This document shows positions 1 to 64,000 of a DNA stretch of 64,000 nt, one piece after another. Positions within the stretch are counted from its first letter, which is position 1. Each line of letters begins with the position of its first letter. Both the position numbers and the translations under genes were made by a program. Origin of the DNA: Ananas comosus (taxonomy: Eukaryota > Streptophyta > Magnoliopsida > Poales > Bromeliaceae); NCBI RefSeq assembly GCF_001540865.1, contig NC_033630.1, forward strand, positions 11,992,003 to 12,056,002. Direction: 5' to 3'. Under the pieces are notes generated by a model, which ran no database searches, was not told where the DNA came from, and saw only the letters and a list, made by a program, of their open reading frames with translations.

Positions 1-1585
1 TAAATCCATCATCTTGTTAATTAATTCCCCGGTATACTAGTACCCGATTCCAGGTGAAAGGGAAGTTTAAGAGGAATGGATTTCATACCCGGTAATTGTC
101 ACTTATTACATTTTAACCTCAGAGAACAAAAAAAAGGGATATAAAAAGACTTTAAAGGAATCATTGGGTTGAATATTTAGCAACGTACGTGTTACGTAAA
201 TTAATTTTTTTTTTGTTAAATTTTTTGTCGGATTGTTTTCTCTAATTTCTAAAATTGGTAGCTTAAAACGTTGGATATCGATATATAGAAATAGATAGGT
301 GTCATTAAAAACTATGATCATTTTCCCTATTTAATATAGATCAATACTACTAAACTTGGGATAACGAAACAGTTATTATTTTAAACAAGATTTATATAAT
401 TAAAGTGATAGAAGCTTAACGCCCGCTTCGGTTAGTTGAAGAGTAATAACGTGGTTTGTAAACTTAAAACTAGGCACTCTTTCTTTAATAATAATTAGTA
501 TTTTTCTTTTTCAACTGACCATCTACTTATCTTAGGAAACAGCCCGAATCTTTTGCTTGAACGGAGTCAAGCATAGGGTTCGAAAACCTTAACAGCCTAA
601 GTTTGAAAAATTCTTTCTAATATATAATTAGGATGTAAGCTAGATATCGTTTTTCATAGGCTGGTTATATATGATACCAAGTCATCCCATAGAACAGCTA
701 GTTAGTCGAATTAATCAAAAACCTAACGAAGCTCTGGACCTTGTCGCACATACTATACTCATTCCAAGTGTTAGGGAACTCTTTATCGTACTTAATTATC
801 TCCACTTTGTTAAAGTTATCCTTTTTATCTCCAATTAATTGTAATTTTAAAACCGTGAATTCAAATTAAGTACGTTAATACATACAACTATAGATTTGAA
901 AATTAAAGGATAGTGTAACCTTTGTCAAAGACACGTCATGTTCTTACGTACGGATACTCTAGAGGCATTATTAATTTTTCTTTAGCGTTCTATAGTCACT
1001 CACCTTCTTCTGTTACCTCTACCCTGTTACGTACGTATCGATAGTGCGTGTTGAAAACAACGCACGGTTTATGATCCCAAACAGGTTTCGACGAGTTAAT
1101 ATAACAAAGATTAAACCGATTTCCTTAGGAGTAAATATAGAAGTGTATAGATACGTATTAACTTAGATCAGGTATTGTCCGAACTCATTAATTCGACTAA
1201 CTCTTCCTCTTTAATAACTAACGCGCGTGAACCAAGAGACCCAATTGGCTAGATTATGTCAGGTAGTATAGAGTATGAAAGCCAGACTAACAGATTTGTT
1301 TTGATGTTGAATAATTTGAATTCGATCATTTCTTACTATAGATTTGTTAAACCCAAGCAACCCGTCACGTACTCGTACTGTACCACCTAGTTCAGGTACC
1401 TTAATTATTAAAGAGGACCCCTTAATTAATTTATTAATCGATTTTTCTACTACGTACCCGGGTCCTATATACATATATATCTCACTCTCCACACCTGTTG
1501 TGTTTCCCGTTCAACCGGTGACACGAGGACACATCTGTTTCTTCCCAGGGTACGTGAGTATTTAATGTGGTGGTGCATGCATGGG

Positions 1586-1590
1586 GTGTG

Positions 1591-1624
<34 letters not shown>
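1586..1624. repeat. TG dinucleotide microsatellite
   Basis: An interrupted run of TG units inside the reversed contig. Its true strand sense is unreliable because the contig is not complemented. Confidence 0.9.
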
Positions 1625-2430
1625 CGTGTACGTACATGTGTATGTATATACATTACCTAGTCGATGACGTTTAATTTGAAGGGGGATTAATTTGTACGAA
1701 CGAATTTGAGAGGACATGGTTTGGACGGGTCGGACCGCGGTGAGCGTAACGCGGTTCACAGGGACGCTAGCAGGTGTCCACGGGTGGCACCTGGTGAGCG
1801 GCCCCCCTGGTGCACATGGTGCACCGGCACAGGTAGGGACAGCCGCCGTCGGCGCTAACCAGGTGCAGCCGGAGCGTAAGTAGAGGGTTCACGGTGTACG
1901 TGAAATTATTAAAGTGATCACAGGAATGGGTGGACCGAAACTGCGTGTTTTCACGGGCAAATACCACGGGCAAAGGTTATAATCAGTATATAATTAGTAA
2001 TCTTTATTCTTAAGAGTGAGTATATACGCATATATATTTATATATACTACGTACTCTCCAAAGAAAGATAGTCGAATTCGAAAACTTATTAAAAGAAATC
2101 AATTCGATAGAACTTTGGAACAAGTAGGTAAAGAGGATTAAAGCAAAGCAGGCGAAACGCTGCAGATCAGTATGACTTGAACACAATTTTACCTATAAGA
2201 TTTTTGTTATCAAAAAGTTTGACATCTTTAAATAAACGATATATTATAAAACGTTGTTACGGTGAAACGATTGGGAGAGAAGCATCAGCCCGTATAGTTC
2301 CTTAATCATTCTCTCACCTCCCTGAAAACAACTCGATTAATTTATTTGACAACTAATGAAAACAACAATAAAAAGAAAAGAAAAAAGAATTAAACTCGAT
2401 ATAAAAAGAAGAGCTACGGTATAACGGAGT

Positions 2431-2503
2431 GACAAACATCGGTTCAAGTAAAAGCTTTACTTACTTCGCCTATCGCACGTTGAAAAAGGAGTTTTTTTTT
2501 ATT
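2431..2503. mobile_element. 5'-truncated SINE copy (visible only after complementing in place)
   Basis: Complementing the displayed bases gives the 3' half of the SINE described at 6010-6147: a GTTC remnant of the B box, the AATGAA segment, GATAGCGTGC, and a terminal CTCAAAAAAAAA tail. The tRNA-like 5' part is missing or too diverged to recognise. It is one of three copies in this contig. Confidence 0.6.
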
Positions 2504-2604
2504 TAATACGTTGTTAAATTAGTAAATAGTGAATGGAAGTAAAATTGGAAACCTATATATATTCTGAGTCAAGAAATGGTGTATCGTGGTTATAAATTAA
2601 ACTA

Positions 2605-2606
<2 letters not shown>

Positions 2607-2664
<58 letters not shown>
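2607..2664. repeat. GA dinucleotide microsatellite
   Basis: About 58 bases of uninterrupted GA as displayed. Because the contig is reversed, the true sequence would show AG or CT here. Confidence 0.95.
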
Positions 2665-2670
<6 letters not shown>

Positions 2671-3300
2671 ACAATAGAAATTTATCAGGAAAACCAAACG
2701 GAAATAGAGTACCTTGTTACTTTTTCTATCCCTTCCCATCATGTACACCCCCTCTCCTCTCTACTTTATCTCACTAGTGACCACTCAATGTCCTCTTACA
2801 ACGATCCCATATAAATTCCATGAGACTCATCTTTCACTGATTGATCCCTCCTACGACGTACCAAGTAACGTACAGTGTAAAGTAGCACCTTTACTTGGGT
2901 TCTCGTTTTTATTATAACAATTATGATTATTATAAAATACTACGTATATGGATATATGTATAACATACTTAATTTCATCGATATGTATATCATTCCTGGT
3001 ACGTAACTCTTCCTACACATATATACATGAGTATAACACATGGGGTGATCGTTATTTCGTAGGTTGTTGTTGAAATTAGTAAAGCGAGAGAAGTCTATAA
3101 CGATGTTGGAAAACGTGAACAACAAACCATGTTGATCGATTCTACGTGTACCAGTTTACACGTGTATGAAATTCTCACGGGAGAGACACACACAGATGCG
3201 CGAACCGGATTCGTTTCTTTTCTTTTCTCTTATATAAATAAATTCAACACGCTGAACAGAGTTTAAAAAGTTCGGTTCATTAGATGGGATGTAACACCCT

Positions 3301-3347
3301 CATCTAATCTAATCTAATCTAATCTAATCTAATAAGATTAGATTAAA
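3301..3347. repeat. Short tandem repeat of a TCTAA pentanucleotide
   Basis: About six TCTAA units, followed by an inverted piece (AAGATTAGATTA). It lies in the reversed contig. Nothing else is recognised around it. Confidence 0.85.
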
Positions 3348-3954
3348 CCTAGGTAATAAACACTTGTAGATTTGGGGAATCAAAAGTACTGCTAATTATT
3401 CATTGTTAATGAACTTGTAATAATTAAATATAGAATATCTTCATTTTAGTTTTTGAAAGAGACAGAAGCAAGCACCTATATTTGAAAGTTTCGGAATTAA
3501 AATAAAACAAAAAAAGGGAAAAAAGTAAAAAGATAGTAAAACGATAAAATGTTAAGTAGTTGCGGAGTTTTTAATTTGAATATATTTGATTCTGGATATT
3601 ATTACCGTTAATTCGTGTTTTAAAATTCGCTTGGAAACGTACACCTAAAACGATCTTAGGGGTACGTAGTTTTCCGAGTGTTTCTGATCACCTATTGTTG
3701 GAAAGTTTAGTAGGTTACTAATCCGTAACCGTGTAATAAGTGGTACGTATATATATCGTACGTTAACCTGGTAAAGCGAACAGAGAGATTTGTTGGTACG
3801 TACTATACATCGTCATTCATCGTTTTATATACCCAGTGAAATACCCAATTTCTCGATTTCAAAGGTGGCGAAGTAGTAAGGTACGTATATATGAACGATT
3901 ATTTTCTTTAAAGAAACTTATAACGAACTAATTAGTTAAGTTTGGCAGTTGGAG

Positions 3955-4197
3955 TATAAATCCGAATCAAATCATAACTCTAGATAGATTGCGATAATCT
4001 ATTTTACCTCAACTCCTTTTTCGTATATCCCTATACGAAGACGGAAGAGACCACCCTGACGTCTTTTATATAGCATTGGCTAAGTAGCACTATTCGCCTT
4101 GCGTTATAATGCATGCCTTAGTTTGTACTATAAAAGGGTAGCAGCAAAGAGTGGCGTGCATTACGTTAGAGGGGCGTTAAGGTTTGCTTTGGAATTA
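3955..4197. mobile_element. Tourist-like MITE, readable only backwards
   Basis: Reading from 4197 down to 3955 without complementing gives TTCGTTTGGAATTGC at the start, a central GATATATTTTCTG, a later AAGCATAT.CCTATATGCTTTT block and a final CTCAATACTAAAC. The same order and spacing of blocks occurs at 35279-35508 in normal orientation. The end is an inverted copy of the start, as in a MITE. This match is the strongest internal proof that the contig is reversed. Confidence 0.85.
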
Positions 4198-4324
4198 AAT
4201 GAGGTTGCAATTGAAGTAGTACCTCAACAACTTTCATAAAAATCAATGTTATAACATATGTGTTATTTTTTATTTGCTTTCTCGTCACGAGTATACAATT
4301 CACATTGAATCGGAGAGGGGACTG

Positions 4325-4477
4325 TCAGGGATCGAATCCACGGTTTCCTGAAGGATCAACCATGGGCTATAAAGTTTAAGCTTGGTATCAATAAAATATA
4401 AAGATCAATTCAAATAAAGAATTTTTTTCTTTACTTGCTTCACCTATTGTCCGATTACCGGAAAGAGAGTTTTTTTA
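4325..4477. mobile_element. SINE copy (visible only after complementing in place)
   Basis: Complemented in place it reads a GGTACCCGATAT block, a B-box-like ATTCGAACC, a middle segment ending ATGAACGAAG, and a tail CTTTCTCTCAAAAAAA. The order matches the copy at 6010-6147, with more divergence and a small A-rich expansion in the middle. Confidence 0.65.
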
Positions 4478-6009
4478 TATCAGTGAGAGGATTAATAATA
4501 AAAAATTATAAACAACTAGGTAAGTTTTATTAAACCGCTATTATTCGTAAATCTATAATTAAACTAGCAGCTGCTGCAGTTGTTAATTTTACCGACAAAG
4601 ATCGATCAGTTGTTTAACATGTAAGTTATCTTTGATTAATTGGACAGCAAGAGTGGTAAATGTATCTTACTTAATCCATATGTTTTTGTTTCTAAGTATT
4701 ATTCTAACTTGAAAAGAACACTATCTTTTGAAGTTTATTGATATAAAAAAAAAACCCCCATGTATATACAATCCATTGCCGTCGAAGAAAATACCAAATA
4801 AACTAACTTTAGATACGCCAAAAAACCAAGTGAACTAGTACACTTTGGAAAAACATATTAAAGAAAAATTTATATCAAAAGACCCCCAAGGGAAATACGA
4901 TTTTTTTTTTGCTTCTTTTGAAGTTTATTAAATCTAATCAGTTTAACATCTTTAATTTCCTCTAGAAGAAAAAAAAAACCAATAATTCCCTGGTTCACGA
5001 GTTTCTAGTGGAAAAAACCAGTTGTATTAAACGAGAGAACTATGGAATGATTGGTTGAAAAGGTTGATAAAGCATAAAGTAAACAACTTATAAAATCAAA
5101 GAAATGTAGCTAGTACTGTTTTACCTCCCCTAGATTAGTAACTTAATCTACTGCTTAGTATGTTAATTGAATGGATAATTAATAATTGTTAGTATGAAAG
5201 AAAATTATAACTGAACTTAAAGAATCCTGGTCGAACGAAAGATAACACCGAGCTTTGAAAAATCTCGTCATGACTTGCCTTTTAAAAGAACGCTAGATAC
5301 TACCTTCACCTTCCACCGACGATCTAAGATCGAACCTCGGTCAATTTTATGTATATATCCCGTCTCTAACAGGGTTAGAACTAATTAAAATCCGGGTTTA
5401 CATAGTGAGGTAGAGGCCATGTATTCGAAAACCGTCTTAGTGTATTTATCGAACATGCACATGCAATAAAAGAAGACGCAGATAGCTGAGACAAATTACA
5501 AATATTTATAAACTCAACTTAAATCATCAATAAAACCCCGAAAACACCATTAATTTAGAGTAAGTGATTCTTTCAAGTCCTTCCTGGATAGATCGATCGG
5601 AATGATAGTGAGTTTAACTTACAAAAAGGATTACAACCAGATTGTACATATATCGGAAATTTAACTACCCGTGAGCTCACTAGATGACCATCCACATTTA
5701 TTTTGTACTTTGGTTTTTTTTTATTCTTCTTCTTTTCTTTTCCGTACGTTGTTTCAAAAAAAAAAAAAAAAACTCTCTTTCCATCGTACGATGACGAAGT
5801 AAATTAACCTTCCACTTAATTCGTTTTTTCCGAAGCTTTTTTTTTTCTTCTTTTTCAACGTTATCTCGAGGGTTTCCAAGGATGTTCTCGCATTTAGATG
5901 ACTGTTAACAAAATTGCAATCAAAAGATAAGATTTTTTAAGAAGATAAGACGAGGTTGGTTTCTCGGGTGGTCCGTCTTTGTTACCAGTTATTTGCTTCG
6001 CTGGCAGAA

Positions 6010-6147
6010 ATCTCGTTCACCATTTCCCGAACCACCAACCATGAGCTCTAGGTTCAAGCTTAGAATCAACTAAGTGTAAAGATTGATTTAAATAAAGATT
6101 TACTTTATTTACTTTGTCCATCGCACGATAGATAGAGAGTTTTTTTA
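6010..6147. mobile_element. tRNA-derived SINE (visible only after complementing in place)
   Basis: Complemented in place, the element begins near GAGCAAGTGGTAAAGGGCTT, which resembles a pol III A box. About 35 bases later comes CAAGTTCGAATC, which resembles a B box (consensus GGTTCGANNCC). It ends GGTAGCGTGCTATC then CTATCTCTCAAAAAAA. A tRNA-like head with an A-tail is the layout of a plant SINE. Two more copies lie in the same contig, and a short 3'-end match sits at 12965-12983. The family name is not known to me. Confidence 0.7.
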
Positions 6148-9100
6148 TTAAGAGAAGAGGGATAAAACGGGGTGAAATGCAACGATCTAAAGATCTCGCG
6201 TGGTCTACTTAACGTCCATGAGTCCTTAGCAAATAAACCGTCTTTCGTGAGGTCGTCGCGAGAACTCTTCGTTGTTGTACGCTTTTCCACCAGTTGGCAG
6301 AGTCCAAGAAAGTACGTCTCGTGCGTGAGATCGTCGTGAGGTCATGGAGAGAAGAGGGCAAGTAGGGGAAAAGTTGGCTAATAGGGAACAATCATGAGAA
6401 ACAAAGTCATGATTGGTTGATTTTTAAAATTGAAAGTCTCTTCAAAACTAGAAGGTGTTAACTCTCTTCGAAGACAGTATATATCTAAGGTGGCAGGACG
6501 TCTTTCAATATTTCACTAAATTAGCAGTTATAAAGACTATTTAAGGTAGAGGTAAACAGAAGTAGAGCCAACAGTCAGTTCCACTACAAACTATTATCGA
6601 TTGTTGAAAACGGTACAGTACGGTACATTAATTTAACCTTTGAAACACCCCCACCCGTTTGTATCTAAAGTAACAAATTAGTGAGATACCTCAGATTATA
6701 GATATATTAATTCGAGGGAATCGAAGATCTTAAACATTTCTATATATATATATGATGAGAACACTTTCAAGAAAACCCTAGTATCTTCTTCGGTGGAGGC
6801 GAAAACTGGACCACCTAGAACATGTATAACTATCTATGCACCTATATATGGATCTGATTTCAAATTAGAAATTTTATACCTCTCTTTCAGGAACAGATTT
6901 TAGTGTTCAGTAACTAGGCTATACTAACCGTGGAAACTTAAGTCTTTGCTCATTTCGAAATGTGACGAGTATTACATGGATTTCATAATAAGTATTCAGT
7001 CGTCATATGTATATACGCTATCTAATAAAAAATTTTTTTCTTTTTATCTCGATCACTCGTTAAATCATGAACATCTGTTGATTTTCCCATTAGAGCCAGT
7101 AGCGATTGCACGTACGGATATAACGTGTTGATTAGGCGTATATTATATAATTGTTTATTCTTGTTGCTGCCAGGTATTTCGATCCATCGTAAAACTCTAT
7201 GTGTATCGTGATGATGTATATGAGAAAATGTAAACTATAAGTTAATCCATAACAATATTTACTTTAAATTTTTTCGATTTAGTTAGTCGTCAACAATAGG
7301 TATATTTCAAACTAGCTATGTAGTTGTTTTAGAATACATCTCATCATGTATCTCACCATGTTAATCATATATATATATATAATGAGATCTCTTTTACAGG
7401 AGTACTGAAAAAGGTTACCTTAATTATTTGTTCAGTTCTCCCAGTCGAAAGAGATAGTTACTCCTCTCCTCCGACTTAGTTCGTCGGTTTAACAAACCAC
7501 TCCTCACATCAGTGCTCGGAACCTTTAATTCATTTTATAATTCCATACAACCGCTGATATATTAAATAAATTAAATATGTACAGGTGGTTGTAAAAAAAA
7601 AAATAAACGTAACTGACGAATTTTGAGGACTAAAAAGTGTGCAATCTGTCCAATACTTTAATAACACGTCCTTACGAACTACTCACCCTTAGAACTAAGC
7701 GCAGCTAGTTCGATCGCAATCTAATAATGGCACGATAAAGGATAGTTTTAATATATTTTGTTAGCGATGGAAGCGCACTGAGTTTGACTACTCTTGGAAA
7801 ACAAGACTATGGTACACTTTAATATATTTTGTAGGTAACAAAAGATTTTCAAATTTGACTATCTCTTACAACAAAAATATAAATATGCGAGATTAATCAA
7901 AGTCTAGAAACTTACCATATTTAAGAAATAAAAAACAACGAAAACAATGGAGAGGACATGCAGCCGTATGTACCATGCTACTTAGTGAACTAGAGATAGT
8001 ATGCGCAATCGAAGATTTCATAGCATTAGTTAAGATAGACTACTCTCTATCTCTCTCTCTTTCTCTTTTGATAGGAAAATCAGGGCCGGTGTACTTTATA
8101 CTTCGTTTTCATTTCTCTAGACTATACCTGATCGATAATCCAAGTTTGATTAATCTCCGGATTCTAAACTTTACCTGTTTAAAGTTTTCTGTACGTACAG
8201 TGTAAACACAATCAGTGTATATACATCGAACTTTGACTAGCTTACCCTGGAGAGGATTGTGTTTAGGATTTGTGTTATTACATTTGCTCAGCACGATCCA
8301 AGCCTTTCGTAAGGTTGAGTTAAGAGAGAGACACACAAACACACAACGTGGTGTTTCTATATGGGGGGTGAACCACTCTTAATTGTTTTTCCCTCAATCC
8401 ATCCCTCCCCTAATTATATAAGTGTGCGTTTGCGTTTGTTCATTTAAGCTTAAGCTACGTAAGGGACAACGCTAAGATTCAATAGTCCTTTCTCCCATCT
8501 AAAAAAAAACAGGGGTAAGACTTTGAAACTCTACAAGTATACGACTCCACCTTTGTGAGTAAACAGAAGATAGATGTTCAGGTTAGTTGTGTATCCCTTA
8601 AAGTGTAACCATGGTTTAATTTCTCTATCTCTTTCTCTCTCCTTTATCGTCCAGTAAAAATCACTGTGTAACAAAATTCTCAAACAGTTGCTTTGAAAAG
8701 TAAAGCTACCACAAGATATGACAATTGAAAATTAAAAGAAAATATTATTATGAGCGACATTGATAGCAAAAAGAAAATATTATGAGATACCCCAACAAAA
8801 GCAAAGATTAAAAGTGACTTTTTTTCTCCTCTATATATATATCTTCTATATATAAGTACTTAATTGTAACAGACTATATCTCTATCTAAGTTGATTAATT
8901 GTAACAAAGAAAAAGTATTTTATCTAGATTTTCTCCTTTTTAATTTTAACCTTATATAATTCATGACATCTATAGATAATATAGAGAGGTTTTTTTATGA
9001 ATTAATAAACTGTTATATTGTATCTCTAGACCATTGATTTATAGTGTTGAACTTTATGTTTCCTTAAACTTAGGTACTAAATGATCTCGATTCTGTGTAA

Positions 9101-10217
9101 ACATGGAGGCTACTAGACAAGAGAGTATGATCAACCATTGACAATCAGCGTTATTATTACAAACCGTTGTTTATTCTAGCTAGCAACATTTAGAACGTTA
9201 TTTAGAGCACTAGTATTTACCGATTTGTTATATATAGTTAGTAAACATAATAATGTTTCCGTGTTCAATAATGTTATTTAATATATAACGTTGTTAAATT
9301 AAGAGCTGCGTTAGTTTAACCGCATTTTTGTTTCAAATAATGTAGACTTAATTCTCTGTTTTCATTAATTTGTACGTTTTTCTTTTGTCCATCGCTGGTA
9401 TCAATCAATTATTAAATGACTCCATATATATATATATATATAATCAATACACTGAGCCGGTTTACTTGACACCGAGTACGTCCAGGTTTTAAAACCCTCG
9501 GTTATTTAATTGAATCCTGAGAAGGGTTATACCGGGATGGTAAGGAATGTTCCCGGCAACGTTAATAACACAAACAAACCTCAAAATCTGCAAAATAGAG
9601 GGTTTTACGAGATGACATCGAGATAGTGACACTAACACTGCTCGTCAACCAAGGTTAGAGTATTTTGTGTAACGAAAAGGGAGGGGGGGTTGGACCAGGG
9701 TAGGGTTAATTCCTACGTTTGTCCCAACTAGACCCCCGCCTTCTTTTCCAGGGGGGTAGAGGGCAGGGCGAATGGATCGTCCCGTCCTGCTTGATCGAGC
9801 ATAAGCAGCTAGGTAAATGTCCGCCAGCCCCGCTCTTCCATATCCAGCTAGGAGCTAGACGGAGGGCGAGGTTAAGAAGCCGTCTATATAGCCCTGCCTA
9901 AGTCTTGCATGCTTAATAGTAAAAAAGAGTGACTCAAGGTTCTTAGGCTTAGGTAATTAAACGTAGAGATTAGGGTTAGTCAAAATCATGTTAATTAAAG
10001 TAATTGCGGCGAAAATAAAGTACTCATGATCGAGAAGTACTACGTCGTGAATTAATAAAATGGCGTTCAAACTACTTAATTATTAATGACATCGAAAAAT
10101 TTAACGTCACGTACGTTGAGTCCGCATTACGCTTGAATGAATTAATGGTATATTTAATTTAACTTCGAATTAAACAAAAAAATAAATGTAATATAACTAA
10201 GTTTAAGAGAAGAGAAA

Positions 10218-10218
<1 letters not shown>

Positions 10219-10284
<66 letters not shown>

Positions 10285-10560
10285 TATGACTCGTGGAATA
10301 ATGAGGTTGAACCATAACCAGCACACCCAACCTAAGAGAGAGAGAGGGAGGGGGAGAGTTAAGAGAGAGAGAGTTGAGAGAGATACTAGAAAGAGAGAGA
10401 GTGTGTTGAGAGAAATAGAGAGAGATAATTAAGGGAGAGAGAGGAGAGAGAGAGAGAGAGAGAATCAAGAAAGAGAAAGAGAGTTGTGAGAGGTAGAGAG
10501 AGAAATAGAGAGAGATAATTAAGGGAGAGAGAGGAGAGAGAGAGAGAGAGAGAGAGAGAA
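10219..10560. repeat. Compound TA / CA / GA microsatellite at contig end
   Basis: TA repeats (10219-10241) run into CA repeats (10241-10282). A GA-rich tract follows (10335-10560) and contains a duplicated block GAGAGATAATTAAGGGAGAG. The contig breaks at the n at 10562, as expected for an unassembled simple repeat. Confidence 0.9.
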
Positions 10561-10562
10561 TN

Positions 10563-10827
10563 ATACAACTATTTTAAGTCCTTTTTGCCTTTTCCTTGAT
10601 TAAAGTTCCCTTTTTAGCTAATGTGGGCACAATGGTCATAAAGTTAAAAAGGTATATTTTTGTTATATCCACTACTTTGTTAATTCTCCTTTCCTAATCC
10701 AATATTATGTACACACTTAACTACGTACATGTGTGATGTTTATTATCTAGTGTTCTTATATATATATGCTTTTTTCGGTCATTTATTGTGTTTCTAACTT
10801 GTTCAAGTTTTTTGCTTGTTATTTTAG
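10563..10827 (+). other. Partial intron 1 of the PHO1-like gene; exon 1 lost at the contig break
   Basis: AT-rich, non-coding sequence ending in a pyrimidine-rich tract and an AG acceptor at 10826-10827. PHO1 genes normally have a first exon encoding the conserved N-terminal SPX motif. It is not here, nor visible in the neighbouring reversed contig in either corrected direction. Confidence 0.7.
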
Positions 10828-13800
10828 GTTCGTAAGAAGAAGCTCGCGAGCTCCACAAGCAAAGGAGATGAATACGAGACCGAATTGTTGGAGCAATTCG
10901 TCGATACCGACGCGACAAAAGAGTTCTTCACGAGGCTCGACCTTCAACTCAACAAGGTGAACCAATTCTACAAAGCAAAGGAGAAGGAATTCTTAGAGAG
11001 AGGGGAGTCACTAAAGAAGCAAATGGACATACTCCTCGAGCTTGAATCCATGATTAAATCGCAAAATGTAAAGGGTCCAGTGATCAATAATGAATCAAAT
11101 GAGGCTCCTTCTATGTGTTCCTCAATCACAAATGGTAAGAGAATTATTATTATTATTATCATTATTATTGTTATCACTATTGGCTATTGATATAAGTGTT
11201 ACATGGAGTAATGTATGATTAAGTAATTATATGTAAAATTTTTGTTAATAAGAAATTTGAAATGCTTAATAGTGCAATTCCATACATGAAATCAATAAAT
11301 TCATAATGCTAGATCATGATGTACTTAAAATTGTACAAAATGCATAGAAAATGTTGTTGCAATTTATCACCCTATATATATAATAAAAAAAAATATGCCC
11401 ACATTACTATTTTATATGTTTCTAATTGCGGAAAATGGTATGAGTACATGACCTTCTAATACCCTTCTTGATTTTTTTTTCCTTTTTTTTTGGCTTATAA
11501 GAAGAGGAATCCACCAAGATTACTATAGAATTCGAAAGAACCGAAGACAACTTCTCCGACTCACAAAGGCTCGATGATTCGTCAAATTTCATGAAAGTGA
11601 GAACAGAAGAAGCAAAGCTAAGAAGTCTCTCAAATAGAGTGATAAATTGCGGTGCGAAAAATTTAACAATCAATATACCATTCACTACTCCTTCGAGGAC
11701 TATATCCGCGATAAGTGACTTGATGTGGAAGGACATATTTAGCTCGTCGAAGAAATGCGACGCCAACGGCGTAAATAAGCTTAGGATTAACAAGACTAAG
11801 CTTCACCATGCAGAGAAAATGATCAAAGGAGGCTTCATTGAGTTGTACAAAGGGTTGGGGTACCTTCAAAACTATCGGTACAACTCCATATATAATCGAA
11901 CTTTAAAAAAGAACATAAAATATTTTGAAAAAAAAATTTGATGTAAATGAAATTTGAAGTTTGTTTTTACATATCCCGCAAAATCATTTACTCATGCATG
12001 AACTTTTGTATATATATTTATACTCCTCGAAAGTGCAATTTCTTTAAAATAACCATGATATATATTTTAATTAACTTGGGGGAAAAAATCATTATAAAAT
12101 ATACCATGATATGTATATGAAAATTGTGATTTTTCAGTGAAAATATGTAAATAGATCTCAAATTAAGGATAGCACATACCATCATACAAAAAATAAATAA
12201 ATAAAATAAAATAAAATAAAATAATCTTGTGATAAATTAATAGATATTTATTACATGTAGGTTTATGTTGCAGGAACCTGAACATGCTAGCTTTTGTAAA
12301 GATCTTAAAGAAATTTGACAAGGTAGGATATCACATTTTCCTCATAGGTTGTTTTTAATTTAGTGTATATATATTTTTTGATCATAATAGTTTAGTAAAG
12401 TTTGATTAATTTATTGTATGCATCTCAGGTGACAGGGAAACAAATCCTTCCTGATTATCTCAAAGTAGTAGAGAGCTCCTATTTCAATAGCTCAGAAAAG
12501 GCACCTCTCTCTCTCTCTCTCTCTCTAGATTCATGTAGATGTTGTTGAGCTTAATTGTGTATTTGCTTGCTTTGCATGATTATTAGTTTAAGCCTAAATG
12601 AAGTCCAAATGTATAGTTATGCATGTTGGCTCAAAGGAGCTAGCATCCTGTCTTGTGGCAGGAGGTCAGATTGAGCTGAGTCGTGTTCGAAATGATGGGA
12701 GGCTATGTTGGGCTAAATCGTGTTTGAAGTGGCGTGAGGTTGGTTGGGTCGAATCACAATCAAGATCCGACCGTGGGCGCTTGTTTGTATGCTTTAATTA
12801 AGTGTATTGATTACGTATTTTTAATAGCTCAAGCTTTTGAAATTAATGGTTAGCACTAACAATCCGACAATGCAATGTACCAATTGCAGCCCGGAAGGTC
12901 TAGCGCGACTCTCTGAGCTTGTGTGTCTACCTATCTTGCATGATTATAGTTTCGGATTCTTTTTTTTTTTTTTGAGAGATAGGTATTGGACCTAATAAAT
13001 TATTCTTGCTAGCGGGTCGGGTCGTTATATATCCAGCATATTGATCGTGGCCTAGAGGGTCTAGGGTTTTGACTCTCTCTCTCTATTCTTTTCATGTGTG
13101 CATGTATAAATACACGCACAACATATACAATAATTAAAATTCACATCACACTTATTTAAACATGTTCATAAGTATGTATGATTATTTCCAAACATCGATT
13201 TGACATTTTTAGAACATCATTTTAAGCACCTAACTAAAAATGCAACAAACAACTAATCATAATCACTCGAATTTACCTCGCGCTACCGACAATGCAAATC
13301 ACAGGCGATTAAGCTAATGGACGAGGTCGAAGAGATCTTCGTCAAGCATTTCGCGAAGGGCGACGAACGAAAGGCGATGAAGTACCTCAAGCCCCAACAT
13401 CGCGACGAATCGCACTCAAAAACATTCTTCATTGGTAATTTTCCAAACTTTGAACTCATCATACATTTAGTTTTTGCTCATGCTACATATTTTTGCTCTC
13501 ATTTTAGGGTTATTCACTGGATGCTTCATCGCGTTATTCATCGGTTATTGCACAATGTATCGATGTTCCGATAACCCTATCTACATGGAAATTGATTATC
13601 ATGTACTTAGGTGCTTAAACAAAGTTTAATCGATTTTAATTTTCTCGATCGCCTTTTGTGAAATTTTGATCGTAATTTGGGGGACCAAAATGTAACCTAA
13701 TCTTGTTATGTGAATACTACTAAATGAAGCATGTTTAGCCTCTTGTTTCTACACTTGTTTCTCTATGGATGCAACATACTCATGTGGCGAAAGGCGCGAA

Positions 13801-13853
13801 TCATTTATAGCTTTATATTTGAGTTTAGCCCTAGCAAGGAGTTGGATCATGAA
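10828..13853 (+). CDS. PHO1: PHO1-like phosphate exporter, partial: SPX domain and first membrane segments, EXS domain absent
   Basis: PHO1 proteins export phosphate, typically for xylem loading; the SPX domain senses inositol pyrophosphates. Exons by frame and splice sites: 10828-11134, 11502-11877, 12274-12322, 12429-12500, 13305-13434, 13508-13610, 13730-13853 (387 codons, open throughout). Exon 2 starts the readable SPX part ([15 protein letters not shown], then a coiled-coil-like [11 protein letters not shown]). Exons 3-5 give the SPX core [12 protein letters not shown] and the Lys-rich [14 protein letters not shown]. The sixth ends SHSKTFFIG and the seventh adds [14 protein letters not shown], the first helix. 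The last gives [11 protein letters not shown] and [14 protein letters not shown]. Exon 1 is lost in the gap. No exon for the catalytic EXS region follows here or after the second copy at 17.7 kb, where the family has several hundred more residues. It is a truncated gene, or one whose rest lies outside this assembly. Intron 12501-13304 uses a GC donor. Confidence 0.85.
12965..13055 (-). mobile_element. Fragments of SINE 3' end and TRIM long terminal repeat in a PHO1 intron
   Basis: On the minus strand CTATCTCTCAAAAAAAAAA matches the SINE 3' end seen in the reversed contig. Beside it, on the plus strand, lies TTGCTAGCGGGTCGGGTCGT, which matches the end of the TRIM long terminal repeat at 55910-56395. 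Both pieces are very short. Confidence 0.4.
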
Positions 13854-14577
13854 GTAAACTAATTATTTACTTCAATAAATTTATAGTTGTGAGAATTACA
13901 TGAAGTATATTAACTAAACCTGTAAAGGTGAGCCGCGCATTCAAATTTTGAACTCAAAATGCCGTGCACAGACTCAAATCAAACAAATTGAAAGGTCGGA
14001 TAGCTCAGGTATGTTCTATATGTTTTTACCTTTTTCAAACCATAACTGTGGACTTAATTTTGAATTTAATGCATTTATTTTATGAATAATTGGGGGGTTT
14101 GAATTTTGTGTTGAGACTAATTCACTCCAATTTTGGTTGCATGGACTCAAAAGTAATTCATTTGTCTTGGCGGGTCTTGAGGTAATTCGACGAGGGCATT
14201 GGAATTTCTATAGGTAAGTAATGATTTGCGTATTTTGAAAAAATAAAAGGATCTAGATGCAAAATTCACCATAAAATAATGAGCAAAATATGTGGGTAAA
14301 TTACATCATTGGTCACTCAACTTTTTGATTAAATTTTATTTAGGTCATTGGAACTTCAATTTCTTTCAATTAAGGCACTAAACTTTAACTTGTATTTTAA
14401 TTCAGTCCCTATTCGAAGGATTAATTTATTATTCGATGATTACATATTACTAACCCTTTTATTTGCAAAATTATGAAACAAAATAATAAAATGAACTAAT
14501 TGAAATAAAAATAAAAACTACTAATATGTAACTTTATTTGAATTGAATTATGCTTAAGAGATAATAATAGTTTGTTT
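13611..14577. repeat. Contig-end segment duplicated at 17548-18547
   Basis: From the base after the PHO1-like exon ending at 13610, this segment is repeated almost base for base at 17548-18547, including the last exon. I see about 2-3 percent substitutions and a roughly 20-base indel (near 13998 versus 17940). Its distal part is itself a dispersed repeat, related to 26690-26830. The divergence suits two haplotypes or a recent duplication better than one identical sequence. Confidence 0.85.
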
Positions 14578-14578
14578 N

Positions 14579-14934
14579 ACTTGCTTTAAAAATAATTCCT
14601 GTTTAACCCTGCTTTTCCAGTCTACTGTACTACTACGAAACCAAATAGCAGTCGAATAAGACTAACACATAAAAAACTGAGATTACATTAAGCAGAAGAC
14701 TTCAAATAGATATGCATTCTGTTTCCTATCAATGCATGCAACTGCACACATCCAAAATTAAATTCCTACACAGATGAAATTCATTTTATAGCAATCAAAC
14801 TTCTGTGTTTGAAGTCGAGTAGAGAAAGCTACTCTGAAAGTCGGGTTTTAGAATTTGTTTTAGAAAAGCAGTATAAAATATAAACCAAATAGTGCAAACT
14901 CCATAAAAAGACAGAAATTGTTTAAGTGTCTCAC
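14579..14934 (-). other. Intron sequence of the HUB/BRE1-like gene up to the contig break
   Basis: Non-coding on both strands as far as I can see. The next coding exons of the HUB gene should lie to the left but are cut off by the n at 14578. Confidence 0.5.
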
Positions 14935-16311
14935 CGTCGTGTATATTATTATGCCTTAAATCACGTCCATGATTTGAAGAGCCGCTTGTGCAAACAGAAA
15001 TTGACTCCAAATCACTGACAAGCTGTCAAACAAAAAGAGAATAATTTTAATACTTTAGACAAGGTTCAATGGATATTTCAAATTACATACGAGAAGAATT
15101 ACCCGGTCCCAAGACTCATTAACCACGGTTAACGTGCCGGTGTACGTCTTCTGTTTCTCTTTTAGCTGATTCAATTTATCCTCAAGAACAAGGTACTCGA
15201 CTTTCTGGGCTTCTACTTGTTCAACAAGCTTTTGATTTTTGTATTTAAGCACAGCAACATCAAGCTGGGAAAAATCAAAGAAACAAAGGAATACATGCAC
15301 ATTAGATAAGTATAATGGAAATTTGTGAAAAATAAATAAATGCCAATGAAGTAGCTGTTCTAGTGAACATACGATGAACTTACAAAAAAACGTCAAATTT
15401 GTCGCTAAACATGTATATGCAGATTCAGACACTGACAAAAAACTTACCCACAAAACAAGGAGTTTACTCTGGAATTTCTGTAATAGGATAGGCGTGCTTC
15501 CTCCTTTCCGGAGCCAATTCCTAGCTTGCGATATTACAGAAATTCCAGAGTAATAGACCTTACATAAATCACCGTAGGAAAGCTCAAGAACTATACCCTA
15601 GAACTAGAATGATACTCTATTTTCTTATAGACGGATTACTTTGCTTTCTTCCGATTATTTCCTGCAAATCATTCATAATAATTAGGCATTTCTCGGACGG
15701 ATTTTCCTTTGGAAGATCATTCTCGAATGTGATATGACTAGCATTTATCACGACAGCAGCTGATCTCTGATTTGCAGACTTAAGCAGAGTAGGTAAGGGA
15801 CACAAAATTTGTCCAAGAAAAAGAAACTTAACTATTATTATGAATTACCTTTTTTCTACTATGGTAAACAGAAGCACTCTAGTATCATCGGTTAACCTTA
15901 TTTTCCAGTAAAGTTCGATTCTTTTTTGGCCCTAGCAAGCTTTCTTCTTTCTTAAATGATGTATAACCAAATTACTTTCCTGACAACATGAGAGCAGGGG
16001 ATATAAAACATCAAACCACCAGATACACGGCCTATACCCAAAATTAGGATCGCCCAAAACCCTAAAAATTGCACAATCGATCAACATAAGGATAAATCCG
16101 CCAGGAATACGAGCATTGGCAACAACAAACGACAAATTTCAACGATCCCAAATATCATCTACTAGCGCGAATTCAAGAAAGCAGAGAGTGATCATACCTT
16201 CTTATCCTCCGAAAAAGGAGGGAGTGGCTGCTTCTTCGCGGCCGCACCAGCCGTGGGGGAGATGGAGCTGAAGTGGCGCCGCTTCCTATCCGGCTCTCCA
16301 GTGCTCCCCAT
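14935..16311 (-). CDS. HUB1: E3 ubiquitin ligase BRE1/HUB-like, 5' part only
   Basis: HUB/BRE1 proteins are nuclear RING-type E3 ligases that monoubiquitinate histone H2B. Only the first three coding exons are present: 16311-16198 (from ATG, MGSTGEPDRKRRHFSSISP, ending SEDKK), 15264-15103 (LDVAVLKYKNQKLVEQVEAQ to NESWDR), and 15022-14935 (LVSDLESISVCTSG onward, phase +1). All have GT donors and AG acceptors on the minus strand. The heptad-like second exon matches the start of the long coiled coil in plant HUB proteins. The rest of the coiled coil and the C-terminal RING are missing because the contig ends at 14578. Family assignment comes from the N-terminal motif as I remember it; HUB1 versus HUB2 is less certain. 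A CT-rich leader (GA on the plus strand, 16637-16669) lies upstream. The gene lies on the opposite strand to the PHO1-like gene and may be misplaced. Confidence 0.75.
15467..15550. mobile_element. 84-bp inverted-repeat element with TA target duplication
   Basis: An exact 18-base inverted repeat, CTCTGGAATTTCTGTAAT at the left and its reverse complement at the right, is flanked by TA on both sides. The size and TA duplication fit a Stowaway/mariner-type MITE, although the terminal sequence is not the usual CTCCCTCC. It sits in intron 1 of the HUB-like gene. Confidence 0.7.
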
Positions 16312-16632
16312 GGCCCTATCTCCTGAGAACACAGAAACCCTAACCAATCGCTCCAGCCATGTGAGCTCGGAAACGCAACCAAATTGCGACCGTATAACCA
16401 AAATCAGATTAAAACCGCAGATCCAAAGGCAGATACTCCACTCCCAAACCGCGGATCAGCAAAAGAATTGGAAAAAAGAAAAATTAGGGGATAATCGAGC
16501 CACGGAAATCTAGGGCCAGAGGTAAGAGCCCCGGTTGCGATTATTTTAGGGCAAGAACCGATCTTTACTGCTATTTAAGGTTTCGATCGGATAGAGTAGG
16601 GAGGGGAGAGAAGGGTTTTGTTATGCTTCGGA

Positions 16633-16636
<4 letters not shown>

Positions 16637-16669
<33 letters not shown>
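16637..16669 (-). repeat. GA/CT microsatellite upstream of the HUB-like gene
   Basis: It is CT on the coding strand, about 330 bases before the ATG, within the likely leader or core promoter. The homology with 20656-21345 begins at its right edge. Confidence 0.85.
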
Positions 16670-16674
<5 letters not shown>

Positions 16675-17546
16675 TGGGTGGGTACAAATGGAAGGTGAGG
16701 TAAAAGGACATGGGAACAAACAAATCCTTAATTTTCATGCATGAAAAATATTAAGATTGGTAGGGGATTAATTAATTATCATTATTATTATTATTATTAT
16801 TGTTGTTGTTTTTATTACTAAAATAGTGCAAATGTGGGGGCTCAATACAATTATTACAAATATTTATGTTGTTTTCTATGAGCTGTTTTAAGAGTATTGT
16901 AGTAGACAATTCGTGCGACGCATTTAATTGCGTGTACGAGCCAATTCAAGGCCCTCAGCATCGAAAAATTCTAGAATGCAACGGGTATATTAGTGACGTG
17001 GCGTAATAAACCAATCAAATTAATTTTTTTAAGAATATATGTCCCATCATGATTGTAAAAGAGTATTTTTATTGTACTTTTGTTTGAAAAGAAGGAATGT
17101 GATTGGCTTGTTATTGATGACGTGGTGCAAGTGTGACAGTGTAGAATTCCTCCTCAGCATCAGGGATTCCTTGCAGGGCATTTCTGACGACAGTCGCACA
17201 TCGAATGAAAAAAATAAAAAAAAATTGAGAATATATGTATCAAAAATTTTAATAATAATATCTAAAATATGAGAGTTATCGGATAAAGAGTAATCTCATA
17301 TCGTTTGATAATTCTAGTCTTATGTGTGTGATTCGATTTGAATCTGACGAGAGCATCAGGATCTAATAATAGAAAGAGTTTGTGACACCCTAACAGAAAC
17401 CCTAGCAATAATAACTCGATACGAGTATTTTAGGCCCAAACGAGTTATTATTGCTAACGGATCGGATCTTACAATACCCATAGCAGCAGTCACACTCGAA
17501 TGGGATCAAGTTTAGCAGTTCGAAGACGACGTTAGAGCTCACGTCG
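16655..17546. repeat. Segment shared with 20650-21345
   Basis: From the end of the GA tract to the n at 17547, this sequence is repeated at 20650-21345 with few differences. It differs mainly by one insertion (16963-17151). It includes a small LTR-like block (GTTATTATTGCTAACGGATC) near 17450 and 21250. On the left the two copies diverge abruptly at the GA repeat. Confidence 0.85.
16963..17151. mobile_element. 189-bp MITE, present here and absent from the paralogous copy
   Basis: It is flanked by the direct repeat CCTCAGCATC (16953-16962 and 17152-17161). The second copy has this 10-mer once, at about 20950, as an empty site. The ends are imperfect inverted repeats with AATTCTA near each tip, and an inner pair around GACGTGG and CCAATCA. 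A 9-10 bp target duplication suggests a Mutator-like MITE. Confidence 0.75.
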
Positions 17547-17547
17547 N

Positions 17548-18547
17548 GTGCTTAAACAAAGTTTAATCGATTTTAATTTTCTCGATCGCCTTTTGTGAAA
17601 TTTTGATCGTAATTTGGGGGACCAAAATGTAACCTAATCTTGTTATGTGAATACTACTAAATGAAGCATGTTTAGCCTCTTGTTTCTACACTTGTTTCTC
17701 TATGGATGCAACATACTCATGTGGCGAAAGGCGCGAATCATTTACAGCTTTATATTTGAGTTTAACCCTAGCAAGGAGTTGGATCATAAAGCAAACTAAT
17801 TATTTACTTCAATAAATTTATAGTTGTGAGAATTACATGAAATATATTAACTAAACCTGTAAAGATGAGCCACGCATTCAAATTTTGAACTCAAAATACC
17901 ATGAACAGACTCAAATAAAACAAATTGAGAGGTCAGATAGTAAAATCAAAATAGTCCATAGTTCAGGTACGTTATGTATGTTTTTGTCTTTTTCAAACCA
18001 TAACTGTGGACTTAATTTTGAATTTAATGCATTTATTTTATGAATAATTGGGGGGTTTGAATTTTGTGTTGGAACTAATCCACTCCAATTTTGGTTGCAT
18101 GGACTCAAAAGTAATTTCATTTTTCTTGGCGGGTCTCGAGGTAATTCGACGAGGGCATTGGAATTTCTATAGGTAAGTAATGATTTGCGTATTTTGAAAA
18201 AATTAATTAAAAGGATCTAGATGCAAAATTCACCATAAAATAATGAGCCAATATGTGGGTAAATTACATCATTGGTCACTCAACTTTTTGATTAAATTTT
18301 TATTTAGGTCATTGGAACTTCAATTTCTTTCAATTAAGGCACTAAACTTTAACTTGTATTTTAATTCAGTCCCTATTCGAAGCATTAATTTATTATTCCA
18401 TGATTACATATATATTACTAACCCTTTTATTTGAAAAATTATGAAACAAAATAATAAAATCATGAACTAATTGAAATAAAAATAAAAACTACTAATATGT
18501 AACTTTATTTGAATTGAATTATGCTTAGGAGATAATAATAGTTTGTT
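17548..18547. repeat. Second copy of the 13611-14577 segment
   Basis: It begins exactly at the intron base equivalent to 13611, so this contig starts inside the PHO1-like gene. It continues past the point where the first copy stops, into 18.5-19.8 kb, where no further PHO1 exon is seen. Confidence 0.85.
17667..17790 (+). pseudogene. Second copy of the last PHO1-like exon
   Basis: It is the equivalent of 13730-13853, with the same length and frame ([20 protein letters not shown]). It differs at a few bases, giving [10 protein letters not shown] instead of [10 protein letters not shown]. The donor after it is GC where the first copy has GT. It may be an allele, an overlapping contig copy, or a decaying duplicate. 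No other exon of the gene accompanies it. Confidence 0.65.
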
Positions 18548-18559
18548 TAAATATGATTA

Positions 18560-19187
18560 ATTTGTTAAAGGGTTAGGTAAAAAAAAAAAAAACTCTTTTT
18601 ACAAGGTGAAAAATAGTTTATGAACATTAAATAATGAAGCAACATTTTATAACTACCTTAAACTACTAAATTATTTATCTCTTTTTTTTTCTTTTTATAT
18701 TTTTATTTTAGCAAATGATCACAAAAAATTATAATTAATATATAAGAACAAATTCATGGTTTTTTCTCTCTCTTTTTTTTTGTTTTTTTCAAGTTGGAAA
18801 ATGAGCATCTAATTAATAATGCCGGAAAATTTAGGACAATTAAGACGATTCCGCTACCGTTTCACAACGCCGACGAAGATTAAAATCCGAACCAGAATCC
18901 GAAAAGAGAAAAAAAATGCAAAATAAAATGAGCGAAAAATGTGCACTTTGGGTAGAATGATTCATTTTTAATGCTATGAATAAAAAGAAAAATTATCGGT
19001 TTATCGCGCATTATATTGTAATTTTCAGTGAAAAAGAATAATTAATCATCTCTCTTGTTTTTTATTGTTACAATACCAAACAAAAATAATAATCAAAATA
19101 TAGTGAATTTTTTCTTTTTTTTTAATATATGGAAATATGAATAAAATGAATCCTCTATAATTAATACATGAAATACAAGATATGAAG

Positions 19188-19241
<54 letters not shown>

Positions 19242-19800
19242 CACTCCTATTTTTATATATGCCTTTACCAAAGTGTTAACACCAAAATAGTAGCCAATAG
19301 GGTTTTAATGCACCTCTTAGTAATCTCCATGTGCCCATGCATTCCATTGCTTCCACTCTGCAATTTCACACAAAAAAAAAAAAAAAGGGGGGGTTATATA
19401 TGTTTGATTTATTTGCCCTAACTTCCCAATCCTTGCTATTCCCAACTCAGCTCACGTTCGACTCGAAATGAGATGGAAATCACTTGCTTGTTTAATAAAT
19501 AATTAAAATTTTCAACTCGATATTTTAACAAGCAGAACACAAGTTTGTATCAATTTACTCGTGTTTGGCTCGATATAGCTTGAATGTGTATATATAACAA
19601 AATTTTACTCTTTGAGTTTTAGGTCAACCCTAATATAAAGGACCAACATTTTGTGAATTTTAATTATTAGTTTAAAATTTTAATTCTTTACATTTTTTTT
19701 AAATCTTTTCACCAAATGGCAGGGTTAATAATCTAATTTACTATTCATGAGACAACTCTCGTTTAGCCCGTCAATAAATAAATATAAGTCAAATTTTTGG
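18560..19800. other. AT-rich intergenic sequence with a TA microsatellite
   Basis: No coding exon is recognised. A TA repeat occupies 19191-19239. Poly-T and poly-A tracts are frequent. Confidence 0.7.
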
Positions 19801-19901
19801 ACTTAATATTTTAACGGACTAGCTCATGTTTACCGTTCCCATCTCGCTAGTGTTCAGCGGGTTGACGGTTTCTGATGCTTTAAAGACATGCATAAAAAGT
19901 T

Positions 19902-20525
19902 TTACGTTACCAAATCAGAGGCCAGCGGTGCCGGTCCGGCGGCGTCAGCGTCGGGCGGCGTCGGCGCCACCGGCGGTGCCGGCGGGCTCGGCGCCACCGG
20001 CGCAGGCGCCGGCGCGTGCTTCTTCCCGTGCCGCTTCTTTTTCTTCTTCTTCTTATGCTTCCCCTTCTCCGGTGCCGGCGCCGGCGCCACCGCCGGCCCC
20101 GCCGGCGGGTACTTGCCGGAGCATGCGCCGGCGGCCCCACCGGCGGGACCATACGGCGGTGCCACCGGCGGGCGGAGGACGCTCCTGCTCGGGACCGTCG
20201 GCGGCGGCGCACCGCGGCGTACGGACGGGGCACTGGCGAGCGGCGATTTTCTTGGCGGACGGGCGATTTTTTCCGGACGGGGCGACCGTCGGCGGGGCGC
20301 ACCGGGCGGCGGCAATGTAGGGTTGGGGACACCTGGAGGCGGTGAGGTTACAGGGGGAGGGTCGTCGCGGGGGGCGGCGAGGTTACGGGAGGCGGGGAGA
20401 GGAGGAGAAGGGGTGGAGGGGGGAGGAAGGGACGGCGCGGAGGAGGGGGATTGAGCTCCTGCAAACACGAAAATGGAGGAGGAAATGATGACGATGATGA
20501 ACGCGAGCGACTGATTAACAATCAT
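19902..20525 (-). CDS. Secreted Pro- and Lys-rich arabinogalactan-like protein
   Basis: Single open frame of 207 residues starting with ATG at 20525. The N terminus (VNQSLAFIIVIISSSIFVF then AGAQ) is a good signal peptide, with likely cleavage before the Gln. The mature protein is dominated by Pro, Ala and Ser with AP and SP dipeptides, which are usual sites for hydroxyproline-linked arabinogalactan. A Lys-rich basic stretch (KGKHKKKKKKKRHGKKH) sits in the C-terminal third, as in Lys-rich AGPs. It would be a cell-wall or extracellular glycoprotein. The usual hydrophobic C-terminal GPI signal is absent: the frame ends SDLVT. The last residues may be mis-framed or a small 3' exon may exist. Very high GC contrasts with the AT-rich surroundings. 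A TATA box lies at 20588-20598. The specific AGP subtype is not assigned. Confidence 0.6.
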   Translation of the reverse strand: MIVNQSLAFIIVIISSSIFVFAGAQSPSSAPSLPPPSTPSPPLPASRNLAAPRDDPPPVTSPPPGVPNPTLPPPGAPRRRSPRPEKIARPPRKSPLASAPSVRRGAPPPTVPSRSVLRPPVAPPYGPAGGAAGACSGKYPPAGPAVAPAPAPEKGKHKKKKKKKRHGKKHAPAPAPVAPSPPAPPVAPTPPDADAAGPAPLASDLVT

Positions 20526-20587
20526 TTTTGACTAATGTTGTAGTGGTGGTGATTGTGCTTGTGCTTGTGCTTGTGTTGTATCCATTT

Positions 20588-20598
20588 GCGTTTTATAT
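20588..20598 (-). promoter_or_regulatory. TATA box of the AGP-like gene
   Basis: On the minus strand GTATATAAAAC lies about 65-75 bases upstream of the ATG at 20525, a normal plant TATA-to-start distance with a short leader. Confidence 0.6.
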
Positions 20599-20649
20599 AC
20601 ACTTTTTTATTATTATTATTTATTACAATATATGATGAGGGGTGTTTTT

Positions 20650-21345
20650 ACAGAGAGAGAGAGAGGTGGGTGGGTGGGTACAAATGGAAGGTGAGGTAAA
20701 AGGACATGGGAGCAAACAAATCCTTAATTTTCATGCATGAAAAATATTAAGATTGGTAGGGGATAATTAATTAATATTATTATTATTATTATTGTTGTTG
20801 TTGTTTTTATTACTAAAATAGTGCAAATGTGGGGGGCTCAATACAATTATTACAAATATTTATGTTGTTTTCTATGAGCTGTTTTAAGAGTATTGTAGTA
20901 GACAATTCGTGCGACGCATTCAATTGCGTGTACGAGCCAATTCAAGGCCCTCAGCATCAGGGATTCATTGCAGGGCATTTCTGACAACAGTCGCGCATCG
21001 AATGAAAAAAAAAAAAGAAGAAGAATAATATGTATCAAAAATTTTAATAATAATATCTAAAATATGAGAGTTATCGGATAAAGAGTAATCTCGTATCGTT
21101 TGGTAATTCTAGTCTTATGTGTGTGATTCGATTTAAATCTGACGAGAGCATCAGGATCTAATAATAGAAAGAGTTTGTAACACCCTAACAGAAACCCTAG
21201 CAATAATAACTGGATACGAGTATTTTAGGCCCGAACGAATTATTACTGCTAACGGATCGGATCTTACAATACCCATAGCAGCAGTCACACTCGAATGGGA
21301 TCAAGTTTAGCAGTTCGAAGACGACGTTAGAGCTCACGTCGTGTG
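20650..21345. repeat. Second copy of the 16655-17546 segment, upstream of the AGP-like gene
   Basis: It carries the same GGTGGGTGGGTGGGTACAAA start, ATT trinucleotide run, and the LTR-like block near 21250 as the copy upstream of HUB. It lacks the 189-bp MITE. The sequence after 21345 continues where the other copy is cut by the contig break. Confidence 0.85.
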
Positions 21346-22130
21346 GCGTGTGGATGCAACAGAGTTTTATGAACCCCAGTTTCGTTGAAACATGATTTTC
21401 CAAATTGGATTCGATAGCTTGTCATGATCCGATTCTGATCCCGAGTTCTCACGACTCCTGACGCCTTAATTTGAGTGGTAAAAATTGTCTCTTTTTTTTT
21501 CAATATTGTTCTTTATCTTATTCTGTTCGTTCTAATCTTGGCTGTCGAATCAGTAACGCCTTCTAGAAGCTTCATTTTAAATCTCATTTCTAATTTTGCA
21601 AGCCATAACTTGGCATTGAATTGAAATGTTGGGGCTAAACATGTATTAGGGTTTCATCTTTTGGTGGATGGTAGGTGGTGAGTCAAAACACTCATAAATT
21701 GGTTAAGCTTGATGCATGTGCTGAGTACTTAGCTGTGTTTTGAAGCAACCCTTGGACTAGCAATTGGTACTAAAATTTAAAAAAAAAATGGGGTCGGATT
21801 CGGGTCGGATTTAATTTTGTCCGGTTCGCTCCAAAGTTTGGTGTTTTTTTTTATGGATTGTTTGGTGAAGTGAGGAGCTTTTTAACGACGTCCGGTTACC
21901 GAACCCTAATTCGTAACCTTGTGTCACTTTTATTACTATCCAAGGATTGTAATTTTTTTCTTCAGAATTTAAAATTTTTGTTTTGATTTTAGCATTAAAA
22001 AAATATCTAACGAACTATTGGATGGAGACATAATTAATATGTGACGGTAGATCAAAGGCTCCCAAATGAGGCGCTGTTCACTGAAGTTTTATCTGTGTTG
22101 TTGAAAATGCATGCAGTTGAAAATGCAGCG
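21346..22130. other. Intergenic sequence, no gene seen
   Basis: Moderately AT-rich with poly-T tracts and no sustained coding frame. A TA microsatellite follows at 22134-22167. Confidence 0.6.
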
Positions 22131-22167
<37 letters not shown>

Positions 22168-22170
<3 letters not shown>

Positions 22171-24210
22171 GTCCGCTATGGTTTGTAAGTACAAGGTCTG
22201 AATGTGCGCTTGTAAATTTTTTACCGTTAGATCTCTGCCTTTTTGAATATTTTACCCACGTGAGATTATACTATTCAACCAACCACCTACCAAACCTCGG
22301 AGCCCCCATCATCCTAATCGTACATATCCTTTAACAAGGGCCGAAAACTTATCAAGTACGGCTGAATGATTGGTAGTTTTAAAACATAGGATCTCATTCT
22401 ATATGAGTCCGGCATTGTCGCTTTCATTAAAAGTACGCAATATTGGTTGCTTGATGAAAATTTTTTACGCGTTAAGATTCCTCTGCCTCTTGATCACTTT
22501 ACTCGTTAGATATACCTATTCAACAATCTACCCAACATCCTCAATATCCCTAGAGGCCTCGCCACATCATCCTAACCTACATTACTTTAATCCAAAACGG
22601 GGCGAAAAACTTTACAAGTACCAATACTTGGTAACTTTTAAAAGCATAGGAGCCTCAATTCTGATAATGATCCGGATATATGGTGCTTGTAAAGTACCAA
22701 GCTCATTGGTGTTGTAAATTTTTACCAAAATCATAGGACTCAATTTTGATCTATAATATTTCGTTTATATATTAATATATATATATATATATAACTATAT
22801 GAGCTAAAATACGGCCCAAGACTCAAAGTCTCAGTAGGTTTAGTTTGATCTAGAGAACCCCGTCTCAACATCAACGATCCCACACACGTTAAAACGAAAT
22901 ACTAGGTGTAATTTAAAGTTTCTAGAAATAAACAGATATCAATAATAATATTCAAGACGTAGTTTACTCTATGAGCACAAAGCTCATTAAACAAGATCAC
23001 AAATGTCAATTTTTTTAATAGAAGCTATTATGACGAGTTTGGAGTTTGAAACGTGTAGCAAGAATCTAAATTATTCTCAAATTTTTGATAAAAATACTTT
23101 AACCCTATAAGATTACGGTTAAACATTCTTGATCTTGATTGAAAAGATTCTATGCTCAATTTTAACAAGATTATATACATTTCCACCGATATATATTTAT
23201 TTACTAAGTAAACGATATCTAAAAAAAACTAAAAATTTTATTCCTAAGAAATTCATATACCGCCTAGATCAATCTTTCACACACTCCCCCATAAAATCGT
23301 TGATAATTGAACGCCCTATCACAGTATCGAAAAGGCAAACACTATAGTACCGAAGCTCCGATACTATAGATAGTATAGTACCTAATTCTATATATATATA
23401 ATATATATATATGTATATATAAGAGAGAGAGAAGAGGAGAAGAATGAGAAGAAGAGAGTTCAGGCTACAGGTGCTTGTAAAAACACCAAAGTACTTGGTC
23501 TTATAATTTTTTACCGTTAGATCTACTCGCTCGATCATTTTCAACCATTAGATTATACTATTCAACCAACCACCCACTCACCTAATGGGCCCACATCATC
23601 CTAATCGCGATATCTCTTAATCCAATGGCTAAAAATCTACCAAGCACTATAACTTGGTACTTTTAAAAGTATAGGAGCTTAATTCTATATAATATATATA
23701 GATACTAGTATAATATCCGGCTATGGGCTCTGTAAAAGCACCCAGCAGTTGTGTGCTTGTATTTTTACTCGTTAAAAAAGATCAAACCTCTGATCATTTT
23801 TCACACCGTTAGATTAATCTATCCTCACCACCCACTGCCACTCACCCTGAAAGCCTACATCATTCTTAACACGCACATCCCTTAAATTTCAAGAGCCGAA
23901 AACTTACAGAGTACCTAATACTTAGTACTTTAAAGCATGGGAGCTCAATTCTATAATTTTATAATAATATATAGAATTGAGCTCCCATGCTTTTAAAAGT
24001 ACCAAGTTATTAGTGCTTATAGATTTTTAGCGATTGGATTAAGAAATATGCGGTTAGGATGATGTGGACCCTCTAGGGTTGAGTGGGTGGTTGGTTGAAT
24101 AGTATAATCTAATGGTTGAAAATGATCCGAGGAGTAAATCTAACGGTAAAAAACTTACAAGCACCAAGTGCTTGGTGCTCTTACAAGCACCATAGCTGAA
24201 CACTATAGTC
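22168..24210. mobile_element. Cluster of about five copies of a foldback/MITE family
   Basis: Repeated landmarks are GTGCTTGTAA, TTTTTTACCGTTAGATC, ACTATTCAACCAACCACC, CATCATCCTAA and TTGGTACTTTTAAAAG. I see copies near 22180-22400, 22400-22720, 23470-23680 and 23710-23950 in one orientation. A fifth at 23965-24200 is in the opposite orientation, so the last two form a long inverted pair meeting at the AT-rich stretch near 23955. Related copies lie at 43590-43780 and 45385-45640. Confidence 0.7.
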
Positions 24211-25980
24211 ATAAATAATTTGTTTGATTTTATGTAGTTGAGAATTTGTATTTATAAATTTTATATTTATACGTACGACGAAAAAAGTTACCCTCTCTAA
24301 TCGCTGCAAGTTGAGATTACAACCAATTTAAATATTTTCTATAGTCATTAGTATTTTCTACTTAAAAATAATTAGAAAATTAATTTTATTTTTGTTTAAA
24401 GTTACTTTCTCTAACCACTACAAATTGAAATTGCAGCCAAATTGATCATAATTCTAACAACTGCAGTTGAGCTTCCTTGTGCAGTAGTATATGAGAATAC
24501 TACCAGTAGAAAATTAAAGGATATTATTGATTTATTTTCGACAACAGAGCATACGAATTGATGATCTGTATTGTTGTACATGATCTAAATCATTTGAAGT
24601 ATCTGAAAACTAATTTTCATACTTTTTCGATATCATTTGATAAGATCACAAAATTTATAATTCAATGGTTGATATCGGACATATGTTCATTTTAGTGGTG
24701 TGGGAGAACTCAAATCAATTAAATTTTTATTAGAATGTTTTCTGAACTATTTTAACCAAAATCAACATCCCTAAAATCCTAGATATAGAAATCATATTCT
24801 TATATTTTTACTGTCCATCTTTCTTTATTTGCATAATGTATGAAAAAAAGGGTTAAAATATAAAAAAAAATTCTGTAAATGTTTGGTTTTTTTTATTTTT
24901 TTAATTGACTTTAAAAAATCTATATTTTGATCATTTAAAATTTTAGAAATGTTTTTAGAAATTACGATGTCAATAGAGACGGAGAAATGACCAAACTATC
25001 CTTACTTGTTCAAAGTAATTATTTAATATATTTCTATCAATTTTAAGGGCGTTTTCCATATAAAGTATAAGAAATGGACGAAATAGTGATGAAAGGGAAC
25101 TAAATATATCAACTTAAAATTTTGAGAGGATAAAATGTAAGTTTTTAAAAGTCGGAGAGGAAAAATAAAAAAGCAGGTATCTACAGAAAAGTTTTCTGTA
25201 TAAAAAATATGAGAATTAGTGTCCAACATGCTTCAAATTGTTAACCGTACAGGTCACCAATCCCTAAATATTAGAGCCGATTTACTACCGATAGTATTTT
25301 AGTCTAACTTGTGCATGGGTTTGGTCCGAAATAATTGGGCCGAGCCGGTCGAATTGGGCCAAGTTTGCTCAGCCCTATTTAGAATATAGTAATAGTACAA
25401 ACATAAACGCAGATTTTGCCTCTTAAGGCCCATTTGGTGTTGTCGCGCATTTAATGCTAGTAAGCAAAACAGAGTTGGAGCCAAAATATATAGAAATAAG
25501 CGATGGAATCATAAAAAATAGGGTTAATTTCATATATATATTTCTGTAAATATAATGAGTGACAAATATATCTCTACAAAATTTAACTTTCATATGTTGT
25601 CCTTACAAAAATCTTAATATTTTTAAATATGTTCCTCTTATTTATTACCGCTAAAGAACCGTTAGAGAATTATTTATATTTTTAATTTTGCCGTCACAAA
25701 TATATCTTTTCAAAAATCATAACAGTATAATATATTATATATAATTATTTATTTATAAATAAAAATATAAATTATATAAATTATATAAATATAAAATATA
25801 TATATTTGAGCTATTATTGAGTCGAATACGAACGAACTGATCCCGATTCGTGCTCGACTCGTTTATTAAATGAACCAAAAAATTCAGCTCATGTTCGGCC
25901 TGTTTGCTAAAGGAGCGATTCGATCTCGCGAACAGCGAGTTGGATTGCCGCCCCTACTTACAAGTTTCCTCCGTCGCCGT
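24211..25980. other. AT-rich intergenic sequence upstream of the thiolase gene
   Basis: No gene is seen. 25511-25740 belongs to a dispersed family also found inverted at 55185-55615, with landmarks CAAAATTTAACTTTCATATG and CCTTACAAAAATCTTAATAT. Confidence 0.6.
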
Positions 25981-25992
25981 GTTCTCCTCTAC

Positions 25993-25998
<6 letters not shown>

Positions 25999-26040
<42 letters not shown>
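25999..26040 (+). repeat. CT microsatellite in the thiolase 5' leader
   Basis: An uninterrupted CT run within the probable first, non-coding exon. It is followed by the purine-rich leader that ends at a splice donor near 26153. Confidence 0.85.
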
Positions 26041-26041
<1 letters not shown>

Positions 26042-26153
26042 GCCCGGAGCACGAAAGAGCAGAGCTAAAGTCGTCCAAAACCCTAGAAATCGTACTGCAA
26101 AATCTAATTTTTCGATTAATTTTCGAGACTTCCATCCAAATTCCTTCCTAAGG
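26040..26153 (+). other. Probable 5' non-coding exon of the thiolase gene
   Basis: The sequence after the CT tract ends CCTTCCTAAG followed by GTAAGTTC, a consensus donor. A leader intron would then run to just before the ATG at 27009, which has no obvious TATA box nearby. The upstream limit of the exon is not defined. Confidence 0.55.
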
Positions 26154-27008
26154 TAAGTTCTCCCATCGATTCTCGTTGTCTTTTTGATGAATTTGTTGTG
26201 GGTTTCTGTTATCCCCTGTTCGAGTACTTCGTGTGAAACCCTAGAATCTGGTTGCGTATTTGACCCTAATTAGGGTTTCTTATGCGTGGATCCTCGTTAT
26301 AAATACATTTATCAAGTATTAGTTTGAGATTGGAATGGATAATTTGATGAAGGTTTCCTGTATGGATTTTATAAAGATAAGAAAAAGGGGGGAAAAAAAG
26401 AAGAAATGATTGGAGCAAAATACGCATCTTTTTATGTAGTTAAGATACGATTTGACAGGAAAAATGGGTTCTTCTTTTGATGATTTAGGAGGATTAGATA
26501 AAAACTTATGGAACTTACCTGAACTATGGATCATTTTGAATCGGCTACCCAACCTTTCACAAATTTGATTTTACTATCCAACCTTCCAGTTTGTTTGATT
26601 TGAACCAATCAACGGTATTTAACTTCAAAATTTATGCTAATTACTTATTTTAATAACTTTACTGTTGCGAGAATTATATAAAATATACTAACTAAATCTG
26701 TAAAAATAAACAATATATTCAAATTTTGAAGTCAAAGTACCGTTGCCCGACTCAAATCAAATAAATTGAAAGGTTGGATACTAAAATCAAAATTTTGAAA
26801 GATTGGATAGTCAAATCAAAATGGTTCATAGGTCATGTAACTTTTGTATGTTTTTACCAAAAGATTATTTGGGACTATGCTAAATATGTTGTATTAAGTA
26901 GCTTCAGAAACCTTCCTTTTAGTGTGTTGTGTTTTGGTTTGCTGAGTTCATCTTTTTACATCTCATTTGAGATAGTAGGTGGTAATCTGCAACAATCGAA
27001 GAGTAATT

Positions 27009-33080
<6,072 letters not shown>

Positions 33081-34371
33081 ATGGTGATCTAAAAAGGATG
33101 CGGCAAAAACGCAGAAGCATACGAAATAACAAAAGGATAGCTGTAAATGGATGATAAATAAGTCGCGGGGGATTGCCGACGATTGCGATGAGGCAATTAA
33201 GAAGTGTTCAATGAAAGGTAAGAATGTTATATATCCTAAACAAAAATCCCTGTCTCTTTGTAAGCATATGGTTGTGTAACTCAAACCACTCAAATTCTAG
33301 TAATTAAACTTTATTCATTATGAGCAAATTTATACCTGATGAAGAGAGATAGATGTTGTATACTACAAAAAGATGATGTTCTATTTTTAACTGGATGATA
33401 CCGCGAAATAATATTGTTGAAATATCGACTTCCCTGTTGTCATCCGAATCGACGGTCGGTACAGGTGAATTTGATTTAGGTTGTTTGAACTTTTTAAGTT
33501 TTCAAAATTTTGCGTATTTTTGAACATGATTTGCTTGGTACTTAAAATTGATTTACGCTATTCAAGCGAATCTGTGGCCGCTTAGATCACTAAATAAATG
33601 TTGTTGTAAAATTGCAAAAACGTTTAAATAACCTAATCAAGTTTTATAGTGTCGATCGTCGATTTGGATGTTCTATCGTCAGAAATAACGGAGAAATAAA
33701 CCGTCTCTATTCTAACTCTATGTTATGTATAATATATGGGTGTGAAATTTGCTTTTATGGCAATACAGAGGTTGTATGTTTATAAAAGGGTTTAAATGGG
33801 TTAAAATGCTAATACTGGCACTGAAATTTTGAATCACTGTTGTGGTTGAAGAAGGTAAAGATGGTAGTTGTAGTTTCTCATTTCCATAAGAAAAAAGGAA
33901 AAAAAAAAGAAGATTTTTTTTAGAATTTTTTTAGAAAAACTAAGATTGGATAATCTACATTAACACAAGGAGAACCAAAGACCAGGTTTAGATACAAAAA
34001 AGATCTAAGAGGACCACCCACAGGAAAACAATTATTTCAACAGCAAATGAGGAGAGTAGTTAAAGTGCATTGAGAAAATAAATAAATAAATACTACTGCT
34101 TTTGGAGCTCAAAAGTTTATTTTAGCTTTCCACCCTAGCATGAGCTTCATATTTCTACTTTGTAAGACACTCGACAGTTACTGTAGAGAAGTTGCATCAG
34201 AAGTCATGCGAAACGCAGTTTCGCATTGCTAGGGTTAGTAGAACTAAGAGTTAGTTCCATTTTGATACAATAACATAGAAGCTAGAATCATCAAGGATGA
34301 AAAGACCATGCTAGTTTATTACAATTCCACACTCATGGGCGAAAAGAGAAGAAAGGAAACCTCAGAAATGG
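33081..34371. other. Region between the convergent thiolase and TADA genes
   Basis: It should contain the 3' ends of both genes. No clear exon or polyadenylation consensus can be fixed by eye. 33420-33720 has landmarks of a dispersed foldback family (ATCGACGGTCGG, CGATCGTCGATTTGG) shared with 54084-54612. Confidence 0.5.
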
Positions 34372-38813
<4,442 letters not shown>

Positions 38814-38926
38814 GGGGAGGAGGGTAAAAGTGGAAAATGACGAGGGGAAGGGGTGGGGTGAAGTGGGGAGAGGGAGTGAGGAGTAAATGGTCGGAGACGA
38901 AGGGGGCGGTGCAGTGGACCGGGAAC

Positions 38927-39410
38927 AAGAGGATTGGTTGATTTTGGTAGGCCTGTTCTAGCGAAAAGTTGATTAACCAGATATGGTGGACCGCGAACGT
39001 AGATGGTGGTCGGAAGGCTACGTGGCNGATGGGTGCGAACGGAGCGGCGGTGATTACGTGGCACTCGGTGATTGGTTGATTTTGGTAGGCCTGTTCTAGC
39101 GAAAAGTTGATTAACCAGATATGGTGGACCGCGAACGTAGATGGTGGTCGGAAGGCTACGTGGCATCTGGTGATTGGCTGGTTCGGTGGACTCGTTCTAC
39201 TAAGAGAACTCAAAGCGGTCCAGTGGACCGGAAAAGGGCAGGGTACTGTTTGTAGTCTCGGAAGGATACGTGGCGTGTGGTGATTGGTGGGATTTTGTGG
39301 ACCGGTTCTACGAAATGATCGACTAAATAACTACCCGGAGACGAGTTCGGAGTTGATCAAATTAACGCCACGTGACAGCCACGTGGTCAGTAAAGTGAAA
39401 AATGTTCGGA
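38927..39410 (-). promoter_or_regulatory. Tandem array with ACGTGG and ATTGG motifs upstream of TADA
   Basis: Degenerate units of about 100-115 bases follow each other. Each starts with GTGATTGG or GGATTGG (inverted CCAAT box) and ends with TACGTGGC; the last ends GCCACGTGAC and GCCACGTGG (G-box cores). Units start near 38931, 39069, 39168 and 39279. The first two are nearly identical over about 95 bases and sit on either side of the n at 39027, so one may be an assembly duplicate. The array lies 100-600 bases before the TADA ATG. Regulatory activity is inferred from motif identity only. Confidence 0.5.
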
Positions 39411-39755
39411 GAGACCCTTAACTATGTGTTGTTTTAAAAAGCATCCTCAACTTTTTTTTTAATTAATACTTTTTTTCTAACTTTTGGGGTTATGTTGTCA
39501 TTTTAATTTTTTTAGTTAATTTGATTGAGAACCTTGTGAAATTTCACAGAACATTGTGTTATTTTGTAGCTAATTAAAATGAGAATTTTGTTAAAATTAA
39601 CAGTTTTTTTAGTAGTTGATAATTAGATCTTTCAAATTTTTTTACCTTTTTTTTCTTTTTGTTTCCTTAAACCAAAGAGGGAGTGACCTGAAACATCACT
39701 AGGAGGTTAAGAACCTTGTTGTAATTAACCTCTTTAATCTGTCTTTTTTTTTTTT
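39411..39755. other. AT-rich intergenic sequence
   Basis: No exon is seen. Long poly-T tracts border the foldback element that follows. Confidence 0.5.
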
Positions 39756-40115
39756 GGCTAAATTACATAAAATTTTTCTGTTAAAACCCGAATTTTCACT
39801 TTCCCCCCTGTCATTTAAAAACCTACACTTTGTTCTCTTGTAAAATAAAAAATATTCACTTCGCCCCCTACCGTTAGTAATCCGTTAGGATTCCATTTAT
39901 AAAATATTATTATATTTTTTTTTGACCAAAAAGACCGTCAGCCTTCTTTCCTGTAAACATGATGAGGGGCAAAATGGTCATTTTATCATCACAGTTCACA
40001 CCGTGTCTCCTGTGAATATTTTTTATTTTACAAAGGGGTAAAATGTAGGTTTTTAAATGACAGGGGGAAAAGTAAAAAATCGGATTTTGACAGGAGGATT
40101 TTCTATAATTTAGCC
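39756..40115. mobile_element. 360-bp foldback element with inverted arms of about 85 bases
   Basis: The left arm begins GGCTAAATTACATAAAATTT and includes CCCCCTGTCATTTAAAAACC. The right arm carries the complement, GGTTTTTAAATGACAGGGGG, and ends AATTTAGCC. Both ends abut poly-T. It is unclassified. Arms this long would give a stable hairpin RNA if transcribed. Confidence 0.75.
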
Positions 40116-40630
40116 ATTTTTTTTAATTATTTGTCTATTTTTTTTGCTTCGTAATGGAGAGAATAAAAACTATCTCATAATCCATAGTTTAATAATAGAC
40201 ATGCTTAATTTAAACATCTAAGCATGAAACAATTGAAACACTAATGCAACTAAATTAAGAATGGGCTTATTTGTCCATTATCTGTTATAACGGCAAAGAA
40301 CCTGTCTGACCCCACTTTTACTTCTGCTTTCAGCTAACGCCACTTCCAATAAAGTGTTCGGCAATCAAAAAGTTCAGAAGCTCTACTGCATCAGGAATTC
40401 AATAAATAATTTTAAATTTCAAAAGTAAAAGCTTCGGTTTGATATTAGCGTGGCATTTCGTATGATATTAAAGCAAAAAATAACATCTTTTTAAATAGTA
40501 CTACATAGAAATATCGTTATCTAGCAACCTTATGTACAAATCAATTCTTATTTTACCTTCTTATTTTGCCTTTTATAAACATTAAAATTAAAAAGTATGA
40601 ACTAAAATAAAAGAAAAAAAAAAATTTGCA
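40116..40630. other. Intergenic sequence downstream of the Cys-rich protein gene
   Basis: AT-rich with no coding frame seen. It presumably includes the 3' untranslated region of the minus-strand gene ending at 40631. Confidence 0.5.
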
Positions 40631-41062
40631 TCATACTCCATTGGCCCAAAAGCTCCCAAACCAAAAGAGGCCTTTCTCCTCCACCAATCCATTCCACACC
40701 TCCTCCTCTCCCCTATCACAAAACCAATCACCCTCTCTCCCTTCAAAATGACCAAAATGCCCTTGGTGGGCAACAAATAGTGCACCACCACCTCTCCTTA
40801 CACTACTAACAACATCTTTTCCTTCAACAACAACAACAACATCATCATCTCTACTCTTCATGGTCATCAACCTCTTTTGGTGGAGCTTCCTCAGCACAAT
40901 CCTCTTTGATTTCACCACCAACTTGTGTGGCAATGTGATCAAGAGGAAGATTGTGACTTGGAGGGCCAAGCAAGGGCAGCAACAACACACGACGACGCAG
41001 TCGACCGCGACTGGGCCGCAATCTTGCATGGTGCATGTGGTGGTGGTGGTGGTAGTAGGCAT
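40631..41062 (-). CDS. Small plant Cys-rich membrane protein of unknown function
   Basis: 143 residues from ATG at 41062; a second possible start is the Met eleven codons later. After a Thr-rich start comes QDCGPVAVDCVVVCCCCPC, a hydrophobic Cys cluster, then LQVTIFLLITLPHKL, so one membrane segment or a palmitoylated hairpin is likely. A basic stretch follows (KSKRIVLRKLHQKRL). The C terminus ends with an aromatic motif, EEKGLFWFGSFW. This combination of a Cys cluster at the N terminus and a GLFxFGSFW-like tail is familiar to me from small uncharacterised proteins of many flowering plants; I know no function. The open frame extends upstream through a CT repeat encoding Ser-Leu, which I treat as leader. 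Three GA/CT tracts (41073-41117, 41196-41235, 41378-41420) lie directly upstream. It has no introns. Confidence 0.75.
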   Translation of the reverse strand: MPTTTTTTTCTMQDCGPVAVDCVVVCCCCPCLALQVTIFLLITLPHKLVVKSKRIVLRKLHQKRLMTMKSRDDDVVVVVEGKDVVSSVRRGGGALFVAHQGHFGHFEGREGDWFCDRGEEEVWNGLVEEKGLFWFGSFWANGV

Positions 41063-41071
41063 GTTGGTTTT

Positions 41072-41072
<1 letters not shown>

Positions 41073-41119
<47 letters not shown>

Positions 41120-41193
41120 TGATGATGATGATGAAAGGAAGGAGAAGAAGAGGAAGAGGAGGTGTGAGCATTGGTGATGAGGAGACATATTTG

Positions 41194-41240
<47 letters not shown>

Positions 41241-41374
41241 TTAAGGGAGGGTATACAATATTTGCTTAAGGGTGAAAGTGTGCTTGTTGTGGAAGTGACT
41301 TGAGAGAGAATGGCAAGCCACACCAATTGCTTTGTTTGATTGGTAAGCCACAAAAAACTTGTCTATGTGGGGTT

Positions 41375-41420
<46 letters not shown>
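41073..41420 (-). repeat. Three CT microsatellites in the leader/promoter of the Cys-rich protein gene
   Basis: GA on the plus strand at 41073-41117, 41196-41235 and 41378-41420; CT on the coding strand. They lie 10 to 360 bases before the ATG. Confidence 0.85.
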
Positions 41421-41425
<5 letters not shown>

Positions 41426-43490
41426 AAGAGAGAATTTATTGTTTAGATAGGACATTTAAAAAAAATAATAACTTTAAAAAGTTTTCTAATAGGTCAAATG
41501 ATCCTTTCAAACTTTTACTTGGCCAAAGAATCTTTTCTTGCCAACTCAGTACTTTATTAAATAAAAATGAGAAAGACCGTGAATCGTTCATCATTTTAAA
41601 AAAAATTGTGAATTATTTTTTGTTTTCAGATTATTATCGTTATGTATAGATTTTTTTTGTATAGATTGTGAGGATTTTTATAAGGTTGTTAGGGTATATG
41701 TGAATTATTAAAAAAAAAATTGATTGTTAAGATTATATGAATAGATTGTTACAGTATTTTTGATTGTTTAGATTGTGTTAAGATTATATGAATAGATTGT
41801 TACAGTATTTTTGATTTTTCAGATTGTATACGATTTGTTGGAATTATTCACATGTTTAATCCCTAATTATTAGTTTACTATATAAGTTCTTTGTAATTAA
41901 TAGAGTTGACTTTTAGAGGTGCTCTTCAAGTTTTAAATTTAGAGATGAACATGTTTGACTTTTCAAGCAAATTTGATCACTTTTTTTTTTCCCCACATAT
42001 ACCTCCTTATTATGGAATATTCTTAATCCAAATTTAAAATGTTATGGGCCAGTTTTCAGGTAATACAATGAACTATAACAGGTCTAAATTTAGATTCAAA
42101 TTCAAACTTTTGAAAATTCAATTTAATCCAATTTTCAAAAATCAAAAACTAACAGTTTGAGTAAGTTGACATTAGATTGATAAAGTTTGAGCATCAAAAG
42201 GGGCTACAAATTATTAACTTGTTTTCTTCTGAAAGAAAAAGGAAAAAAGAATCTTCAAAAAAAAAAGGAGGGTGTATAACTTGTTTTCCTTTTTCACTTC
42301 TTACATGAATTTTTTATACTAATTATAAATTTTTAGGTCTCAAAAATAGAAAATTTAAATTCAATATTTTACTTCTACAATCAACAATTGTATGCGAGTT
42401 TTTTTTTTTTTTTTGAACAGCTCTACTAAAGCAGCACCTCTGCATTTCTACTATGGGCGAGCTCTATTCAATTAAAACTGAATTACCAAACTGAGCTGAT
42501 CTAATTCGGTCGATCGGTTTTGGTTTGATTGGCTTTTCTATTTAAACGGGCTCGATTTGAGCTAAAATTTTGATTTGGGTGTTCGGTTCGAATGTCTAAC
42601 TTAAAATCCAAATCGATCGTATAAACCGATAATATAAGCCAAAAAAATTTACTATTATTTCCTTTTGACTCTTTTTGCATAAATTGAATTCGATTATAAA
42701 TGATTCAAATTTTTTAAACCAACAAATCTAAATTATTGGCCACATCTTAAAGCCCAACATAGAAAGGCCTGATCCCAAAAAAATTAGTTTGGTTGGTTCC
42801 TTTGTTAGTTAATTCGCGAATTATTCGCAAATTATTGAAAATCCGAATTAAACGGTCTGTTTACGACTTTTTTTCAAAAGAAGAGAATTATTCGCGAATT
42901 TTTGGGGCCAGCCAAATAATTCACGAATTATTCCCGAATTATTGAAAATATGAATACAAATCTTATAATTTTTATTTTTAAATATAGATTATTTTATATT
43001 TTATATCTTATATCTTATATTTTATACCGAATCCGTTTTTTAAGCCGAATTTTTCAACGAATTTAAAAATTAAAAAATAAATTTTATGCGTATTATACCC
43101 GTATCGAATTTTTGCTGAATCCGAATTAACTAACTATGGTTGGTTTTCAATTTGGAGTGATAATTCGATCAATTCAGTGCAGAAAACTGTAGAATCAAAA
43201 ACTTCGGTTCAATTTATCATTTCATTAAAAATTGATTAAATGCTCTCTCCTAATTTCTACGAATATTTCTATTCGAACAGCAAAAATTTTTACATTACAA
43301 AAAGAAAAGAATCCTTGAAGAGAGTGAAATGAGTCTCTTTGTGAAAGAACAAAAAAAACACAAAGAGGTGGTGATGACCCACAAACAATTTCTTCTACAT
43401 CAAAATTGAGTGAGCTCTTATTCACTAGCTTTAGTAGCATGTGATTCTTTTTCAATATATGTACATAAATATATGGGGCCACTATTTCTT
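41421..43490. other. AT-rich intergenic sequence, no gene seen
   Basis: It contains a tandem duplication of about 48 bases (GATTATATGAATAGATTGTT units near 41728 and 41780), poly-T tracts, and degenerate GC-poor repeats with no coding frame. Confidence 0.6.
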
Positions 43491-43496
43491 CTTAGA

Positions 43497-43566
<70 letters not shown>
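43497..43566. repeat. Compound TA-GA microsatellite
   Basis: TA repeats to 43521, then GA repeats to 43566. A foldback-family copy (43575-43779) follows and is cut by the n at 43780. Confidence 0.9.
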
Positions 43567-43569
<3 letters not shown>

Positions 43570-43574
43570 GTGAG

Positions 43575-43779
43575 TTCGGCAATTATACTTTTATGAGTAT
43601 TGGCTTTTTTATACTTATAAATTTTCGGTCCTTAGATTTATTCCATTAATCATTTCCACCCGTTAGATCATACTATTCAACCAACACCTACTCAACCGTA
43701 GGGGATCACTATCATTTTAAGTGGGGACTACCATCATCCTAACCACACATCCCATCAATCAACGGTTAAAAATTTATGA
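43575..43779. mobile_element. Partial copy of the 22-24 kb foldback family
   Basis: It shares CCGTTAGATCATACTATTCA and CATCATCCTAACC with the cluster at 22168-24210. It is interrupted by the contig join at 43780, where the sequence changes to a different family. Confidence 0.55.
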
Positions 43780-44181
43780 NTAATTTATAATATTTTGATA
43801 TCATTTACCTAGTGACCAAAATGGTTGAAAATCAATAGCTGGTAAAAAAAAATCTTATAAAAAATAATGATATGACACTTAAATTTTAGATTAAAAATAT
43901 TGATCCTATTTTATATAATATAAAAAAAAATTTATCAAAATTTTATATATTTTGAATATTTTTACACAATTAAATTTGCAAATATCTCACCACGATCATT
44001 AAAATTATTACTTTTGGGCTCCTCGATCATTAGGAGAAAGATATGAAAAAATCACAAAATTTATTTTTTAAGATGCTTCAGATACTCTAAATCAAATTTA
44101 ATAGAGCCGATCATCGATTCGAAAGACCCACATCAAACATGACTTGGTATATATATATATATATATATAGCTATATATATA

Positions 44182-44735
44182 TAGCTAGGCTCCTATGATT
44201 TTGAAAGTACGGGAGCCTCCGTACTTGAAAGTTATTTTCGATGATAGGACGTCCGATTCGGCGATCGGTTCCGTTAGACATGATCTACGCTATTGGAACT
44301 ATCTAGAAACCAAATTTCATAATTTTTTGACTTCATTTGCCTAGTGAACGAGTAGCCTCAAAATGAACGGTTGAAAATAAAAATCTCATAAAAAAAAATG
44401 ATAAAGGACTCAAATTTCAAATCGGAAGTATTGATCTTGCTATTGACGTTAAGTAGAATTTTCTATTAAATTTTCATGTAATTTGGATACTTCTACACTG
44501 TTGAACTTAAAAACGTACCACATCGGCCGTTAAAATAGTCATTTTTGGGACCTTTTGATCGCTTAGTAAATGATGTCAAAAAATTATAAAATTTGGTTTC
44601 TAGATTGTTCCAATAGGGGTTTAAAAGGATTTTACTAACAGAGCCTGGATGTTCGAATCGGATGTCCTATGTCTGAAACACAACTTACAAAGGACGGAGG
44701 TCGCCCTTATTTTCGAAATGTATAGTAAAGAGACT
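44182..44735. mobile_element. Foldback element of about 550 bp
   Basis: The left part (GATGATAGGACGTCCGATTCG) and the right part (complement of GACATAGGACATCCGATTCG) are inverted. The inner segments GAAACCAAATTTCATAATTT and its right-hand counterpart also match. Same family as 47851-48190 and 54084-54612. Confidence 0.65.
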
Positions 44736-44994
44736 ATATATATATTATAATATAGATATGATAGTATTATATATATATTGTCATATATATATTATACTAA
44801 TTATGATAAAATATACGTGCAAATGCAGTCTCATATTTTTGAAGAAGTTATATAATTTTTTTAATTATTTTTTTAATTTAAGCATGTTTTATATGATTGC
44901 AATATGTATATAAAATTAAAAATAATAAATATGCTATAAGAAAGTATTGCTTTAAATTGATAAATAATTAACAATAATCTCTAATGCAAAAATT

Positions 44995-45260
44995 ACTTTT
45001 GAAATTAAATAGAAAAATAAAATCCGTTAGGAAATAAATTTTTGAAATTAAATAGAAAAATAAAATCCGTTATCTTAAAAAGAAAATATATTTTGAAATT
45101 AAATAGATAATATCTAAAAAAGATATTTTAAAATAAAATAGGAAAATATCTTTTATAGAATTTTCACACCCGTAATCTGTTATAGAAAACTTACTTTTGA
45201 AATTAAATAAGAAAATTTATTTTTTAGGATTTTCACATCAGTAATCTGTTATAGAGAACT
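44995..45260. repeat. Degenerate AT-rich tandem repeat
   Basis: The unit TTTTGAAATTAAATAGAAAA recurs about four times with spacing of 50-90 bases. The CAGTAATCTGTTATAGA segment is also duplicated. Confidence 0.7.
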
Positions 45261-45384
45261 TACGTATTCATTGCGGTTTCTATTTCTATTTTTATTCTTA
45301 TGTTTAAAATTTTTCGTACGGAAAGAAAAAAATGGGTCTGTCGACAGACCCAAATTTGAATATACGTGCTTATATATATATATT

Positions 45385-45640
45385 TGAGTCCGGCTACTAT
45401 ATTCTTATGAGTATAAACCTTTTTGTACTTATACGTTTTTGACCGTTAGATATATCTCTTTGACAATTTTCACCCGTTAGATCATACTCTTCAACCAACC
45501 ACAAACTCAATCCTAGGGACCACTATTGTCATAACCGAAAACCACTATCATCCTAACCGTATATTTTTTTCATCCAACGGTTGAAAATTTATGAGTACAA
45601 AGAGATCTATACTCATAAGAGTACAGTAATCCTAACTTGT
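45385..45640. mobile_element. Foldback-family copy with inverted ends
   Basis: It starts GTCCGGCTACTATATTCTTA and ends TAAGAGTACAGTAATCC, approximate inverted copies. The interior shares CCGTTAGATCATACT and CACTATCATCCTAACCG with the 22-24 kb cluster. Confidence 0.6.
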
Positions 45641-45649
45641 ATATATATT

Positions 45650-47550
45650 TCTAAACTTTGGTCCATTTTGATTCAATTATTTAATCTTTTAAAAATTTAA
45701 TTTTGGTACTCAATTTTTTAATTTATCTAATTTAAACTATTTGATGGTTCGTCTATTAGAAATTTTAGACGCATTACTTGCTATAATAAAATTGCAGTGG
45801 CATGAATTATCTAAAATGTACTATATATCCAGTCCGAAAAAAATAAACTATATATTTAGGCTTCATTTAATATCGTGTTACCATTTTATTTTTTAGAATA
45901 AAATTTTATATATAAAAATATGCAGGAGTGGATAGTGAATTGCTCGCAACTCTTTTACTGTATTATAAATTATTTTTGAATACTATTTAGATAATATTTT
46001 ATCCAACAACACTACACGCTTTAGCGCCCCAACATGTCCTGAAAAGTTTTCGACTTTCTAATTTATCCCTCTTAGAAGAATAATATTGAAAATATTCTTT
46101 TTATATTCCAACCTCAAATATATCCCTAGAGTTAAAATCTGTTACTAAACTATGTTATCTGTATAAAATTACTATTTTGCCCTTTAAAATATACCCTTCC
46201 ACCATTACTGACTTTTCTTATTTGCCCTTAAATTAGGGGCACAAAAAGTATTTTGACTTTTGGTCTTTTCAAATATACCCCTCTACCGTCACCAATATTT
46301 CTTATTTGCCCTTAAGGTAAGAACAAAATTAGCATTTTAATTTTTTTTAACTGTGGTAGATATTTAACTCACGTTTAACCTAAGTTAACTTAACAGGTGG
46401 TAACTGTAGGAGTATTTTAGAATAACGGAGAAACATATGAGGAATATATTAGAAAGAAAAAAAAAAAACGTAAAACTAACTGAGATATTTTCAAAATTCT
46501 GAGGGGTATACAGGTAATTATCCCTAATAAATAATACAAACTTTGGATAGCTTTTGAAGATTCTTCTTGTCCCCTCCCAAGTGGGTGGGGCCCCTTCTAT
46601 TCTTTGCTATTATTTATTTATTTATTTATTTATTTGCATTAATTTGCATCATCTTTCATTCTTATAAGCAACAGCATCATATTTAATTCTTTGCTAGAAT
46701 TTATTTATTTAATTTATTCATTTGCATTAATTTGCATTATCTTTCATTCTTACAAGCAACAGCATCATATTTAAAACTTGAGAAAAATATGCAAAATATT
46801 CACTGAATTTTAAAATTTTACAAATTTAAAAAAAAAAAGAGTAAATTTCAAGTAGTCCACTTTCACTTTATCATAAATATAACTATCCCGTGGTTTAACT
46901 TCTTTTTTACTTCATCTTATATTTAATTATCATGTGATTATCCAAAAAAGTTAAATGTAGTACCCAATGTGGTAGTAGATTTTTTTAAATAAAAATAAAA
47001 ACAAATTTACAGAATAGTTAAATATAACCTTTTAAACTAGAGAGTAATAAAGTAAAAATAAACCCTTTAAAGAAACAATCATATAAACCATGTATTTTGA
47101 TTAATCACTTGTATCACTATGGATTGTGACTCTCATTTGATATTGAACTCTTTTAAGTTTATATTACCTTGGTTCTATTTTTAAAGTTTCTAGAATGAGT
47201 TTAAGAATATTTGAATTATTCGATCGAAGGATAACGATCGATTATTAATTAAAGCTAATAAAATTTAGAACTTGGTTGCTGATTAAAACCAAATAAAAAT
47301 TTCACAAGTAAAGTTCCCTCAAATTAGATTTGATTGCATTTGATTTGTGCATAGCGAAAATGCTCATTTGGGGTGCCTAGGAATCTTAAGGCCTATATTT
47401 TTAATATGCGCAAATCACATTTACTTAAGCTCATCAAATCCAACCATAAAAAAAAAATCAAAATAGTATAAATGACTCTGTTAATAATACCACTCTTTGC
47501 ACATAAAATATAATGACACAAATCATATCAAAACTGCAAAATCATCCTAT
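45650..47550. other. AT-rich intergenic sequence with a tandem duplication
   Basis: No gene is seen. 46603-46685 and 46690-46775 are a direct duplication of about 85 bases (TTTGCATTAATTTGCAT, CAACAGCATCATATTTAA). A GA microsatellite occupies 47556-47587. Confidence 0.6.
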
Positions 47551-47552
47551 TT

Positions 47553-47591
<39 letters not shown>

Positions 47592-47850
47592 GCTGAAAAT
47601 AGAAAAAGCTTAAAAAAGATGGGCACAAGTGTGTGTCAATATCTACTCCTTATCCTTCTCTCTGATGAGATGCATATTGCATAATCATACTACACACTTT
47701 AAAATAATCAGAAAAGTAAAGAAGGTTTATATAAAAAGGCACTGTTCAAACTTAATGTCAAAATTATCCTTTTATAACAAATTAGAATCATTTGACTCAT
47801 AACACAAGAAGATTATATTATATTCAATCTTAAGTAATAAGAACTTGGGT

Positions 47851-48190
47851 GAAGCTAGAATGCTTCTAGAAGTAAACAAAAGTGTTTACTTCCACATCGT
47901 TTGCAATGATAGAGTATCCAAATCGACGATCTGTATATTGAACTCGATCCAAACTATTTGAGTTTCGAAATTTTATACCATTTTGATATCATTTGCCTAA
48001 TATTCAGACGATCTTAAAATTAACTGTTTTTAATGGCTAATATAAGGTGAACTTCAATCACGACATTCGAGTCTTACGGAGTCCGAATAGCCTAAATCAT
48101 GTTTAACAGCGTTGATTCAGATGCCCTATCACCGGAAACGACATGAAAGTAACGACCTCGTTTACTTCTACAAGCATTCTACTTTTACTA
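47851..48190. mobile_element. Foldback element of about 340 bp
   Basis: GCTAGAATGCTTCTAGAAGT at the left pairs with ACTTCTACAAGCATTCTAC at the right. The interior has ATGATAGAGTATCCAAATCG and its inverted counterpart. It lies about 350 bases downstream of the PERK stop codon. Confidence 0.7.
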
Positions 48191-48545
48191 AGAACTTGAA
48201 CATAGGAAATTATACTTAGATACTAAGAGGGTGACATAAGCAAATAAACATTACTAATATCCACTAATATTGTGAAATACAACTGCGATGCTCGATTGAG
48301 AGAAAAAAGGAAAGATAAAGTTTGGTTAGAGAAAGAGAAGATTGAAGAACAATATGAAATTAAGCTATATAAATGTAAGTTCAAAATATATATTTTCAAC
48401 AGTTAAAGAAGCTCAATAACCGAAGAAAGAATCATACAGATAAATTCATAAGATTTTACTAACATCGGTATAAAAGAATTGGCTACAAAAAGAGGGGGAG
48501 GGGAGAAGATATTACACGATATTTGAGGAAGCGCGCGTCCTCTCT

Positions 48546-51500
48546 TCAGAAATATGTTTGACTGTTTATGCTAGATTGGGTGTAATCCGAGCTGTGATCG
48601 TGACCGCCGAACGCCATGTGCTGGAATATTCTGATCTCAGCTGTGTTCGGGCCGTTGAAGAGCTCGCTCTTACCGGGTTGAATGCCGTTGTTGAGATCAA
48701 CTTCGGCTAAGCTATCGAGAACTCTCACCACCTGAAGAAACTTACTACTTTATTGGAATATAAAATATTTATTTTTATACAACTAATATTATAAATGTAA
48801 TAAGCGAAAAAATACATGTACCAAGAGAACTGTAGCTAATTGAGGAATGGGTACATGAAATTTAAGTTTTTGTTTTGTTTCAGTACCTCTTCGCTAGCTT
48901 CTGTAGAAAACTAAATCATTTCGGTCGTAACACAACATTACATCATTCGTTCTGATGGCGAGGTAGTGAAACCAAATGAATAGTGAAACGTTAGGTACTA
49001 AAATCGAAACTTCCAACGTTCGGGTACTCATTTCGAAATGCGCCACAATTCAGCTGTTGTTTTACCAGTGTAAAAGTAAATATAATTAACATTTAACCTG
49101 GCTCATGCGGGGCCTCATTGATGCCGAATGGCGGACACATGCCGCTGCTGCTTCGATCATACGAAACATTTCGACTTCATTATAGTTCTTCTCAAGCCTT
49201 GGGTCGACTAACTCTTCGAGATTTCCAGTCTCGAGCGCTTGCGTCAGCAACGGTCTTGCCTGGGAGAATGTTTTAACACACTCCATTAACCAAATTAAAT
49301 AGCTAAATTAAATTGTGTTGTATTAAAACACACTCAATTATCACCTTGGGAGCAGAGAAACAGCGATAAACATTTCGAGTTTTTCCGATGTTGTAGCATT
49401 ACTGGGTTTGCTTCAGAAAATCAATAACTTCCTTTTTGCAGTATGTTTTTTAGCAACAGTTTTGTCGAAGAGATAAAAACTTTCTCCAGGTAAAATTTTG
49501 TCATTCCCAGGTAAAAAATTGTCATTCCTATTCTAAACACGACACGTAAAGATTCGGCACAAGTAAGAGGCATCAGATCAACATCAGTTAAACTGTTAAA
49601 CAGATGTGAATGATAAACTAGCTACAATATCATCTGAAAATAGTGTTAAGCTGCAGTAAAGCACCTACGTAAATGAATGAATTATTAAGGATTAATATGT
49701 TGAGGTGTGCTACAGTAGCTCTAAAATTATAATTTTACAAATTAAAGGATATAGAAAGCTCTTTAAGTCATAATTGTACGAAGGAAAATATTCTTAGGTA
49801 GCACCAGAATATCCATTCAGCAAATAACATCTGTTTCCTTCTGAAATGTATGTAAGAAATGCACCACCAATCATATTTCCAGATACACTTTAAAGTTTCA
49901 TGTAGTTTGTAGCTTATTTAAGCTACTTAAAACATAATTCTAGAAGACGCAGGAAAAGAAATTTCTTGGGAAATAAGATACTTTCAGAGCTTACCCACTC
50001 AACAAGGCTCTCGTCGCCCAGAGGCCGTGACACATCAACAGGCTTTCGACCAGTAATAAACTCTAATAGCACAACGCCAAAAGAATATACATCGGATCTC
50101 TCGGTCAATTTGCCAGATGATGCATACTCCGGAGCCAAGTATCTAAGAAGAGAACAAAAAAAAATTCAATTTGTTAGTACTCAAAAGTTCCTACAATTGC
50201 ATTCTTAGTAATTTTCAATTGATTGATTCACACTTACCCAAATGTCCCCATCACCCGTGTCGTCACATGTGTGGCCGTGTCCATAGCTAACCTTGCCAGG
50301 CCGAAATCAGCCACCTAATTCATGAAGACGACTCCATCAATATCGAGACTAATAAATAATACAAGCTTTCAAAATACACACATCTCCAGCAAAATCATCT
50401 ATTTACATACATTCTGCTCTGAAATTTGAAGTGTCGAATATACCCCTCAAACTTACGAACAAATAAGTTTGCACAAGAATGTATTATCCAAGACTAACCT
50501 GAGCCTCGAAATTGTTATCCAACAAAATATTTGAGGATTTAATGTCTCTATGTATTATTCGTGGATGACCTGGATAAAAAAAATAAACAAAGAGGATTGA
50601 AATTGATGGGAGAAATGGATAATAGGGTTGGTAACTTAAAGAAAAAAGAGAATATTACAATCCTCATGCAGATACGCTATTCCTCGGGCTGCGCCAGCTG
50701 CAACCTTAACCCTAACCGCCCATTCCATAACCGGTCTTCCTTCCCCTGCAAAAGCAAATTGAGAAATGTGCGCGGAACGGGTTTAAGAGCTTAAGATCCA
50801 GATAACGAGTAGTTAAATGTAGGTTTGTAAATTTCATGGCAACTGTTTCTGCAACTTAGTCTAACTAAAGCAGTTAAACCATACCATGAAGATGATAATG
50901 AAGAGTGTTGTTAGGCACGAAATCATATACAAGCAGTCGTTGGTTCTCCGCTATGCAATACCCCACGAGCGAAACCAAATGCCGATGGTGTACTCTACTG
51001 ATGATCTCGACTTCGGCTTGGAACTCCCGTTCCCCTTGTCCACCCCCGTCTTTGAGTTGTTTTACGGCTACTTCTCTTCCATCTGGCAAGCAACCTTTGT
51101 ACACGGAACCAAACCCACCTTCCCCTAAAAGATTCTGAGCCGAGAAGCCACCGGTAATCTGATATAGTTCCTCGTACGTAAAGTATGCCTTTGAATTGCT
51201 CAAGCTTATGTCGGTCATCGAGCGCTTCATCCCTTGGGTTCCGGTGCTGTCGTTGTTGTGCATGAGAGGAGCTGTCGGGGTCCTTGGATGCGGTGATTCT
51301 CCTAAGGAGAAACAAAGTTGGAATTAAATGCAAAGTCATAGTACGCAAAATATCCCTATTGTAGCAATTGGCATTCATACATATATACACCTACAATATC
51401 ATCAATTGACATACATATCCCTGCAAAATCTAAATTTTTCATACATATATGTAAGTAGATGATTTTGCAAGGTTGCATAAGCACCTCTTTACAACTTGAC

Positions 51501-52821
51501 TGAGGGAACTATTTGCGAATCTGAAGTAACAAAAGTCGGAATTTGGAATGATCTTCTTGGTAAAGAGTTGTCGCTATTTCAATTTTCTTGCATTTTTAAG
51601 CTCTACGCGGTTGAAGGCACCTAAATGCTTTTCAAAAATCGGAATTAAATAAAACTGTCCTAAATGCCTTCGATCTTAAATAACTTGAGAGATATACAAA
51701 CAACGCCAAGAGAGCAAAAGGTTTCTGAATCTAGAATAAAGATGTAAAGACAATAATGCAAAATATATGAGGAAAAGAAATCTGAAATTACCTGACATTT
51801 GCGGGGATATAGAAGGCGAAGGCATCACGAACCCGGAATAATAACCAGCAGTGGGCCTTCTCCGCTTCCTCACGTACCACACAGCCGCACCAACCAAACT
51901 AAGTATGAGAAGCCCTACCACAACACCAATTGTCGCAATGTTTCCCGTACTAAGCCCGCCACTCGGCGAGCTGCCGCTCGGTGTTCCAACCCCAGAATTT
52001 GATGACTTGTTCGAGTTTGGGTTACTCGGTACATTCGAATCACTTGGTGTCGTAGGAGAAGGTAAAGGAAGTGGACTTCCGGGAGGAGAAAGCACAGACG
52101 GCGCGTGTGGAGTTTGTCCGGCAGAGGAATTGGCGGAAGTCGAGGACGGAGGAGGAGAAGAAAGAGATGGAGGCGGTGGCGGTGAATCAGAAGGCGGGCG
52201 CGGGGATTTCGACGGAGGAGGTGAGCGTACTACTGGCGGTGAAGGCGAATTCTTGGGTGGCGGAGGTGAAGGTGAAGTAGAAGGCGGTTTAGCCGATAAT
52301 GGCGGAGGCGGAGGAGAACTTGTAGGTGGCGGTGTAAGCGGATTTGAAGGTGGCGGAGGGGAAGGGAGGACAGCGGGTGAGGGAGGCGAAGGAGGAGGGG
52401 AAGTCGAGGGTGGAGGAGGGGGAGAAGCCAATGGTGGCGGAGGAGGCAATACNGATAATGGCGGAGGCGGAGGAGAACTTGTAGGTGGCGGTGTAAGCGG
52501 ATTTGAAGGTGGCGGAGGGGAAGGGAGGACAGCGGGTGAGGGAGGCGAAGGTGGAGGAGAAGCCAGGGGCGGCGACGCAGGAGGTGATGGTGGTGGAGAA
52601 GAAGAAATTGAAGGGGGTGGGGCGGCGGCAACCGATGGTGGATCGGAGGTGGCATTGGGTTGAGACAAAGGTGGTGGTGAAGAAGAAGGAGGAGGAGGAG
52701 AAGAAGAGGTGGGAGGTGGTGAGGAGGAAGAAGAAGGTGGTGGTGGGGATGGGGATGAAATAGACGGCGGCGGAGATGCCGCGGCCACCGCCGGGGAAGA
52801 TGGTGAGGGTGAAGAAGCCAT
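48546..52821 (-). CDS. Proline-rich extensin-like receptor kinase (PERK)
   Basis: Plasma-membrane receptor-like kinase thought to sense the cell wall. Exons: 52821-51792, 51301-50885, 50745-50659, 50569-50499, 50314-50238, 50142-49995, 49259-49098, 48731-48546; 2178 bases, 725 residues including one unknown at the n. Residues 1-280 are a Ser/Pro-rich outer region with no cleavable signal peptide, as in the family. One membrane helix follows ([20 protein letters not shown]), then basic VRKRRR. The kinase has [31 protein letters not shown] and [10 protein letters not shown], so it looks catalytically competent. The C-terminal tail is [15 protein letters not shown]. The join at 52453 sits inside the Pro-rich region, where about 159 bases are present twice, so its true length is uncertain. 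The frame stays open across the n only by chance or by true repeat. The particular PERK member is not assigned. Confidence 0.93.
52293..52555 (-). repeat. Duplicated Pro-rich coding segment around a contig join
   Basis: Roughly 100 bases beginning GATAATGGCGGAGGCGGAGG at 52293 recur from 52454, directly after the n. The period is about 160 bases. It is either a true tandem repeat in the extensin-like region or overlapping contig ends placed side by side. Confidence 0.8.
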
Positions 52822-53523
52822 GTTTTGTGTACTACCTTAATTCAATCATAGCAAATATTGTCCATTTAACCTACATACAACACTAAGATTACTCAATACT
52901 CCATGATCCAGATCTTCTTCTTCTTCTTCTTCTTCTTCTTCTTCTTCTTCTTTTTTAACTTTATCTTTCGAAAGATCTCAAAACCAAAGAACCCAAATCT
53001 CCAAAAACCCAGAAGCAGGAACAAATTAAACAAATTTATCTTCTTCCCCCAAGTAAAGAACCCAAAATCAGCAACAAAAACCCATCAAACAAATCATTCA
53101 GAATCAGTCACGCATTTAATCAAACACCACAAATGCAAACTACATACATACACATACAGTGAAAAAGGAAACACCTTTTCCTCCAAGCATTTCCCCCCCA
53201 TTTCAAGCACACCAAAACCCACCACAAACCCCCCCAACCCCCAACCCCTCCAAGATCCCACCTTTCCCACAAACCCCACACCAAAAATGCCAAACCGAGA
53301 GCAACCCAGATCACAGAAACCCTAAAAGATCACAAACCCAAACCCAGCACCTTGCCCAACACCCAAATGCAGGATTTTCATCAACCATTCAACAAACCAA
53401 GAACATAAAAACCCTACAAATCCGAGAAAGGAGAAAAGAAACCCACCTCAATTCTCACCTCTTCTTCCTCCTCCTCCTCTTCTCCCCTCCCTTTTCCACA
53501 CGCTCCTCAACTGGTCAATAATA

Positions 53524-53567
<44 letters not shown>

Positions 53568-53605
53568 ATGGAGAGTTGGGTTGGAAAAAGACCAAAGCAT
53601 ATATA
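52822..53605 (-). promoter_or_regulatory. PERK leader and core promoter
   Basis: On the minus strand a TATA box (CTATATATGC, about 53597-53606) precedes a CT microsatellite (53526-53564). A donor-like AGGTGAGAATT follows near 53455, so a leader intron may run to just before the ATG. TATA box and CT tract are close to each other, as in many plant core promoters. The start site is not shown by the sequence. Confidence 0.5.
52911..52951. repeat. CTT trinucleotide microsatellite
   Basis: About 13 CTT units on the plus strand (AAG on the gene strand) in the PERK leader or a leader intron. Confidence 0.9.
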
Positions 53606-53609
53606 GTAG

Positions 53610-54037
53610 GATGAGTGCACAGTGCACTCCCATGTGTGATGTGTCTTTTAACTCATGGAACAGGTTTTCTTTTTCTTTTTCTTTTTCTTTTTCTTTTTTA
53701 CTTTTTTTTAACAAAAATTATATTATATAATTCATCTGAATCATGAATTATATTGTAACTTTAGTATTCAACCCTTTAATTTATTTAATTTGAGTCAAAT
53801 TGAATATATTATTTATTTTTACAAATTTAATTAATATATTTTATGCAATTCTGACAACTATAAATTAATTAAAGTAAGTAAATTAGCTTAAATTTTAAAG
53901 TCAAATTGCTATTAACCAATTCAAAATAAATAAATTAAAAAAGTTAAGTGATAAAATTAAAATTTTGAAAAATTAGATAACTGGATGAAAATAATTTAAT
54001 AGTTCTAGTAAATTATATATATATATATATATATTAA

Positions 54038-54083
<46 letters not shown>
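53610..54083. other. AT-rich intergenic sequence ending in TA repeats
   Basis: It contains a TTTTTC pentanucleotide-like run near 53670 and a TA microsatellite (54015-54079). No gene is seen. Confidence 0.6.
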
Positions 54084-54086
<3 letters not shown>

Positions 54087-54612
54087 CTAGAATACTATCG
54101 GTAGTAAACGAGTCGTTTTACACGATTTGTTTTCGATGATAGAGCTCCAAATTGACGATCGCCTCCGTTAAATATGATCTAACAATTTAAATTACCTAGA
54201 AATCAAATTTCACGTACTTTCGATATTGTTCTTTTATCCATCAAGTGAACAAAAAAATGAATGGCTAAAATGAATACTCTTAAAAAAATGATGATAGGAG
54301 TCTTGTAATAAAGATCAAGAGTATAGATCTTGTTTTAAATAGTTTAAAGAATTTTTTACAAAAATTCAATTGATTTGGATATCTTTACGTCATTAAACGA
54401 GAAACGCCTCTTATCGACCATTAAAATTACAAATTTTGAAATCCTTTGATCATTAGGCAAATGATGTCGAAAAGATTTGAAATTTGATTTCTAAACACTT
54501 CAAGTGGATATGATTATGTTCAATCGAAGGCCGATCGTTAATTGGAAATTCTATCATCAAAAATAAATCGGTAATAAAACGGCTCGTTACGTACCTGATA
54601 GTATTCTAGCTC
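54084..54612. mobile_element. 529-bp foldback element
   Basis: Ends are GAGCTAGAATACTATC and its exact complement GATAGTATTCTAGCTC. The inverted arms continue, with gaps, through GTCGTTTTA and GATGATAGA for about 70 bases. It is flanked by TA microsatellites. No coding capacity. Related to 44182-44735 and 47851-48190. Confidence 0.75.
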
Positions 54613-54626
54613 AACTCTATATATAG

Positions 54627-54695
<69 letters not shown>

Positions 54696-55184
54696 TTTTT
54701 TTCAATAATCATGGGATAGGATTTGGAATCCCCTGTCTCCCACTGCCTACAAGTAGGAGAATTTTCCAGGAAAAAGAAAAAGAAGAGAGAGAGGTTTTGT
54801 ATTCTATTTGTCAGATGGATGTGAGCACCTGCTGTGATGTTACCTCTTTGCCACTTACAGAATAGTTCAAATGAATGATTATCTTATTTGACATATATCT
54901 TTTAGATTAACTCTATACTGCTTCATGTAAACGTATCGAGTAAAGTTTTGTTGGATCGTTGGCACTAACCATTAATCCCAAAAGTTCGAGCTGCTAAAAA
55001 TACGCAACCAATTCACTTAAAACGTACAGATACAGTGCCCGTAGGTCTCAATTGTGACTCAGCCCAACCAGCCTTACGCTACTTCAAACATGACTTGGAC
55101 CACCCCAACCTCACGTCATTTCGAATATGACTCGGCCCAACAAACCTCCCGCCACAAAGGCAAAATGCTGGCACATTTAAGCCA

Positions 55185-55615
55185 ACAAGTTTAACTTTCA
55201 TATATATCTCTGCAAAAGTTCAGTAATATTTATATTTGCCCCTCTGATTTTTACCAATACCGTTTATTTGTTAACAACAGATAAGTAAAATGACATTTTT
55301 GTTATAACAAATACGTTTTCTTAAAAGCCTCAATTGTTAGAATTATGCAGAAATCTCCTCTAAAAAATTTTTAACGGTCATTTTCTTCTTTTCTACTATC
55401 ACAAATAATACAAGAGAGGTAAAAAGTTAAATTTACCCCATTCACTTACCAGAGTTAAGTATTTGGTTAATTATATTTTTCTAGCGGATCCTAAAAACGG
55501 AGGTATATTTGAAAATATTAGAACTTTTGTAAGAATAAATATGAAAAGTTGAACTTTATAAGGTTATATCTGCTATTCGATATATTTACATAGAGTTATA
55601 TGCAATTAACCCTAT
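55185..55615. mobile_element. Foldback element related to 25511-25740
   Basis: Left AAGTTTAACTTTCATATATA and right TATGAAAAGTTGAACTTTAT are inverted. Adjacent segments (GTTCAGTAATATT; AATATTAGAACTT) also pair. It is unclassified. Confidence 0.6.
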
Positions 55616-55909
55616 CTTTCTAATTTATTTCAAAATATAAATAAGAGAGAAAATTTGTTTTTTATATATTTCTAAAATTTTTCGTTACGGTACAGTTTAG
55701 ATATATTATATGATTATTTTATTTAATTTATTCGGAAAGCATGTAATATTTGATTGAAAAGAAATATGACACAATGCCTGAAATTAATATAATATTCAAT
55801 TTTTAAATTATATTTCAGAATAAAATAAACTATTTCGAAGATAAAATATATTATCTTACTAATAAAATGCCTAGAATCAATTAATTTTTTAAATAAAATA
55901 AATTATTTC

Positions 55910-56395
55910 TGTAACGCCCCAATAGTCCCACATCGGATGGGATACTGATTTTGATCAGTTTATATGAGACCTACACGCTAATAGTAATAATAATCGGACT
56001 TAAGCATTTTGGGCCGGTGATTTAGGCCCAACGAATTATTATTGCTAGCGGGTCGAGTCGTTGCAATTGGTATCAGAGCCGAATACCAGCCGGAAGTGTG
56101 AGAACTAAGTGCTATGCGGGACAAAGTGCTACACCAACGGGTTTGGTGGGAGCCACCTCTTGAACCCGTAGGAGCCACCTCTAGAATCTCACATCGCCTG
56201 GTAGTGATTCTGGTCTGTCTGTCTGTGATCTAGTTTGGGCCCGACGAGGACGTCAGGGTCTAAACAGGGGATGAGATACTGATTTCGATCAGTTTATATG
56301 AGACCTACACGCTAATAGTAATAACTGGGCTTAAGCATTTTGAGCCGGTGGTTTGGGCCCAACGAGTTATTGTTGCTAGCGGGTCGGATCGTTGC
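55910..56395 (+). mobile_element. TRIM retroelement (miniature LTR retrotransposon)
   Basis: LTR1 (55910-56065) begins TGTAACGCCCCAATAGTCCC and ends GTTGCA. Two bases later lies the primer-binding site TGGTATCAGAGC (56068-56079), complementary to initiator tRNA-Met. A second LTR (about 56268-56395) repeats LTR1 but lacks its first 25 or so bases, next to a purine-rich AACAGGGGATGAG. Target duplication ATTTC is exact on both sides (55905-55909, 56396-56400). The internal region of about 200 bases encodes nothing, so it is non-autonomous. Related ends occur at 12.9-13.1, 17.4, 21.2, 31.7 and 62.6-62.9 kb. Confidence 0.88.
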
Positions 56396-56400
56396 AATTT

Positions 56401-58799
56401 CGTATCTAATATATATTATCCTACTAATATATCATGGATGTTAAGATATTTTAAGTAGCAAAAATTAAACTTCTAGTTTCTAATCATTCAACAAAATTTT
56501 CATATCCAAATGAATTATTATTATTAGATACTTTATTTTGATATCTAAATAGATCAACTCTATGCTCTAGCTTCTAAAATTGTTTCTTTATTTGAAATAA
56601 TAGCTAGATATGTGACAAATAAAACAAATAAAAAAAATCTAAATCTTTTGCCATGAGAAAGAGATAAAGTAAGCTTTTAGGCTCAAAATTTTTAGCCTAG
56701 GATTTTATCTTTCTTTAGATGATAATGTTGTTCGATGAAGTAGTGTTTAAATAGTTCTTTTATAAAAAATAGAAAATTAATTTTTCTCCAATAATTTATC
56801 TTTTTATATTGAAAGCTCCTAATTATTTAATATCGAAATTTTATTTCAGCTGTTCGTTGTTATAATCTAAGTTCTATATTATTCTATTTGTTAGTATTTT
56901 AGTAAAGATGATTGCATTTAAAAGTAAAAGCAAAAGTAGATCCACGTAGTAAAAATTTATTAGAGAGATTTAAAGTCAAAAAATTCTGCTATATAATTTA
57001 ATATTTCTTTAAACAATTTTATTTAAATGCCAAGGAAAAAGTTATTTTGATTGACACTAATCATTAGGATTAGCACCATGTGGTCCTAATTTATTAAAGC
57101 TAATTTTTAGGGTTAAGTTTCCTTAAAAAGCTAATAAATAATAATAAAATGTTTTAGGTAATTTAATTAGGGTTATAATCACCTTGTGGTAAGCCAATAC
57201 ATTTTAAAATTTCTAGGGTTTGCATGGTGGGTCATTTTCAAACCAACATGACCATTCTCACCAAATAATAATAATAATAATAATAATAATATGTAACAAG
57301 GTTTGATTTTTTTTTTTGAAAAATAATATATTTGAGGAACTATAGGACAAAAATTCAATATCTATTAAGTGATCAACTATTCCATGGAGGTGACATTTAA
57401 TGTAATAATTAATTAATTAATAATAATAGTTGTATGATACAAGGGATATAAAATTCACATATGACATGTGAACTTATGATCATCGGCGCTAATCATAATA
57501 AAATTTCGAGCATTTAAAAATGCGACAATTAATTTATTTAAAGCGTATAAATAAAATGCCGATCTGTCCGCTAATAGTATACAAAAACTTATTTAGTTCT
57601 GCTTTAATTGTCGAGCATAATCAAGGAGAACAAAAAATTTTAGTTGAAAAATAATCAAAAGTAAAAAAAATATTTTCATCTGTTCTCTGAAAAAAGTTTC
57701 AAAAAATAGTTTTTCTAGCTGAAAAATATTTTTCATCTGTTTGGTTCCGAGAAAAAATTATTTTCTAATTTTTTTTTTTTCTAGATTTCATGTAAAAATC
57801 TTCTTCCTGTTTTCTAGATTTTTTTTTATCCGAGAAAAAAACTATTTCAAAAAGTAGTTTTTCATGAAAAATTTTATTTTAAAATCATATAGTAGCAAAT
57901 AAAATTCTAATAAATTTTTTGTTTAAAAATATTCTGACACAAATAATCAAAAATAAAAAAATAATAAAAAAAGAAAAAACTTATCAACATTAAATACTTG
58001 CAAGTGGGCCCCACTTATTATTATATGGCCATCACATGTGCACTTATTTTTACGTAATAATTAAGCTACTAATAATTAAGCTACCCATTGGTTATAATTT
58101 ATGGAGACCCCCTCAACTATAGGGCAATTCCAAAAAAACACCCTGTTTTTTTTTTTATCTATATAAAAAAAGTAGGACTTGTGTGCTATTAAAAGAACAA
58201 AAGTTTTTATATTTTTAAAATTTTAATTATTTAGTATCTAGATGAATCATTAAAATTGGCTCAATCTTTCTATTTACTAATATTTCTCTCTTTTTTCAGC
58301 ACTGATAACCTCTAAACTCTTGTCGCACTGCTCGGTTGTTCAAACTTTATAAATAATTATAATCATATCTTACAATAACTAGATATTAATTAATATATCA
58401 CTAATATGGAAGTAACATATTATTTTAATTATCATCGCGTCATCAATCATAATACTGTTATCTCGCTTCTACATTAGTGATATATTAAATATTTAGTCAG
58501 CAAAATTATATTATCAAATTTGATGGTAAAAATTTAAAAAATTTGAGGTATAAATTATAATAAATTAAAATTTGAAGATCCAAGTGTCACGTGTCACGTT
58601 CCTCGTATTGTCCAAAAGTGTAATTTCAAAATACGTTATACATGGGGGTTCTTTATACATTGCTACCTTGTTATTGCTTTTTTAAAAATAAAAAATTGAA
58701 AAGTTATGTGTACATGTCACGCTTTAAAAATTTTCCACGCAAGCGGGACACGTCACTATGTCACTCACAAAACCAAATATTAGACTAAAGGATTTTTTT
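56401..58799. other. AT-rich intergenic sequence, no gene seen
   Basis: It includes an AAT trinucleotide run (57268-57291) and several poly-T tracts. No sustained coding frame or splice pattern is visible. Confidence 0.6.
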
Positions 58800-58809
58800 T
58801 TGCAAATGC

Positions 58810-59427
58810 CCCCTGAACAAAATTTATTTTAAAAATAGTTCTGTCAAAATTTAATTTGTAAAAATAGCCCTAGTCCTGTCACGCAGGAGCCACGTCAGCG
58901 CCATGAGGGTAGGGTTAGGGCCAGTGTGTTAAGTTGAACACAGTAAACTATTCACCGTATTCAAACACGGTGAATGATTTATATTCCTTTTCTTCTCTTT
59001 TAGAGATGTCAATGGGTCGGGTTTGGATCTCCGAACCCGACGGGTTTTAAAAATCTATACCCATATAACTTTAATATATGAATATGAGTATGAATTTTTA
59101 AAACCCGCAGGGCTCGGACTTGTGTTCGGGTTTTAATTTGATTTTCGGATTCGATTTCGGATTTTTAAAAACCCGATCCAAACCCGACCCGTTGACATCC
59201 CTAAAAGAGAAGAAAAAGAATATAAATATGAAACACGGTGAATCATTCACCGTGTTTGAACACGGTGAATGGTTTACCGTTTTCAACTTAACACACTGGC
59301 CTCAGCCCTGCCCGCGTGGCGCTGACGTGGCGCCTGCGTGGCAGGGTCAGAGCCATTTTTGTAAATTAAATTTTGACAGAACTATTTTTAAAATAAAAAT
59401 TTGCCAGGGGCTAAATTGAAAAGAAGC
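58810..59427. mobile_element. Hairpin-forming element of about 610 bp
   Basis: The left half pairs with the right half for almost its whole length. TTCTGTCAAAATTTAATTT has its complement near 59370, GCCACGTCAGCGCC near 59320, CCAGTGTGTTAAGTTGAA near 59290, and GGGTCGGGTTTGGATC near 59180. The turn lies in the AT-rich stretch near 59070. A smaller near-palindrome (59231-59257, AAACACGGTGAATCATTCAC and onwards) is nested inside the right arm. No open frame. Confidence 0.8.
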
Positions 59428-60300
59428 CCTACACTAAATTATAAAGAATTACTTTATAAATATTTGCTTTCTTATTTTTTTTTCTAATTTTAAAAATTTA
59501 TATTTTATTCTCTCAATATTTTAAATTATTATATTTAGACCCCATCAGTCAGAGTTCAATCACTATTTCGTTCATTTTTTATAATTTATACCGAAAATAC
59601 TCTTCAAAATAATAAAAATACATTAAAAAAAATTTTATAGGAAAAATAAGGGTAATTTAGTCATTTCCAATAATGAGTATTTGAATCGACGATCAATAGC
59701 GTTAAACATGATTTCATTGAATTTTTAGGCATTGGAACTTCGTGATTCTGAGACATCATTTATCTAGCGATCTTTATTAGTTAAATACACCTCATATTTT
59801 GCTGTTAAAAATTGTTAATTTTTAGACCCCTTTATTATCATATTAATGATCTTGTAAAATCACAAAATTTAATTCCTAACAAATTCAAATACCTAGATCA
59901 ATAATTCAGATAATCCATTATCTAAAATGAGAGGTAGAAGTTAAAAACATTAAAAGTATTCTAGCTTCACTCGTGTGCGCATACACAATTTTAATGATTG
60001 TGGTGAGCCGTTTGCAAGTTTAACAATATAGAAATATTCAAATTACGTAAAATTTTGATAAAATTTTTATTATTATATGAAACAAGATCAATAACTTTGA
60101 TATAAAATTTTAGTGCCGTAACATCACTTTTTCTGATACTTTTATTTTCAACTGTTCATTTTCAGCCATTTCAGTTACTAAATAAATGATACCATTATTT
60201 ATTTTTAGATACTATCTATCCGTACGACTTTGATGGAAAAGAGGCAAAGAGGAAAATTAGCCTAAAAAAGCTCGAAATCTAATGGTTATCCTCTTATGAG
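59428..60300. other. Intergenic sequence upstream of SWEET
   Basis: AT-rich. 59665-59965 and 60000-60230 carry fragments of the dispersed foldback family (AATCGACGATCAATAGCGTT, ATTTATTTTTAG). No gene is seen. Confidence 0.5.
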
Positions 60301-60312
60301 TGGTCAAAATTG

Positions 60313-60399
60313 TCTATAAATAAAATTTTTCATCTCTTCATGCATGCATGTATGCATGCAAAGAAGGGAAAGAATATAGGAGAGGGAAAGGGAGTCAAA

Positions 60400-60430
<31 letters not shown>
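60313..60430 (+). promoter_or_regulatory. SWEET core promoter: TATA box, RY repeats and GA tract
   Basis: CTATAAATAA at 60314-60323 is a near-consensus TATA box, about 240 bases before the ATG. It is followed by overlapping CATGCATG motifs (60341-60360), the core of plant RY elements, and a GA microsatellite (60399-60430), probably in the leader. Regulatory activity is inferred. Confidence 0.55.
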
Positions 60431-60433
<3 letters not shown>

Positions 60434-60557
60434 TGCGAGGCATAGAGGGCTACTGAAGAAGCCTCTTCCCTTTCATTCATCATTCCTCACCTCAAATTGG
60501 TGTTTGTGACAAGGATAGGGTTAAGATTTTGAGTGAGAGAATCATTTGAAGAGAAAA

Positions 60558-62165
60558 ATGACTGATCCTGATACTATCCGCAGTATAATTGGTATTATTG
60601 GTATAGTAATCAAACTCTACATATCTTAACCCTATATGTATCTCTAAATTTTCCTCTTCATTTTGTTCACGGTTAGAAAGTTTCATTTGCTACAACACAT
60701 TTAGACTTGTTCTTTGTTTTTTTTTCTCAACATTTTGTGTTCCTTTTCCATTGTACATCATCGTTTACATCATAAATATTGATCTTTTAACATTATTCAC
60801 AAATTTTCATTTATTCTTACCATATTGTACCAATAAACTAATAAACTTTTTATTCTACAAGTTAATTTTCCTTCGGCATTTCATTCTACATATATTTCAA
60901 TAAAATTAGCTAAAATGTAACCACTAATTCAAATCCCTTTCTTTCAAATTTCAGGTAATGTTATTTCCTTTGGTTTGTTTCTCTCCCCAGTGTAAGTACT
61001 CTTTTTAATTTCTCTCCAATCTATTGAAAACCAGACATAGAAGTTCATTTAAAAAAAGAACAAAAAAAAGAAAAGAAAAGAAAACTAACTGATCATGCAA
61101 AAATGGTGAAACAATGTTGTAGCCCTACATTCATCAAGATATGGAAACAAAAAGCAGTGGAGCAATTCTCCCCCATCCCTTACCTTGCAACACTCCTCAA
61201 CTGCATGCTTTGGGTGTTCTACGGCCTGCCGATCGTCCACCCGAATAGCATCCTCGTCGTCACCATTAACAGCACAGGCCTCATCCTCGAGGGCATTTAC
61301 CTCACCATCTTCTTCCTCTACTCCCCCTGCAAACTCCGCGTACGTAAGTTTAGCACACATATATGTATATCTATATCTATATCTTTGCTATCTATAAGAA
61401 CGTCATTTAACCACCACCCCCCCCCCCCCCACCAACCTATTTTTTTTTCCCTTTATGAGAATCGAGAAGTAATGGTTGGTCACTATGATGCAGATTAAGG
61501 TGCTGATGTATCTTGCAGCTGAGATTGCTTTCGTGGCAGCGGTGGTGGCCGTGGTGCTCACCACCGCCCACACTCACGACCTGAGGTCCCTTATTGTGGG
61601 GATTCTTTGCGTCATTTTTGGTACTTGCATGTACGCATCTCCTCTTGCGGTCATGGTACGTAAGTGATTGCTACATATAATTTTACGTAGAACTTTTGCA
61701 ACCTATGTATGTATATCTACGCACGTAATCTCGATCTCCATTTGTATTCTAGGTTCATGATATCAATTAAAAGAGTTGTTTAACGAAAATAATTGTAACA
61801 ATAACTTGAAATATTTTTCGTTTTTGGGGATATATAGAAATTGGTGATCCAAACCAGGAGTGTCAAGTACATGCCCTTTACGCTCTCCCTCGCCGGATTC
61901 CTCAACGGCGTTTGCTGGACCACCTATGCCCTAATCCGCTTCGACATTTTTATCACCGTAAGAACAATTCTTTATACTAATGGTTGATTAATGTGTGACT
62001 AATGGTTGATTAATGTGTGTCTCTCTCTATATATAGATTCCGAATGGTCTCGGTGCGCTATTCGGGCTCATTCAGCTGGTCCTCTACGCCATCTACTTTC
62101 GAGCAACCCCGCAAGACCAGCCCGCGGGCGAGGTCGAGTTGCCCTCGAAGACTCTTGAAGTCTAA
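60558..62165 (+). CDS. SWEET bidirectional sugar transporter
   Basis: Sugar uniporter with seven membrane helices in two MtN3/saliva triple-helix bundles. Exons: 60558-60600, 60955-60991, 61123-61339, 61494-61655, 61838-61957, 62037-62165; 708 bases, 235 residues, usual length and exon number for the family. The N terminus [20 protein letters not shown], the [20 protein letters not shown] block and [16 protein letters not shown] define the first bundle. ASPLAVM, then [18 protein letters not shown], define the second. The conserved prolines of both bundles and the Asn/Trp pair of the pocket region are present. The short tail ends LPSKTLEV. The sequence of the first bundle resembles clade II (SWEET4-8) members, mainly glucose/hexose carriers; this is by recollection. 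The donor of exon 3 could be GTACGT at 61340; other choices break the frame. Confidence 0.93.
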
Positions 62166-62582
62166 ATTGCCTCCTTTCGATCTCCTTTCTTCTTGCCCGT
62201 TCCTTCCTCTTCGCTGAGCATGCCTGTCATCTCCTACGCACGTATCGTATTAGGAGGAAAAAAAATAAAAACAAAAAACAAAAAAGAGAAAGATCAATTA
62301 GCCATTCATTTATTTGATTTGATGGCAAGCAAATTTAAAGAAAAAATTTTTTGTTGTACCATGTTGATCAAAATGCATGATCTTTTTTCCATATTAATTT
62401 TGATCTTTCTACTACAAGTGCAACGAAGATTAATTTGTTATTCTTCATCTTGCCTTAGTGCATGCATCAATTGTGATCATAGGTTGGAGTTTAACATGAC
62501 CCAAATGAAATTTTGCTATTAGCTGAGTGACCATTGCTTACTCTGTTTAGCCACCTCAAAGTAATGGAACATAAAAAAATTT
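62166..62582 (+). other. SWEET 3' flank
   Basis: It presumably contains the 3' untranslated region. No further exon is seen. Confidence 0.5.
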
Positions 62583-62926
62583 TGTAACGATCCGACCCGC
62601 TAGTAATAAACTCCTCCTGTTTAGACCCTAACATTCTCGTCCGGTCCAAACTATATCACAGATGCATATTAGAATTACCAGATGATGTGAGATTCTAGCC
62701 ACCTCACCAAACCCGTTCGTATAGCACTTAGCTTTCACACTTCTGACTGGTATTTAGCTTTGATACCAATTATAACGACCCGACCCGTTAACAACAATAA
62801 CTTGTTAAACCTAAACCACCAGCCCAAAATACTTAAGTCTAGTTATTATTATTAGTGTGTAGGCCTCGTATATTTTAATCAGAATCAATTTTTCATCTGA
62901 TATAGAACTATTGGGACGTCACAAGT
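62583..62926 (-). mobile_element. Degraded TRIM copy, minus strand
   Basis: Read on the minus strand it starts TGTGACGTCCCAATAGTTCT, passes ATAATTGGTATCAAAGC (a mutated primer-binding site near 62770), and ends ACTAGCGGGTCGGATCGTTA near 62586. Order and landmarks match 55910-56395. The second LTR is truncated and no clear target duplication remains. Confidence 0.75.
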
Positions 62927-62929
62927 TCG

Positions 62930-63370
62930 GATAGTGAATATAAATATTTTTAAAGTTTAGATAGATATCTGCAAATGGACGAAAGTTCACAATGATTCTG
63001 ATGTATTTAACTCTTATGCGGAAAGGTTGTATGCATCTACAAATAGTTACCTAAGCTTTCACAAAGTAGGTAATCAACCACCTATATTATTCATATTATT
63101 TTCACTAATAAACAATGCATCTCAGCAACATAGAAAAGTCATTTTTAATTTATCAAAACTAAATATAAGTATTAACTTTTATACTGTAAGATTAAATTTT
63201 AATCCCATAATTTATTATTTCTTAATTATTTGGCTCCTAGTGGTCACTTTCAATTGCTAAAATATAACTTTAGTTGGTAAATTACAAAATTTTAAAAATT
63301 TTAGATTAAAAAAATAATTTTGAAAGTTTGGAATTTTTTTTTTTTTTTGCAAATAAGCGAAAGTTTGGAT
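62930..63370. other. AT-rich intergenic sequence
   Basis: No gene or clear repeat is recognised. Poly-T near 63337. Confidence 0.5.
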
Positions 63371-63373
63371 TAA

Positions 63374-63454
63374 TGGTGTATGAGATGAACTGGTACACCC
63401 GGTGCACAACAAAACGTCTCTGGTGTATGAGGTGTACTAGTACACCCGGTGCAC
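63374..63454. repeat. Two 34-bp direct repeats with an embedded palindrome, upstream of HISN6
   Basis: Both units (63374-63407 and 63421-63454) start TGGTGTATGAG and end GTACACCCGGTGCAC. The second contains the perfect palindrome GGTGTACTAGTACACC (63431-63446). They lie 90-170 bases before the HISN6 ATG. Function unknown. Confidence 0.75.
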
Positions 63455-63509
63455 GCGTTACACCGAACAGCTCTCTCTCCACCATTTTTAACGTTGACCA
63501 TCATTGACC

Positions 63510-63545
63510 GTTTTCTCTCTCTCTCTCTGTTTCTCTCTCTCTCTC
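63510..63545 (+). repeat. CT microsatellite in the HISN6 leader
   Basis: CT run, once interrupted, directly before the ATG at 63546. Confidence 0.85.
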
Positions 63546-63779
63546 ATGGGTTTGATTCGAATCCTAAACCCTTCTCCATTGATCGCCGGGGCCCGCCGCG
63601 GCGGATTAGAGCGGCGGCGGAGAAGGAACCCTAGCCCTAACCCTAGCCGTGGCCTTTTCATGGCGTCGGCGCTCCCCGTGGAGGAGCAGGAGGCGCAGAG
63701 CCGCCGCGTCACGGGCGACTCCTTCATCCGCCTCCACCTCCGGAAGCTCAAACCCTACCAGCCGATCTTGCCCTTTGAG
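63546..63779 (+). CDS. HISN6: Histidinol-phosphate aminotransferase, exon 1 (runs off the window)
   Basis: Plastid PLP-dependent enzyme of histidine synthesis. Exon 1 is 78 codons from ATG at 63546 to a GTTAAC donor at 63780. The first 40 residues are Arg/Pro/Ser-rich (GLERRRRRNPSPNPSRGL), suitable for a plastid transit peptide. A second Met (MASALPVEEQE) follows at the point where the mature protein starts in relatives. RVTGDSFIRLHLRKLKPYQP then ILPFE matches the start of plant HISN6 as I remember it. The remaining exons, with the PLP lysine, lie beyond 64000. A CT-rich leader precedes the start. Confidence 0.85.
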
Positions 63780-64000
63780 GTTAACCCTTCAATTTCCGAT
63801 TATTACCGTGTTCTTTAGCTTTGTAAATGGTTGTTTCTGATTAAAGGTGGGAACTTTATCGTGCTCGTCAAGTGTTTGTTGTATTGCCCCAGTGGCATCT
63901 AAATGCGTATCTCTGTTGAAGTTGAAGTTGTGTGTAAGATGCGTCGAAAGGTGGAGTTGATTTTGATATTACTGTTTTTATGATGTGTCGAGCATATGTG
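63780..64000 (+). other. Intron 1 of HISN6 (partial)
   Basis: T-rich, starting with a GT donor at 63780. No acceptor or second exon appears before the end of the window. Confidence 0.7.

Follow-up and report, generated by a model that had tools for sequence, protein, structure and literature searches.

A block of a pineapple genome sequence that reads as natural DNA only when reversed without complementing, and further stretches of the assembly with the same apparent defect

How should the first 10,561 bases of this pineapple sequence be read? The window, the whole 64,000-base stretch that we analysed (G000:C10:11992003-12056002), opens with a piece whose base-neighbour bias is, by an earlier note made from the letters alone, inverted relative to what follows; that note proposed a reversal without complementation. 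Its hand counts (CG 15 and GC 2 in 3661-3900; CG 1 and GC 7 in 11221-11460) were identical on recount. The CG/GC ratio is 1.60 in 1-10561 versus 0.87 in the rest of the window, and the proposed abundance of GTAC and ACGT is equally evident, with CATG/GTAC at 0.63 versus 1.59 and TGCA/ACGT at 0.34 versus 2.30. We scored polarity with strand-symmetric Markov models, for which the remaining N-bounded pieces served as training set. At each k from 2 to 5 the models favoured the reversed reading of 1-10561; when this piece was cut into 21 blocks of 500 bases, the k=3 model favoured the reversed reading in 20 and the displayed reading in one. All six of the other N-bounded pieces favoured the displayed reading in total, while single blocks inside forward pieces can go the opposite way (10 of 42 in 17548-39026, for example). 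The polarity score of the block is -88 as displayed (+88 reversed), against a mean of +69 (sd 12.5) for 15 forward windows of equal length, which overlap one another, so that the resulting z of -12.6 is rough. Both ratios and models thus bore out the claimed inversion, the neighbour bias of the block being the mirror of its surroundings' bias.

A bias unlike that of the surroundings would also suit DNA of foreign origin, or a region written correctly but unusual in composition, such as contamination with a CpG-rich bias of its own. Against this, the block when reversed has the bias of the genome (+88), contains repeats of this very genome (identity up to 94%) and forms a continuation of the left flank. 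Contamination was rejected on these three grounds, and we give it next to no credence.

The repeat evidence comes from searches of the window, its flank and the assembly itself, the displayed strand being searched in all three (in the assembly with 6800-8500 and 3957-4199). As displayed, 1-10561 gave three matches to the rest of the window on both strands, all rich in AG repeats or A runs. Plainly reversed, it gave a single match of 244 columns, from 3957-4199 to 35272-35513 (72% identity, E 3e-29). When the 20 kb upstream flank (L009 and L010) was added, for 84 kb in total, a mirror self-comparison returned 26 rows, that is 13 pairs, and all 13 link the block to sequence outside it. In a direct control with the same settings on both strands, the reversed block had 13 matches and the displayed block one. 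This lone displayed match, 33 bases at L009:6064-6096 on the left edge of the block, is a forward-orientation copy of the left flank and is probably flank sequence. The 13 mirror matches come from five segments of the block: L009:6088-6376 (seven, partly AT repeat), window 6000-6149 (two), 4323-4476 (two), 3957-4199 (one) and L009:7211-7401 (one). The SINE and MITE structure that the earlier note saw on backward reading is therefore present as repeat matches that appear after plain reversal; the names "MITE-like" and "SINE-like" come from that note and from inspection. The repeats are as follows.

3957-4199, no strand: MITE-like repeat of ~240 bases, readable backwards only; reversed, 72% identical to 35272-35513 and up to 94% in the best of 40 scored genome places.
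6000-6149, no strand: SINE-like repeat, readable backwards only; reversed, 87% identical to L010:9340-9488 and L009:3649-3789.
4323-4476, no strand: second, more diverged SINE-like repeat, readable backwards only; reversed, 72-73% identical to L010:9340-9488 and L009:3649-3789.
35272-35513, + strand: MITE-like repeat copy in normal orientation; mirror match to 3957-4199.
23967-24207, + strand: copy, in normal orientation, of a repeat that the upstream part of the block contains reversed at L009:6122-6362; 83% mirror match.

Homology of the block to its own genome was thus found after plain reversal only, the exceptions being four short displayed matches of 6800-8500 described below. Its neighbour polarity, the repeat matches gained only by plain reversal and a mirror overlap with the flank all uphold the view that a processing error reversed the block without complementing it. 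Strands stay antiparallel in both recombination and replication, and biology offers no route to a parallel reversal. The block is an artefact of assembly processing, not biology, and, judged from its letters, 1-10561 is almost certainly natural sequence solely when read reversed without complementing. The warning that any gene, motif or promoter called here on either displayed strand is invalid was justified.

The reversal of the "first contig" stands; its proposed extent, 1-10561, does not. The block is ~14.5 kb long, begins ~3.9 kb upstream of the window near L009:6097, where it is joined to forward sequence without an N, and is one of several such stretches.

1-10561, no strand: string-reversed block, the part inside the window, defined by polarity and mirror-only matches; continues upstream to about G000:C10:11988098 (L009:6097).
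10562, no strand: single N at the right end of the block; forward sequence follows.
10354-10499, no strand: AG-rich stretch whose backward reading aligns with L009:5922-6078, the left flank in forward orientation (score 221 reversed).

A two-state segmentation, with L010 and the window's forward sequence as training set, placed the reversed state from C10:11988066 to 195 bases past the N at 10562. The left edge lies within an AG/AT microsatellite, without an N, and the 33-base displayed match ending at L009:6096 suggests its position at about L009:6097. Alignment of L009:5922-6078 with 10354-10499 scored 221 with the block reversed, 121 as displayed and 48 as reverse complement. The displayed control scores as well because the 10354-10499 stretch is AG-rich; the non-repetitive parts of the overlap align in the reversed version only. 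Since the N-side end, read backwards, continues the left flank, the alignment shows that the reversal of the piece ending at 10561 happened in situ. We also looked for a mirror overlap of the block with the piece that follows it (10563 on) and found none.

With respect to its left flank the block is indeed the wrong way round, as would be a segment reverse-complemented relative to its neighbours by an ordinary inversion, real or misassembled. A reverse complement, however, would keep the strand-symmetric neighbour bias, which is inverted here, and would be picked up by a standard search of both strands, in which the displayed block has one match versus 13 for the reversed one; the flank overlap likewise scores far lower as reverse complement than reversed (48 versus 221). 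With neither a reverse-complement match nor a normal neighbour bias found, ordinary inversion was rejected, and its probability is in our judgement negligible. A contig-orientation error resembles the string reversal in leaving a piece at its own place the wrong way round, but such a piece is reverse-complemented and stays readable, whereas neither displayed strand of this block, reversed only as a string, is real.

We examined the whole assembly (381,958,007 bases in 3,128 sequences) for other reversed stretches. The MITE-like repeat of 3957-4199 as displayed, that is in mirror orientation, had 20 first-look candidates genome-wide, all of which were scored, giving 22 matches including itself; plainly reversed, in normal orientation, it had 1,877 first-look candidates, of which 40 were scored. 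These first-look counts are loose, and their mirror/normal ratio of ~1% is the sole basis for an estimate of "a few Mb". Excluding the repeat itself, we determined flank polarity at every non-self mirror site but C23:2125971, which makes 18 of 19. With flanks of 400 bases on each side 15 of these 18 sites were negative, and with flanks of 1500 bases 12 were; all 12 normal sites (the best 12 of the 40 scored) were positive with flanks of 1500 bases. Six of the 18 mirror sites were not negative at 1500 bases: L012, L015, L018, L019, L020 and L022. In L012 and L015 an N lies less than 600 bases from the mirror repeat; L015, L020 and L022 have a mirror overlap after an N, the latter two in short pieces. 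The flank polarity of L018 is mixed, and segmentation assigns most of this locus to the reversed state. L019 (C2995:13300-23299) carries a mirror copy of the MITE-like repeat, 73% identical, in normal polarity, and neither segmentation nor flank polarity detected a reversed stretch there.

A SINE-like repeat, searched as its plain reversal, gave 176 mirror candidates, 40 of which were scored, at up to 93% identity; five of its 42 matches fall in four of the 18 mirror loci (L012, L014, L024 and L028). Window 6800-8500 as displayed had four short non-self matches in the genome (67-117 bases, 72-80%), which fall together on one part of the query, 7770-7886. The one on C3053 lies 3 kb from a mirror SINE-like copy, and the other three are without such a known neighbour. 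These matches may mark further reversed stretches, of which C3053 alone is supported. One reversed stretch on C15 runs for at least ~31 kb without an N, its right end not having been reached. By eye, L043:1-2500 (C15:3668880-3671379) holds a forward LINE-like reverse transcriptase and passes into the ~31 kb reversed stretch with no N between. Judged by polarity and repeats, these data show the same reversal defect in other stretches of this assembly.

A fault that arose, or grew worse, in the copy that we examined and not in the deposited assembly might be suspected from the copy's 3,128 sequences, against the 3,133 scaffolds given in the text of PMC6139296. The reversed stretches, on the other hand, vary in length, lack an N at one side and often lie by single Ns, and so look like assembly pieces, not the product of a fault in copying whole records; we regard a copying fault as improbable.

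In other reversed stretches, plain reversal also makes genes of plant-type protein families legible; among the frames scanned from the block of the window itself none was seen. Across 13 stretches treated as reversed, open reading frames of at least 110 aa numbered 77 in the reversed and 32 in the displayed reading. Ten of the 77, chosen by length and look and not at random, were scanned, and seven passed Pfam gathering cut-offs, as Myb, Arf, protein kinase, HD-ZIP N terminus, SRF-TF/MADS, AP2 and F-box; the other three were one Myb piece below the cut-off and two without a family. The ten longest of the 32 displayed frames had no Pfam family at E 0.01. The reversed Myb frame aligns with the plant factor WER (E 2.9e-34) and the reversed MADS frame with MEF2-type factors (about E 1e-10). 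The window's own block has 20 reversed frames of at least 75 aa; the 10 that were scanned gave no protein family above the cut-off, with two matches far below it. One upstream frame and 6 of the 11 displayed frames of the block were likewise without a Pfam family above the cut-off, with one match far below. This upstream frame (the complement of L009:7596-7964 read left to right) looks plant-like by eye but had no Pfam match, and a database search returned one word-sharing candidate and none scored, in a collection that may contain no plants.

Almost certainly, the merging, gap closing or scaffolding of the assembly flipped some pieces by reversing the string without complementing it, among them the ~14.5 kb piece that ends at 10561; presumably, pieces needing the minus orientation were reversed instead of reverse-complemented. 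The window contains six single-base gaps in 64 kb (10562, 14578, 17547, 39027, 43780 and 52453), and at 3 of 27 single Ns (L015, L020 and L022) a mirror match to the preceding piece begins at the first base after the N. The in-place reversal, the edges at or near single Ns in several cases and these mirror matches together suggest that strings were reversed, and not complemented, when pieces were joined, filled in or merged. Because the C15 stretch extends ~31 kb without an N, whole contigs, and not gap fillers alone, may be affected. At or near the single Ns 14578 and 17547 lie direct duplications (308 to 1002 aligned bases, 94-98% identical).

13611-14577 with 17548-18548: direct duplication.
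17152-17550 with 20949-21345: direct duplication.
16656-16962 with 20652-20958: direct duplication.

The duplications are either contig overlaps that went unmerged or alternative haplotypes that the scaffold retains, and they fit single Ns that would be placeholders for overlapping joins. Unmerged overlaps at single-N joins share the assembly and the type of join with the reversed block, and several in the window flank direct duplications; they are, however, direct repeats of correct polarity, whereas the block is a mirror image. For pineapple F153, the text of PMC6139296 gives a size of 381.9 Mb, 3,133 scaffolds and 8,986 contigs, with a contig N50 of 126.5 kb, a value that would be overstated if single Ns were not counted as gaps.

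Reports of string-reversed stretches were sought in the open-licence literature, and none was found; in the main text of PMC8774480, words beginning with "revers" occur 0 times. The same string operation produces the reversed, non-complemented benchmark decoys described in PMC11099658; those are a deliberate control, whereas the block here stands unmarked inside a genome sequence.

Such an artefact is invisible to length, G+C content and gap counts, while genes, motifs and alignments in the affected stretches are lost, so that a public reference comes to contain hidden genes. We think it probable, with real room for doubt, that ~1% (a few Mb) of the pineapple reference, presumably F153, was string-reversed by one systematic fault, that Myb, MADS, AP2/ERF, F-box and kinase genes are consequently missing from the annotation, and that part of the gene deficit of F153 relative to newer assemblies stems from this fault. 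The authors of MD2 v2 state over 3,000 more genes than in F153 in the text of PMC8774480, and we conjecture that reversed stretches contribute to this particular shortfall. If ~1% of a crop reference is affected, a figure taken from one repeat ratio, missing-gene counts, synteny and promoter studies there are unsafe. A k-mer polarity scan would detect such faults in any assembly.

Just past the block, in normal polarity, exons of an apparent PHO1-type (SPX domain) gene can be seen by eye at 10830-11880 on the + strand.
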